Positions 1-64,000 of a stretch of DNA of 64,000 nucleotides are shown piece after piece; positions within the stretch are counted from its first letter, which is position 1; every line of letters starts with the position of its first letter. The notes beneath the pieces were generated by a model, which did no database searches, was not told where the DNA came from, and worked only from the letters and a program-made list of their open reading frames with translations. Both the position numbers and the translations under genes were made by a program. Origin of the DNA: an uncultured Thermomicrobium sp. (GTDB lineage Bacteria > Chloroflexota > Chloroflexia > Thermomicrobiales > Thermomicrobiaceae); the NCBI GenBank assembly GCA_938028665.1, contig CALIMB010000033.1:1-64000 (forward strand), given 5' to 3'.

Positions 1-329
1 CCCGGTAGGTCAGCGCTAAAGAAGGCTGTGCCGTGTGTCAAGAGAACCTGTGTGGTGAAAATCGTGCTGTACCGTGATTTGGGTACGGTCTTCATCGACT
101 TTCTGTGCTAGCCGGCAACGGCGAAGCATAACGCTGCTGAAGTAGGCCACGTGAGCCCGAATCGCTCGCCGCCGCAACGTGGTCCTTTGCATCCAGAGCT
201 GGCGATCGATCCGGCCAGCAACGCGGATGACGAGACCCGGAAGCGGTTGTAATGGTAACGGTGCCTTGGGCTTGGCGATGTGCAGCTCAACCGGAGTTGG
301 ACAGAGCTGCAAGCAGGTGAGGATCTCTC

Positions 330-1106
330 TCAATGGCGCTTTGGGCATGGTCCTGAGCCAACGCTGAGCTGGCTTGCGGCTGCTCGATCAAGTATCCAGA
401 GAACGTCCCCCTGCACCCTTGCAAGGAGATGTGCAGGGATCTCCATTGGGGCAAGTGTATCCTCGAGAGCCCGTCGGATGGTTTGGGCCTTCTCAGATCC
501 GGTCACGAGAACCATGATGGAACGAGCAGCCTGCAATAGTACAGGTGTCATGGTAATGCGTGTCGCAGAAAGTTGCGGTACCGGATTGGCAACAACAAGT
601 CGCCGCATTTCTTCGAGAGCGGGAGTATGGGGAAACAGCGATGCAATGTGGCCGTCCTGACCCATCCCCAGGAGTATAAGATCGAAGTGGGGAACCTCAT
701 CCTCTGACATCTCAAAGACAGCGCGTATCGTTGCCTCGTAAGCAGCAGCAGCCTCTTCTGGCTCCAGTTCCGTCAGAACTCGATGGATGTGGTCAGGCGG
801 CACGGGGAGAGTTGCAAGGAGAGTTTCCGCTGCTAATCGATAGTTACTCTCCTCATGCTCTGGAGGAACCATTCGCTCGTCACCCCAGAACCACTCGACA
901 TGTTCCCAGGCTACTGCATCGCGGTACGGAGGGTGTGCTAGGAGTTCATAGAGTAGTCGGGGGGTACGGCCACCAGCAAGTGCGATGCTTGCCCAACCTC
1001 GCTCTCGGATTGCTGCGGCCAACGTGGCAGTAAGGAGAGACGCAGCTCGTTCCGCGGCGCACCGCTCATCGCGGAGGATTTCGAGGCGGCAGGTCATCTC
1101 GTTCAT
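330..1106 (-). CDS. pgl: 6-phosphogluconolactonase
   Basis: ORF 330..1193 trimmed to internal ATG (MNEMTCRLEILRDE); SIALAGGRTPRLLYELL, WFWGDERMVPPEHEESNYRLA, DLILLGMGQDGHIASLFPH motifs typical of 6PGL; follows opcA. Confidence 0.93.
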   Translation of the reverse strand: MNEMTCRLEILRDERCAAERAASLLTATLAAAIRERGWASIALAGGRTPRLLYELLAHPPYRDAVAWEHVEWFWGDERMVPPEHEESNYRLAAETLLATLPVPPDHIHRVLTELEPEEAAAAYEATIRAVFEMSEDEVPHFDLILLGMGQDGHIASLFPHTPALEEMRRLVVANPVPQLSATRITMTPVLLQAARSIMVLVTGSEKAQTIRRALEDTLAPMEIPAHLLARVQGDVLWILDRAAASQLSVGSGPCPKRH

Positions 1107-2262
1107 GCTCCTTGAGTCGTTCCAGCTTGCGATACTCCACCGCCAGTCCTGTTGCTTCATCAAGGGCATGCTCATACAGCCAGTCAGGTGCAACTTCTTG
1201 CAACTCGTTCAGGAGGAGACGCTGCAAATCGAGGAGATGGTGGTGGAAAGCATGTTCTAAGACACAGTGATTTCGGTCGTGAACACGCAGTCGTAAGGTG
1301 GCTCGACCGCGTCCGCTCAGGTCGATGGAGAAGGAGGCGGTTTCAGCGTTGTGCTCGGCGGCAAAGCGAATACGGAGCAATTGTCCATGAAACAGCTCCT
1401 CGCTCGGCTCGGGTGCGATCGTCCAGCGGAGACGTCGGTTCCCAGAGGCAGTGAGATCCAGGTGTAAACCGTTGTCAAGAAGTTCCAAAGAGGCGAGACG
1501 CCAGCCAAGGCGACTCGCCATCCAGCCTAGGTAGAGAAGAGCTTGTGTGGGGTTGGGTGTGGAATGCTGGGGGAGATATCCGTAGCGGAGGTCCACACGA
1601 GTGATAGCCTCAAGAGCCCAACGGCAGTGGGGAATCTCGAACATCCGGGCAGTCGTTTCCAGCCAGGGGCCGAGACGTCCCCAATTGAGGTCAGAGACTG
1701 CGGTGCTGCGTGTCACCTGTTGGACAAGACGGCGCGTTGCGATGATATCAGCGATCGGATGATGGCTTTCCAGCGAGTCGAAGATGAGGCGATCAACAGT
1801 ACGGGCGACGGCGACGAAGCGCCGATCATGACAGGGCAGGGGTCCCAACCACCAGAGGAAGGCCGGAAGATCGGGAAGTGCCAGGGGGATCAGGAGGCTG
1901 GGAAGGAGTTCCAGCCCATCACTTGGGAGGGTTATCGTGATCTGCTCGTAACAGGGAGCGTACCGCTCAGCGATCCCAAGATTGCATTGGATGCTGACTT
2001 GTGGCTCGTCCAGTCGTTCTTGTCGAGTCGCCACAAGGAGGACCACACGAGAAGGATGATGCATTGAGAGTCGACTGATGAGGTCACGGGCAGTCTCAGC
2101 CCGAGAGGTATCCGGGGCATAGACGAAGAGAGTGAGAACACTCGTCCGACTGAGGGCCAGCTCGTGACGGCGATCGGGCATCGCGGCAGACTGCCAAAGA
2201 CGCGCCAGCTCGCGCTCAATAACTTCGATGTCAAAGGGGAGTGCTGATGGCAGCGAGCTCAC
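1066..2262 (-). CDS. opcA: glucose-6-phosphate dehydrogenase assembly protein OpcA
   Basis: ORF 1066..2475 trimmed to a GTG at 2262 preceded by GGAGG; OpcA-like sequence and position between zwf and pgl. Confidence 0.85.
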   Translation of the reverse strand: MSSLPSALPFDIEVIERELARLWQSAAMPDRRHELALSRTSVLTLFVYAPDTSRAETARDLISRLSMHHPSRVVLLVATRQERLDEPQVSIQCNLGIAERYAPCYEQITITLPSDGLELLPSLLIPLALPDLPAFLWWLGPLPCHDRRFVAVARTVDRLIFDSLESHHPIADIIATRRLVQQVTRSTAVSDLNWGRLGPWLETTARMFEIPHCRWALEAITRVDLRYGYLPQHSTPNPTQALLYLGWMASRLGWRLASLELLDNGLHLDLTASGNRRLRWTIAPEPSEELFHGQLLRIRFAAEHNAETASFSIDLSGRGRATLRLRVHDRNHCVLEHAFHHHLLDLQRLLLNELQEVAPDWLYEHALDEATGLAVEYRKLERLKEHERDDLPPRNPPR

Positions 2263-2287
2263 AGCATACCTCCGGTCCGCGTCGCGC

Positions 2288-3832
2288 TCATGGGCGACGC
2301 CAGCGTCGTCCGTCGCGAGCGATGAACTGTTCTGCCTCTGGTGGTCCCCACGTCCCGGCATCGTAGTTGGGGAACTCTGGTGGGGGTGATTCGGCCCAGC
2401 CGCGGAGGATCTGGGTAATTGGAACCCATGCTGCTTCAGTCTCATCACGGCGCGTGAAGAGGGTTGAATCACCAAGCATGCAGTCCAGCAGGAGTCGTTC
2501 GTAGGCGTCGGGAGACTGCACCAGGAACGAGGTTCCGTAGAGGAAGCCCATGGTTACGGTGCGTAGGCGAATGCGTGGTCCTGGTAGCTTGGCGGCGATG
2601 TTCAAGGATACTCCTTCATCCGGCTGAATGCGGATAACAAGCCAGTTCGGATCGACACCAGCTGTAGCCATCCCCTTGAAGAGGGGGTGTGGCACCCGCT
2701 TGAACTGAATGGCGATCTCGGTCACGCGCCGTGGGAGACGCTTACCGGTCCGCAGGTAGAAGGGCACATCGGCCCAGCGCCAGTTGTCGATAAAGAGTTT
2801 CAAGGCGACATATGTCTCGGTAAGGGAATTTGGCGCGACGCGTGGTTCCTCGCGGTACCCGGAAACCGGTCGGCCGCCGATAAAGCCGGGACCGTACTGC
2901 CCACGAACGGTGAGCTCGTGAACGTCTTCCGGGCGGATCGGTCGGAGAGCGCGCAGCGCCTTGACTTTCTCATCTCGCACGGGGTCGGCCTCAAAGGCGA
3001 TCGGGGGTTCCATAGCAATGACACTCAGAAGCTGAAGCAAGTGGTTCTGGACCATATCGCGCAGTGCCCCGGCGCGGTCGTAGTAGCCACCGCGGCCCTC
3101 GATCCCGATCGTCTCAGCGACCGTGATCTGCACGTGATCGATGTAATTGCGATTCCAAATTGGCTCAAAGATGCCATTAGCGAAGCGGAGTGCAAGAATA
3201 TTTTGCACGGTTTCCTTACCCAAATAATGGTCAATCCGGTAGAGTTGTTCCTCACGGAAGTATCGGAGAAGGTGGTTGTTGAGTGTGATCGCGCTCTCGA
3301 GGTCATGGCCGAAGGGCTTTTCGACAATCAACCGAACCCAGCTTCCTGACCGGCTTGGTTGGGCTAGGTTGCTTTCCCCAAGGAATTGTGTGATCGTCTC
3401 GTAGGCGTCGGGCGGGGTTGCGAGGTAGAAAATGCGGTTTCCAGCAGTGGCCCGCTCCCGATCGATCCGCTCCAGGACCTCTCCGAGTTTCGGGTAGGCC
3501 GAACCATCCGTGAAATCGGCAGTGAAATAGAAGAGGCCTTGGGCGAACGTGTCCCACACATCCGGGTCGATCGGTTGTCGCCGCGAGAACCGCTCGACTG
3601 CTGCGCGCATTTCTTGGCGAAACTCGTCGTCGGTCAGCGAGCGGCGGGCATACCCGACAATACTAAACCCCGGCGGTAAGAGGCCATCATAGGCCAGGTT
3701 GTACAGTGCCGGAATTAACTTCCGACGGGTGAGGTCACCCGATGCACCGAAGATGACCATGATGCAGGGGTCGGGTAATCGTTCGAAACGGAGGCCCTCG
3801 CGGAGTGGATTTTGCAGTGTCGCTGTAGTCAT
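2288..3832 (-). CDS. zwf: glucose-6-phosphate 1-dehydrogenase
   Basis: IFGASGDLTRRKLIPALYNL and RIDHYLGKETVQNILALRFAN motifs, 514 aa. Confidence 0.97.
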   Translation of the reverse strand: MTTATLQNPLREGLRFERLPDPCIMVIFGASGDLTRRKLIPALYNLAYDGLLPPGFSIVGYARRSLTDDEFRQEMRAAVERFSRRQPIDPDVWDTFAQGLFYFTADFTDGSAYPKLGEVLERIDRERATAGNRIFYLATPPDAYETITQFLGESNLAQPSRSGSWVRLIVEKPFGHDLESAITLNNHLLRYFREEQLYRIDHYLGKETVQNILALRFANGIFEPIWNRNYIDHVQITVAETIGIEGRGGYYDRAGALRDMVQNHLLQLLSVIAMEPPIAFEADPVRDEKVKALRALRPIRPEDVHELTVRGQYGPGFIGGRPVSGYREEPRVAPNSLTETYVALKLFIDNWRWADVPFYLRTGKRLPRRVTEIAIQFKRVPHPLFKGMATAGVDPNWLVIRIQPDEGVSLNIAAKLPGPRIRLRTVTMGFLYGTSFLVQSPDAYERLLLDCMLGDSTLFTRRDETEAAWVPITQILRGWAESPPPEFPNYDAGTWGPPEAEQFIARDGRRWRRP

Positions 3833-4752
3833 GGGCTTGCTCCAGTCGTTTTGTGTTCAGCGGTCTTGACCGCGTGCCCCCCGAATTCGCGACGTAAAGC
3901 GGCAACGACTTTGGCGGCGAACGAATCTTCCTGACGTGATCGGAAGCGCAACTGTAGCGAGAGTGTAATCACCGGTGCCGGCACATCTTCCTCAATAGCA
4001 GTCAAAACAGTCCAGCGACCCTCTCCAGAATCTTCGACATACCCGCGGATCGTCGAGAGTTGAGGGTCGTGGCGGAAGGCGCGCTCGGCTAACTCGAGAA
4101 GCCAGGAGCGAATGACGCTTCCGCGATTCCAGAGGGCAGCAAGTTCGGCCAAGTCGTAGCGATATGGCGAGTGCTCCAGAATCTCAAACCCCTCGGCATA
4201 TGCCTGCATCAGTCCATACTCGATACCATTATGGACCATCTTAGCGAAGTGCCCCGCCCCAGCAGGCCCGAGATACCGGTAGCCGTTCTCTGGGGCGAGC
4301 GTTGCCAGTACCGGTTCAAGGTAGCGAAAGGCTGACTCATCTCCTCCAACCATCAGGCAGTAGCCATACTCCAGGCCCCAAATGCCTCCACTGGTACCCA
4401 CATCGAGGAAACGGATACCGCGATCTTGCAGAAACTGTGAACGCCGGACAGAGTCTTTCCAATAGGCGTTTCCGCCGTCAACAAGAATGTCGCCAGGGTC
4501 CAATAGATTGGCAAAATGTTGGAGCATATGCTCTGTCACTTCCCCCGCAGGAAGCATCAGCCAGACGACGCGCGGTGAAGAAAGGGCGCGAACTGTGTCT
4601 TCTGCCGAATACGCCCCAACAGCTCCTTCACGCTCAAGAAGTTGGATCGGCTCGGGGCTGCGATTGTGAACCACAACACGATGGCCTCCGCGTAACAAGC
4701 GTCGGGCCATGTTGCTGCCCATGCGGCCCAAGCCGACAATCGCCAGTTCCAT
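3829..4752 (-). CDS. gnd: 6-phosphogluconate dehydrogenase (decarboxylating), YqeC/GndA type
   Basis: MELAIVGLGRMGSNMARRLLRGGHRVVVHNR Rossmann start, LVDGGNAYWKDS and GPAGAGHFAKMVHNGIEYG motifs. Confidence 0.93.
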   Translation of the reverse strand: MELAIVGLGRMGSNMARRLLRGGHRVVVHNRSPEPIQLLEREGAVGAYSAEDTVRALSSPRVVWLMLPAGEVTEHMLQHFANLLDPGDILVDGGNAYWKDSVRRSQFLQDRGIRFLDVGTSGGIWGLEYGYCLMVGGDESAFRYLEPVLATLAPENGYRYLGPAGAGHFAKMVHNGIEYGLMQAYAEGFEILEHSPYRYDLAELAALWNRGSVIRSWLLELAERAFRHDPQLSTIRGYVEDSGEGRWTVLTAIEEDVPAPVITLSLQLRFRSRQEDSFAAKVVAALRREFGGHAVKTAEHKTTGASP

Positions 4753-4774
4753 CGTTGGTTCCTCCATTTGCTCC

Positions 4775-7603
4775 TTAATGCGGCACGGTAACCACGAGCT
4801 GCTGCTCTAAATGCTCCAGCGCGACCACCGTGTCTCCCCGCAGTGTGATCTGGAGGACGGGACGTCGCCGTGCCAGCAATGCCTCGAAGTCTCCGTCGGC
4901 TTGTGCGAAGAAGAGCGTGCGGAACGTGTATGGCCGATCCGGAATCGGTGCATCAGTGCCCGGTTCGGCTACCAGTTGCAAGAACACACCGGTCTCTGGT
5001 CCACCCTTATAGAGTTGGCCGATCGAATGCAAGTAACGTGGGCCAATACCGAGCGTCGTGGCGATCCGGAATCGCTCAGCCAAAAGCTGCCGAATTGCAT
5101 TCAACCGCTCAAGGACATGGGGTGTTGGATCAACGAAGGCAAGCAACGCAAGATAACTTGAGCTCCTGATATGGGCAAAAAGCTCACGGAGCGCTCCACG
5201 GAGATCGGATGCGCTGGTGCCAGTCAGAGCGAGCGGCCCATCAACAAGCGAAACGGGTGGCCGGACGAGCTCGCCGGTGCGGCAATAGCCGTCCAAGAGT
5301 GCGGAGGTGCGCTCCTTGGTGGCGCGAACATCAGGTTCGTCGAAGGGATCGACCCCCAGTACCCGTCCTGCGATTGCCGTCGCAAACTCCCAGCGCAGCA
5401 TCTCTGAGCCGAGTTCCCAGAGGTTCCAGAGTTGGGTGCGCAAAACAGGATGCCCGAGAGTCTCCGCCGCCTTCAAGAGTGCCTCGACCGGTTGATACGG
5501 TTGAAGAGCGAGATCGATCCCAATCAACACGCGGTCGGTTCCGTAGTGTTCGGGAGCCAGGTGCGGCTCATGCACGATGGGGACAAGTCCCGTTCCCTGC
5601 TTGCCCGTACTTTCAGCCAGAAGTTGCTCAAGCCAGTCACCGAACGGTGCAACGGCCGGCTCAAGTAGGAAAGTCACCTTGTCACGTCCGAGCTGGGCTA
5701 GCGTCGCGAGCGCGGCGCCCAGCCACAAGCCGGGATTGTCAACGTTTGAGCGTTTCAGGCGTTCAACCATGGCCGGCAGACGATCCAAGAGTGCCTCAAT
5801 GGGGAGGCCGATGACTGCTGCGGGAACGAGTCCAAAGAAGGACAGCGCGCTGTAACGGCCGCCGATGTCGGGGAAATTCAGGAAGATCCGCCAGACATTG
5901 TGGCTACGGCCCCATGCTTCGAGCGGTGTGCCGGGGTCAGTGATGACGATCACGTGTTGTCCAGCACGGTCACCCAGTTCGTGTTCGAGTTCATTGAACC
6001 AGTAGGCTGCCAGACTCGCTGTCTCGATCGTCGTGCCGGACTTTGAACTTACGATGAGAAGGGTGCGGGTGAGATCGAGCTGAGTACGATACCGCGTGAT
6101 CGTATCTGGATGGGTAGTGTCGAGGACAACCAATTCGGGATGCTCGACATCGTTACCGAGCACTCGTTGAAACACCTCTGGTGCGAGGCTACTTCCACCC
6201 ATACCAAGTAGGAGTGCGTGCGAGAACTTGCGTGCCCGCACCGCTTCGCGCAGGGCAATGAGTTGTGGAAGATGGTCGCGCATGCGTTCGTGGATGGTCA
6301 ACCAACCGAGACGCTGCTCGATTGCCCGCTGTCGATCAGGATCTTCAGACCACAGTCGCGCCTCGCGTTGCCAGACTCGCTCGACCGCGTCAGCCGCGAG
6401 GAGCTCGGCGATGGTCCGGTCGATATCTGGAGCGTAAACGCCGAGCGAACTGCCGCGGCGCTCGCTAGCAAGGAGAAGGCTGCGGCGCCGCTCAGCAATG
6501 CGGCGCAGCACGCTGTTATAGGACTCTTGGAAGAGGCGTACTCCTTCGCGCTGCAGGTGTGTCGTAACTTCCTCATAGGAAATGCCGAGTTCGGCAAGCT
6601 GCTGCAAAACTTGTTCGGCCTGGTTGATGCCCTCTTCCACGGTGTTCGGACGAGGCTGACCATGATCGCGATAGGCCTCCACCGTGACTGGTGCCATCGT
6701 CTGTACGGTATAAGGGCCGATGAGGTGTTCAACGTACATGACGTCGCTATAGGCGGGATTCTTGGTACTTGTGCTTGCCCACAGTGGACGCTGAATCTGA
6801 GCACCGTACTTCCGCAGTCGGGCGAATCGTTCACCCTCTAGGAAGACTCCCTTGAAGCGCTGGTAAGCAAGCTTGGCGTTGGCAATGGCAGCCTTTCCCT
6901 TGAGTGACTCAATGAGAGTGCGCTGCTCCGCATCTTGTGTGCCAGCAAGAAGCGCATCGAGTCGCTGGTCCACCTCGGTGTCGACGCGAGAGACAAAGAA
7001 ACTCGCGACCGAAGCGATCCGGTCGACAGCCAGGCCTTGGGAGAGGCGTCGCTCGATACCGCAAAGATAGGCCTCCATAACCTGCTCATAGTTTTGTAGC
7101 GAAAAGAGAAGTGTGACGTTTACGTTGACGCCATCGGCGATCAACTGCTCGATCGCCGGGATTCCGGCTGGCGTGCCCGGCACCTTGATCATAGCGTTGG
7201 GTCGATCAATTTTGGCGAAGAGTCGCCGTGCTTCGGCGATCGTGCGTTCGGTGTCATCAGCCAGTGCTGGCGGGAGTTCGAGTGAGACGAAGCCGTCTTG
7301 TCCCCCAGAGGCTTCGTAGACGAGCAGAAGCAGATCGCAGGCCTTCTGGACATCGTGGACAGCAAGGTCTTCGAAGATTGTTTCGTCGGATAGTCCACGT
7401 GCCGCCAGCTCTGCGATCTCCTCGTCGTATTCGTGCGTGCTGCCGATCGCTTTGTCGAAGATCGTGGGGTTGGAGGTCACACCACGAAGACCGTCATCCT
7501 CGATGAGGCGTGCGAGTTCCCCAGAGGTGATCAAGGGACGACTCAGAAAGTCGAGCCAGAAGCTCTGCCCAAACGCTGCAAGTTGACGAAGCGGATTACT
7601 CAT
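4775..7603 (-). CDS. bifunctional transaldolase / glucose-6-phosphate isomerase (TalPgi fusion)
   Basis: 942 aa; N-terminal half transaldolase (RGVTSNPTIFDKAI, NAMIKVPGTPAGIPAIEQLI), C-terminal half PGI (LLIVSSKSGTTIETASL, GGRYSALSFFGLVPAAV). Confidence 0.93.
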   Translation of the reverse strand: MSNPLRQLAAFGQSFWLDFLSRPLITSGELARLIEDDGLRGVTSNPTIFDKAIGSTHEYDEEIAELAARGLSDETIFEDLAVHDVQKACDLLLLVYEASGGQDGFVSLELPPALADDTERTIAEARRLFAKIDRPNAMIKVPGTPAGIPAIEQLIADGVNVNVTLLFSLQNYEQVMEAYLCGIERRLSQGLAVDRIASVASFFVSRVDTEVDQRLDALLAGTQDAEQRTLIESLKGKAAIANAKLAYQRFKGVFLEGERFARLRKYGAQIQRPLWASTSTKNPAYSDVMYVEHLIGPYTVQTMAPVTVEAYRDHGQPRPNTVEEGINQAEQVLQQLAELGISYEEVTTHLQREGVRLFQESYNSVLRRIAERRRSLLLASERRGSSLGVYAPDIDRTIAELLAADAVERVWQREARLWSEDPDRQRAIEQRLGWLTIHERMRDHLPQLIALREAVRARKFSHALLLGMGGSSLAPEVFQRVLGNDVEHPELVVLDTTHPDTITRYRTQLDLTRTLLIVSSKSGTTIETASLAAYWFNELEHELGDRAGQHVIVITDPGTPLEAWGRSHNVWRIFLNFPDIGGRYSALSFFGLVPAAVIGLPIEALLDRLPAMVERLKRSNVDNPGLWLGAALATLAQLGRDKVTFLLEPAVAPFGDWLEQLLAESTGKQGTGLVPIVHEPHLAPEHYGTDRVLIGIDLALQPYQPVEALLKAAETLGHPVLRTQLWNLWELGSEMLRWEFATAIAGRVLGVDPFDEPDVRATKERTSALLDGYCRTGELVRPPVSLVDGPLALTGTSASDLRGALRELFAHIRSSSYLALLAFVDPTPHVLERLNAIRQLLAERFRIATTLGIGPRYLHSIGQLYKGGPETGVFLQLVAEPGTDAPIPDRPYTFRTLFFAQADGDFEALLARRRPVLQITLRGDTVVALEHLEQQLVVTVPH

Positions 7604-7708
7604 CTTGATACCCTCCGGATTCGGGTTATCCCGAACGGATCAGCCGGTGGGCCTAGACGGAACCGGCTCTCAATCTTATCGCACCGGGCTCGGTCTCTCC
7701 GGTCAGCA

Positions 7709-8230
7709 TCAACAGCGAGGAAGAGCGGTGTGGGGAACAACCTCGACAACAGGGAGTTCTTCGGCATGAGCAAGCGCGAAGGCGATCTCAGCGTCATAGT
7801 CAAAGATCCGGAGAAGCCGGAGCAGTGGTCGCATCGGACGAGGCGGGCCGCAGCGGCGAGAGTACATTGCCATCTGCTCCATGAGGGCGCGGCGCTGTGC
7901 TGGATTGAGGACGACTTGGGCGCGTGCGCGCCAGCACTGGTGCCCATATCGCACGATGACCTCGGGGTTGGCCAGGATGTTGCGATACCAATCAGCGCGA
8001 ATCCCAGACAGGCCGGCGAAGAGAATAAAGCGGTCGTCTACTCTCATGGCGCTGAGCGCAGTGCGCCGAGGTAGATTTGTCTTCCGGCCAATCGTGGTGA
8101 GTAGGACAACACAGCGCCAGGCAAGGAGGGAAGCAAGCGGACCACGATAGAGGTGGGCAGGCAGTTTGAGCAGTAGGCGTTGGAGCCCCCGTGGGCGGAT
8201 GCGGACTAGCGTCGGCCGCTGCTCGGTCAT
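7709..8230 (-). CDS. nitroreductase/deazaflavin-dependent (DUF385) family protein
   Basis: LLTTIGRKTNLPRRTALSAMRVDDRFILFAGLSGIRADWYRNILANPEVIVRYG pattern of F420-type DUF385 proteins. Confidence 0.75.
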   Translation of the reverse strand: MTEQRPTLVRIRPRGLQRLLLKLPAHLYRGPLASLLAWRCVVLLTTIGRKTNLPRRTALSAMRVDDRFILFAGLSGIRADWYRNILANPEVIVRYGHQCWRARAQVVLNPAQRRALMEQMAMYSRRCGPPRPMRPLLRLLRIFDYDAEIAFALAHAEELPVVEVVPHTALPRC

Positions 8231-10206
8231 CAGTTACCCCTTTCCGCCTCGTCCTGTGCGACCGTTTCAGTACGTATTGCTGATCCGAGGACAATAAGTT
8301 CGTCCACTGCTGCCGGATTCTCAAGGGCTGAGAGGTCGCCAAGATCGAGGCCAAGGTAGGCTGCACGCACAAGGCGCCGCATAATCTTGGCATTTCGGGT
8401 CCGAGGGAGATCACGGACAAAGTGGACACGTTGCGGTCGCAGCGGCTTCCCAAGGTCGCGTGCGATGAGCTCCTGGATTTCTCGCGCAAGTTGTTCACTT
8501 GGCTCGTAGCCGCGTCGCAGAATACAGAAGACAACAAGCGCTTGGCCTTTAACGGGATCAGGGATGCCGATCGCAGCGGCCTCTTGGACGGCTGGATGCG
8601 CAACCGCCACTGATTCCACTTCCGCTGGTCCCAAGCGTTTGCCTGCGATCTTGAGCGTATCGTCGGATCGACCCAGGATGTACCAAAAACCACTCTCGTC
8701 AAGAAGTGCCCAATCACCATGCACCCACAGGTTCGGCCAGCGTGACCAGTAGGTCGCTTTGTACCGGTCCGGGTCGCGCCAGAAGCCGGCCGTCATACCG
8801 ACCCAAGGCTGACGAATCACAAGTTCACCAACTTGGCCACGGACTGAGCGACCGGACTCATCGACGATGTCGGCGGCCATCCCTGGTACCGGACCGGTGA
8901 AGGCACAGGGAGCCTGTGGCTCGATTGTGGTACAGCCAACGATGCCACCGCCGATTTCAGTACCACCGGAGTAATTGATGATGGGACGCAGCCGGCCGCC
9001 GACGGTCTCGAACAGCCACCACCAAGGAGTTGGGTTCCAGGGCTCGCCGGTCGAGCCGAAGACGCGCAAGCTGCTGAGGTCGTGCCACTTCTGGGGTGCT
9101 GCGTTGCGGGCCATGAGGGCGCGCACGACGGTTGGTGTCAGGCCGAGTACCGTGATTCGGTGCTGCGCGATCAGTTGCCACAGGCGGTCTCCTGTTGGCC
9201 AATCCGGTACTCCTTCGTAGAGAACAGCAGTTGCACCAAGCAGCAGAGTACCTTGGATAAGCCAGGGGCCCATCATCCAGCCGAGATCGGTGAGCCAGAG
9301 GACCCGATCATCGGTTTGAACGTCAAAGCAATAAGCGAGGTCATGTGCCGCCTTGATCGGAAAGCCCGCCTGGACATGGACAGTTCCCTTTGGACGGCCA
9401 GTGGTTCCTGAGGTGTAGATGAGCATGTACGGACTCGTCGCATCGGTCAGCGTTGGCGCTGTGCCCACCCTTACTCCTTCGAGTAGTTCGTGCCACCAGT
9501 GGTCACGGTTAGGCGACCAGGGGATCTCCGTACCAGTGCGCCGAACTACCAGGACGTGGCGTATAGTGGAGCAGTGGACCAGCGCGCGGTCGGCAATCTC
9601 CTTAAGCCGAACCAGCTGCCCGCGGCGGGGGAATGCGTCGGCTGTGACTAAGAGCGAGGCCTCGGCGTCCTGCAGGCGGGTGGCGACAGCTTCTGGGCCG
9701 AAACCAGAGAAGATTGGGACTGCGATTGCACCAAGCCAGCCAAGTGCGAGTGTGACCAAGGCGGTCTCCGGGAGCATCGGTAGGAAGATACCCACCCGAT
9801 CACCGGCGGTCACGCCAAGTTCTGCCAAGACTGTTGCCACTCGTGGGACGAGGGACGATAGATCGCGATAGGTGACGACCGCGAGCGTACCATCATCCCC
9901 TTCCCAGAGGAGGGCCGGACGATCCGATTGACCCCAGCGGGTGATGAGATCGGCGACGTGGTTGTACTGAGCGTCGGGGAAAAAGGTTGCCCAGGGGAAA
10001 CCACGCGACAGATCGAGTATGGTGCTTGGGGGGCGCTGCCAACGGATGCCGAGGTCGCGTACAGCCGCCTCCCAATACCAGGCTGGGTTTTCGGCTGCGC
10101 CGGCGCGGAGTTCGGCAAGAGTATGACAACCTGTATGCTCGAGGAAGCGACGCAGCCGGCTTCGCTCCAACTCCGAGGTGCTGGGTAGCCAGACGGGTCG
10201 GGTCAT
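8230..10206 (-). CDS. acetyl/acyl-CoA synthetase family AMP-dependent ligase
   Basis: YTSGTTGRPKGTVHV, NYSGGTEIGGG, GRSDDTLKIAGKRLGPAEVES motifs. Confidence 0.88.
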   Translation of the reverse strand: MTRPVWLPSTSELERSRLRRFLEHTGCHTLAELRAGAAENPAWYWEAAVRDLGIRWQRPPSTILDLSRGFPWATFFPDAQYNHVADLITRWGQSDRPALLWEGDDGTLAVVTYRDLSSLVPRVATVLAELGVTAGDRVGIFLPMLPETALVTLALGWLGAIAVPIFSGFGPEAVATRLQDAEASLLVTADAFPRRGQLVRLKEIADRALVHCSTIRHVLVVRRTGTEIPWSPNRDHWWHELLEGVRVGTAPTLTDATSPYMLIYTSGTTGRPKGTVHVQAGFPIKAAHDLAYCFDVQTDDRVLWLTDLGWMMGPWLIQGTLLLGATAVLYEGVPDWPTGDRLWQLIAQHRITVLGLTPTVVRALMARNAAPQKWHDLSSLRVFGSTGEPWNPTPWWWLFETVGGRLRPIINYSGGTEIGGGIVGCTTIEPQAPCAFTGPVPGMAADIVDESGRSVRGQVGELVIRQPWVGMTAGFWRDPDRYKATYWSRWPNLWVHGDWALLDESGFWYILGRSDDTLKIAGKRLGPAEVESVAVAHPAVQEAAAIGIPDPVKGQALVVFCILRRGYEPSEQLAREIQELIARDLGKPLRPQRVHFVRDLPRTRNAKIMRRLVRAAYLGLDLGDLSALENPAAVDELIVLGSAIRTETVAQDEAERGN

Positions 10207-10293
10207 CGATCATCCTCCCATCGGATCGCTTCAACATTTTCATAGTAGGATCCTTTGCCCCGGATGACTAGTCGTGTGATCGTCGGGTACCTC

Positions 10294-10323
10294 TTGACAA
10301 ACAAGAGAGCCATACCGTAGCCT
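10294..10323 (+). promoter_or_regulatory. candidate sigma-70-like promoter of sugar ABC operon
   Basis: Perfect TTGACA at 10294-10299 upstream of the SBP gene; -10 is weak (TAGCCT at about 18 nt spacing). Confidence 0.4.
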
Positions 10324-10465
10324 GACGGCAGAGTCGCGGCTGGTGAGGATGGGTGTACACGTTATTCCGAAGATTGTCCGGTATTTTGGACACCGAGGGA
10401 GACGGAGCCACCCATCACCAGGACTCGAGGTCGGAGGGACGCGGTACGAGGAGGAGGTCGGAACC

Positions 10466-11917
10466 ATGACCAGCAGTGCAGAGGGTCGGTGGCTGGGCGG
10501 AAAACTCTCGCGGCGGGCACTTGTTCGCCGGATGGTGCTTGGTGTGGCGGCGCCCGTCGTAGGTGGGCTGCTGGCAGCCTGTGCGGGTGGGCAGGCGACG
10601 CCAACAGCTGCGCCGCAGCCGACACCAACTGCTGCCCCGGCGCAGCAGCCGACACCGACAGCGGCAGCAGCGGTGACACCGGCAGCGGCAGGCACGCCGA
10701 CGGCGACGCCGGTGGTGCTCAAGGGGACCAAGCTCAACATTCTTTTTGGGACGTTCTTCGTTCCCGAGACACAAGATCTAATGAAGCAGCAGCTGCAGGA
10801 GTTTGGCAAGGAAACTGGGGTCGAGGCGACGATCGACTTCATCAATTGGCCGGACTTGCAGCCGAAGATCAGTGCTGCGGTGCAGGCTGGCGCTGGTCCG
10901 GACATCGTCGGTATGTGGGATACCTGGCCATCGTTGTATAAGGAGGCACTCGTCGATGTCCAGGACATCGTGGAGAAGCGCATTAAGGGAGAGGGAGACT
11001 ACTTCGATTGGGTGAAGAAGACGGTTCTTGTGGGTGATCAGTGGCTGAGCATTCCGATTGGTGCGCCAACCAGCGCGCAGGTTTTCCGGAAGAGTGCGCT
11101 GCAGCAGGCGGGGTGGCCGGATCCGACGAATCCCCCGGATACGTGGGAAGATCTTTTCAAGGTTGGCGTCGAGATGAAAAAGAACGGCATGCCGCTCGGC
11201 CAAGCCTTTGGTCACTCGACTGGTGATCCGCCGTCGTTCTGCTATGCCTTCATGTGGGCTTATGGTGCGATGGAGGTGGAGGCCGATGGGAAGACGGTCG
11301 CCTTTAACAAGCCGCAATTTGTCGAGGGGATGAAGCTCTTTTTGAGTTACTGGAAGCAGGCATTTGACGAGACTGGACTCTCCTGGGACGATGCGACCAA
11401 TAATCGGGCGTTTCTGGCGGGACAGATTGGGTGGACATTTAACGGGAGCAGTATTTATATCGCCGCGTTGAAGCAGGCTCCGGACATTGCGGAAGATATC
11501 ATTCACCACATCTTTCCAAAGGGGCCAGCGGGACGCTTTAACAACTTGGGTAGTTGGTCAGTAGGTATCCTCAAGTATTCAAAGAACATCGCCGGTGCAA
11601 AGGCATTCCTTGAATGGTGGACAGCACCGGAGCAGTTCCGGAAGTGGCTGGAGATTCAAAAGGGCTATCAGGTGGCGCCGACGGCATACTACCTGAATGA
11701 TCCGTATTACCGGTCGGATCCCAAGCTGGTTCCGTATGTCGAGGCAGCCAAGTATGGGCGGAACAAGGGGTATGCTGGACTCGGCAACGAAAAGGCAGCC
11801 GAGGTCTTTGCCCGCTACATCGTGGTTGACACGTTTGCGCGCGCGATCCAGTCGGGGAACGCAGAAGAAGCGATCCAGTGGGGTGCCAGCGAGCTGCAGA
11901 AGATTTATGGAGCGTGA
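10466..11917 (+). CDS. ABC transporter extracellular sugar-binding lipoprotein
   Basis: Twin-arginine-like SRRALVRRMVLG signal with lipobox LLAAC, Thr/Pro/Ala linker, family 1 SBP body (EWWTAPEQFRKWLEIQKGYQVAPT); followed by two permeases. Confidence 0.9.
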   Translation: MTSSAEGRWLGGKLSRRALVRRMVLGVAAPVVGGLLAACAGGQATPTAAPQPTPTAAPAQQPTPTAAAAVTPAAAGTPTATPVVLKGTKLNILFGTFFVPETQDLMKQQLQEFGKETGVEATIDFINWPDLQPKISAAVQAGAGPDIVGMWDTWPSLYKEALVDVQDIVEKRIKGEGDYFDWVKKTVLVGDQWLSIPIGAPTSAQVFRKSALQQAGWPDPTNPPDTWEDLFKVGVEMKKNGMPLGQAFGHSTGDPPSFCYAFMWAYGAMEVEADGKTVAFNKPQFVEGMKLFLSYWKQAFDETGLSWDDATNNRAFLAGQIGWTFNGSSIYIAALKQAPDIAEDIIHHIFPKGPAGRFNNLGSWSVGILKYSKNIAGAKAFLEWWTAPEQFRKWLEIQKGYQVAPTAYYLNDPYYRSDPKLVPYVEAAKYGRNKGYAGLGNEKAAEVFARYIVVDTFARAIQSGNAEEAIQWGASELQKIYGA

Positions 11918-11922
11918 GCAGG

Positions 11923-11959
11923 CGGTGGGAGGAGCGGGCCCGCACCGCTCCTCCCACCG
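11923..11959 (+). other. intercistronic hairpin (15-bp perfect stem, 7-nt loop)
   Basis: CGGTGGGAGGAGCGG gcccgca CCGCTCCTCCCACCG between SBP stop and first permease start. Confidence 0.85.
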
Positions 11960-11992
11960 TAAGATCAGCCATGTGGGTGATGAGGTGCCACA

Positions 11993-12937
11993 ATGACGAC
12001 TGCTCCGGCCGGTACAGTTCGGCAGGTGATGTCGTTCCGGCTGCGTGACCGGGTTCGGCATTGGCTTGACAGCGAGCCTGTGCTGGCCTACCTTTTTATG
12101 TCACCAGGTTGGTTGATTCTTTTGTTGTTTATGAGTTATCCGTTCTTCTTGGGTATTTGGATTTCCCTTACTGACCGGACGGTTGGGCTGCCGAGTGGGG
12201 AGTTTGTTGGCTTACGCAACTACACAGAACTGTTCCGAGATCGAACATTCCACCTGACGGTCATCAACACGTTCATTTACGGATTTGTGACGGTGCCCTT
12301 CAAGCTATTCCTGGGCTTACTCCTGGCGCTTTTGCTTAATCAAGCGTTCCCGATGCGGAATGTCTTGCGGGCAGCCCTGTTGCTCCCGTGGATTGTTCCG
12401 ACAGCGCTGTCCAGTCTCGCGTGGCTGATGCTCTACGATGCGGTGTTAAGTCCGTTCTCCTGGTTACTGAAGAACTGGGGGCTCATCGAGTCGAACATCG
12501 CTTTCCTGGGCACGCGGACGAACGCGATCATTTCGCTCTGTATTGCGAATATCTGGCGAGGAACACCATTCTTTGCCGTAGCGATCTTAGCAGGCTTGCA
12601 GGCAGTTCCGCAGGAGTTGCACGAGGCAGCAGCTATTGAGGGTGCCAACCGCGTCCAGCGGTTCTTCGCCGTGACTCTGCCAGTCATCAAAGGAATTGTG
12701 GTTATTACCACACTCTTCTCGATCATTTGGACCTTTGCAGACTTCCAGCTGGTCTATGTGTTGACGAAGGGCGGGCCAGCTAACTCAACGCATATCTTTG
12801 GAACCTATGCGTGGCAGATTGGAATCGGTGGAGCTGGGAAGCTGGGGATCGGTGCAGCGATCTCGCTGTATATGTTCCCGGTTCTCGCGGTCCTCTCGGC
12901 AATCTTGTTACGCTACGTCCGATCCCAGGAGGCGTGA
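11993..12937 (+). CDS. sugar ABC transporter permease (MalF/UgpA type)
   Basis: Multi-TM; EAAAIEGANRVQRFFAVTLPVIKG EAA-loop motif. Confidence 0.93.
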   Translation: MTTAPAGTVRQVMSFRLRDRVRHWLDSEPVLAYLFMSPGWLILLLFMSYPFFLGIWISLTDRTVGLPSGEFVGLRNYTELFRDRTFHLTVINTFIYGFVTVPFKLFLGLLLALLLNQAFPMRNVLRAALLLPWIVPTALSSLAWLMLYDAVLSPFSWLLKNWGLIESNIAFLGTRTNAIISLCIANIWRGTPFFAVAILAGLQAVPQELHEAAAIEGANRVQRFFAVTLPVIKGIVVITTLFSIIWTFADFQLVYVLTKGGPANSTHIFGTYAWQIGIGGAGKLGIGAAISLYMFPVLAVLSAILLRYVRSQEA

Positions 12938-12938
12938 G

Positions 12939-13784
12939 GTGGTTGGGAGCAATCGCTTGAGCAGTCGTCTCGTACTCCTTTATCTGCCGTTGGCATTGTT
13001 CACTATCTTTCTCTTATTCCCATTTTATTGGATGCTTATCATCTCACTGAAGCCGAATAATTTGCTTCTTAATATGAAGATCAATCCATTATATCTTACT
13101 CAGTTTACCTTAGATCATTATCGGTATCTACTGAGCAATACTGATTTTCCGCGCTGGGCACTCAATACTGCGATTGTCACCTTTGGGGCCACGTTTCTGT
13201 CATTGACCAGTAGCATCCTGATGGGATACGCCTTAGGACGCTTCCGTTTCCGTGGCGGGAACGTAGCAGGTACGGCCATCTTCCTTGCTTATCTTATCCC
13301 GCCGACCTTGCTCTTCATTCCGCTCAGCCAGGTGGTCGCGCGCTTTGGCCTTTACAACACGTACTGGGCGCTCATCTTCACCTATCCAACATTTTTGATC
13401 CCGTTCGCCTCCTGGCTTCTTATGGGCTATTTCCGGACTATTCCACGCGAGCTCGAAGAATGCGCGATGATTGACGGAGCGAGCCGATTCCAGGCAATGT
13501 GGCGCATCATTCTGCCACTAGCCTTACCTGGTGTCCTTTCGGCGGGAATCTTCTCGTTCACGCTCTCCTGGAATGAGTTCCTGTACGCGCTGGTCTTCAT
13601 GGGCTCCGGTGAGATGAAGACGATCCCCGTTGGTACCGTGAGTGATCTCATCCGAGCGGACCTCTTTCAGTGGGGGCCGCTCATGGCGGCAGCGATGCTC
13701 GGCTCGGTGCCGGTGGCGATCGCCTACATGTTCTTCGTTGATCAGTATGTCTCTGGTCTTACTGCCGGGGCCGTCAAAGGTTAG
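12939..13784 (+). CDS. sugar ABC transporter permease (MalG/UgpE type)
   Basis: Multi-TM; EECAMIDGASRFQAMWRIILPLALPG EAA-loop motif; GTG start two nt after the previous stop. Confidence 0.92.
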   Translation: MVGSNRLSSRLVLLYLPLALFTIFLLFPFYWMLIISLKPNNLLLNMKINPLYLTQFTLDHYRYLLSNTDFPRWALNTAIVTFGATFLSLTSSILMGYALGRFRFRGGNVAGTAIFLAYLIPPTLLFIPLSQVVARFGLYNTYWALIFTYPTFLIPFASWLLMGYFRTIPRELEECAMIDGASRFQAMWRIILPLALPGVLSAGIFSFTLSWNEFLYALVFMGSGEMKTIPVGTVSDLIRADLFQWGPLMAAAMLGSVPVAIAYMFFVDQYVSGLTAGAVKG

Positions 13785-13792
13785 CTGGGCAC

Positions 13793-13820
13793 TCGACAGG
13801 ACGTGGGACTGCCGTATACT
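13793..13820 (+). promoter_or_regulatory. candidate sigma-70-like promoter for ABC ATPase gene
   Basis: TCGACA-16 nt-TATACT, 58 nt upstream of the ATPase start. Confidence 0.6.
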
Positions 13821-13877
13821 AGTGCTGGGGGATCTTCGGTGTAGGGAAACACAAGATGTGCACGACGGAGGGTGCGC

Positions 13878-14972
13878 ATGGCCCAGGTGATCTACGATCA
13901 TGTGACGAAGCGATTCGACGGGGTGATCGCAGTCAATGATCTCACGCTCGAAGTGAAAGACGGTGAGTTCCTCGTTCTGGTCGGTCCGTCTGGTTGCGGG
14001 AAGACAACCGCGCTGCGCTGTCTTGCTGGTCTAGAGGAAGTCAGCAGTGGTGACATCATCATCGGCGATCGCGTGGTGACACACATCCCACCAAAGGATC
14101 GCGATATCGCGATGGTCTTTCAAAATTACGCGCTCTATCCCCATATGACGGTGTATGAGAATATGGCTTTCGGTCTGAAGCTGCGAAAGATGCCCAAGCA
14201 AGAGATTGATCGGCGCGTCAAAGAGGTCGCAGAGATGCTTGGCATCCAGGACCTACTAAATCGCAAGCCACGCCAACTCTCCGGTGGTCAACGACAGCGT
14301 GTCGCGCTGGGCCGGGCGATCGTCCGTGAGCCACAGGTTTTCCTCATGGATGAGCCGCTTTCGAATCTGGACGCGAAGCTGCGCGTGCAGACTCGTGGCG
14401 AGCTGATTAAGCTGCAGCGCCGCCTGGGTGTAACAACGATCTACGTCACGCATGATCAGGTTGAAGCGATGACGATGGGGCATCGCATCGCGGTGATGAA
14501 CCAGGGAGTCCTCCAGCAGCTCGATACCCCGGAAAATCTGTATGACCATCCGGCGAATCTCTTTGTCGCGACCTTTATCGGGAGTCCGGCGATGAATATC
14601 TTCCCCGCTCGCGTGGTCACTGGTGAGGGGGCGGTGCGGCTCGTTGCCGGTGACGTCACGCTCGAGTCGCCGGCGGAGCAGCGCGGTCGACTGGCTGAAT
14701 ATGCAAACCGCGAGGTGTTGGTTGGTATCCGGCCGGAAGATTTGATTGTCCAGCCGGGTCAGGTTGGTGAAGACCGGCACTTGCGTTTGCCAGTGGAAAT
14801 TGTTGAGCCGCTTGGTTCCGAAACACTCGTGCACCTGCGTGGCCCAGTTGGTACCCTGATCGCCAAGGCCGATCCACACGTGCACTTCTCTCCCGGCGAA
14901 CTTGCCTCGGTTCGTGTCAAGATTGAGCACCTGCACGCCTTCGATCCACAAACGGAACTCGCGCTCTTCTGA
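13878..14972 (+). CDS. sugar ABC transporter ATP-binding protein (UgpC/MsmK type)
   Basis: Walker A GPSGCGKTTALRCLAG, LSGGQRQRVALGRAIVREPQVFLMDEPLSNLD, TOBE region. Confidence 0.95.
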   Translation: MAQVIYDHVTKRFDGVIAVNDLTLEVKDGEFLVLVGPSGCGKTTALRCLAGLEEVSSGDIIIGDRVVTHIPPKDRDIAMVFQNYALYPHMTVYENMAFGLKLRKMPKQEIDRRVKEVAEMLGIQDLLNRKPRQLSGGQRQRVALGRAIVREPQVFLMDEPLSNLDAKLRVQTRGELIKLQRRLGVTTIYVTHDQVEAMTMGHRIAVMNQGVLQQLDTPENLYDHPANLFVATFIGSPAMNIFPARVVTGEGAVRLVAGDVTLESPAEQRGRLAEYANREVLVGIRPEDLIVQPGQVGEDRHLRLPVEIVEPLGSETLVHLRGPVGTLIAKADPHVHFSPGELASVRVKIEHLHAFDPQTELALF

Positions 14973-14995
14973 TGCTGTGATACTCGCTCATGGTG

Positions 14996-15022
14996 GGGAC
15001 CGCTTGGACATTCGGCGGTCCC
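14996..15022 (+). terminator. hairpin terminator downstream of ABC ATPase
   Basis: GGGACCGC ttggacattcg GCGGTCCC then ttct; perfect 8-bp stem. Confidence 0.6.
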
Positions 15023-16256
15023 TTCTGTGATTCTCAGGGAGAGATCGGCAGTGTGCAGCCGGTGAAACGACTTGAGGTGCGTGGAACCGGTAGGAAGCAG
15101 CGGAGTCCTCGCCCCCATTTCCCGACCGACGGTGCATAACGCTCACTGGGTATCTCGGCCGTCGGGGAGGCCACGCGATGGTCCTCATGTGTGACGAGGA
15201 TTCTGTGAATCCCTTGCTGACGATCGCTGGTGTCGCTCGGGAGCGACATGTTTCTCCTGCAGAGGTCGGAGGACAAGGCAGCGAGCGGTCGATTGGCTTC
15301 ATGCAAGTGATTGCCATAGGCCCTGCCATTTAGAGAAAGAGGAAGCGTCTATCCATACTCCAAATAGTCCGGATTATCAGTGCTGTTTCTATCTATACCG
15401 GCAGCTCTCCAAGCTGTTGAGCGCTTCGACACAACCGAGGATGTCTTGCCTGATTCCAAGACGACAAAGTGGACTCCCTCAGAGGCTTGCAAACCTGCTG
15501 ACGCAAGAGCAACGTGCGCTGTTCCCGAGTAGTGATCTCGCGCTGAAGCGCACGCTAACCCCAGCGTCCAAACTGGGAAGGGAGGCTGAAGTAGCCGCTG
15601 CATGACGGGAACACGTCGTGCCAAGTGGCAAGGGCTTCGGTCGGCAACCAAGCAGGTCGTGGCCAGGATGAGGCCACGATAAGGTCGCTGGCCATTGCTG
15701 GAGGGGTACCCTTCGGGTTCAGGCAAGAACAAAATCAAAGAGCATTCACTGGCTTGGGTACCGAGGAGGAAAAATACGGCATTAGGGCCATGTTGTTGAG
15801 TATTAAAGAGGTATTGTAGAACTAGGTGTACAAAGCTATAAATGATACTCATGGGATTGTACTGGCTAGTTATTCTACATCGATTATGTTATACAGGCAC
15901 GCATTCTGTTAGAGCGGGGGATGGGGGTAGGCTACCGCGATAAGCTTTCTGTGGCCCCTACGACCCAGGGGAAGAAGCGAAGAAGACAGAGGAGTTGAGG
16001 CCGTGCTCCTGAGTTTCTATCTGGTTGGCAGGTATCGGTGGACAAGAGTCAGAGACGGTTACACGGTGGGGCTACTGCGCGAACACGGTTGTGCGACGGG
16101 GAGTAGTCAAGCTCAGTCGCTGTCGCTGCACCACACATGGAAAGCGCTGTTGAGCAAGTATTTCCGGAGGACGGCCACCCTTTACGGTACGCTTTCTCTG
16201 ATGCGTTGCAAGTGAGAGAAATTCCTCGGCAGAGACACGGTGCTTGGAACGAACAG

Positions 16257-16280
16257 CCCGGTGGCAAGAATGCCACCGGG
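16257..16280 (-). terminator. hairpin downstream of yebC
   Basis: CCCGGTGGCA ttct TGCCACCGGG, perfect 10-bp stem, 24 nt after the yebC stop. Confidence 0.65.
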
Positions 16281-16303
16281 TCCTGAGCACCGGACCGAAT
16301 GGA

Positions 16304-17050
16304 TCAGACCGCCTGGCGCACCTCGGCCGGGAAACTCGCGTTCGTGTAGACTTCCTGCACGTCATCGAGGTCTTCGAGCGCCTCCAGGAGCTTCAGAGCA
16401 CTCTGGGCCTGGCTGCCTTCTAGCTCGATCGTTGTCGTCGGCACACGCTGAACATCGGCCTGCCGGATTTGATAGCCGGCCCGCTGAAGCTTGTCGGCAA
16501 CATCGCTCAACTGATCGGGTTCTGTGGTGATGATCACACTATCGTCCTCAACCTCGAAGTCACGCGCCCCCGCGTCGATTGCGGCGAGTGCGATCTCTTC
16601 GGGGTCGTGGCCATTGGTTGCAACAACGATCTGGCCGAGCGTTTCAAACTGCCAAGCGACTGAACCAGTCTCTCCCAGTGAGCCGCCGTACTTCGTGAAC
16701 GTATGGCGGACGACAGATGCGGTCCGATTCCGGTTGTCTGTCAGAGCGATCGCCATGATGGCAATGCCACCAGGGCCGTAGCCCTCATAGACGATCGTTT
16801 CATATTCCTGTGCACCACTTGTAGCACCACTCGCCTTAGCGATCGCGTTCTCGATCGTATCCTTCGGCATTCCCTCGCGCCTGGCACGTTCGATGGCCAT
16901 GCGGAGCCGGACATTCGTCTCCGGATTCGGACCCCCCTCACGGACGGCAACATGAATCTCGCGAGCAAGCTTGCTAAAGATTTGGCCTTTTCGGAAATCG
17001 GCCGCCTGCTTCTGGCGCTTGATCTGGGCCCACTTCGAGTGCCCTGCCAT
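16304..17050 (-). CDS. yebC: YebC/PmpR family transcriptional/translational regulator
   Basis: MAGHSKWAQIKRQKQAADFRKGQIFSKLAREI and GPGGIAIMAIALTDNRNRTASVVRHTFTKYGGSLGETGSVAW. Confidence 0.97.
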   Translation of the reverse strand: MAGHSKWAQIKRQKQAADFRKGQIFSKLAREIHVAVREGGPNPETNVRLRMAIERARREGMPKDTIENAIAKASGATSGAQEYETIVYEGYGPGGIAIMAIALTDNRNRTASVVRHTFTKYGGSLGETGSVAWQFETLGQIVVATNGHDPEEIALAAIDAGARDFEVEDDSVIITTEPDQLSDVADKLQRAGYQIRQADVQRVPTTTIELEGSQAQSALKLLEALEDLDDVQEVYTNASFPAEVRQAV

Positions 17051-17283
17051 AGTCTCACCTTCCCCTCATTTCGCTGAGGCGGTCGGCCGCCCACAGCATG
17101 ACAACGACCAGCACGGCGTCCCTTGTGTCGAGAGGCCTACATCTTGGCAGTCTGAGATTGCATGGGGGCGCCGCGCCGTTCACATGCACGACAGCCGTCC
17201 GGTTCGCTGCTCCGGTACGACCGCCCGGGGCGTCGACTCTCATACCAAGTCTGCCAGATGCGCGCCGAACCGGGCAAGGTCAC

Positions 17284-18891
17284 TTACTGGGCGCCAGTAT
17301 CGTCCCGGCGAACTGTGACCGTGCGACCACGCACGCGTGTGCCGGCCAAAGCGGCGATGACGCGTTCAGCCGCGGCGACAGGAACTTCCACCAGTGTAAA
17401 CCGCTCTGTAATTTCGATTTGCCCAATCTCACGCCCTGGCAATCTCGCCTCATTGGCAATCGTGCCAACGATGTCGTTGGGGCGTACACCGTCTCGTCGA
17501 CCAAGTTCCAGGCGGAGTCGAACCATCCCCTTTTCCGGTCGATCGCCACCCGAGAGTTCGCTCAGCCGCTCAGGGTCGATAGCGCGTTCTTCCAGGAGCA
17601 GAGTGATCGCTGCAGCGGCGATATCGCTTGCGTCGTGGTACGGCAGCAGTTGATCGACAAGGAAGCGTCCTGCTGTGAGATCGCGCTGCTCGATGAGTTC
17701 AACCAGGGAGGCACCGAGTAGCTCGCGTTGGCGACGCACAATTTCTTCTCGGGTCGGGATGTGACGTACGACGAGACGTTTCCCAATGGCGCGTTCAATG
17801 GTCCGGAGCAACCAGCGCTCTCGAGGCTCGACAAGCGTGATTGCAGTACCAGGTGCTCCTGCACGAGCAGTGCGGCCGATGCGATGGACATAGGCGTCCG
17901 GATCCCCAGGGATGTCAAAGTTGATCACATGACTCACACTTGGGACATCGAGTCCGCGTGCAGCCACGTCAGTAGCGATCAGTAGGTTGACCTGCCCCGA
18001 GCGGAACCGCTGCATGGCGCGGTCGCGTAGAGCCTGGCTGAGGTCACCATGGATCGCTTCTGCCGCATAACCGCGCGATTGGAGGCGATGGGCAAGTTCG
18101 TCTGCCCCGCTCTTGGTTCGGACGAAGACGATGGCAGAGGTTGGTGCCTCGAAGTCGAGAATGCGCGAGAGTGCATCGATCTTCGCATGCGCGGTGACCT
18201 CATAAACAAACTGTTGGATCTGAGGCACCGTCACGCGCTCGGGATGAACGGTGATGGTCACCGGATTCCGAAGGAAGCGCCGAGTCAACTGGCGGATTCG
18301 TGGCGGGATCGTGGCGGAAAACAGTGCGGTCTGGCGTTCGCTCGGCACGCGTTCGAGAATCCATTCCACGTCTTCAATAAATCCCATATCCAGCATCTCG
18401 TCAGCCTCATCGAGCACAACGATTCGCACCTGTTCTAGGTGAAGTGTCTCACGCCGGATATGGTCCATGACACGCCCCGGAGTGCCAACGACGACGTCGA
18501 CAGGGTAACGAAGTGCTCGCAACTGCCGTTCGATCGGTTGGCCACCGTAGAGAGCGAGGACTCGGGCATTGAGGTACCGGCCGAATCGATGGATGGCCTC
18601 GGCAACTTGCACAGCCAGTTCACGTGTCGGAACAAGGACAAGTGCTTGCGGCCCACGACCGTTGGGCTCTAAGCGGTGTAGGATCGGTAATCCAAACGCG
18701 GCTGTCTTGCCGGTACCGGTATGGGCCTGGACGATGGCGTCCCGCCCGGCGAGCAGTACTGGGATGGCTTCCGCTTGAACAGGCATTGGCTGCTCAAAGC
18801 CGACATCACGCACTCCCTCGAGCACGGGTTGACTCAATCCGAGCATCGCGAATGCGCTCGGCTGGGTAGGTCGGGTAATGGTCATGTTCAC
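17284..18891 (-). CDS. DEAD-box ATP-dependent RNA helicase (CsdA/DeaD-like, C-terminal DbpA-type RNA-binding domain)
   Basis: AHTGTGKTAAFGLP, PTRELAVQ, VLDEADEMLDMGF, SAT, HRIGRTARAG. Confidence 0.96.
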   Translation of the reverse strand: MNMTITRPTQPSAFAMLGLSQPVLEGVRDVGFEQPMPVQAEAIPVLLAGRDAIVQAHTGTGKTAAFGLPILHRLEPNGRGPQALVLVPTRELAVQVAEAIHRFGRYLNARVLALYGGQPIERQLRALRYPVDVVVGTPGRVMDHIRRETLHLEQVRIVVLDEADEMLDMGFIEDVEWILERVPSERQTALFSATIPPRIRQLTRRFLRNPVTITVHPERVTVPQIQQFVYEVTAHAKIDALSRILDFEAPTSAIVFVRTKSGADELAHRLQSRGYAAEAIHGDLSQALRDRAMQRFRSGQVNLLIATDVAARGLDVPSVSHVINFDIPGDPDAYVHRIGRTARAGAPGTAITLVEPRERWLLRTIERAIGKRLVVRHIPTREEIVRRQRELLGASLVELIEQRDLTAGRFLVDQLLPYHDASDIAAAAITLLLEERAIDPERLSELSGGDRPEKGMVRLRLELGRRDGVRPNDIVGTIANEARLPGREIGQIEITERFTLVEVPVAAAERVIAALAGTRVRGRTVTVRRDDTGAQ

Positions 18892-19334
18892 AGAGTACTC
18901 CTTGTAGATCTCGTTTCGCTTGTCGGTCGTGCGGCCTCACATGGGGTGCACAACTCTTTGAGTTTACCACAGAGATACCAGCGAACCGCCAACGGATCGC
19001 GACATTGTCTAATCCCTCCCCGGTAGCGTGTCTCCGGACGAAGTGGGGTGCAGGAGGATGTTTGGTGAGACGAACGAGCCGATCTTGGCGACCGATTATC
19101 CCGTTTCCGGGTCGCGAGCAGTATGAGCAGGACGCGCGATCTGTGAGCTGCATCCCGTCTCCTCGTCGATGCGATGGTGTCACACCCCTGTTCAAGCGAT
19201 CGGTGAGCTCGGTCTCGAAACTCGGGTTTCTCGCCCTTCCCTCCGCATGCGGGAATAGAGTTTGTGGGGCGTGGAAAGTTACGGCTATTCGTTTCGCGGT
19301 ATCAGCGCAACGAGACTCACGTGGAGTCATGGGC

Positions 19335-20110
19335 TCATCGCGGCGGTGCAAGGTTTAGCTGGGCACGGCGCTCGCCATGGTGTGTTTCTACCATGGGCAG
19401 GGCGGCCATCGCACCGGAGGGTCCAGTCAGCCCCGCCACGGCAAAAATCATCGCGGCAAGCTCGAAGAGATCGACCAGTTTCCCGGCCAATAGCGCTCCA
19501 ACTGCGTATCCCCCATCGCGTTAGGGCGGTGCACGCCGCAGGCTGTGGCACGTCTCCGCCGATCACTGACATCAGTGACTGCCGCGAGGTGCGCCAGAGC
19601 GTTCAGCAGGGTACCTCGTCTGAGGCGTTTGGCAGTCCCTGTCGAAAGGATACAGGGAGGAGGTGGCTGGCACGACCAGAATGCCGGGTGCTTCCAGTTA
19701 CATGCCGTCTTCGGTACGTAATTTGCGACCCAAACAGTCGATCAGAACACCGGTGGCGAGTTGGGTAACACCCTAGACTCCTGGGTAGAGTGCCGTGAGC
19801 AGGCGAATTTTCTCCAGGTGTCTGCCTAAGACGGGGAAGACAGCCGGGAACAAATCCCAGAGCATACTGTGGTTGAGGCTCTTCATGAGGTCGACCTGAC
19901 GGACCGAAAACAGGGTGAGTTTTCGCCAGGGTGTGCGAACTGGTATCGTGGAGAAACGGCAGGCTATCCAACGCGGTTTGGGAACGATGGCCGCGTTGCT
20001 CATGCAGCGCAGGTGCTTGTCGCGGGTCGCAGTGTCCCTGCGAGGAGCAGTTCTGGGAAGGTGATACCAAATGTTACGCAGCAAAGGATCAGGATGAGGT
20101 GCTGTACGCG
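19335..20110 (-). pseudogene. decayed MFS transporter (C-terminal half recognisable)
   Basis: Reading across frames: RTPWRKLTLFSVRQVDLMKSLNHSMLWDLFPAVFPVLGRHLEKIRLLTALYPGV*GVTQLATGVLIDCLGRK ... ALAHLAAVTDVSD...GVHR // RDGGYAVGALLAGKLVDLFELAAMIFAVAGLTGPSGAMAALPMVETH; in-frame stops and frameshifts. Confidence 0.8.
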
Positions 20111-20916
20111 CTGCGAGGGGGCTAAGGCGAGGAATAAAGAGGGGGCGCCGGCTCCATAGCCGAAGCCCTTGCCAATCTCATGACGCGGCTATAGCGTGAA
20201 GAATCTGCGAGGGTAGTCTTGATCATAACAGCTGCTCGCGAATAGACTCTCTGATTCAGAACAGACTGATGTTAGTGATGGTAAAACTCTTGCCAAATTG
20301 GAGACTAGATCACAAGTGTTGGAGCATGAAGACCAAACACCTATCTGGTCACGAAAACAGTGTTCCATGCGGTTGAGCAACTAAGGTGACCAGCAGAGAG
20401 GTTCGTTCGTGCCTCGCTGAGCCCAAAACTACAGACAAACGGAAGGAGCAACGTTCGGCCGGCAGGTCTGGACTCCTGGGCAGCGATGCGCGCAAGAAGA
20501 GAGCACGCACTGCCAACTATCCCAGCGACAAACTGATGAGAAAGCGCAAGGTCAAACACTGCCAGTTGGCAACGATGCCAAGGTGAATGTTCGTGCTGAT
20601 AACAGGCTGGGGTGTTTTGCGTCCTGTGGTTTGCTTGGAACCGTGGCACCAGATGTTTCATCACGTTTCCGTGACTTATCAGTGGTTCGGTTCTTTGTCG
20701 AGCACCAGCCGAGAAGCCCACTCACTCAGTGGGGCGCCGAGCTCGCTTGCGCAGGTGATCCGGTCAGCATTGGGAAGCAGGAGCGGAAGCTGTCAGAGTA
20801 GCGCGGCGATAGAGAAATCCGGTAGGTCACACACTGCGACAAGGTCTTTGTAGCATTCACGAGGCTGCCCGGCCACCAGGAGCTGAGCAACGGCAAGGAG
20901 AGTACCAGCGCAGCTG

Positions 20917-21014
20917 GGTAGGACTCAGAGCGTGTTGCAGCGTGTGCCCGATGACGTGGCCGTCTTATCCGCCTGATCGAAGGTAGGACGCAGAGCGTGC
21001 TGCAGCGTATGCCG
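20917..21014. repeat. two-copy imperfect direct repeat, period 65 nt
   Basis: GGTAGGACTCAGAGCGTGTTGCAGCGTGTG (20917) vs GGTAGGACGCAGAGCGTGCTGCAGCGTATG (20982); 27/30 identical. Confidence 0.85.
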
Positions 21015-21748
21015 AACCGGTGCTCGGAGTCGAACAGCGCACCTGCGTTCGCCACGCACTTGCCACCGCCGCTTGGAAATTTGGGCGATCTGATGCCGCT
21101 GGTGGAGAGCGCGTCGCCGGTGACCCGCGCGTGATCCGGAAGCTGGTAGCACGTACTCTGCCATGGATAAACCGGCGTGGAGCAGAGGATGAAGGAGAGC
21201 GAGTCAACAGTGATCACGGCACCATCAGCCGGCGGAGCCTAGACGAAACGGGTTGGATCGGCCGTCGGAATGCAGTTAGGAGCTGCAGCCGGCGAGGATT
21301 GCGGGTGGTGACGCACAGAGCAAGTCTGAAACTATGTGTCTATCGCATTGCTTCAAGATTGCCTGCCTGCTTGGGATGGACATTGAGCGGGAGTGTGTGA
21401 TCGATCATCAGAATCCTCCTGCTGTCGAGAAGTCGGCAGGGAAGCCACCCCCTATCTGACCGTGGTCCTTGTAGCAGCCTACCGGTGCGACGGTACGGCA
21501 GTGTTGCGCTATCTGCCGTCAAAGCTGAGGCTCACATTTCCCGAGGGAGAGACGGAGCACGGATACCTCGTCGCTGGCTCTGCTGGACGATATCAGTTGC
21601 AAAACGACGCGGGTGAGCAAACACCTTGGAGTGACGAAGAGCAAGAAGGGCAAACAGAGTTGTCGTTTTACGTGAGTAGAAGTCTCTTCACGGCGTGTGC
21701 GGGATCGGGTAGTGTTAGCGCAGCGGGACTACTGGCAGACCGGAGGGG

Positions 21749-22537
21749 TTGATGCGAGAGAATAGCGCAAAGAGAAAGATGCTAGCCGGACAGCCGGCGT
21801 TCGGGTACACACTACAGCTTGGTGCACCGTTGGTAGCGGAGGCGCTTGCCAATTGTGGGATCGATTTCATCCTGATCGACACGCAGCATGGAACGTTTGG
21901 ATCTGACACGGTCATCGCAACATTAATGGCACTCTCCTGTAGTCGAGCAGTACCGATGGCACGCGTCGCACGCAACGATTACACGTTGATCGGCCGCTTG
22001 CTGGACGATGGCGTGCTTGGGATCGTCGTACCTCTGATCCATACGCAGGAGGAGGCTCGAGCGGTGGCGGAGGCGTGTCGCTTTCCACCGCGTGGCAAAC
22101 GATCATGGGGCTGGGGCCGAGCGCGTGTGTATGGATCGGACTATCCCGAGTGGATTGATGACGAACTGTTTGTCGCTGTGCAGATCGAAAGTGCGCAGGC
22201 GGTGGAGAACGCTGAGGCCATCCTCTCTGTCCCAGGGATCGATGGCTGTTGGATTGGTCCGGGAGACCTCGCACTCTCCCTTGGTCTCGATCCGCGGCAC
22301 GCGGCGATGGATGAGCGGCAAGAGCGTGCCATCGAACGTGTCCTTCAAGCGTGCCGGAATACAGGGAAAATTGCGGGATACGCAGCCTACAGTATTGATG
22401 ATGCGTTGCGACGGGCAAACCAAGGCTTTCGCTTTGTCACGGCGGGAAGCGATATCGGGTTCCTTGTCCAGGGAGCACTCAGTGGTGTGGAGCGACTTGG
22501 ACTAGCAGCTCAGGTGGGACGGGGATACGGCGAATGA
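21749..22537 (+). CDS. HpcH/HpaI aldolase/citrate lyase family protein
   Basis: FGYTLQLGAPLVAEALANCGIDFILIDTQHGTFG, GIVVPLIHTQEEARAVAEACRFPPRGKRSWG, CWIGPGDLALSLGL. Confidence 0.92.
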   Translation: MMRENSAKRKMLAGQPAFGYTLQLGAPLVAEALANCGIDFILIDTQHGTFGSDTVIATLMALSCSRAVPMARVARNDYTLIGRLLDDGVLGIVVPLIHTQEEARAVAEACRFPPRGKRSWGWGRARVYGSDYPEWIDDELFVAVQIESAQAVENAEAILSVPGIDGCWIGPGDLALSLGLDPRHAAMDERQERAIERVLQACRNTGKIAGYAAYSIDDALRRANQGFRFVTAGSDIGFLVQGALSGVERLGLAAQVGRGYGE

Positions 22538-23382
22538 GCACATTTAGGTTCAAGCGGAGGTTGGTGAGTACCTGGGTTGCCGAGTTCCGCCGTAGTCTGA
22601 AGCCGCGGCCGACTCCGGAGCTGGTGAACGTTGCGCTGTTTCGCCCGCTCGGTTTCCTCGTCGCTCGCAGCTTCTTGCGGACGCCCGTGCGGCCGACGCA
22701 CCTTGTCATCGCACATACTGTCCTTGGGCTGGTAGCCGCGACATTCCTTGCACGTGGTGCTGATCGGCTTGCGGCGCTGCTCCTTCAAGTCGTCACTGTC
22801 CTTGACAATGCGGATGGTCAGCTGGCGCGGCTGCGAGAGGAGGAGACGGAACTGGGTCGGTATCTGGATACCGAGTTCGATGCAGTTGTAAACCTCGCAC
22901 TTTTTACTGCAATAGCTGCTCGAACAAGGCAACGGTACCGATCACTTGCTGCTTATGCAGTTCTGACGCTACTCCTGAGCTGGGACTTTAACGTGGAATA
23001 CTTGTATAGATCAGTCCGGGGAGAGGAGGTTCGTTCCCGATGGAGTGATCGGGGCGGTTGGGGGCTCGCCTTGGCTCGCTGGATCTACCGTCTTGTGTAC
23101 ACACCACAGGATCAGGCAATCCGATGGTTGGAAGGAAAGCTTCTTGCACTTGCTGCGCCTGGTTATCAGTATCACCCCGAGGTCACCCGGCAATGGTGGG
23201 ATCATCGGGTGACGTTTGCAGGAGCTAACCTGGGACTTTCCACGCAATATGCTTGGCTTGGCCTCTTCCTGTGGTGGCAACGTGTGCAGCAGTATCCGAC
23301 TTTCGTTCTCAGTCAGCTCTTCGTTCCACTGCTTGTGACTGCCTGGCGCTGGGTTTCGTTGCGTCGAGAATACGGTGGTTGA
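22534..23382 (+). CDS. CDP-alcohol phosphatidyltransferase family protein
   Basis: Signature VTVLDNADGQLARLREEETELGRYLDTEFD. Confidence 0.85.
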   Translation: MSTFRFKRRLVSTWVAEFRRSLKPRPTPELVNVALFRPLGFLVARSFLRTPVRPTHLVIAHTVLGLVAATFLARGADRLAALLLQVVTVLDNADGQLARLREEETELGRYLDTEFDAVVNLALFTAIAARTRQRYRSLAAYAVLTLLLSWDFNVEYLYRSVRGEEVRSRWSDRGGWGLALARWIYRLVYTPQDQAIRWLEGKLLALAAPGYQYHPEVTRQWWDHRVTFAGANLGLSTQYAWLGLFLWWQRVQQYPTFVLSQLFVPLLVTAWRWVSLRREYGG

Positions 23383-23451
23383 CTTGGTCATGTTTGAGGA
23401 GCACCACGGCACGATCACCCGTTTCGTGGCGACGAGAATACAGTGGTCGGC
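23354..23451. repeat. two-copy imperfect direct repeat, period 68 nt, spanning the 3' end of the phosphatidyltransferase gene
   Basis: TTTCGTTGCGTCGAGAATACGGTGGTTGAC (23354) vs TTTCGTGGCGACGAGAATACAGTGGTCGGC (23422); 25/30. Confidence 0.65.
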
Positions 23452-23847
23452 TCCGTGGAAGCAGATCCCGAGCGGGTAATAACTGACGCCGTGCGCGTGC
23501 AAGGGGTGTACGGTGCCGTTGATGAGCGGCGGCGCGACCTTGCAACGGCTCCGGCCACTGGGTGAGTTACGGTAAAAATGCTTCGGTTCCCAGCGGATGA
23601 CAAAGATGCTGTTTGACGGAGTCTGTGTTGGCGGTGCTCAAGGAGCGGTGGCTACGATCCGGGTCCTTTAAAATGAAGAAGGTTTGTTCAGACGGGAAGA
23701 TACGTTAGCGTGGTGGGGCGGTATTCCTATACCCGGCGGTACGAAATTGCTCACCGTGTGTCGCCTGTGTATGCTCGTGCTACGCTGGGTGTTGCGCCGA
23801 AAACACTCGGCGTCAAGCGTCGCTGTATCTGACTAGCGAGATGATGG

Positions 23848-24492
23848 ATGAAACGCGGGGCGGTTCAAATGACGCAGCCAGAGTGGGTGATCGAGGCTGA
23901 GGACACAGGACTCCGTTTTGCGACATCGTGTGACCTGGCACGTCTTCAAGAGCTGGTAGCCGAATGGCTGGAATTGATCGGCGAGGATCCACAGCGAGAA
24001 GGACTGCAGCGTACGCCGCAGCGTGTAGCTAAGGCGTGGGCGTTCCTCACACGGGGATACCGCCAGAATTTGCATGAGATCGTGAATGAGGCGATCTTCC
24101 ATGTGGAAGAAAACACGATGGTTGTCGTGAAAGGCATAGAATTCTACTCAATGTGCGAACACCATCTGTTGCCATTTTTTGGCCATATTCACATTGGATA
24201 CCTGCCGCAGGGGAAGATCCTTGGTTTGAGCAAGTTCGCGCGGATCGTTGACCTCTACGCGCGTCGACTTCAGGTGCAGGAACGCCTTACTCAGCAAGTG
24301 GCGCAGGCAATTGTGGATCTCTTGGAGCCACAAGGCGTTGCAGTGGTTGCTGACGGGATTCATCTCTGCATGATGATGCGGGGTGTGGAGAAGCAACACG
24401 CCCGGACGACCACAAGTGCGATGCTGGGCATCTTTCGTGAGTCGACCGAGGCGCGTGACGAGTTCTACCGTTTGCTTTCGACCAGCACGTGA
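23848..24492 (+). CDS. folE: GTP cyclohydrolase I
   Basis: [66 protein letters not shown]. Confidence 0.97.
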
Positions 24493-24513
24493 AAACGGCG
24501 GTACAGTAAGAAC

Positions 24514-25683
24514 TTAACGACCGGTGTCCTGAGCCAACCAGCTTGCTAATTCTGCTTCCATCTGCATGAACCCTTCCGGTGAGGGTGGCTGGAGCGTTAC
24601 TGTGGGACGAGGTTCAGTGAGAAAATCGCCTTCGATCGCGCCAGCCATACCACGGCCAGTGAGGAACCAGCAACGACCGAATGCTCGGGCTTCAGGTGCG
24701 GGTGCATCGTAGCCCAAGCACCGAGCGATGTCGCGTGCGGCGACCTCCGCTTGTTGCTGAGCGAAGACTGCCGCCTTGGGCACGAGCAAGTTTTCGCGGA
24801 TACGCACGGCTGCAACATCGCCGACAGCCCAGATGCCGTCGACATTCGTGCGCATCGTTTCTAACGACGCCGGAATCCAGTCGCCGTCTGCCAGATTTGC
24901 GACGCGAGCGAGTGCCGGTGCTCGGTGCGGTGGTACCACGATCAAGAGATCGAAAAGTTCTCGGTTGCCAGAAGCGAAAACGACCTCGCGGTGTCGCGCA
25001 TCGACAGCACTGAGTTGCTCACCGGTGCGCACGTTCACCCCACGAGTCTCGAGCAGGTGGGTCAATTGCTCGCCGATCGTGGGACCAGCGACGGCAAGCG
25101 GGCTCGGCTCGGGTGTCACAACTGTCACGTCGATTGACTGGTCGATTCCTCGTTCCTCGGCGAGATCCCGAACCAACAAAGCGACCTCGTAGGGCGCTGG
25201 CGGGCACTTGTAAGGTAAGCGGGCGATCACGATCAGGACGCGTCCTCCCAAGAAAGAGTGGAGACGCTCCCGCAGGTGGAGCGCTGCGGGGAGGGTCCAG
25301 CAGTGCGCGGCGACACCGTTCTCGAGCGCACTGGCCAATCCAGGGATCACTTCCGGCACAACCTCTGCACCGCTAGCCAAAACGAGTGCGTCATAGGTGA
25401 GAGATCCAACACTTGTCTCGACCCGACGCGCGATCGGGTCAATCTGGAGCGCATCAGCGACGAGCAGTTCTGCTATGCCAGCGAGCACGCGCGAGGGCCG
25501 GATCATGACTTCCTCGGGTTCTCGCCAGCCGCGCATGATGAGGAGGAGCGTTACTCCGAGGCGCTGCTCGTCGTGTCGATCGATAACAACAAGACGATCG
25601 TCGGGATCAAGATATGAGCGGAGTGCTCGAGCAGTCGCGAGGCCACCCGGCCCTGCGCCAATGATGACGACGTTGTGCGCCAT
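24514..25683 (-). CDS. NAD(P)/FAD-dependent oxidoreductase (sulfide:quinone reductase / NDH-2 like)
   Basis: VVIIGAGPGGLATARALR dinucleotide fold; GIWAVGDVAAVRI FAD motif; KCPPAPYEVALL SQR-like segment. Confidence 0.82.
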   Translation of the reverse strand: MAHNVVIIGAGPGGLATARALRSYLDPDDRLVVIDRHDEQRLGVTLLLIMRGWREPEEVMIRPSRVLAGIAELLVADALQIDPIARRVETSVGSLTYDALVLASGAEVVPEVIPGLASALENGVAAHCWTLPAALHLRERLHSFLGGRVLIVIARLPYKCPPAPYEVALLVRDLAEERGIDQSIDVTVVTPEPSPLAVAGPTIGEQLTHLLETRGVNVRTGEQLSAVDARHREVVFASGNRELFDLLIVVPPHRAPALARVANLADGDWIPASLETMRTNVDGIWAVGDVAAVRIRENLLVPKAAVFAQQQAEVAARDIARCLGYDAPAPEARAFGRCWFLTGRGMAGAIEGDFLTEPRPTVTLQPPSPEGFMQMEAELASWLAQDTGR

Positions 25684-25768
25684 CGCTTGCCCCCTTGAGC
25701 TTCCATCACGCTATCACACAGCGATTGTACTCAGCCAATGACGCCCGTGATCCGGACCCTGGTGTTGC

Positions 25769-25797
25769 TTGTCAAGAGGTGAGGGATGGCGTAGAAT
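25769..25797 (+). promoter_or_regulatory. sigma-70-like promoter of hem operon
   Basis: TTGTCA-17 nt-TAGAAT, about 100 nt upstream of the hemCD start. Confidence 0.65.
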
Positions 25798-25895
25798 CCC
25801 GGGAAAAGGAAAAGGTGAACAGATTCGAGCAGATTTGACAGCATCGAGTAGAAACTGAAGACGAGATATCGACGGGAAAGGACCCAGAAGCGACC

Positions 25896-27587
25896 GTGGC
25901 GGCGGGGTTTCGCGTGGGTACAAGAGGGAGCGTGCTCGCGCTCGCTCAAGCAGAACGGGTCGTGGTTGCGCTCGAACGTGTCGCTCCGGAACAGCGGTGG
26001 ACCATTGTCCCCGTGGTGACTACTGGTGACCGCGATCGGGCGACCTCGCTGACCATCCTGGGTGGGAGTGGAGTCTTTGTGAAAGAGCTCCATGAAGCGC
26101 TCCTCGTCGGGGAAATCGACCTCGCGGTACACAGTGCGAAGGATCTTCCCACACACCTTCCCCGTGGCTTGCAGCTGGTGGCCGTCCTTGGTCGCGACGA
26201 TGTGCGGGACGTTCTTGTCAGCCGATCGGGAGCGACACTCGCGACACTGCCGCCCGGAGCGCGAATTGGGACGAGTTCCCGGCGTCGCCGTGCGATGGTC
26301 ACGGCACTGCGACCGGATATCGCACTCGAGGAGGTGCGGGGAAATGTCGACACGCGTCTGCGCAAGCTGGAGGAAGGAGTTGTTGATGGGCTGATCTTGG
26401 CAGCGGCTGGTCTCGTGCGACTTGGGCGAGTGGACGTCATCACTGAATATCTCGATCCAGACATCTTTGTCCCCGCTCCTGGTCAAGGGGCCCTGGCGCT
26501 GGTTTGCCGAGCCGCCGATCCGGTGGCGGCGATCGTTGCACAGCTCGACGAGCCAGATCTGCATCTTGCTGTGGCTGTGGAACGATCTTTCCTTGGAGCA
26601 TTCGGTAGTGGATGTTCCTTGCCGCTGGGCGCTTATGCCACCGTAGCGCATGGGAGAGTGACGCTTCGTGTGGCCGTCGCGGCAAGCGAGCGGAGCCCCC
26701 TCCTGCGTCGCCAGGCGTCGTGGTTGGCCTCAGATGCGATAGAAGCAGCGGCCGCTCTGGCTCGGGAGATACAGGGTGAACTGGGAGGAGCGGAATCTTG
26801 GCAGCCGGGGAGGAGCACATTTCTGGCCGGACGGCGTGTCCTGATTTTGCGTCCGCTCGGGCAAGAGCGTGACCTTGTTGAGCGTTTACGTGCACTGAAA
26901 GCTGTACCCATTGTCGCTCCTGCAATCCGTATTGTTCCGCCTGATGACTGGGAACCACTAGATCGCGCTCTTGCAGAACTGGAACGATTTGATTGGGTGG
27001 TGTTCACCAGTGTCAACGGCGTCCGGGCCGTTCTCGACCGGTTGGTCATGCTTGGCCGATCTTTCGATGCCTTGCGAGCAGTACAAGTGGCTGCAATTGG
27101 CCCAGGGACAGCACGGGAGCTCACTGCACATGGGGTCACACCACGCCTGGTTCCGAGGACCTATGTTGCAGAAGCGTTGGCTGCCGACCTCATCGCTCGA
27201 AGCGTGGTCAATGCGCGGATTCTGCTCCCGCGAGCTGCCGAGGCGCGTGATGTCCTACCACGTGCTCTCGCCGAGGCGGGTGCCCACGTAGTCGTTGTGC
27301 CTGCGTATCGAACCCAGTATCTCCCCTTGCCAGAAGATGTTCGGCGGGACCTCATAAGTGGTCGGATTGATTGGGTACTCCTCACTGCGAGTTCAACGGT
27401 GCGAAGTCTCGTTGCGGCAGTTGGTGATTTTGCTCACGTGCCCAGCCATGTGCGGGTGGCGGCGATCGGCCCCGTGACGGCAGCCACGGCGCGCGAGTTG
27501 CATGTGCGGGTCGACGTCATTGCCGAGCGACAGACGATCGATGGAATAGTCGAAGCGATCGTACGAGCAGAAGGGAGTTCGCGGTGA
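25896..27587 (+). CDS. fused porphobilinogen deaminase / uroporphyrinogen-III synthase (HemC-HemD)
   Basis: HemC motifs ([50 protein letters not shown]-like) then HemD domain ([35 protein letters not shown]); 563 aa. Confidence 0.93.
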
Positions 27588-28606
27588 GTGCTGAGGCTCT
27601 GCAGTTCCGTCGGTTTCGGCGTCTACGGCGGAGTGAGCATCTGCGGCGCCTCGTCCGAGAGACGCGCCTCAGCATCGAGGACCTGATCTACCCGTTGTTC
27701 GTCGTGCACGGTCAGGCCATTCGACGCGAGGTGCGGTCGATGCCTGGTGTCTACCAGCTGAGCGTGGATCAGTTAGGGCACGAGGCTGAGGAACTTCTGG
27801 AACTCGGAATTGGTGCGGTTCTTCTCTTCGGTATTCCAGCCCGGAAGGACGAACTGGCGAGCGAGGCATATGATCCGGACGGCATTGTGCAGCGGGCGAT
27901 CCGGGAGTTAAAGCGCGTCGCACCAGAGCTCATCGTTATCACAGACGTTTGCAACTGCGAATATACCTCACATGGACACTGTGGGATCGTCCGGGATGGG
28001 CAGATCCTGAACGATGCGACACTCGAGCTCCTGGCACGGGCTGCTGTGTCGCACGCCGAAGCTGGTGCTGACATGGTGGCGCCGTCCGACATGATGGATG
28101 GTCGTGTGCTTGCGATCCGGCGGGCGCTCGACCGGGCTGGGTTTTTGGAAATACCCATCCTCTCCTACGCTGCGAAATACGCGTCAGCGTTCTACGGGCC
28201 GTTCCGTGAGGCGGCCGAATCTGCTCCGGCATTCGGTGATCGCCGTTCGCATCAGATGGATCCAGGGAACCGCCGCGAGGCGCTACGCGAGATTGCAGCA
28301 GATCTTGAGGAAGGTGCTGACGCCATCATTGTGAAGCCGGCGCTTGCTTACCTTGATGTTGTTGCCGCAGCGCGGGAGCGCTTCGATGTGCCGATCGCGG
28401 CCTACAACGTGAGTGGCGAGTATGCGATGGTCAAGGCGGCGGCGCGTCACGGCTGGATCGATGAGCAGCGCGTCGTGCTCGAGATGTTGACGGGCATTCG
28501 CCGCGCTGGCGCGCAGATGATCCTCACCTATCACGCCAAGGACGTGGCACGCTGGCTGCGCGAAGGGCGGATCAGTACAGCACGTGCACCGGCTCTGGCT
28601 GAGTGA
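27584..28606 (+). CDS. hemB: delta-aminolevulinic acid dehydratase (porphobilinogen synthase)
   Basis: [16 protein letters not shown] metal motif, [50 protein letters not shown]. Confidence 0.97.
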
Positions 28607-28619
28607 TAGGGAGGAGTCG

Positions 28620-29906
28620 ATGATGCAATCAAGCACCCTCTGGGAGGCAGCCCAGCACTATCTTCCTGGAGGCGTGAACAGTCCGGTGCGCGCCTTCCGG
28701 GCCGTCGGAGAGGATCCACTCTTCATCGTTCGTGGAGAAGGGGCATACCTTATCGACGCTGATGGACAGCGATATCTCGATTTCATCTGTTCGTGGGGGG
28801 CGTAGCTGGCTGGACATGCTCACCCCCATGTTGTCGCGCAAATTACGGAAGTGGCGCGGAATGGCACAAGCTTTGGTTTGCCGACTCGGCAAGAGGTTGA
28901 ACTTGCTCGCACGATCGTTGAGGCGGTCCCGTCAGTCGAGCTGGTTCGCTTCGTCAACTCAGGGACTGAAGCGACGATGAGTGCGCTACGCCTGGCGCGG
29001 GCTGCGACTGGTCGTTCTCGTATTGTCAAGTTTGCAGGCTGTTACCATGGCCATGTCGATGCCCTGTTGGTGGCTGCTGGTTCCGGGATCCTGACATTCG
29101 GCATTCCTGGTACTCCGGGAGTAACGAGCGGAACAGCGAGCGAAACACTGGTTCTTCCGTACAACGATAGCGGGGCGGTGGAAGAGGCGTTCGCCCGGTA
29201 TGGTGAGCAGATCGCTGCGGTCATCGTTGAACCCGTAGCTGGAAACATGGGTGTGGTGCCCCCAGCTCCTGGATTCTTACAATGTTTACGCGAGGTGACT
29301 AGAAGAAGCGGTGCTCTCCTGATCTTTGATGAGGTCATCACCGGCTTTCGGCTTGGGTGGCAGGGCGCCCAAGGCAAGTACGGTATCGACCCGGATCTCA
29401 CCTGCTTTGGGAAGGTCATTGGGGGCGGGCTGCCGATCGGGGCTTATGGTGGGCGGCGTGACCTCATGCAGCAGATTGCGCCCAGCGGCCCGGTGTATCA
29501 AGCTGGCACCTTATCCGGAAATCCTCTTACCATGGCGGCCGGTCTGGCGACGTTGCAACTGGCCCGTCAGCCGGGAGCTTACGAGCGGCTTGAGGAGTTG
29601 GCTGCTCGCTTGGAGTCGGGCTTGCGCGAAGCTGTGCGGGCTGCTGGTGTTCCTGCGGTAGTGCAACGGGTCGGGTCGATGCTCACGCTCTTCTTTACCG
29701 ACACACCGGTGACTGATGCCCAGCAGGCCGAAACAGCGGACAGAGCACGTTTGGCGGCTTTCCACCGAGCGATGCGGGAACGCGGTATCTTGTTGCCGCC
29801 GTCGCAGTTCGAAGCATGGTTCCTCTCGCTCGCACACGAGGAGGCCGACGTGGAGCGAACGGTCGAGGCAGCAGGAGAAGCGCTCCGAGTGGTCGCACGG
29901 GGGTGA
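28620..29906 (+). pseudogene. hemL: glutamate-1-semialdehyde 2,1-aminomutase with in-frame TAG at 28803-28805
   Basis: ORFs 28584..28805 and 28851..29906 share one frame: [37 protein letters not shown]; the rest of HemL is intact (NSGTEATMSALRLARAATGRSRIVKFAGCYHGHVD, LLIFDEVITGFRLG). Confidence 0.9.
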
Positions 29907-29908
29907 GC

Positions 29909-31124
29909 ATGTCACTTGCGGTCGTAGCAATCACCCATCGAACGGCGCCTTTGACCATCCGAGAGCGGGTTGGCTTTTCACCAGACGAGCAGCTGGCGTG
30001 GCTCCGTGAATGGAAACGTGTGGCGCATGAGATCGCGCTCTTGGTGACATGCCATCGTACGGAGGTCTACTGGGTCGCTGCTGAACTAGGGACTGAGCGA
30101 GGACTTCGCTGGCTGGCGGGTGCTACTGGGCTTCCATTGGATGTGCTTGTTCCGGTTGCCTTGCAAGCTCAGGGAGAACAGGCTGTTCGCCACCTCATGC
30201 GGGTGACGGCGGGATTGGACTCGCGAGTCGTCGGGGAAACGCAAATTCTCGGGCAGGTCCGTCGGGCGCGGGAGTTGGCTCGGACTGCGGGAACCCTTGG
30301 TCCAGTTCTGGAACGGCTCTTTTCCTTAAGTCTTGCCGCCGGACGCGCTGCGCGCGCGTTCCGGTCTCGGTAGGGGTGGGCGGTCGCTCGCACGACTGGC
30401 GGTCAGCGCCGCTAGTCGCTGTCTGGGTGGGCTTGCTGGACGGGCTGTGCTGGTGCTTGGGGCTGGGGAGATAGGACGGCTCGTGGTGGCGGAACTGCAA
30501 CGCGAACGGCCGGCGGCGCTGTGGGTCAGTAATCGATCGGCTGAGCGACTGCGGGCGGTTGCTGGCGATGGTGATATCAGAGGGGTGGATTGGACAGGGT
30601 GGCCCGAATTGGTGGTTGAAGTGGACGCGATCTTTGTAGCGACTGCTGCACCAGAACCGATCCTCTACGCCAGTCATTTCGCTTCGCGTCGTCACCCCGG
30701 CGTTGTGGTGGATCTGGCGGTTCCTCGGAACGTGGACACTTCCGTGGCGCAGGTGGCAGGCATTCGACTTCTCACCGTCGATGATCTGGAGGATGAACCG
30801 GGGAGTTTCATAGCGGAGCCACTGATCGAATGTGCAGAGCAGATCGTGGAACGGTACGTCCGCCGGTATCTGCGATGGTGGCAAGCACGGCAACTGGCGA
30901 CGGAGATCCGATCGGCTCAGGCAGTGATCGAGGAGTTATGCCAACGCGAACTGCAACGCGCCTTTCGTCTCATGGTTCGCGATCCGCAGAAAGCAAAGGA
31001 GATCGAGCGTGAGGCGGCGGCAAGCGTTGCCCGGAAAGTGCTTGCCCCGGTTCTGGATTCACTTCACCAGGAGACTGATAGCGTAGCCACTGCGTTGCGT
31101 CTACTGGCAAGTGTTCAGCGGTAG
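29909..31124 (+). pseudogene. hemA: glutamyl-tRNA reductase split by a frameshift near 30350-30358
   Basis: N-terminal part in ORF ending 30373 (ALLVTCHRTEVYW, GLDSRVVGETQILGQVRRA...AAGRAARA), C-terminal part in ORF 30333..31124 (SGLGRGGRSLARLAV...VLVLGAGEIGRLVVAEL), shifted by +1. Confidence 0.9.
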
Positions 31125-31263
31125 CTCTTGTGTCCCTCGTCTCGGAGGACGTTTGTTGGCTTTCAGTCTTGACCTCTGGTGCTCTCACGGGCAACGAGGG
31201 TAGCCGAAACCTTCCTCAAGAATAGTGGATAACCCCCTGGGTTTTTGCGTAGAGTAAAGAGGG

Positions 31264-33186
31264 GTGGGGGAAGGAGCATTGTTCGTACGCAGGCGTCCAA
31301 CGAGTGCCCCGAGCTCCATCCGGTGTCGAGAACGGCTCGGTGAGGCGCTGGTCGCGCGGGGCTACTTAACCCAAGAAGATCTGCAGCGGGCACTCGAGTA
31401 CCAGCGGCACACGGGTGACCGCATTGGCCGTATCCTGATCGCGCTCGGACTCATCCGACGTCGGCAGCTCTATCATGTTTTGGCTGAACTGTGGGGCTAT
31501 CCCTTCATTGACCTTTTGCAGGAACCCCTAGATGCGCGTCTTGCACGACTCTTTGATCCGGCGGAGCTTGTTCAGCGACGGTGTTTCCCCGTGCGACAAG
31601 ATGGCTCGGAGGTTTTCGTTGCAACGGCGGAACAACCGAATGCCGAATTAGAGGAGTTCATCCGCGGGAGGTTGGGACCGGTTACGGTGCGTCCACTCGT
31701 GACGACCGAGTGGGATATTGACTACGCCATCCGCACCGTCTTCCGCGATGTGGTTCTCGATCGGGCCGCACTCGGTCTCTACTTCCGAAATCCAGACGAG
31801 AGTGCTCGCCGGGTTCTGATCGGCTGGCAGAAGGTTGTCCTTGCCAGTCTGACACTTACGGTTGTACTAGGCCTTCTGTTTGCTCCACAGGTGACCGCTG
31901 TGGTCGTTTCGGCACTCGTCAACGGGACGTTATTCAGCTTCGTTGCCTTTCATTTTGTTGTTGCCATGGCTGGTGCTCAGCACGAACATGTGCAGGCAAT
32001 TCGCGACGAGGAGGTCAAGGCGCTCCGCGACGATGAACTGCCGGTGTACACCGTGTTAGTACCGGTGTATCGTGAAGCAAACGTTATCCCGCATCTCATG
32101 GAAAATCTTCGGAAGCTTGACTATCCCCCGAGCAAGTTAGAGATCCTCTTGCTCATTGAGGAAGACGACGAGGAGACCCTGGCAGCGGCCAAAGCAGCGC
32201 GCCCGCCAGAGACAGTCACGTTCATTGTGGTGCCAAACGGTATGCCGAAGACGAAGCCGAAAGCGTGCAATGTGGGGCTATTGTTTGCACGGGGCGAGTA
32301 CTTGACCATCTACGATGCAGAGGATCGTCCCGAGCCAGATCAACTGAAAAAGGCGGTTGTCGCTTTCCGGAAGGGACCGCCGGAGCTCGTCTGCGTTCAA
32401 GCGGCCTTGAATTACTATAATGCCAAAGAGAATATTCTTACACGAATGTTCACGCTTGAGTATTCATACTGGTTCGACTATGTGCTAACAGGTTTAGATC
32501 AACTTGGGTTGCCGATTCCGCTAGGTGGTACGAGCAACCATTTTCGGGTCGACCGCCTCCGAGAACTTGGTGGCTGGGATCCCTTCAACGTCACCGAGGA
32601 TGCAGATTTGGGCATTCGGGCGGCTGCGCACGGTTACCGTGTTGGCGTCATCAACTCCACGACATGGGAGGAGGCAAATAACCACCTCGGAAATTGGATC
32701 CGCCAGCGTTCTCGCTGGATCAAGGGATATATGCAAACCATTCTCGTTCACACCCGGCACCCGCTGCGGCTGCTCAGGAGCGTCGGACTAAAAAATGTTG
32801 TCGGATTTCTCCTTCTGGTCGGCGGTGCTCCCTTTGCATTTCTCTCCTTGATTCCGCTCTGGTCGATCACACTGATCTGGCTGCTCACGCGAACCCATAT
32901 GTTCGACATCCTTTTTCCTGCTCTCGTGCTATACATCAGCCTGTTCAATCTTCTGATTGGGAACGGGGTAATGATCTATCTAGGGATGTTGGCTGGCTTT
33001 AAACGACGTCGCTTCCAATTGATTCCCTTTGCCCTCTTGAACCCGTTCTACTGGATTCTTCACTCGATCGCATCCTATAAAGCTGTCTGGCAGCTCATCA
33101 CAAAACCGTTTTACTGGGAGAAGACGCGCCATGGTCTCACCCGGTATCTCGACCCCAGCGCGCCCACCACAGCCGCAGCAGACTGA
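31264..33186 (+). CDS. GT2 family glycosyltransferase with N-terminal MshEN/GspE-N domain (XagB-like)
   Basis: RERLGEALVARGYLTQEDLQRALEYQ...RIGRILIALGLIRRRQLYHVLAELWGYPFIDLL followed by TM and GT2 core (YTVLVPVYREANVIPHLMENL, DAEDRPEPDQLKKAV, TEDADLGIRAA, QRSRWIKGYMQT). Confidence 0.88.
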   Translation: MGEGALFVRRRPTSAPSSIRCRERLGEALVARGYLTQEDLQRALEYQRHTGDRIGRILIALGLIRRRQLYHVLAELWGYPFIDLLQEPLDARLARLFDPAELVQRRCFPVRQDGSEVFVATAEQPNAELEEFIRGRLGPVTVRPLVTTEWDIDYAIRTVFRDVVLDRAALGLYFRNPDESARRVLIGWQKVVLASLTLTVVLGLLFAPQVTAVVVSALVNGTLFSFVAFHFVVAMAGAQHEHVQAIRDEEVKALRDDELPVYTVLVPVYREANVIPHLMENLRKLDYPPSKLEILLLIEEDDEETLAAAKAARPPETVTFIVVPNGMPKTKPKACNVGLLFARGEYLTIYDAEDRPEPDQLKKAVVAFRKGPPELVCVQAALNYYNAKENILTRMFTLEYSYWFDYVLTGLDQLGLPIPLGGTSNHFRVDRLRELGGWDPFNVTEDADLGIRAAAHGYRVGVINSTTWEEANNHLGNWIRQRSRWIKGYMQTILVHTRHPLRLLRSVGLKNVVGFLLLVGGAPFAFLSLIPLWSITLIWLLTRTHMFDILFPALVLYISLFNLLIGNGVMIYLGMLAGFKRRRFQLIPFALLNPFYWILHSIASYKAVWQLITKPFYWEKTRHGLTRYLDPSAPTTAAAD

Positions 33187-34642
33187 GGAATTGCGCCTGG
33201 TTGATTTGACTTGGCGCGGTCACCTTGCGCGGGTGCTCCTGTTCAGCTTCCCATTTCTGGCCGTTGCCCTCATGGCGCACCGCCTTGCCTTCCTGAGTAA
33301 TACGCATGCTCATATCGTCGAAAAGGCACTCCTGGCGGCCGATCGCCTCCGGCTCGAAGTAATTGGCTTTCTTTACCCGCCACTCCCCTTCCTCACGGTT
33401 CTCGTGCTCCCGCGCCCGTGGATGCCGTCTGTCCTGGCCAGCGTCGCGGCCGGGGGGATCGCTTGGCTCCTTTGGTATGACCTGGAACGCACTGGACTGC
33501 CACGCCTGTGGCGAATGCTGTTAATGGTCTCCGTGGTAGTAACGCCGACCGCTCTGTATCTTGCGACCCAGGCGTATCCGGAGGTGCTTGCTCTCCATTT
33601 GGTCGTTGTCGCATGGCACTATTACAACAATTTTGTGCGATATGGGCATACATTTAGTGGCTTTGTCGCAGGACTGGTACTCGGTCTCGCCTTTTACGCC
33701 AACTTCCACGCGTTCCTCTATGCGCTCCTCCTAGCTGCTCTGGTCCCCCTGTTTCGCCGCTCCACGAATTGCTCGCAAGAGCCGAACGAACGCTGGGCTA
33801 CTCTGAGTCAGATGCTGGTCACGGCTTTCCCAGCGCTCTGGGCTGCAGCAAGTTGGACCTACATCAACTGGGTCTTCACAGGGAATCCTTTCACTTATTT
33901 GGCCGAGCCAGCGGCGGCTGTGATTGATCCGATGCGTTGGGGAACTCCACTAGGGGAACGGGTGGAGTGGTTGCGTGATTTCGCTGCGGAGCTCTTGGCG
34001 CAGCCGCTGCTGCTGACGGTGTTGGCATTGAACGCCTGGCGGTATCCTCGCCGCGTTGTTCCTCTAGTCGGGTTAGTCTCCTTACCCTCCCTGATTCGTC
34101 TGGCTGGCTTGTCCTACTCCCTGCCTTTTGCGCTCGGGACGTATACCCTCATTGCTCTCTTGGCACTTCCGGAGCGACTCCCGCGATGGATCGGTCCGCT
34201 CCTTGTGATCTTTGCAGTGCTCCAGGGAATCTCGGGCACAAGCCTTGTGGTGCGAGAAGGGGAGGTAAGCCAATGGGAGCGAGTACTCACAACCCAGCGA
34301 GCACGCACGAGTGATCTTGAAGAACTCGCACTGGCGGCTGCGCTGCGTCAAGCTTCACCCCGGTCGATCCTGGCCGATGATCGGGGTGCATATCGAATCA
34401 TTGCCCGCACGGAGTCTGCACGTCCTTTCCTGCTGCCAGCTGATGTGGAGTTCGCAACGGCGCTGGCGCAGCCTGCGGAGCGAGTTCGGTACGTTCTCGT
34501 GAGTCAATTGGCTGCGAAAGGCGATCTCGTCAGTGCGCAATTTCAGCAAGGGCCTCCGCCTGGTTTTGTGGTGGATGGCTCCAGCGCAAGCTGGGTTGTG
34601 TACCGGCACCGCGATGCGCCCAGCCTTCTCGGGGTCCCGTGA
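33131..34642 (+). CDS. polytopic membrane protein, glycosyltransferase family 39-like/unknown
   Basis: 503-aa hydrophobic ORF; overlaps the GT2 gene by 56 nt; the true start may be a later TTG. Confidence 0.6.
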   Translation: MVSPGISTPARPPQPQQTEELRLVDLTWRGHLARVLLFSFPFLAVALMAHRLAFLSNTHAHIVEKALLAADRLRLEVIGFLYPPLPFLTVLVLPRPWMPSVLASVAAGGIAWLLWYDLERTGLPRLWRMLLMVSVVVTPTALYLATQAYPEVLALHLVVVAWHYYNNFVRYGHTFSGFVAGLVLGLAFYANFHAFLYALLLAALVPLFRRSTNCSQEPNERWATLSQMLVTAFPALWAAASWTYINWVFTGNPFTYLAEPAAAVIDPMRWGTPLGERVEWLRDFAAELLAQPLLLTVLALNAWRYPRRVVPLVGLVSLPSLIRLAGLSYSLPFALGTYTLIALLALPERLPRWIGPLLVIFAVLQGISGTSLVVREGEVSQWERVLTTQRARTSDLEELALAAALRQASPRSILADDRGAYRIIARTESARPFLLPADVEFATALAQPAERVRYVLVSQLAAKGDLVSAQFQQGPPPGFVVDGSSASWVVYRHRDAPSLLGVP

Positions 34643-34683
34643 GAACCCGCGACGCAAAGGCTCTCAAAGAGAGAGTCGAGTGA

Positions 34684-37044
34684 TTATCCCCGGTGCGATC
34701 GCAGTTCGAGCAACGAGCGTGCGACACGCTGCACTGCCGTCGAGCTCCAGGCCAGCGGAACCGTTTTCCCCCGAAGCCAGAGAAGAAGGAGGTCATCGTA
34801 GTGAGGCGAGAGTGGATGCCCAGACTGTCCGCCAGGTAGAACGATTCGTGCTTCGTCCCAGGCACCAAGTTCCACGACGAAGCGTAGCGAGGCGATAAAT
34901 TGAACCGGGCCAAGTGGATCATGCGCCGAAACAGCAGCGGGATTGACCGTGTTCGCATCACCCCCGATTGGGAACGGTCCGCGATTGAAAAGCCAGCCAA
35001 CTACGGGTGATGCACCAAGCGGGTGTCTCAAGGTAAGCGGTCGGAGGGAACCCCAGGTCCAACCTGCAGGGGCGCTCCCGTGACGGTCGTGCAATTCCTG
35101 AACAACGTCCTCCAGCGTCTCCGCGAGCACCTCCTCCCAACGAGATTGGAACCAACCAGGCGGTCGCGTCTCAACAAGGCGGGCGAGGTGTGCAATTCGG
35201 CGGACACCCCAACTGGTTCCACCTGACAGATCGTGAAAGCCTGCTCCTAGCACCCACGGCCAGCTTTGCGGCGCCTGGGCTTGGGCAACTCGCGCCGCAA
35301 GACGATGAATGAGAAGTTCGAAGATGCTGGCAGCAGCACTCTCGGCCGCCACATTGCCGTCCCAGTCACGCAAGAGAGCCAGGGCTTGCTCGACGATCGG
35401 AGTCCGGGCGGGGAGGTTCAGCAGGGAGTGCCTCATCTGCATCCACGGAAGCGAGTAGGTATCGAGCTGCAATGCGAGGACCGCGTCACGATCCCAATCA
35501 CCTCGATTGGCGATGACCGATGCGATACGCTCGAGTCGGTAGGGATCGAGGTAATCAGCCCCGAGAAACACGGCATCGTGATGCTGCGATGGCGGGTTAT
35601 TCGCCGTGGCAATAAACTTTTCAGGTGGATTCACCAGTCGTGGTAGGTGTTCCGGCGCGACGTAGCCAACCCACGGATCAGGGTTATCCCAGCCACAGAC
35701 TGGAAGAAGACCAGTGGAGGAGCGGCGCTGGGGTATCGTGCCAGCAAGAAGCCAGCCGATCGTTCCGGCAGAGTCCGCATAGACCAGGTTGAGTGGCAGA
35801 TATGGCCAATCCATAAAAGCCTGCTCCAATGCCTCAAACGAGTGCACCCGATGCATATCGAGGAGGCCACGAATGGGTAGTGGGTCGAGCCAGACGGCGC
35901 GGAGGGAGACGGCCCAGGGTACGCGGCGAAGGACCGGACTCACGATCGGCCCGCGGCGTGTTTCCAAGACAAGGTCAGTAACTGCACCATGACCACGTAC
36001 GCGAATCGTTTCCTGGTGAACCGTGCAGGGGACAAAGCGGTCGTGTTCGCGTACTGTTTTTCCGTCCGGACCTATTGCTTCCAGCACGAGGTCGGTGTTG
36101 TCACTCAATGCCGCAGTGACTCCCCATGCCACAAAGCCGTTATGTCCGGTGATAAATGCGGGGGTGCCGATCAGCGTTGCGCCAGCGATTGCCCAGGCTG
36201 GTGTGATGAGGTGTGCAATGTACCAGAAGACAGGGAGGAGTGGACTCCAGTGCGGGTCGTTCGCGAGGATCGGCTGACCGCTCTGAGTCCGATCGCCGGC
36301 GATCACCCAGTTGTTGGAGGCTGCGGTGCCGATAAGGCCACGCAGTTGATCGAGTTCCCGCGAGAAGTGTTGCAGCCAAGGCACCGCGATGCTTGTCAGT
36401 TCCGCGGAGAAGTCAATCTCGGGGGCTAGAACGGGGTCCAGTTGGCGTAAAGCCTCGCGGCCATCTGTGAGCAGGACAATGAGGCGAATAAGTTCCGAGG
36501 TCCAGTTCGAGGCCAGTGCGAAGGAGAGGAATTTCACGAAACCAAGGGTATCGGCAGCATCCCAGGGATGAGGCTCAGTTCGGAGAAGCAGGAATTCGAG
36601 CGGGCGAGCAGGGAGACCCTGCGCCAGTCCGGCGTCTATCCCGGCCAGGAAGGCATCTAGCTGAGCTCGAACGTCGGTGGGGAGGTGCGGGAGTTGTCGC
36701 AAGGAGGCACGACGGAAGCCAATGCGGCGGGCAAGACGATCGAAAGGCAGGCCTGGAGGACCAATAACCTCGGCGAGCTCGCCGCGGACTAAACGACGCA
36801 GAAATTCAAGTTGAAAGGTTCGATCCTGCGCTTGGCAAAATCCCAGAGCAAACCAGGCATCGTCATCAGTTTGTGCGTGAATATGGGGGATTCCCCAACG
36901 ATCACGGACGATTGTGACCGCTGCATCAAGGCCACGTACCGCAATGCTACCCGACGTGATCGGCAGACAACGCCGGAGGACTACTTGCCCAAAGCGACGA
37001 GCAAGAGCAAGTGTCCAAAGTGGATCTCGGTGAGATGATTGCAT
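34684..37044 (-). CDS. penicillin acylase family Ntn-hydrolase
   Basis: GTAASNNWVIAGDRTQSGQPILANDPHW autoproteolytic Ser motif; VTIVRDRWGIPHIHAQTDDDAWFALGFCQAQDR. Confidence 0.9.
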   Translation of the reverse strand: MQSSHRDPLWTLALARRFGQVVLRRCLPITSGSIAVRGLDAAVTIVRDRWGIPHIHAQTDDDAWFALGFCQAQDRTFQLEFLRRLVRGELAEVIGPPGLPFDRLARRIGFRRASLRQLPHLPTDVRAQLDAFLAGIDAGLAQGLPARPLEFLLLRTEPHPWDAADTLGFVKFLSFALASNWTSELIRLIVLLTDGREALRQLDPVLAPEIDFSAELTSIAVPWLQHFSRELDQLRGLIGTAASNNWVIAGDRTQSGQPILANDPHWSPLLPVFWYIAHLITPAWAIAGATLIGTPAFITGHNGFVAWGVTAALSDNTDLVLEAIGPDGKTVREHDRFVPCTVHQETIRVRGHGAVTDLVLETRRGPIVSPVLRRVPWAVSLRAVWLDPLPIRGLLDMHRVHSFEALEQAFMDWPYLPLNLVYADSAGTIGWLLAGTIPQRRSSTGLLPVCGWDNPDPWVGYVAPEHLPRLVNPPEKFIATANNPPSQHHDAVFLGADYLDPYRLERIASVIANRGDWDRDAVLALQLDTYSLPWMQMRHSLLNLPARTPIVEQALALLRDWDGNVAAESAAASIFELLIHRLAARVAQAQAPQSWPWVLGAGFHDLSGGTSWGVRRIAHLARLVETRPPGWFQSRWEEVLAETLEDVVQELHDRHGSAPAGWTWGSLRPLTLRHPLGASPVVGWLFNRGPFPIGGDANTVNPAAVSAHDPLGPVQFIASLRFVVELGAWDEARIVLPGGQSGHPLSPHYDDLLLLWLRGKTVPLAWSSTAVQRVARSLLELRSHRG

Positions 37045-37304
37045 CCGCCGACTCCTGTTTCTCCGGGACTCCCGCACTGCATGACCGGTGCCTTGCTTGG
37101 TGCCACGTGGCCAACATCACGGAAAGTCTGCCAACAGAAGACGGGTTTTGACCTGGTCAGAGACAGTGGGCAACGCTTTACAAGGGAGCGCCAGAAGCGT
37201 GGCGATCCGCCGTTCGCTGAGCGAGAGCGAGGCACTGCTCGTACGCAATGTGCCGCCAATACTGCACGTCAAAGGTCGTGAGGCAAGAGGGGTATGCTGA
37301 CATG

Positions 37305-37400
37305 GGAGCCGAGCTCTATGAATGATACCTCGGTGCGTATGCGTGAGCGCGTTGAGGAAGACTATGATGAGGAGCGGAGCTCTATGAATGGTACCTTGGT
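37305..37400. repeat. two-copy imperfect direct repeat, period 66 nt
   Basis: GGAGCCGAGCTCTATGAATGATACCTCGGT (37305) vs GGAGCGGAGCTCTATGAATGGTACCTTGGT (37371); 27/30. Confidence 0.85.
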
Positions 37401-37672
37401 AGAGGTAAGGCATGGTGGTAGTGGTCACCCCTAGGAGAAAAGAAGATGTAGCCCCACACAGCGGTGTTGACAAGCTAGCGCCCTCTCCGAACGGAGAGAT
37501 GAAAGAAAGATCCGCTGATTGCCGACCGCAGGCTGTGGCGCTACAGCCTGGAAGTCGTTGTTGCCGTTTGCGCTCAATCTTGCGACAGCGAATAGGCAAA
37601 GCGGGGCACGAGAACGTGGCCCTGCTGACACAATGAAGCCAATTGATGAGTCACGAAGAATGAAGGTGCTGG

Positions 37673-39634
37673 TCAGCTGCCGTCAGTGCTCTCAACGCCA
37701 GTCGGTTGCGGCTGTTCGAGATAAACACCGATGCGCAGCATGTCCTTGAGTTGGAGCCAGGCGGCTCGAGCTTCCTCGACACTACCCTCTTCTTCAATGG
37801 TCGAAATGTCACCGGGGTCTCGGTCGAGGATGACAGCCTTGAGGACCCGCCGCATGATCTTGCCGCTCCGGGTTTTGGGAAGCGCACGGACGAAGTTAAG
37901 TTCGCCGATGACTGCGACTGGCCCAAGTTCGCGGCGCACTGTTTCAATCAGCTCGCGCTCCAGTTGGGGAGACGGCTCGTAGCCTTGCTTGAGAGTGATG
38001 AATGCGCTGATCACCTCGCCTCGCAGTGGGTCAGGGCGACCGGTGACACCTGCTTCGGCGACGGCAGGGTGACGGAGGAGGGCACTCTCAACTTCGATGG
38101 TACCGATGCGGTGATCAGCGATCTTAATGATTTCATCGGCGCGGCCGGCAAACCAGAAGTAGCCGTCATCGTCGATGGAGGCAGCATCGCCAGTGAAATA
38201 AACGCCGGGAATGCGCTGCCAATAGTCACGAGCATAGCGCTCCGGCTCGCCCCAAAGGCTGGCGGTCAGACCTGGGAAGGGACGGCGAATCACGACCACA
38301 CCGCGCTCTCCGGGACGACACGGTGTGCCGTCGTCTGGGCGGACAACGGCGACATCCATACCTGGGAGGGGTAGGCTCGCCGATCCCGGCTTAATAGGTA
38401 GTAACGCGATACCGTACGGATTACCGACGACGGGTCCGCCTGTTTCAGTTTGCCACCAATGGTCGATGACGGGGATACGATTCTGAAAAACGTCCTTCTG
38501 TAGCCACTCCCAGGCGGGTGGGTTTAGTACCTCCCCAGCACAGACGACACGTTCGACTGAGCTGAGGTCGTACTTCCGCGCCGGCTCGGTGCCATACTTC
38601 ATGAGCAGACGGACTGCCGTGGGCGAGGTGAAGATCCCGGTCACTCCGTTCTCTTCGATGATGCGGTAGGGTGTTTCAGCCGATGGATGGTCAAGGGCTC
38701 CTTCAAAGGCAATCGTCGTTGCTCCGATAAGGAGCGGAGCGTAGACGATATGGCTGTGCCCAACGATCCAGCCAATGTCCGAGGTTGCCCACCAGACATC
38801 CTGTGGCTGAAGCTTGAAGCACCACTCGGCTGTCGAACGGATACCAACTTGGTAGGCCCCATGCGTGTGAATAGCCAGCTTCGGCTTGGCGGTTGTGCCG
38901 GACGTTGCCAAAATGAAAGCCGGCTCATTGGATTCCATCACCTCGTGACGATCGTCTTGGCCGGCGGCGAGCGAAAGGAACTCATCCCACCAGATATCTC
39001 GCCCCTGGGTCATCGGCGGAGCGGCTGCTCCGCGCTGGAGGACAACCACACGCTCGATTGAGGGGATGCCGCTCGCCAGTGCTTGATCGACAATCTCCTT
39101 GAGTCGTACCTCCCGACCGCGACGCCACGTTACGTCGGCAGTGAAGACGGCTTTGGCACCGGCCATAGTCAAGCGATCGGCGAGGGCGCCAGCACCGAAC
39201 CCGGCGAAGACGACGATATGGATTGCGCCGATTCGCGTGGTCGCCAACATGAGTGCGATTGCCTCTGGGCAGGTTGGCATATAGATGCCAATTCGGTCGC
39301 CGCGCTGGATGCCAAGGCCGCGGAGCGCTGCAGCGAGACGACGAACCATCCGCCAGAGCTGGGCGTACGTGTAGGTGCGGCGCGCTCCCCACTCGGTCTC
39401 AGCGATCAGTGCCGCTCGGCCGCCTTGACCGGCAAGGAGATGTCGGTCCAGAGCGGCATAGCTCAAGTTAGTGAGCCCGCCGATGAACCACCGGAAAGTT
39501 GGCGGTTCCCAGACAAACGGCTCGTCCCAGGTGCGAAACCAGAAGGCACGCTCGGCCGCTCGTGCCCAGAAGCGCACCGGATCCTCCAGTCCCTGGCGTT
39601 GCCAATGAGCGACAATTGGGTTGATCACCTCCAT
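37673..39634 (-). CDS. acetyl-CoA synthetase family (acetate/propionate-CoA ligase-like)
   Basis: ILATSGTTAKPKLAIHTHGAYQV, DHWWQTETGGPVVGN, GRADEIIKIADHRIGTIEVESALL, PKTRSGKIMRRVLKAV. Confidence 0.92.
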   Translation of the reverse strand: MEVINPIVAHWQRQGLEDPVRFWARAAERAFWFRTWDEPFVWEPPTFRWFIGGLTNLSYAALDRHLLAGQGGRAALIAETEWGARRTYTYAQLWRMVRRLAAALRGLGIQRGDRIGIYMPTCPEAIALMLATTRIGAIHIVVFAGFGAGALADRLTMAGAKAVFTADVTWRRGREVRLKEIVDQALASGIPSIERVVVLQRGAAAPPMTQGRDIWWDEFLSLAAGQDDRHEVMESNEPAFILATSGTTAKPKLAIHTHGAYQVGIRSTAEWCFKLQPQDVWWATSDIGWIVGHSHIVYAPLLIGATTIAFEGALDHPSAETPYRIIEENGVTGIFTSPTAVRLLMKYGTEPARKYDLSSVERVVCAGEVLNPPAWEWLQKDVFQNRIPVIDHWWQTETGGPVVGNPYGIALLPIKPGSASLPLPGMDVAVVRPDDGTPCRPGERGVVVIRRPFPGLTASLWGEPERYARDYWQRIPGVYFTGDAASIDDDGYFWFAGRADEIIKIADHRIGTIEVESALLRHPAVAEAGVTGRPDPLRGEVISAFITLKQGYEPSPQLERELIETVRRELGPVAVIGELNFVRALPKTRSGKIMRRVLKAVILDRDPGDISTIEEEGSVEEARAAWLQLKDMLRIGVYLEQPQPTGVESTDGS

Positions 39635-39729
39635 GCGGCACCTCCTGGTCATCTGGGCATCCTGTCATCCGCTGTTAAGGGCAGTATAATCGGTCAGGTT
39701 CTGACCTGTCGAGGCGGTGAGGTGACGCC

Positions 39730-41637
39730 ATGGACGATGTTGTACTCGGAAGTGTGACCGAGTTTTTGAAGCGTGTGCCGCCGTTCCAGTTCCTAAGTGA
39801 GGAGCGATTACGTCAATTGGCGCGACGGATCGAGGTGCACTATTTCCCGCGTGGTACCGCGTTGATCCGACGCGGCGAACGGCCACCGGACTATCTCTGG
39901 GTGGTGGTACGCGGTGGCGTAAAGAAGGCACTGCGGTCGACCACCGGTGAAGAGCATGTCTTTGAAGTGGCAAGCGAGGGAGATCTGGTCGGGATACTCT
40001 CGTCGATGGACGGCCAGGAAGGGCAACTAGATGACATCGCGATTGAGGATACGGTGTGCTACGCCATCCCCCGCGATGCGGTGCAAGAGTTGATCGCCAC
40101 CGAACCAGTAGTAGCGCGCTTTTTCCTGGGCGCCTTGCGGGAATGGGTCCGCACCAGCTTGACTGCACTTGAGCGTGAGCAGGGGGCGGGTGACGGATCG
40201 CTCTTGCTTGCCGCGCCCTGTCGGTCTATTGCTCGCCAACCACTGCTCACGTGCACAGCGGACACCAGCGTGCGCGAGGCGGCGCGGCGTATGAGTACCG
40301 AGCGAGTCAATTCCATCGTCGTGGTCGATGCGCAAGGGGTTGGCATTGGTATTGTCACCGACTGGGACTTGCGCGAGCGGGTGGTTGCACTGGGGCGCAC
40401 ACTGGAAACGCCGGTGGGTGAGGTGATGAGCACGCCTCTGGTGACCATTGATGCTGACCAGCTGTTGCTGGAGGCAGTCCGCTTGATGATCGGCCGCCGC
40501 ATTAACCACTTGGTGGTTACGGAGGAGGGAAAACCGCTCGGAATGCTGACCGCGTTTGATCTCCTCGTGCAACAGGGGACGAGCGCGCTTTTCCTTGCTC
40601 GAGCTATTGACCGCGAAACGCGTACCGAGCGGCTGGCCTATGTTTTGGAACAGGCGCAGCGCCAGCTCTTACCTTTCCTTCTCGCGCGCGGGATTCGTGC
40701 CAGTGAGGTTGCCCAACTGCTCAGTGAACTCAACGATCGTGTCATCGCGCGTGTGTTGTTCTTGCTCGAACAGGAATTGGGGCCGCCGCTGGTGCCCTAT
40801 TGCTGGCTCGTCTTCGGCAGCGAAGGGCGGAGAGAGCAAACGATTCGTACCGACCAAGACAACGGCATCATCTACCAGGAACCGCCTGCCGGGCAGGAAG
40901 AGATGGTTCGTAGCTACTTCGTACGGCTCGGGCAATGGGCGGTTGAGCGTCTGGTAGCACTTGGCTTTCCGCCATGTCCTGGACGGTTTTCAGCCGACAA
41001 TCCGGAGTGGGTATTGTCAAGTGCAGAGTGGAAGCGCAGGTTCCGTTCTTGGATGGCGCTACCCGAGCCGCAATCGGTCCTCAGTTCCCTTATCGTGTTT
41101 GACTTTCGCGGTGTTCACGGAGAATGTGCGCTTGCTACCGAGCTGCGCTCGTTCGTGAGACAAGAACTGGCTCATAGTCCTCGTTTCCTCTTCCATGTTG
41201 CGGCGATCTCGACCGCGCATCCACCGCCCCTTGGCTTCCTTGGACGGTTTGTCGTCGAGCGTTCGGGAGAGCACAAGAACCAGCTCGATCTCAAGGTTGG
41301 AGGGACCGGGGCTATCGTAAACCTTGTTCGACTCTTTGCGCTCGAACACGGAATCGAGGAGACGAACACCCTTGGACGATTGCTCGCCTTACGGGAAGCC
41401 CGGGCGATCGATGGCCAACTGGCGGATGACCTTGCGCAGTCGTTCGAGTTCTTGCTCGGCTTGCGCGTGCGGGTCCAGCTCGAACAGCTGCAGCGAGGGG
41501 AGCGACTATCCAATTTCGTGGATCCGCGGCAGCTGAGCTCGCTTGATCGCACGTTCTTGAAAGAGGCGTTCCGTGTCATTGGGAGAACGCAGGCCGTGGT
41601 GCGTGAACGGTTTCACCTAGAGCAGGCTGGCGAATGA
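39730..41637 (+). CDS. cyclic-nucleotide-binding / CBS / DUF294 putative nucleotidyltransferase
   Basis: N-terminal cNMP-like domain, two CBS repeats (VNSIVVVDAQGVGIGIVTDWDLRERVV; INHLVVTEEGKPLGMLTAFDLL), DUF294 core LVFGSEGRREQTIRTDQDNGIIY. Confidence 0.9.
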   Translation: MDDVVLGSVTEFLKRVPPFQFLSEERLRQLARRIEVHYFPRGTALIRRGERPPDYLWVVVRGGVKKALRSTTGEEHVFEVASEGDLVGILSSMDGQEGQLDDIAIEDTVCYAIPRDAVQELIATEPVVARFFLGALREWVRTSLTALEREQGAGDGSLLLAAPCRSIARQPLLTCTADTSVREAARRMSTERVNSIVVVDAQGVGIGIVTDWDLRERVVALGRTLETPVGEVMSTPLVTIDADQLLLEAVRLMIGRRINHLVVTEEGKPLGMLTAFDLLVQQGTSALFLARAIDRETRTERLAYVLEQAQRQLLPFLLARGIRASEVAQLLSELNDRVIARVLFLLEQELGPPLVPYCWLVFGSEGRREQTIRTDQDNGIIYQEPPAGQEEMVRSYFVRLGQWAVERLVALGFPPCPGRFSADNPEWVLSSAEWKRRFRSWMALPEPQSVLSSLIVFDFRGVHGECALATELRSFVRQELAHSPRFLFHVAAISTAHPPPLGFLGRFVVERSGEHKNQLDLKVGGTGAIVNLVRLFALEHGIEETNTLGRLLALREARAIDGQLADDLAQSFEFLLGLRVRVQLEQLQRGERLSNFVDPRQLSSLDRTFLKEAFRVIGRTQAVVRERFHLEQAGE

Positions 41638-42308
41638 TCGGGCAGAACAGATGGGGCACGTGGCTCAACGGTATCATCCGGCAAATTGGCATTCACGGAG
41701 ATGGACAGCACCTTCTTCATATTCGCTATACCGTACTTGATGCTGAGATGACCGGCCTTGACCTTGAGCGGGATCAGCTTCTTGCCATCGGTGCAGTGCG
41801 GATGGAAGGAGCGCGTATCCTCATTGCAGAACGGTTTTACAGTTTGATCCGACCATCAGTCGGACGCTGGGGAGCAAGTGTGCCGATCCACGGTATCCGA
41901 CCAGTGGATGTCGCCGCGGCTCCTAAGCTCTCTACGGTGCTTCCCGAATTTCTTGCCTTCTCTGCTGGTACTGTATTGGTTGGTCATGGTGTCGAGATTG
42001 ATCGGAAGTTCTTAGAGCGCGCAGCCAGGAACCTGGGTCTGCGGCTACCTCGCACCCGATGGATCGATACGGGGCGTGTGGCGCGGTGGCTGGCTTCACA
42101 CCATGGGACGTTTGCGGAGGCTGCTGCAGACCGTGGCCGGTTCGGACTTGAGGAGCTGCTGACGGCATATGAGATCGAGCCGCCAGCGCGTCACCATGCC
42201 CTTGCTGATGCTTTCGTGACTGCGCAGTTGTGGCAGCGTTTCCTCTACGAACTCGTTAACGAGCGGATTGAGACCTTGCGTGATCTTCGGCTCATCGGCC
42301 TCTGCTAG
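41634..42308 (+). CDS. DnaQ-like 3'-5' exonuclease family protein
   Basis: YTVLDAEMTGLDLERDQLLAIGAVRM, VLVGHGVEIDRKFLERAARNLGL, HHALADAFVTAQLW. Confidence 0.82.
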   Translation: MIGQNRWGTWLNGIIRQIGIHGDGQHLLHIRYTVLDAEMTGLDLERDQLLAIGAVRMEGARILIAERFYSLIRPSVGRWGASVPIHGIRPVDVAAAPKLSTVLPEFLAFSAGTVLVGHGVEIDRKFLERAARNLGLRLPRTRWIDTGRVARWLASHHGTFAEAAADRGRFGLEELLTAYEIEPPARHHALADAFVTAQLWQRFLYELVNERIETLRDLRLIGLC

Positions 42309-42568
42309 CTGACACTGGACAACGTAATGAAAAGGACGATGCGCAGTGCCAAGAAGAACAGAATTAGGGTGAGCGGGATGGACAGAGGTGGCGCATCAGG
42401 AAGAAGGCGGCGGAGTGGCCGATAAAAAGGTTCCGTGAGGAGATGAAAGAGTTGGTGGATGACAGTCCGTCGCCCACGCGTCAGCCAGTCGAGGACCGCG
42501 CGGCCAATGACGAGCCACATCGCGATCGCGAGAACCCAATTGAGGGCGGTAACGATTTCCTGCACCAT
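42305..42568 (-). CDS. YggT family membrane protein
   Basis: MVQEIVTALNWVLAIAMWLVIGRAVLDWL...LFHLLTEPFYRPLRRLLP. Confidence 0.85.
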   Translation of the reverse strand: MVQEIVTALNWVLAIAMWLVIGRAVLDWLTRGRRTVIHQLFHLLTEPFYRPLRRLLPDAPPLSIPLTLILFFLALRIVLFITLSSVS

Positions 42569-42602
42569 CGGTCTTAACCGTACGCTCGAGTATCCGGAAT
42601 AT

Positions 42603-42633
42603 GACCGGGTACCGGTCAGGCCGGTACCCGGTC
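42603..42633. terminator. perfect 13-bp hairpin between symporter and yggT
   Basis: GACCGGGTACCGG tcagg CCGGTACCCGGTC; 23 nt after the symporter stop on the minus strand; no clear U tract. Confidence 0.6.
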
Positions 42634-42655
42634 TATTGCATGGCACTCGATTCTT

Positions 42656-44574
42656 TCAGTCCTGCCCGGCTGGGGCCACACCTGGGGCTGTGCCTGGTGC
42701 TGCTCCGGGCGCAGGCAATCGCATCTCACCGACCGGGATGCGGAGCTGGTCGACCATATCCTGAATGTACTTCGGGGCTGGCGCCGTGGCCAAGCTCACG
42801 ACAATGAGGAGGATAAAGTTGGCCGCCATTCCGAAGATGCCGGCAGAGAGATGGGACAGCCCAAGGACGTTAAACCGTGGATCGATATAGTTGCCGACCA
42901 TGTACACCACGCAGGCGATCAGCCCGCCGATCATGCCTGCGATAGCACCGTTGGCATTTGCCCGCTTCCAGAAGATGCCGAGCAGCACAACAGGGAAGAA
43001 GGTTGACGCTGCAAGAGAGAAGGCCCAGGCGACGATCTGCACAATGAGTGCCAAGCGCGGCAAAGCGGCGAGAGCGGCCAATACCGCAGCGATAAGGATC
43101 ATAATCCGGCTTACCAGGAAACGACGGCTGTAGCTCGCGTTGGGATTAATGATCTTTGCGTAGATGTCATGTGCCACGGCCGTCGAAACAACGAGCAGGA
43201 GTCCGTCTGCTGTTGAGAGTGCAGCCGCCAAACCACCAGCTGCCACAAGCGCTGCAATCGTGAAGGGGAGGCCAGCGATTTCTGGGGTTGCGAGTACCAC
43301 AATATCACCGACGATACGTAATTCAGAGAACTGAAGGATGCCGTCTCCGTTCGCATCGTTGATGGTCAGCAGTCCCGTCTTAATCCAGCTTGCTGTCCAC
43401 GCCGGTAATGAAGCGATCGGCTGACCGACAACATTCTTCAGCACTTCCCAGCGGGAGAAGGCTGCATAAGCTGGTGCGGTCACGTACAGCAGCCAGATGA
43501 AGAAGAGTGACCAGCCAACACTGATCCGTGCTTCCTTTGGGCTGGGAACGGTGTAGTAACGGATCAGAATGTGTGGCAGCCCGGCTGTACCGGCCATCAA
43601 GCACAAGGTGAGGGCGAGGAACTCCCAGGGCGTACCGACCCAGTCCTTCACCGTAATCGGCTCGGGAGGTGTCAAGCCGATCTGCTTGAACGAGGCGATC
43701 GCGCTCGCGTTGGACAGAGCCTGCTTGAAGGGCTGGACGTACGACGCAAGGTTCATAGTTTGTTCGAGCTGAGTAATCTCACTTAAAGCGCGCCCGTACA
43801 TGAGCTGCGGGAACGGCACACCGGTCAGCTTGGCAGAGAGGAAGGTCACTGGGATCAGGTAGGCCGTGATCAAGATAATGTACTGTGCAACTTGTGTCCA
43901 GGTAATTGACTTCATCCCCCCAAGGAAGGAGCAGACCAGGACGCCGGCGAGGCCGACGAAGACGCCGACTCGATAATCCAGGCCGAAGAAGCGGCTCATG
44001 ATGATGCCGACACCGGTGACCTGGGCGGTGACATAGGTGAAGGATACGATAATGGCACAGATTGCCGCGACCAAGCGTGCCAGCCGAGCCCGCTCCCCAT
44101 AGCGCGTCGCCACAAAGTCCGGGATGGTGAACTGCCCAAACTTACGGATATACGGGGCAAAGAGCAACGCCAACAGGACGTAGCCACCTGTCCATCCCAT
44201 GATATAGGCAAGTGCATCATAGCCAAGAAGCCAGAGTGTCCCTGCCATGGAGATGAAGGAGGCAGCACTCATCCAGTCGGCGCCGGTTGCCATCCCGTTA
44301 AAGAAGGCAGGAACACGGCGGCCGGCCACGTAATACTCATCGAGACGGCGTGTAAAGTTGAGGATACCAATAAATGCATAGAGGGCAAGAGTCAGGAAGA
44401 TGAAGGCGTAACCAATGAAGCGTGTGGGTAACCCCGCACGCTCGAGGAGGAAGAGAACCAGAGTGAAGAGAATGAGGAAGATGAAGAAGGCACCGTAGTA
44501 CTTCGCAAGGCGTCGACGAAATTCGCTGATCTGAGCACGGGTTAGTGGCGTATATCCAGCTTCCTGCGCCATAC
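42656..44574 (-). CDS. sodium:solute symporter (VC_2705/ActP type)
   Basis: Polytopic SSS-family sequence (EYYVAGRRVPAFFNGMATGADWMSAASFISMAGTLWLLGYDALAYIMGW); adjacent to DUF4212 small subunit. Confidence 0.9.
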
Positions 44575-44579
44575 CTGCC

Positions 44580-44861
44580 CTACTCCTTCTCCTCAAAGCC
44601 GTACTTCTTATCGATGACATTGTTCATGGTGAGCGCATAGATAAAGATGAGAATGACATAGACCGTAATGGAGAACTGGCTTGAGAGCCAGTAGCCAAGG
44701 GGGAAGCCGGTAAGAATCTTGATCTTATTGAGCGATGCCGCAAATGGAGGATGCAGATAGGTCACAGCAAACCAAATCACGAGCAGTGTCAGGATTAAGC
44801 GCCAGTGTTCGCGCCAGTAGGCCTCAAGCTTTGCAGTGTCGCTGACTGGTGTGCTCGCCAT
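44580..44861 (-). CDS. DUF4212 family protein (symporter small subunit)
   Basis: AYWREHWRLILTLLVIWFAVTYLHP...GFPLGYWLSSQFSITVYVILIFIYALTMNNVIDKKYG. Confidence 0.9.
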   Translation of the reverse strand: MASTPVSDTAKLEAYWREHWRLILTLLVIWFAVTYLHPPFAASLNKIKILTGFPLGYWLSSQFSITVYVILIFIYALTMNNVIDKKYGFEEKE

Positions 44862-45105
44862 CGCTGTTCCTCCTGCCCTCAGAGCCCCACTCGGCATGGG
44901 TGATCATCCCCATCTTCGATCGGAAACCTCCTACAGATCAGTGATTTGACATTGAGAGGATCCGCTCTTCAGATCACCTCCTTTCCCAATGATCCGTTGA
45001 GCGCTGCTGACTCGAGTTGTGCCTTTCACCTGTCGTCTACACGCTATCGTAGTTCTCGGTTGGTGAGTATCCGTGCTGTCCCGATGACATTGCGAGATTA
45101 CTTGC

Positions 45106-45134
45106 TCTATAACCGATCGACGGCGCATTGTCAA
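45106..45134 (-). promoter_or_regulatory. sigma-70-like promoter of the DUF4212-symporter operon
   Basis: Minus-strand TTGACA-17 nt-TATAGA. Confidence 0.65.
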
Positions 45135-45143
45135 GAGGGTGCG

Positions 45144-45162
45144 GGTTATTGGAAAGATAACC
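45144..45162. promoter_or_regulatory. candidate operator palindrome upstream of -35
   Basis: GGTTAT tggaaag ATAACC, 10 nt upstream of the minus-strand -35. Confidence 0.4.
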
Positions 45163-45348
45163 ACGTCGTTATAGTGAACCTGCTGTTTCCTGAAGTTACT
45201 CGGTTGCGGAAAGGCGCGCCGCGCCGTGTGGGAAGCAGAGCAAGGCCAATGCAGCCGCCGGTTTGTTAAGGGTGTGGTCCAATCTGCGCTCAGCTGACCA
45301 ACCTGTGGTATCACGTCGAGGTCAGGAAAGTGTGGCCAGTGTTCTCGC

Positions 45349-47985
45349 GTGGCCTTCATCAATCCAACAGCAGGTGGAGGGGGAAAGGTGTCAACGCCGA
45401 TCCGACGTCAATACCTGGCGATCAAGCAACAAGTTCCTGACGCCTTACTCCTGTTTCGTCTCGGCGATTTTTACGAACTTTTTGACAACGACGCAGTGAT
45501 CGCGGCCAGCGTGCTCGATATCGCGTTGACCTCACGGGAGCTTGGCCGCAACCAGCGCGTCCCGATGGCTGGTATTCCGGCCCATGCCGCCGAACCATAC
45601 ATTGCCAAGCTTGTCGCAGCAGGCTACCGCGTTGCGCTCTGCGATCAAATCGGAACGCCAGATGGACGGCACCTCGTCGAACGTCGGATTACGCGTATCA
45701 TCACGCCGGGAACCGTGACAGAACCAACGATGCTCGACTCGCGACGCAATACCTACATCGCGGCAGTCGTCCTCCAGGAGACTCGCGCCGGCTTGGCGTT
45801 TGCCGAGCTCTCCACCGGCGAGTTTGCAGCCACTGAACTAGGTGCGGATTCGGTGGATGAACTTCGCGCAGCGGTCGAGCTGGAACTTGTTCGCCTAGCG
45901 CCAGCGGAGCTTTTGACGACTCCCGCCCAACGTGCACTATTGCCAGATGTCGGCGCCTTCGTTACCGAGACACCCGAATGGATGTGGGGCGACCGCGTAG
46001 CACGCCGCGCACTGCACGACCAGTTCCGAGTTCAGTCGTTGGAGGCATTTGGCTTGGAGGACCGGCCACTCGCGTTGCGCGCAGCCGGTGCACTCCTCCA
46101 GTATCTTGCTGAGACCCAAGGGGGTCAACTCCCCCAACTCGAGGATCTCATCGTCTACCGAACCGACGCCTATATGACGCTCGATACCGCGACGCGGCGG
46201 AATCTGGAGCTTCTGGAGACGGTACGGGGTGAACAGGGGCGCTCACTCGTTGCGATCCTCGACCGGACCAAGACGCCAATGGGTGCACGGCTGTTGCGAC
46301 GCTGGCTCAATCAGCCGTTGGTAGACGTGAAAGCGATTCACGAGCGTCAGGCACGTGTCGCCGCACTTGTGAGCGAGACGATTATGCGGGTTCGCCTGGG
46401 CGATCTGCTAAGTGGGGTCGCTGATTTAGAGCGCCTGGCTAACCGTGTCTTGACGGAGCGTGTGACGCCACGGGAACTTCGGCAACTTGCACAGTCCTTG
46501 AGTGTGCTTCCTGATATCAGGGCGACGGTTGCACACCATGGTGAACTCGCGGCTTTCGGAGCCTTCCCCAACCTTCTTCCCATTGCTCAGTTGATTCAGC
46601 AGGCTCTTGTTGATGATCCGCCGGCCACCCTGGGTCAAGGTTCGGTGATCCGCCCGGGTTTCGCGCCAGAACTCGACGACTTACGAGAGCGAGCCCGGAC
46701 AGCACGGGAATGGATCGCTTCGCTCGAACAGCGCGAGCGCGAGCGAACCGGGATCCGCTCGCTGAAGGTCGGCTACAACAAGGTGTTCGGTTACTACATT
46801 GAGGTGAGTCACGCCAATCGCCACCTCGTACCGGAAGACTACCAGCGCAAGCAAACACTCGTGGGCGCCGAGCGCTATATCACACCTGAGCTTAAGGAGT
46901 ACGAGCATCTCGTCCTCCATGCCGAGGAACAGCTGGCTGCACGAGAAGCAGAGGTGTACCGGCGGGTCATCGGCGAAGTGGCGAGCTGCACAGGACAGAT
47001 CCGACGAGCAGCGCAGCTGATCGCTGAGCTCGATGCCTATCGGGCGTTAGCCGAAGTTGCTGTCGAACGGCGGTACACCCGGCCTGAGGTTGACGAGAGC
47101 TTCGCCCTCGAGATCATCGGCGGTCGCCACCCAGTGGTGGAGACGACGACCGAACCAGGCCGTTTTGTGCCCAACGACACGTGGCTCGACGTTGAGGATC
47201 AGCAGATCATGATCCTCACCGGGCCGAACATGGCTGGGAAATCGACGTATCTCCGTCAGGTGGCACTGATTGTGCTGCTGGCCCAGATCGGTTCCTTCGT
47301 ACCGGCTGAGCGGGCACGGGTCGGAATTGTTGATCGGATCTTCACCCGAATCGGTGCACAGGACGACATTGCTTCTGGTCAGAGCACGTTTATGGTGGAA
47401 ATGATAGAGACGGCAACAATCCTACGCCAGGCGAGCCGCCGCTCGCTCGTGGTGCTCGATGAAGTTGGACGCGGGACCAGCACCTACGACGGACTTGCCA
47501 TTGCTCGAGCCGTGGTTGAATACCTCCACAATCACCCACGGCTGGGTTGTCGTACACTCTTTGCGACTCATTATCACGAACTGACCGAATTGGAGCGTGT
47601 CCTGCCGCGAGTGCGCAACTACCGGATGGAGGTGTTGGAGGAGGGAGATCATGTCGTCTTTCTGCACCGGGTTGTGCGAGGAGGCGCGGATAAGAGTTAC
47701 GGTATCCATGTGGCACAACTTGCCGGTTTGCCCCAAGCTGTTGTGCGACGAGCACGCGAGATTCTCGCTGATCTGGAAACGGCACGGTCCAGCGAGCGGG
47801 TGCGGCGCCGGTCTGCAATGGCTAGGGATGTGCCAGTAACGGTACAGCTGACGCTCTTCGGTCCGCCTCACCCGGCGGTTGAACGATTGAAAGCGCTCGA
47901 GCTTGATGCGATGACACCTCTCGAGGCATTGACGGTTCTCTACGAACTCCAACGGCTGGTACGCGAAGACGATGGGAAAAGCTAG
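45349..47985 (+). CDS. mutS: DNA mismatch repair protein MutS
   Basis: ALLLFRLGDFYELFDNDA, TGPNMAGKSTYLRQVALIVLLAQIGSFVPA, DEVGRGTSTYDGLAIA. Confidence 0.98.
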   Translation: MAFINPTAGGGGKVSTPIRRQYLAIKQQVPDALLLFRLGDFYELFDNDAVIAASVLDIALTSRELGRNQRVPMAGIPAHAAEPYIAKLVAAGYRVALCDQIGTPDGRHLVERRITRIITPGTVTEPTMLDSRRNTYIAAVVLQETRAGLAFAELSTGEFAATELGADSVDELRAAVELELVRLAPAELLTTPAQRALLPDVGAFVTETPEWMWGDRVARRALHDQFRVQSLEAFGLEDRPLALRAAGALLQYLAETQGGQLPQLEDLIVYRTDAYMTLDTATRRNLELLETVRGEQGRSLVAILDRTKTPMGARLLRRWLNQPLVDVKAIHERQARVAALVSETIMRVRLGDLLSGVADLERLANRVLTERVTPRELRQLAQSLSVLPDIRATVAHHGELAAFGAFPNLLPIAQLIQQALVDDPPATLGQGSVIRPGFAPELDDLRERARTAREWIASLEQRERERTGIRSLKVGYNKVFGYYIEVSHANRHLVPEDYQRKQTLVGAERYITPELKEYEHLVLHAEEQLAAREAEVYRRVIGEVASCTGQIRRAAQLIAELDAYRALAEVAVERRYTRPEVDESFALEIIGGRHPVVETTTEPGRFVPNDTWLDVEDQQIMILTGPNMAGKSTYLRQVALIVLLAQIGSFVPAERARVGIVDRIFTRIGAQDDIASGQSTFMVEMIETATILRQASRRSLVVLDEVGRGTSTYDGLAIARAVVEYLHNHPRLGCRTLFATHYHELTELERVLPRVRNYRMEVLEEGDHVVFLHRVVRGGADKSYGIHVAQLAGLPQAVVRRAREILADLETARSSERVRRRSAMARDVPVTVQLTLFGPPHPAVERLKALELDAMTPLEALTVLYELQRLVREDDGKS

Positions 47986-49214
47986 TCTTCACGCATCAGC
48001 GCGTGCTTCAGCTGCGCTTGTCGTTGAGGGCGCAGTAGCCAGAGTGGGAGAAAAGCGGAGGTCGCGACAGCAGCTGAAATTGCGATCATCACGCGGGGAC
48101 CGAAGGCACCATAGATTGGTGTGTAAAGTATGGGTGCGAGTCCCTGTACCAGGAAGCGAGCCCCCGAGAAATAAGCAGATGCGGTACCACGGTAACGGGG
48201 CACTGCCTGGACGGCAAGGGTAGCAAAGGCAGTCCAGGTCAGCATCGCTGCGAAACCAAGCGCCAGATAGGCTGCCGCAAATACCCAGGGATGGGGTGCG
48301 ATAGCCATCACCGCGATGGCACTGCTCACCGCAACGAGGCCAATCATGGCCCCGCGTTGGGCGCCAAGATGCTCGAGGAGGAGCCCAGCTGGTGGCCCAA
48401 ATAGGATTGCTCCGAGGCCATAGAGAGATACGACGAGCCCGATCGTCGCGTAATCGAGTTGCCAGAGATCGCGCAGCGCCTGACCGAGAAGATAAGCTGT
48501 TCCCATTACAGCAGCATTCGTCAGGAACGCGAGTGCGACGACTTGGGCAACCCCGCGATCGAGGGCAGCGAGGAGCTCGCGCAGGGCGTGACCGAGCGAA
48601 GGAGCGCGCGGTCGTGCTGGTACGATATGGCCGTGTTGGTGGAACCAAAATAGAAGCCAGACCCCCGCGATCCAGCTCAAGAGGGTGACCGAGACGAAGA
48701 AGAGTCGCCACGAGAGGGCCACGAGCAGGCCTGCGACCAGCGGGCCAAGAAGATGGCCGCTTTGATTTGCTGCCGAGAAGGCAGCGATGGTCCGTGGCAG
48801 TTGTGGTGGCGGCAGTACATCGCCGAGCGTCGCAAGGAGGATCGGGGTTGTGAAAGCATTCGTCACACCAAACAAGATGCAGCCAAGAATAAAGATAGGA
48901 AGATTCGGCGCGAGAGCGCAGAGTAAGGCTGCCAACCCAAATGATCCGAAGCCGGCCAGAATTACTACCCGCCGTGACGTTAGGTCGGAGATGGTGCCTG
49001 AGAAGAACTGGCACACACCGAAGGTCACGAAATAGGCTGGAATAATGACTGAGAGTGTTGTCTTGTCGACATGAAAAGCCCCCTGGAGAATGGGAAAGAC
49101 GATGGGGAAACCACCGCCATTATAGGGACCGATCAATGAACCGAGATGAAATGGCGCGAGACTCCACTGACTGAACCGATGAGTCGCTGCAGGTCTTGAC
49201 GAGCGGGTCGCCAC
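47982..49214 (-). CDS. MFS transporter
   Basis: 410-aa, about 12 TM; FFSGTISDLTSRRVVILAGFGSFGLAALLCALAPN; YRGTASAYFSGARFLVQGLAPILYTPIYGAFG. Confidence 0.88.
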   Translation of the reverse strand: MATRSSRPAATHRFSQWSLAPFHLGSLIGPYNGGGFPIVFPILQGAFHVDKTTLSVIIPAYFVTFGVCQFFSGTISDLTSRRVVILAGFGSFGLAALLCALAPNLPIFILGCILFGVTNAFTTPILLATLGDVLPPPQLPRTIAAFSAANQSGHLLGPLVAGLLVALSWRLFFVSVTLLSWIAGVWLLFWFHQHGHIVPARPRAPSLGHALRELLAALDRGVAQVVALAFLTNAAVMGTAYLLGQALRDLWQLDYATIGLVVSLYGLGAILFGPPAGLLLEHLGAQRGAMIGLVAVSSAIAVMAIAPHPWVFAAAYLALGFAAMLTWTAFATLAVQAVPRYRGTASAYFSGARFLVQGLAPILYTPIYGAFGPRVMIAISAAVATSAFLPLWLLRPQRQAQLKHALMRED

Positions 49215-49971
49215 TCCTCGCCTCCCCCGTAAGTGTAGCGTTGAATAGCGCCGTTGCCCTGTTTATCAGGGCGGAACCGGCATAGAGCGTTTTGAACAGT
49301 GGTAACCTTTACGAATCGTTCACGCTTGCGAATGACACAATACCATGAGGTCAAAGCTGTCTCCAAAATATCATGTGTCTACACTAAATGATGAAAGGAT
49401 ACAAATTCTTGCACACTGACTCCGGTGTCAGCTTGTGCTCGTGGGTTGCGTTATTGCAGCGGACCCTTTTCCGCCATTGCATCGTTCTTCCATCACGATG
49501 ACGACCTCGCCTTTCACCGACCATCGTGAGCACGATGCTGGTCTTTGGAACGCCCTCGGAAACCGTTCTGGTGAGCACGTGCTCCCGCTGGCATCGGAAT
49601 ATCTGGGGAATATCTGGGCAGAGGGAAAGCGAGCAGTTGTGTCATAACCGAGCACGTGGGGCGCTCAAGAGCCCCCTGCCGGCGTGACAATGACCCTCCT
49701 TCTGGCATCGACTATCCGGGACAGCGGTCGTTGCTCTCTGCTGCGAAGTTATGCGTCGTGCACAAATCGATCGAGTCAGATTGCGCGTGGTGCCCGAGTG
49801 CTATCCCGCTTGGTTCAGTACGCTGCACGAAGGGAAAGGGGGTGACAGCGGTGCTGAAGGAGATCCGGTTTCGGCCTCGAGAACCCCCGCCGGTAGTGCC
49901 TCCACGTTCGCTGAGAGTCATTCGTAGGACGTTCGGTTCGCTGCGACGTTGCAGCGGAGAGGAGCTCAACG

Positions 49972-51264
49972 ATGAGCGAGGGTGCAACGGCGTGGATGCT
50001 GATATCCACGGCATTGGTTCTCTTGATGACACCGGCGCTTGGTTTCTTCTACGGTGGGCTTGTTCGCTCGAAGAACGTGCTGAACACACTGCTCATGAGT
50101 TTTGGTGCGCTTCCTATCGTCGGTCTGACTTGGGCGTTGGTGGGGTATTCTCTCGCCTTTGCACCAGGATTTCCGGTGATTGGTGACCTTTCCTTCGCAC
50201 TGCTACGCGGTGTCGATGTGGTTGCGCAGGGACAGATCCCTCACCTTCTTTTCATGAGTTTCCAGGCGACTTTTGCCATCATCACGGCGGCGTTGATCAG
50301 CGGGGCACTTGTTGAACGGATGCGTTTTGTCCCATATCTGGCGTTTCTGGCCCTGTGGGCCGTACTCATCTACGCACCGATCGCTCACTGGGTCTGGGGT
50401 GGTGGGTGGCTGGCTCAACTGGGAGCGCTGGACTTTGCCGGTGGAACGGTGGTTCATGTGAATGCTGGCGTGGCGGCTGCCGTCGGTGCGCTCGTGCTTG
50501 GCCAGCGGCATGACTATGCTCGTCAGGCGATTCTACCCCACCATATCCCCTTTACTTTGCTGGGAGCAGCACTCCTTTGGCTGGGCTGGTTCGGCTTCAA
50601 CGCGGGGAGCGCTCTGGCTGCGAATGAATCGGCAGCACTCGCGTTCACAAACACGATGCTTGCTCCGATGGCCACAGCATTGGTGTGGATGATCTGCGAC
50701 TTGGTTCGGACCGGGAAAGTGACCGCGGTCGGTGTGGCCACGGCGATCGTCGTTGGTTTGGTTGCGATCACCCCCGCAGCTGGCTTCGTGGCGCCGCTTT
50801 CGGCGATTGCGCTCGGTGCACTCGCGACCTTTCCGAGCTACTTTGTACTCTTGTGGCGAGCTCACACCCGGTTGGACGATTCTCTTGACGTCTTCGCGGC
50901 GCACGGCGTGGGTGGACTAACCGGGGCGATCTTGACGGGAGTCTTCGCTCAAGAGTCCTGGAACGGCATCAGGGATGGCTTGCTCTTTGGGAATCCGATG
51001 CAGGTGCTGATCCAAGCGCTTGCTGTCTTTGCGGTCGCCGCGTATACCGGCCTAGGAACGTTCGTGATCCTCAGAGTGATTGCTGCGCTCACAGCGCTTC
51101 GTGTTTCTGAACTTGCCGAGCGACTCGGACTGGACATCAGTGAGCACAGTGAGCGGGCCTACACGAGCGGTGAAGGGGCGATCCTTCTCTTGCCCACGGT
51201 CCGGCCGGCGGAGCGCGGTGTGCATGTCGAACCGAAGGTGAAGCGAGTGGGAGAGAGGGCATGA
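49972..51264 (+). CDS. amtB: ammonium transporter
   Basis: GFFYGGLVRSKNVLNTLLMSF, GGTVVHVNAGVAAAVGALVLG, AAHGVGGLTGAILTGVFA. Confidence 0.97.
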   Translation: MSEGATAWMLISTALVLLMTPALGFFYGGLVRSKNVLNTLLMSFGALPIVGLTWALVGYSLAFAPGFPVIGDLSFALLRGVDVVAQGQIPHLLFMSFQATFAIITAALISGALVERMRFVPYLAFLALWAVLIYAPIAHWVWGGGWLAQLGALDFAGGTVVHVNAGVAAAVGALVLGQRHDYARQAILPHHIPFTLLGAALLWLGWFGFNAGSALAANESAALAFTNTMLAPMATALVWMICDLVRTGKVTAVGVATAIVVGLVAITPAAGFVAPLSAIALGALATFPSYFVLLWRAHTRLDDSLDVFAAHGVGGLTGAILTGVFAQESWNGIRDGLLFGNPMQVLIQALAVFAVAAYTGLGTFVILRVIAALTALRVSELAERLGLDISEHSERAYTSGEGAILLLPTVRPAERGVHVEPKVKRVGERA

Positions 51265-51611
51265 AACTGATCGTAGCCATCATCCGACCGGAAAAGTTGA
51301 ATGACGTCCTGGAAGCGCTATTTCGGGCCGAGGTACGCGGACTGACCATTTCCGCTGCTCAAGGCCATGGTGGTGAAACGGAACAAGTCGAAACCTATCG
51401 AGGCATGACCGTGAAGATGGAACTGACGCCCAAAGTGCGCTTGGACATCGGTGTGTCGGATCACTTCGTGGAGCCGACCGTGCAAGCGATCCTGAAAGCA
51501 GCCCACACTGGGCAGGTGGGAGACGGCAAGATTTTTGTCCTGCCGGTGGAGCACGTTTATCGGATCCGGACGGGGGAACGTGACGAAGCGGCAGTAACTC
51601 CAATCGTCTAA
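51261..51611 (+). CDS. glnB: nitrogen regulatory protein P-II
   Basis: MKLIVAIIRPEKLNDVLEALFRAEVRGLTISAAQGHGG...GDGKIFVLPVEHVYRIRTGERDEAAV; 4-nt overlap with amtB. Confidence 0.95.
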   Translation: MKLIVAIIRPEKLNDVLEALFRAEVRGLTISAAQGHGGETEQVETYRGMTVKMELTPKVRLDIGVSDHFVEPTVQAILKAAHTGQVGDGKIFVLPVEHVYRIRTGERDEAAVTPIV

Positions 51612-51640
51612 ATTCACCGGAGAACCCATCCCCACCCACC

Positions 51641-51673
51641 AACCGGCCCGCGGGGTTTGCCCGCGGGCCGGTT
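51641..51673. terminator. hairpin between convergent glnB and gltB
   Basis: AACCGGCCCGCGGG gtttg CCCGCGGGCCGGTT, perfect 14-bp stem. Confidence 0.75.
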
Positions 51674-51695
51674 GCGGCATGGGATGGATGGGAGG

Positions 51696-54600
51696 TCAGT
51701 CTGCAACAGCTCGGGCTTCGACCGGTCGCTCGCGTATGCGCCGCGTCGGCCGCTCTTCGGCGGCTTCGATCGGAGGGTGCGGGGCCACTTTCCAGAAGGC
51801 GGTGCGAAGTTCATCCCATCGTTCCAGGATCTCGCAGCCACGCTGGCTTCCCGTCAAGGTGACATGCTTGGCGATCAAGGCGCGCAGTAACTCCTCGTCC
51901 TCGTCACTCAGGCGCTCCAGCTGTACATATTCTCGGTTCAGGCGTGCTGGGAAGGTCCCTTCGGGGTCAAAGACGTAGGCGACGCCGTTTGTCATTCCGG
52001 CTGCGAAGTTCCGGCCGGTCGGGCCAAGGACAACAACGACGCCACCGGTCATGTATTCGCACCCGTGATCGCCAACACCCTCGACCACCGCGACGGCGCC
52101 GGAATTGCGGACCGCGAAGCGTTCGCCGGCTTGTCCGGCGACGAAGAGCTCGCCTCCAGTAGCACCGTAGAGCACGGTGTTTCCGACGAGAACGTGCGGT
52201 CGAGTCGGATCGATGGGCGCTTGAGGTGAACGGACGACGATTGTGCCGCCACCCATACCCTTACCGACATAGTCATTGGCCTCACCGTTCAAAATGAGCG
52301 TCAGACCGTGCCAGCACCACGCGCCGAAACTCTGACCAGCCTGGCCGGTGAGTTCCACAGTGACCAGACTCTCTGGCGCGCGCTCCCTGCCAAAGCGCAG
52401 GGCGAGCTCCCCGGCCAGGCGGCCTCCAACGGCTCGATGGTGGTTGCGTACCGTTGTGCTGATGCGGACCGGCTGGCGCTGTTCAAGAGCTGGACGAGCT
52501 TGTTCAAGCAGCCACTCATCGAGGGCTGGTCCAGTGAGATCGTGGAAGATATTCCGGTCATACAAACAGCGCCGTGGGGCATCCGGATCTCCCGGTACAG
52601 CGAGCAGTGGCTGGAGATCGAGCAGTGCTGCCGGCCCCTCCAGTTGGTCGAGAACGGAAAGCAACTCGACACGCCCGACGATATCGTCCAAGCGCCGAGC
52701 ACCAAGCATGGCGAGGTATTCCCGTACCTCTTCGGCAAGGAGCGTGAAGAAGTTGATAACGTGCTCCGGCTTGCCGACGAACCGCTTGCGGAGATCTTCG
52801 CGCTGCGTCGCGATACCAGTCGGGCAGGTGTTGAGGTGGCATTGTCGTGCCATGTCGCAGCCGATAGCTACCAGTGCAGCGGAGCCGAACCCAAACTCCT
52901 CTGCACCGAGGAGGGCCGCAATCACAATGTCGCGTGCTGTTTGCAGGCCACCGTCAGTGCGCAGTCGCACTCGGCTGCGCAGGTCATTGAGCACGAGTGT
53001 TTGCTGGGTTTCAGCCAGGCCAAGTTCCCACGGGACACCCGCATACTTGATTGAGGAGAGTGGCGAGGCACCGGTGCCGCCGCTATGACCACTGATCAGG
53101 ATGTAGTCGGCGTGGGCCTTGGCGACGCCGGCAGCGATGGTCCCAACGCCAGCCTCGGCAACCAGCTTGACACCGACTCGTGCACGCGGGTTGACCATCT
53201 TGAGGTCGTAGATCAGCTGGGCAAGGTCCTCAATACTGTAAATATCGTGATGTGGTGGCGGCGAAATCAGCTGGATGCCAGGGATTGCGTGGCGGAAGCG
53301 CGCGATCAGCGCAGTCACTTTGTGGGCGGGCAGCTGACCGCCCTCACCGGGCTTGGATCCCTGGGCGATCTTGATCTCCAGTTCCTCCGCACGCACGAGA
53401 TACTCGGCTGTCACGCCGAAACGCGCACTCGCGACCTGCTTGATCTTGTTGTGGGGCACATCGGTCCCTGCTTCATAGTACCAGTCCGGATCCTCACCAC
53501 CTTCGCCGCAGTTGGAACGTGCTCCGATCCGGTTCATCGCAATCGCCAGCGTCCGGTGTGCTTCTGGTGAGAGCGCGCCCAAGGACATTGCCGTCACAAC
53601 GAACCGTTTGCGGATCTCCTCTGCTGGCTCGACGTCGTCGAGCGGGATCGGTTGCGTGGGACGGAAGGTGAGAAGATCGCGCAAGGCCATGGGGCGCCGG
53701 TCTTGCACCAGGTACACGTACTGCCGATAGGCTTCCCGGTCGCCAGTCTGGGCTGCCTGCTGGAGAGCGCGAACATTTGTCGGACTGAACGCATGATACT
53801 CGCCGTCCTTGCGGAACCGGACAAATCCCCAGTCGGGCAGCCGCTCGAGTGGTTCACTGAAGCCAGCGGCATGCCGCTTGAGCGCGCGCTCAGCGATCCC
53901 CGCGAGGTCGAGCCCACCGAGACGTGAGGGAGTGCCGGTAAAGAACTGATCGACCACGTCTTGTGACAGACCAAGGATCTCAAACAACTGGGCACCCTGA
54001 TAGCTCGCCAGCGTGGAGATCCCCATCTTGGACATAATCTTCAAGAGGCCATACTCGAGCTGCGTCACATAGCGCTTTGCCAGCTCGTCAGGGGAGAGCT
54101 GCTCAGCGCCACGTGTCCCAGCAAAACTGCGAGCAACATGCAGCGCCAGATACGGGTGAACTGCTGCTGCACCATATCCGATGAGGACTGCTGCCTGATG
54201 GACATCCCAGACGTCACCGGTGTCACAGACGAGAGAGGCACGCATTCGCTTGCCCACCCGAATCAGGTGATGGTGCACGGCGCCAACGGCAAGCGGCATG
54301 GGGATCGGTGCGTGTTCGGCATCGACATCACGATCGCTCAAGATCAGGATGCTTGCGCCCTCGTCAATCGCCTGTTCGGCGCAGCGGAGGAGTTCGGTTA
54401 GGGCTTGCTGGAGTCCGACTGGTCCGTCAGCGACCGTGAAGACTGCGCGGAGTGTCCGAGCTTTCAGCGCTGGATGGCTGCCGAGCGCAGCTAGCTGACC
54501 CTCGAGCAAGATCGGGCTTGGTAGATGCAAGAGCCGTGCGTGCTCGGGCGTTTCGGTAAGGAGACTCCCGCGCGGCCCGAGATACACGTCGAGCGACATG

Positions 54601-56222
54601 ACCAGCTTTTCGCGCAGGGAGTCGATGGGTGGGTTCGTCACCTGGGCAAAGCGCTGGCGGAAAAAGTGGGCTAGTGGGCGTGGGAATTCGGAGAGGACAG
54701 CGAGTGGAGTGTCGTCGCCCATCGACCAGAGCGGCTCCTTGCCCTCCACGGCCATCGGTTGGACTACAAGCCGCTGGTCCTCTGCGGTGAAACCGAAGGC
54801 GACCTGGCGACGAAGCCAGTCATGCTCGTCGATCTCGTGTCCGTTTCCGTCGAACGAACTTGGTACCAGGTGCACCCGGTGGTGAGCGATCCACTCGCCG
54901 TAGGGACGCCGGGATGCAAGGAGCTGCTTGATCTCTTGGTTCCGATATACCGTGCCGGTGGCGGTGTCGGCAACGAGCATCTGCCCCGGGCCGAGACGAC
55001 CGCGTTCGATGACCCGGCGAGTCGAGAGATCGATGACGCCGGTCTCGCTCGCGAGGACAACCAATCCGTCCTCAGTAATTGAGTAGCGGGCTGGTCGCAA
55101 GCCATTACGGTCGAGGACTGCACCGGCAACGCGTCCGTCGGTAAAGGCGATCGCTGCGGGGCCGTCCCATGGTTCCATGAGCCCGGCGTGGTAGTCGAAG
55201 AACGCGCGCATCTCAGGGGAGAGGTCATCCATATGTTCCCACGCCTCTGGGATGAGCATCGCGACGGCATGGACAATGTCGCGCCCTGAGAGTTCCAAGA
55301 GTTCGAGGACTTGGTCGAGGCTCATCGAGTCGGAACCTTCGGGGTCGATCAGCGGGAGCAGCTCTGCGAGTCGCTCCCCCCAGAGCGGCGACGAAAGTTC
55401 CGGCTCGCGGGCACGCATCCAGTTGCGGTTCCCTTGGAGGGTGTTGATTTCACCATTGTGCGCGATCCGGCGGAACGGTTGGGCGAGTTGCCAAGTGGGG
55501 AAGGTATTCGTGCTGTACCGCTGATGAAAAAGGGCGAGCGCACTCTCCATCAGCGGATCCTGGAGATCTCGGTAGAAAGCCGCTAGATCGCGTGCCACGA
55601 AGAGGCCCTTGTAGACGATCGTTCGACAAGAGAGTGAGGGAATGAAGAAGCCACGGATACCAAGTTCCTTGGCACAGCGTTCCGCTCTCCGGCGGGCCAA
55701 ATAGAGACGACGCTCGAACTCCATGTTGTCGATGCCAGCCGGTCGGGCAGCGATGACTTGCTCGATATGGGGCATCGTCTGCCGTGCTTGCTGCCCAAGT
55801 ACGGTTGGCTCGACGGGCACCAGACGCCACCAGACATCGACAATTTCCTGTGCGGAGAGGGCAGCAGTCAGCTCCTGCTTACATCGCTCACGTGCCGCCG
55901 CGTCATGATGCGGGAGGAAGACGAGTCCTGCTGCGAGGCGATCCGGCTCCACAGTGATGCCCAAAACGGAGGTGAGTTCCCGGACCAGTAGCCTGCGCGG
56001 CACTTGCACAGTGACTCCTGCACCGTCACCCGTCTTTGCATCGGCTGAGACGGCACCGCGATGTGTGAGATTGACGACTGCTTGGAGCGCATATCGAACA
56101 ATCTCGTGGCTGGGTTTGCCACTCAGGTCGGCGACGAAACCGGTGCCGCACGCATCGTGCTCATACTCCGGCCGGTAGAGTGGCGCGCCGACGATCTGCT
56201 CCTTGCTGTTGGCACGCATCAT
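51696..56222 (-). CDS. gltB: glutamate synthase large subunit
   Basis: DACGTGFVADLSGKPSHEIVRYALQAVVNLTHRGAVSADAKTGDGAG; glutamate synthase and GXGXG domain motifs (ISGHSGGTGASPLSSIKYAG, CHLNTCPTGIATQ). Confidence 0.96.
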   Translation of the reverse strand: MMRANSKEQIVGAPLYRPEYEHDACGTGFVADLSGKPSHEIVRYALQAVVNLTHRGAVSADAKTGDGAGVTVQVPRRLLVRELTSVLGITVEPDRLAAGLVFLPHHDAAARERCKQELTAALSAQEIVDVWWRLVPVEPTVLGQQARQTMPHIEQVIAARPAGIDNMEFERRLYLARRRAERCAKELGIRGFFIPSLSCRTIVYKGLFVARDLAAFYRDLQDPLMESALALFHQRYSTNTFPTWQLAQPFRRIAHNGEINTLQGNRNWMRAREPELSSPLWGERLAELLPLIDPEGSDSMSLDQVLELLELSGRDIVHAVAMLIPEAWEHMDDLSPEMRAFFDYHAGLMEPWDGPAAIAFTDGRVAGAVLDRNGLRPARYSITEDGLVVLASETGVIDLSTRRVIERGRLGPGQMLVADTATGTVYRNQEIKQLLASRRPYGEWIAHHRVHLVPSSFDGNGHEIDEHDWLRRQVAFGFTAEDQRLVVQPMAVEGKEPLWSMGDDTPLAVLSEFPRPLAHFFRQRFAQVTNPPIDSLREKLVMSLDVYLGPRGSLLTETPEHARLLHLPSPILLEGQLAALGSHPALKARTLRAVFTVADGPVGLQQALTELLRCAEQAIDEGASILILSDRDVDAEHAPIPMPLAVGAVHHHLIRVGKRMRASLVCDTGDVWDVHQAAVLIGYGAAAVHPYLALHVARSFAGTRGAEQLSPDELAKRYVTQLEYGLLKIMSKMGISTLASYQGAQLFEILGLSQDVVDQFFTGTPSRLGGLDLAGIAERALKRHAAGFSEPLERLPDWGFVRFRKDGEYHAFSPTNVRALQQAAQTGDREAYRQYVYLVQDRRPMALRDLLTFRPTQPIPLDDVEPAEEIRKRFVVTAMSLGALSPEAHRTLAIAMNRIGARSNCGEGGEDPDWYYEAGTDVPHNKIKQVASARFGVTAEYLVRAEELEIKIAQGSKPGEGGQLPAHKVTALIARFRHAIPGIQLISPPPHHDIYSIEDLAQLIYDLKMVNPRARVGVKLVAEAGVGTIAAGVAKAHADYILISGHSGGTGASPLSSIKYAGVPWELGLAETQQTLVLNDLRSRVRLRTDGGLQTARDIVIAALLGAEEFGFGSAALVAIGCDMARQCHLNTCPTGIATQREDLRKRFVGKPEHVINFFTLLAEEVREYLAMLGARRLDDIVGRVELLSVLDQLEGPAALLDLQPLLAVPGDPDAPRRCLYDRNIFHDLTGPALDEWLLEQARPALEQRQPVRISTTVRNHHRAVGGRLAGELALRFGRERAPESLVTVELTGQAGQSFGAWCWHGLTLILNGEANDYVGKGMGGGTIVVRSPQAPIDPTRPHVLVGNTVLYGATGGELFVAGQAGERFAVRNSGAVAVVEGVGDHGCEYMTGGVVVVLGPTGRNFAAGMTNGVAYVFDPEGTFPARLNREYVQLERLSDEDEELLRALIAKHVTLTGSQRGCEILERWDELRTAFWKVAPHPPIEAAEERPTRRIRERPVEARAVAD

Positions 56223-56576
56223 TGCGTCGATAACTCCTTCCCTCTGCGCCGAGGTTGTCGCTCCCGGTGCATGGAGCGACAGTGATCCGAGCTGGCAGTG
56301 AACAGATGGGTCTCTGACGAGCATGCTGAAAATGTCAATGCCCCGGTCACGAGCTCCGGTCGGATTGACCGGATGCATGGGATACGCACGCTATGTACGC
56401 ACCCTCGCCCGGGGCCGATGAGGGACAGAACGCCTCATAAGACTGCTGGGGAAAGAGAAAGCGCAGCTGTGTTGGCGCTGTGATGAGGACACCCGCCGCA
56501 CCTTTGCAGCCATTCCGGCTCCTCCTCCATCGCTCGCGCGCCGTTGCGCGGGCAAAACCACGAGGACCTTAGCTGT

Positions 56577-56605
56577 GTACTATAGCAGGGAATTGGATCG
56601 ACCGC
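56577..56605 (-). promoter_or_regulatory. candidate promoter for gltB
   Basis: Minus-strand TTGCGG-17 nt-TATAGT; implies a leader of about 350 nt. Confidence 0.45.
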
Positions 56606-57262
56606 AAGACCCTTGTGTGAAGACGCCTCAGGTATCACAAGCGAGCCAGTAGACTGTGGTTCTTGTCCCCGCAGGGCCGGTTCTGGCAGCCCTAGGGCTC
56701 TGCCCTTACTCACGCAGCATTAGCAGGGGCTTGAGGATGCGTCTTGTCTGACCTTGGCAGTACGGCGGGATCGAGGAGGATCGTGGAGCAGGAGTGGGAC
56801 ACTTTCACGTATCTCCGGTGATTGTGTCGACCCGAAGCTTCCGGAGTGAGGCAGTTGCAGTAATCTTTCGCCTGGTGGTCGTCTCTAGGGTGGAGCGGCG
56901 GGTCAAGCAGGAGCGTCGCCAAACGATGTGCTCGAGACGTTCCGTTGTACCCACTGTGCGTTTGCCACAAGTCGATAGCTATCCACACCGACTTCCGCTG
57001 ACGACCGATTCGTACCCGATCGAAGATCCTGCAAGGAGAGGTGGCTGGTGCGTGGAGTCTTTCACTTCCGCGGTGGAAGCTTCGCGAAGGGAAAGTGTGC
57101 CGATCGAGCCTAGTCAGAAGATCCCCTTGTCGGCTTCTGCGCTCTGTGGGAGACTCCGACTGTGCGAATCGGTGGTGCATGGTTGAAAAAGCTTGCACTG
57201 GCTGATTCGCTTGGGCAATCGTACGGCGATGCGCCGCGAAAAGTTAGGCGGAGGTACTCGGT

Positions 57263-58657
57263 ATGGGTGATGGGATGGTCACGCATCCGGAGCCGCGGAC
57301 GGCACCGGACTTTGAGCAAGAGGCGCTGCAGCATGTCTGGATCCACTCGGCTGAGTGGATTCGACTGGCCGAAGAGCGGGGCTTCCGGGTCTTTGAACGT
57401 GCCTATGGGAGCACGCTCGTCGACGTGTATGGCCGGGAGTATATTGACGGTCTATCCGGGTTGTGGGTTGTCAACGCCGGGCACGGTCGACGGGAAATTG
57501 CGGAAGCGATGGCCGAGCAGGCTACCAAAGTTGCCTACGTGTCGTCGGCCAATCATACGACAGTGTCAACCGTTCGGCTCGCCCATGAGCTTGCGGTGAG
57601 GCTTCCAGGTGATCTGAACCGTGTCTTCTTCTGCTCTGGGGGCTCGGAGGCGGTGGAGAGCGCCATCAAAATCGCCAAACAGGTTCAAGCGATGCGGGGG
57701 TATCCCAAACGGTACAAGATCATCGCCCGGCGCGGAAGCTACCACGGCATGACCTACGGAGCGATGACGCTGACACAGTCTCGTAACGAGAAGTTCTTCG
57801 GGCCATTCATGTACGGGGTGTCGTACGTTCCCTCGCCGAACCGCTACCGCAATGACTTCGGACTGGAGGGCGAGGAAGGGGATCTCATGTGTGCCAAGTA
57901 TGTTGAACAGGAGATCCTCTATCAAGATCCCGAGACGGTTGCAGCGGTGATCGGCGAGCCCATCTCAACGTCAAATGGGGTTCATGTCCCTTCGCCCAAG
58001 TACTGGCAACATCTCCGCGAGATCTGTGACAAGTATGGCGTCCTCCTCATCATGGATGAGGTGATCAATGGGTTTGGACGTACCGGGAAGATGTTCGCAG
58101 CTGAACATTTTGGTGTCGTGCCCGACTTGATGACGATGGCGAAGGGAATTACGTCCGGATACGCGCCAATGGGGGCAGTGGCCGTGCGCGACAGCGTCTT
58201 TGAAATCTTCCAAGAACAGAAGGAGGTTCCGCTCGGTCACTTGTTGACGTTCGGGGGGCATGCGGTTGCAGCAGCTGCTGCCCTAAAGAACCTTGAGATC
58301 TTCGACCGTGAGGGGCTGGTGCAACAGAGTGCGGAGAAGGGTAGCTATCTCCTCGAGCAGTTGAAGGGACTCCTTCGCCATCCGACCGTCGGCGACGTGC
58401 GCGGTCTGGGGTTGATGTGCGGGATCGAGCTGGTCAAGAGCAAGACGACGAAGGAGAAGTGGCCGCGCAACAGTGCCTTTATTAAGGCCTTGGAACGCCG
58501 GATGAATGAGAAAGGCTTGTTGACGCGTGTCTGGGAGATTGTCCACGTTGCGCCACCGTTGGTCGTAACTTACGAGGAACTCGATCGAATTGTTGCCATT
58601 ATCGACGAGGCGCTGACCGAGACCGAGAACGAATTCGCCAGCGAGATCACAGACTGA
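57263..58657 (+). CDS. class III aminotransferase (omega-amino acid/pyruvate type)
   Basis: YIDGLSGLWVVNAGHGRREIAEAMAEQ, RRGSYHGMTYGAMTLTQ, LLIMDEVINGFGRTGKMFAAEHFGVVPDLMTMAKGITSGYAPMGAV. Confidence 0.95.
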   Translation: MGDGMVTHPEPRTAPDFEQEALQHVWIHSAEWIRLAEERGFRVFERAYGSTLVDVYGREYIDGLSGLWVVNAGHGRREIAEAMAEQATKVAYVSSANHTTVSTVRLAHELAVRLPGDLNRVFFCSGGSEAVESAIKIAKQVQAMRGYPKRYKIIARRGSYHGMTYGAMTLTQSRNEKFFGPFMYGVSYVPSPNRYRNDFGLEGEEGDLMCAKYVEQEILYQDPETVAAVIGEPISTSNGVHVPSPKYWQHLREICDKYGVLLIMDEVINGFGRTGKMFAAEHFGVVPDLMTMAKGITSGYAPMGAVAVRDSVFEIFQEQKEVPLGHLLTFGGHAVAAAAALKNLEIFDREGLVQQSAEKGSYLLEQLKGLLRHPTVGDVRGLGLMCGIELVKSKTTKEKWPRNSAFIKALERRMNEKGLLTRVWEIVHVAPPLVVTYEELDRIVAIIDEALTETENEFASEITD

Positions 58658-58673
58658 TCTGGTGCGCCATCCG

Positions 58674-59294
58674 TTAACCTGTGACGAGGCGCTCGACAAG
58701 TGCAGCAAGTCGTTCGGGGTCGAGCGCCTCGTCGCGAATGAGATAGCGGATGCGTCGCTCCCCATCCAGGACATAGCTCACTGCGGTGTGTGCAACCTCG
58801 TATTGTCCGCCAGTCTGGGGTTGACGCATAACCGCAATTGCGAAATCTGCCCACACCGGTTCCAGGGCACGTGGATCGCCCGTGAGATAGATGATCTGAT
58901 CCTCAAACCCGTTTGCCTGGAGGTACTGCTGCACACGTTCTGGCGTGTCCCGTTCGGGGTCAACGGAGATAGCGATGATCCGTACCTGATCGCGGATCTT
59001 GGGTGGAAGCCGATGATAGGTGGCGACCAACTTCCGAAGCGTCAAAGGGCAAGTGTCCGGGCAACTTGTATACACGAAGGTCACGAGAAACGCGTGCCCT
59101 TCCAAACTTGCAAAGTGTACAGGCTGGCCGGTCGGATCGAGCAATGTAAAGTCGGGGGCAGGTCGACCGTCGAGCTCAAGCGCCCATTCGAGGGCGCGCT
59201 GCGCCTGATACCAGCGGACCACGTTCACCAGTGCCGTGCCGATCAGCGCCACAATCACGAGGCTCCACAGGGTGAGACGGATGCGACGCAACAT
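58674..59294 (-). CDS. SCO1/SenC family copper chaperone
   Basis: PDFTLLDPTGQPVHFASLEGHAFLVTFVYTSCPDTCPLTLRKLVATY CxxxC motif; VSYVLDGERRIRY. Confidence 0.93.
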   Translation of the reverse strand: MLRRIRLTLWSLVIVALIGTALVNVVRWYQAQRALEWALELDGRPAPDFTLLDPTGQPVHFASLEGHAFLVTFVYTSCPDTCPLTLRKLVATYHRLPPKIRDQVRIIAISVDPERDTPERVQQYLQANGFEDQIIYLTGDPRALEPVWADFAIAVMRQPQTGGQYEVAHTAVSYVLDGERRIRYLIRDEALDPERLAALVERLVTG

Positions 59295-59986
59295 TAGCGC
59301 CTCTCTTTCCTCACCTGCCCCGGGCCCCGGCTTGCTCCGCCGAAGAGCCACCAAAGGAGCGGGATTGTTGTGACGGCAACAGCTCCCCACAACCACCAGG
59401 ACCGCCATACCGAGGACGTGGCACGTTCAACGGTGGCATCGAATGCGACCGCTCCCGCCCCCTCAGGTGCCCGAATGGCCAATTCCATCCGGTAGGGGCC
59501 GGGTTGGTCGATCGAAAACTCGGCTGCGTAATATAATTTGTTAGTTGCTTGTTCGCGCGTCACAGGATACCGCTGGGATGGTCCACCATTGGCTGGTGTG
59601 ATAGTCAGGATGATCTCCGCATTGTCCACGATCGCCCGATCCTCGCGACGTTGGAGGAGCACGCTTACATCTACCGTTCCAGTCTGAAGCGGTACGGGAC
59701 TGGTGAAGACTGTCACCTCGTACGGTCCGATCGGGTGATTGGCGATTCGGACCTGCCCACCATTGGCGATGGCGGGTGGTGAGACAGGGAAGGTGGACAG
59801 GAAGGCGATGGCAAGAACCACCAGACGTGGAGGCCACGTTCGACAGCTGGACGCTAGACTGCCTAAAGTTGTTCTTACTGCTTGGGCATGCTGGTTCTGC
59901 TCCGTGGTGCGACTGGGAAGAATCTGACCAGGAGCGTGAACCTTTGCTCGTAGACTGCAAACCAGCTGCCGAAGTTTTCCCGCCAT
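59294..59986 (-). CDS. YtkA/FixH-like domain membrane-anchored protein
   Basis: YEVTVFTSPVPLQTGTVDVSVLLQRREDRAIVDNAEIILTI and C-terminal TM; N-terminal start uncertain. Confidence 0.6.
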   Translation of the reverse strand: MAGKLRQLVCSLRAKVHAPGQILPSRTTEQNQHAQAVRTTLGSLASSCRTWPPRLVVLAIAFLSTFPVSPPAIANGGQVRIANHPIGPYEVTVFTSPVPLQTGTVDVSVLLQRREDRAIVDNAEIILTITPANGGPSQRYPVTREQATNKLYYAAEFSIDQPGPYRMELAIRAPEGAGAVAFDATVERATSSVWRSWWLWGAVAVTTIPLLWWLFGGASRGPGQVRKERR

Positions 59987-60001
59987 CCTCTGACTCCCAG
60001 T

Positions 60002-61456
60002 TCAACCCAGGAGTGTACCGCGCATCTCCATAGGCTGGCTCAGAAGCCAGACGCCGAAGAGAAAGAGTCCTACCAGCAGAACAAGCCAGGGGAGAATAGC
60101 CTTGAACTGAAGGTGCAATTGCCGAGCGAGTACGAGTGCCCAGAGCGTTGACCCGAAGAAACCAAGAGCCAAGACCAGCAGGACAAGATCGTTGACCTTG
60201 TCGATCGTGAGCAGGCTAGCCAGCTGCCAAGCCGGCCAGCCAAGGAGCGGATACCCAAGCGTGTCCAAGATGAAGCTTTGTGTCAGGGGCACGATCGTCA
60301 ATGCACCAGTCAGGAAGTGGAAGAGATAGTGAGCCGTCCACATACCGAAGCCCAGCGGGGCCAGGGAGTACACGAATCGCTGGAATCCCCACCAGAGCGG
60401 GCGTGCATCTGCAAGAAGGCTGGTGACGACCCCAGCGAGCACCGCAGCCACTCCCAACATGCCAATGCCTGTGGCGAAGAGGAAGGCGAGCAGCACTGCC
60501 TCGTTGGTTATGTGCAGCGTCTGACTGAGCCACTGCAAAAGGCGGTAGATTGGGCTAACCATGCCAAAAGCGTTGAGAAATCCCAGTGCAGTGAGTCCTA
60601 GAACAAGGAGCATCCAGTCAGGGCGAGTGCTGAGCCGACCAATGCCAGACCGGTTGGCTGTTGGGTCGATTTCCGCTAGCACCGGAACGCGAAGCTGTAC
60701 TGTTACATTGTTGACAGGGCAGGCATGAACACAGTCAAGACAGAAGGTGCAGTCGAGGTTGCCCACCTTTCGTGGCTGGAACAGTCCGAGCTCGCAGCCG
60801 CGCTGGATCAGTTGGCCTGTGGCAGCAAATCGCCCACGGATACAGTCCTTCGTCGTACACCGTGTGCAGACTGTTGGGTCACGAACGCTCACAACTGTCG
60901 GTGAAGCTAACGAACCAAGAAAGTTGAATTGACCAATCGGGCAGACATGCTTGCAGAACGCTGCGCCACGGAAGAACCCATCGATCAGAAATGCGGCCAC
61001 AAAATAGGCGATGATCACCCAGGCAGTCAGCAGCGGACTTGCCCAGAGGTCGAATGCCTCGTAGGCCCAAAAGAACAAGACGAGGAGCAGAAGGGCGAGC
61101 CATTTGCCGGGGAGAAGCCAGCGTGGCCAAGCACGGCGTGGTTGGAAAAGCCGTTGCGCCAGCCGGCGCGGGAGCAGGAAGGGGCACGCAAAGCAGAAAA
61201 GGTTGCCGGCAAACAGGAGAGCCAACACCACAAGTCCGCGCCAATGGACCCAAGGCAGCACGCCAGCGTAATTCTTTGGGGCGAGGGGTGGCCCAAAGAA
61301 TCCATCATAGAGAAGAAGTAAGGCCAGCATGAGGAGCACGACCTGCGCACTGGTGCGTGCATGTCGCCAGCGGAGCCAATAGCCGAGAATCGGCCAGCGT
61401 TGCAGGTCGCTAAGCGATCGACTGATACCTTGCGTCAGTGTCGTCCGAAGCGTCAT
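60002..61456 (-). CDS. polytopic 4Fe-4S-binding membrane protein (NosR/CcoG-like)
   Basis: CPFLLPRRLAQRLFQPRR, CKHVCPIGQFNFLGSLASP, CTRCTTKDC, CTFCLDCVHACPVNN. Confidence 0.85.
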   Translation of the reverse strand: MTLRTTLTQGISRSLSDLQRWPILGYWLRWRHARTSAQVVLLMLALLLLYDGFFGPPLAPKNYAGVLPWVHWRGLVVLALLFAGNLFCFACPFLLPRRLAQRLFQPRRAWPRWLLPGKWLALLLLVLFFWAYEAFDLWASPLLTAWVIIAYFVAAFLIDGFFRGAAFCKHVCPIGQFNFLGSLASPTVVSVRDPTVCTRCTTKDCIRGRFAATGQLIQRGCELGLFQPRKVGNLDCTFCLDCVHACPVNNVTVQLRVPVLAEIDPTANRSGIGRLSTRPDWMLLVLGLTALGFLNAFGMVSPIYRLLQWLSQTLHITNEAVLLAFLFATGIGMLGVAAVLAGVVTSLLADARPLWWGFQRFVYSLAPLGFGMWTAHYLFHFLTGALTIVPLTQSFILDTLGYPLLGWPAWQLASLLTIDKVNDLVLLVLALGFFGSTLWALVLARQLHLQFKAILPWLVLLVGLFLFGVWLLSQPMEMRGTLLG

Positions 61457-61466
61457 CGGATCACTC

Positions 61467-61925
61467 CTAGTACGTTGGCGTCGGACTGGCACCGTGGTCG
61501 TGGCCAGGCGTTTTCGGTGACTGTATCCCCGACCGAACACCGGAGATCGTGTGCCGCGCCTCGAACGCTTGTCCATTGCGGGTGCCGCGCACGATAATGA
61601 TCCAGTCGCCAGCCATAGTGAACTCAAAACCTTGCGTGACAAAGACGCCGTCACCTTCTTCGCGGGCCTGCACGATCACTGGCTTCATACCAGCATGGGA
61701 CATGGTGCCTTCGACTTCCACGGAGCCGAGGCCGGAAATAGGCTGACCGCGATCATCACGGAGCCGGAAGCGGAGTTCAGTTGGACCGACCAATGGGGGC
61801 GATGGCTCAACCGAGACAATTTCGACCGTAACTGTGGAATGTTGTTGTCCACGTTGGCAAGCGGTCGACACGCTGACCGAGACAGTGAAGAGGGCAAGAA
61901 CAACGATGAGGCGAAGAATCCACAT
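61467..61925 (-). CDS. FixH/YtkA-like lipoprotein
   Basis: Signal with VSTAC lipobox; LRFRLRDDRGQPISGLGSVEVEGTMSHAGMKPVIVQAREEGDGVF; SD GGAGGAGG before ATG. Confidence 0.8.
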   Translation of the reverse strand: MWILRLIVVLALFTVSVSVSTACQRGQQHSTVTVEIVSVEPSPPLVGPTELRFRLRDDRGQPISGLGSVEVEGTMSHAGMKPVIVQAREEGDGVFVTQGFEFTMAGDWIIIVRGTRNGQAFEARHTISGVRSGIQSPKTPGHDHGASPTPTY

Positions 61926-62332
61926 AATGCCTCCTCCATGCGATCATCAGCCTGCCACGGTACAGGAGCATCCAGCGGGCGTGGAGGAGGCGCATCAGGC
62001 TCGTCGTCTCGGCCTGGTGGTGAAGGAAGTGAGGAAAGCGCATACGGAACGCGACCATCACATGTGAAAAGACTGAGAAGTCCAGGGATGATCGCCATAC
62101 TCAGTACCACTGTGGCTCCGCCACTCGGTGTCAGGAGAGTCACGCCGTGTTGATCGACATCCCTGAATGTCTGGGAGGAACCATGATGGTGTCCAGGAAG
62201 CTCGAAGAGCGTGTGCGGATGCGGCACTTCTGCACCACAGGTGCAGACAGTCGGAAAGAGGAGAAGTGCAAAGCCTGACACCAGAACTGCCACAAGTGTG
62301 ATGGTGCTCGACCAGCGTTGCGTCGTATGCAT
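61685..62332 (-). CDS. hypothetical membrane-associated protein (3' extent uncertain)
   Basis: MHTTQRWSSTITLVAVLVSGFALLLFPTVCTCG signal/TM; C-terminus overlaps the FixH-like gene by 241 nt out of frame. Confidence 0.45.
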   Translation of the reverse strand: MHTTQRWSSTITLVAVLVSGFALLLFPTVCTCGAEVPHPHTLFELPGHHHGSSQTFRDVDQHGVTLLTPSGGATVVLSMAIIPGLLSLFTCDGRVPYALSSLPSPPGRDDEPDAPPPRPLDAPVPWQADDRMEEALCGFFASSLFLPSSLSRSACRPLANVDNNIPQLRSKLSRLSHRPHWSVQLNSASGSVMIAVSLFPASAPWKSKAPCPMLV

Positions 62333-62390
62333 CGTGCTTCCTGCCTGTGTGCTGCAGGCTCGGATAGTAGTGTACGGAATCAGGGCGCAC

Positions 62391-63161
62391 CTATACCTTC
62401 TCTTTCGGCGCCCTCTCAGTTTCCAGTGGTCGATTGGATAGAGTCTGTGATGGAAGGGGCCTCTGCCCGAGGGCAATCGCCACGGCTGCTTCGGCGAGCA
62501 GGCGGGTGGGATCAATAATTGGTACGGTTAGCGCGTCCTGTGGGAAGATCAGGGGGAGTTCAGTACAACCAAGGACGAGTGCTCGAGCGCCGCGCTCCAC
62601 CAGCCACTGTCCGGCAGCCAGCGCAAGCTTGGTGGTTTCTGTATCCAAGTTCCCTGCTTTGACACGTGTAATCGCATGGGTGACCAGTAACTGCTGCTCT
62701 GAATCAGGGACCAGGGCCTCAAGATGACGGCGGGCAAGAGCCTCTTGGTACAGACGGCTGGCAATTGTTCCGGCGGTGGCCAGGATGCCCACGGACGACC
62801 CCGTGGGGAGCATACGGCTTACTTGATGAGCCGTCTCTTCGATCATGCTGATAATCGGAATTGAGATTTTCTCGCAAACGGTCGAAAGGAACGCGTGTGC
62901 AGTGTTGCAAGGAACAATGAGGAAATCTGCACCAGCCGCTTCAAGCCGTTGCGCACTTGCCACCAGCCGAGGAGTCGGATCAGGGCCGTTATTGAGAAGG
63001 GCAGCGGTACGGTCAGGTATTCGTGGGTCGGCATCAATGATCACATGCAGGTGATCCTGATCAGCGTTGGCAGGTGTGAGTTCGATGATCTTGCGGTAGA
63101 GATCGACGGTTGCCAGGGGTCCCATGCCACCGAGAATCCCAATTGTGTACCGCTGCATCAT
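62391..63161 (-). CDS. aspartate/glutamate racemase family protein
   Basis: YTIGILGGMGPLATVDLYRKIIELTPA, FLIVPCNTAHAF, LVLGCTELPLIF. Confidence 0.94.
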   Translation of the reverse strand: MMQRYTIGILGGMGPLATVDLYRKIIELTPANADQDHLHVIIDADPRIPDRTAALLNNGPDPTPRLVASAQRLEAAGADFLIVPCNTAHAFLSTVCEKISIPIISMIEETAHQVSRMLPTGSSVGILATAGTIASRLYQEALARRHLEALVPDSEQQLLVTHAITRVKAGNLDTETTKLALAAGQWLVERGARALVLGCTELPLIFPQDALTVPIIDPTRLLAEAAVAIALGQRPLPSQTLSNRPLETERAPKEKV

Positions 63162-63579
63162 TCTCTCCGAACGATCAGTGCGCACCTTCCACCGATCTCA
63201 GCATAACCGATGCCCCTCCACGTGGCAGGGACACTGGCGGCGGGTGCCAGGCGGAGCAGAGGTTCTTCTTCGGGGATGGAGACGGGAGATGCTACGAGCT
63301 ATTCGCTGTAGACAAAGAGCGAGCTCCATAGAACGAGTTGTTTCACTCATCGCGCACGCCACAAGCTGCCGTCTTTGGCATGGAACTCGACCGCATTGGT
63401 GTTCAACTCGGCGGCGGGAAGTTCTGTTGCGAACCATTCCGTCCCGAGTGTCGCCATGATTGTCCTCCAGAGTAGCCGAGCGGAGAGGCAGCCGTACCTC
63501 GAGCAGTGGTTAGCTCTTCCTTGACGAGCGGGCTGGCAACAAGCAGGATCGTGCTCGAGGAGCAGATCGGGGGAGGCCG

Positions 63580-63873
63580 ATGTTCATCGATCTCAGCTTC
63601 TTCGAGGTGGACGAGGGAATGCAGCTAGAGTTCGAACAACTGTTTCGTGTCTTGATCGCCGCCGCTCGCGACACCGAAGGGTGCGTTTCTTCCGAACTCG
63701 TCCGTCTTGACGAAGAACAACGCTACGTGTGGGTCGAGCGCTGGGTGAGTCGGGAGGCTCATAACGCCTTCAACCAGCGCCTTTTCGGTGAGATCCTGCC
63801 GCGCTTGCCCGACGTCGAGCGCTATGCGCGGCGCCTTCTCGATCGAGACGCCGAAGGGTATGTCGTGATTTAA
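63580..63873 (+). CDS. putative quinol monooxygenase (ABM domain)
   Basis: Short alpha-beta ORF with EFEQLFRVLIAAARDTEGCVSSELVR...VWVERWVSREAHNAFNQ. Confidence 0.75.
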   Translation: MFIDLSFFEVDEGMQLEFEQLFRVLIAAARDTEGCVSSELVRLDEEQRYVWVERWVSREAHNAFNQRLFGEILPRLPDVERYARRLLDRDAEGYVVI

Positions 63874-63921
63874 GCATTGACGAAATTGCTTTTCCCTAGC
63901 CGGCGTCTTGAGGGGAGCACG

Positions 63922-64000
63922 ATGAGCGACAATTTTGGTCCGTTGAGTAGCTCGCGTGTTTCCGCCGCGCGAGGGTCCTCAGTGTTCATGACTTGTATGG
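63922..64000 (+). CDS. partial ORF running off the window end
   Basis: ATG AGC GAC AAT TTT GGT CCG..., open to window end, preceded by GAGGGGAG; too short to assign. Confidence 0.35.
   Translation, partial: MSDNFGPLSSSRVSAARGSSVFMTCM

Follow-up and report, generated by a model that had tools for sequence, protein, structure and literature searches.

Interrupted hemL and hemA genes point to a probable recent loss of 5-aminolevulinate synthesis in an uncultured Thermomicrobium

Both steps of the C5 route from glutamyl-tRNA to 5-aminolevulinate (ALA) are interrupted in the assembled genome of an uncultured Thermomicrobium, since hemL carries an in-frame stop codon and the adjacent hemA a frameshift. 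A real and recent loss of ALA synthesis is favoured here, with moderate confidence, over assembly error as the explanation. In the proposed course of events, hemL would have been inactivated by a nonsense codon, very recently, in this Thermomicrobium lineage, and hemA by the loss of one GC unit from a short GC run. The other tetrapyrrole genes that were checked remain, and the cell should therefore need ALA, a later intermediate or heme from its neighbours. The lesions are plainly present in the assembly; their reality in the living cell, the order in which they arose and the auxotrophy are inferred.

The window, by which is meant the whole 64,000-nucleotide stretch analysed (C33:1-64000), comes from a genome of 2.78 Mb in 110 contigs that is 99.3% complete. 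It carries, in order on the forward strand, hemCD, hemB, hemL, hemA and then a glycosyltransferase gene. The nearest relatives compared include Bacterium HR28 (G006) and Thermomicrobium sp. CFH 73360 (G003), which show the same gene order and approximately 80% DNA identity across the hemL-hemA region; both genes are open in these two relatives, whereas both are interrupted in the window. Upstream, the hemC-hemD fusion (25839-27587) is intact, with PF01379, PF03900 and PF02602 in one frame of 582 amino acids, and HR28 and CFH 73360 each have an ORF of equal length. The hemB gene (27584-28606) is likewise intact (PF00490, E 1.5e-152).

The hemL gene, encoding glutamate-1-semialdehyde aminomutase (GSAM), spans 28620-29906 and matches TIGR00713 with 612.8 bits over positions 2-420, but a TAG at codon 62 (28803-28805) breaks the uninterrupted frame that a functional enzyme would have. 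In alignment with HR28, CFH 73360 and two further congeners (G001 and G002), this codon (SWGA-stop-LAGHAHP) replaces a leucine codon, which is CTG, CTC, CTC or TTG in the congeners. The genome search also found one TAG inside hemL, the same as that seen in the alignment, and the portion of the gene 3' of it scores 518.9, below the cut-off of 527.3. This second lesion lies upstream of hemA and was absent from the hemA item of the earlier note.

The hemA gene, encoding glutamyl-tRNA reductase (GlutR), starts at ATG 29909 and keeps its frame up to a 9-nt GC run, GCGCGCGCG, at 30350-30358. The N-terminal frame then reads ...LAAGRAARAFRSR and is ended by a TAG at 30371-30373, while the C-terminal frame (+1) reads ...SGLGRGGRSLARLAV... 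and terminates at the stop at 31122-31124. The 5' part (29909-30373) contains the catalytic domain (PF05201 GlutR_N, E 3.8e-40) and the 3' part (30360-31124) the NADPH-binding and dimerisation domains (PF01488, E 8.1e-28; PF00745, E 2.1e-9), the two halves being consecutive portions of the same protein (TIGR01035 positions 2-151, then 156-395). Their scores of 123 and 133.8 both fall below the TIGR01035 cut-off of 209.55, compared with 275.4 for the intact HemA of HR28, and the window therefore has no single open frame that unites the catalytic, NADPH-binding and dimerisation domains of a functional GlutR. When aligned to the same four congeners, the window proves to be 2 nt short at the GC run, and the loss of one dinucleotide unit is therefore the simplest hemA lesion. 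The position and size of the frameshift, and its explanation by loss of a single repeat unit, thus agree with what had been proposed from the sequence by the earlier note, and the canonical GlutR spacing expected on both sides of the site is seen in the congeners. A TTG at 30333 in the C-terminal frame was considered as a start and rejected, being only a codon that lies further upstream in the same frame.

The same note had also suggested that slippage in the run might be reversible, and here the comparison is unfavourable. The run is only 9 nt long and is absent from the four congeners aligned at the site; it occurs twice in the window, where 3.9 copies would be expected by chance, which led us to reject it as an unusual hotspot, and the second copy (11837-11845) falls within an uninterrupted ORF. 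A phase-variable hemA switch is unsupported, given that there is nothing unusual about the run and that hemL is interrupted too, so that restoring the hemA frame alone would not restore ALA synthesis.

Alternative sources of ALA were not found in the genome. There is a single GlutR_N match, with no second hemA, and one hemL above the cut-off, with no second canonical copy; class III aminotransferase paralogues score under the hemL cut-off, and similar ones occur in congeners. The genome search likewise found no ALA synthase (ALAS). No other ALA source, whether a second hemA or hemL or an ALAS, is thus encoded, as would be expected of an ALA auxotroph. Downstream, the HemB and HemC-HemD frames are open, HemE gives one strong match (424.8 bits) and HemH is present as a single open frame. 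Demand for heme is suggested by five genes for heme-copper oxidase subunit I (COX1), all of them open.

The interruption of hemA appears to be peculiar to this genome. In a search with the HR28 protein, HemA was found in 70 of 101 genomes, and an internal stop was present in the window genome only (the other 69 genomes with HemA had none). Two HemA matches, each in its own frame, came from a single contig of the window genome. Other double or partial matches were few, and lay on separate contigs or near contig ends. As would be expected of recent pseudogenes, the disabling lesions are thus absent from close relatives, in which hemL and hemA are open. Signs of relaxed selection are, in turn, lacking. 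Values of dN/dS on the window branch were 0.075 for hemL after the stop and 0.125 and 0.141 for the two hemA halves, similar to those of the intact neighbours hemB (0.086) and hemCD (0.145). Among alignment columns with at least 90% conservation in relatives, the HemA of the window differs at six positions, one of which is the masked lesion, compared with five and five in congeners, and HemL at two, compared with three and four. Purifying selection and the near-complete retention of conserved residues imply that the lesions are either very recent or artefactual.

The second of these possibilities, that ALA is made normally and that one lesion, or each of them, arose as a sequencing or assembly error (an indel in a dinucleotide run, a wrong base, or both), is the strongest competitor, and we consider it less likely but well worth taking seriously. 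It would account for the strong purifying selection and the lack of further decay in either gene, and for the retention of the downstream heme genes and of five oxidase subunit I genes; the assembly is, moreover, a draft in 110 contigs. The frequency of lesions elsewhere speaks against it. In a survey covering approximately 0.89 Mb of the 2.78 Mb genome against 1.27 Mb of HR28, approximately 390 aligned coding stretches, a count that includes some shadow ORFs, gave as clear lesions only those in hemL and hemA and one permease frameshift, and of the remaining flagged stops and frame breaks, most were judged from the alignments to be shadow ORFs or to lie upstream of the true start. A broadly error-rich assembly was rejected on this basis, with one other clear lesion in approximately 390 genes. 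That lesion, a single-base frameshift in a G run relative to HR28 (C2, approximately 32573), lies in a gene read from its sequence as an APC-type permease, and could be an error of a like kind. The hemL and hemA lesions are of different types and affect adjacent genes for the two steps of a single pathway; when three lesions were placed at random, two fell in neighbouring genes in approximately 1.5-2.5% of trials. In addition, a single substitution in hemL produces a stop in only 3.3% of cases, which makes a stop by random base error improbable. An error-rich patch yielding the hemL TAG should therefore also have damaged conserved residues, and none are changed in excess. These observations tip the balance towards real lesions, although isolated errors may still be responsible.

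Programmed or leaky recoding, in which a -2 slippage on the GC repeat or a +1 shift at CGG-TAG would yield some full-length GlutR, is very improbable. The 9-nt alternating run would allow codons to re-pair two bases back, with identical codons, and a hairpin is predicted at 30375-30437, just downstream of the hemA stop (-34.3 kcal/mol, z -2.1), but this is only weakly better than shuffled sequences. A programmed site would be expected to be conserved in relatives, but the aligned congeners are in frame and have neither run nor shift, and the other HemA-bearing genomes, as described above, have no internal stop. The +1 shift had already been thought unlikely in the earlier note, with which we concur, as its product (...AARAFRSR-RGGRSL) would be one residue short and would lack the SGLG segment. 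Recoding of hemA would, in any case, need a separate stop readthrough for hemL. More improbable still is a split GlutR, with the catalytic part and the NADPH-binding and dimerisation part acting as two cooperating polypeptides. The break does separate the Pfam catalytic domain from the NADPH domain, but a conserved junction segment is lost, and the next start in the C-terminal frame is GTG 30447, near the nucleotide-binding motif, so that the 3' fragment would be truncated; moreover, hemL is broken as well. Reassignment or suppression of the stop codon was rejected, as no tRNA with a CUA anticodon was present among the 42 tRNA matches, all of which were inspected, and no other convincing in-frame TAG was seen in approximately 390 genes.

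Recent loss of ALA synthesis is thus supported by the confinement of the lesions to this lineage, by the lack of a second copy or an ALAS and by the intact downstream genes. The distribution of these genes in more distant relatives, as we analyse it, may also be counted in its favour, since relatives in family f3 of the same order appear to lack hemA, and mostly canonical hemL, and yet keep hemB. In six of these (G022, G029, G031, G035, G037 and G040), whose genomes are 90-98% complete, HemB is kept, whereas GlutR_N gave no match and hemL none above its cut-off; in G043 (f3) and in G030 (f2), hemL is kept and hemA was not detected. Counted against loss are the low dN/dS, the conserved columns, nearly all of which are kept, and the 110-contig assembly. 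Two dead genes with no further decay require a narrow time window, and our confidence is held at a moderate level mainly because undecayed genes are also expected from an error.

Natural auxotrophs for ALA or heme with hemL lesions are known among clinical small-colony variants of Escherichia coli and Citrobacter freundii (PMC8018945). These variants share with the window a lesion in the C5 route and a largely intact downstream pathway, but their ALA requirement was demonstrated by rescue with ALA or heme, whereas that of the window is predicted from sequence. They are also clinical isolates with a hemL lesion, whereas the window, from an environmental thermophile, has two adjacent C5 genes hit. 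Heme auxotrophy in uncultured lineages is on record for Chloroflexota and for hot springs (PMC11139205; Kim et al. 2021, cited there). In those lineages the loss of heme synthesis is made up for by neighbours, as in the dependency proposed here; they were, however, recognised by having less than half of the pathway, whereas in the window the ALA-forming steps alone are broken and their genes are still present.

If the lesions were to prove assembly errors, they would serve as a warning against calling auxotrophy from one draft genome. The relatives that lack hemA and keep hemB raise the further question of where their ALA originates. Tentatively, the window may come from an aerobic thermophile that is losing ALA synthesis alone, with its heme pathway and five oxidases persisting on ALA or intermediates from neighbours, and the f3 relatives may represent a later stage. 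If real, the loss would constitute a natural and very young metabolic dependency, formed at one precise point of entry to the pathway, and would predict a simple supplement, ALA or heme, for cultivation of the organism.
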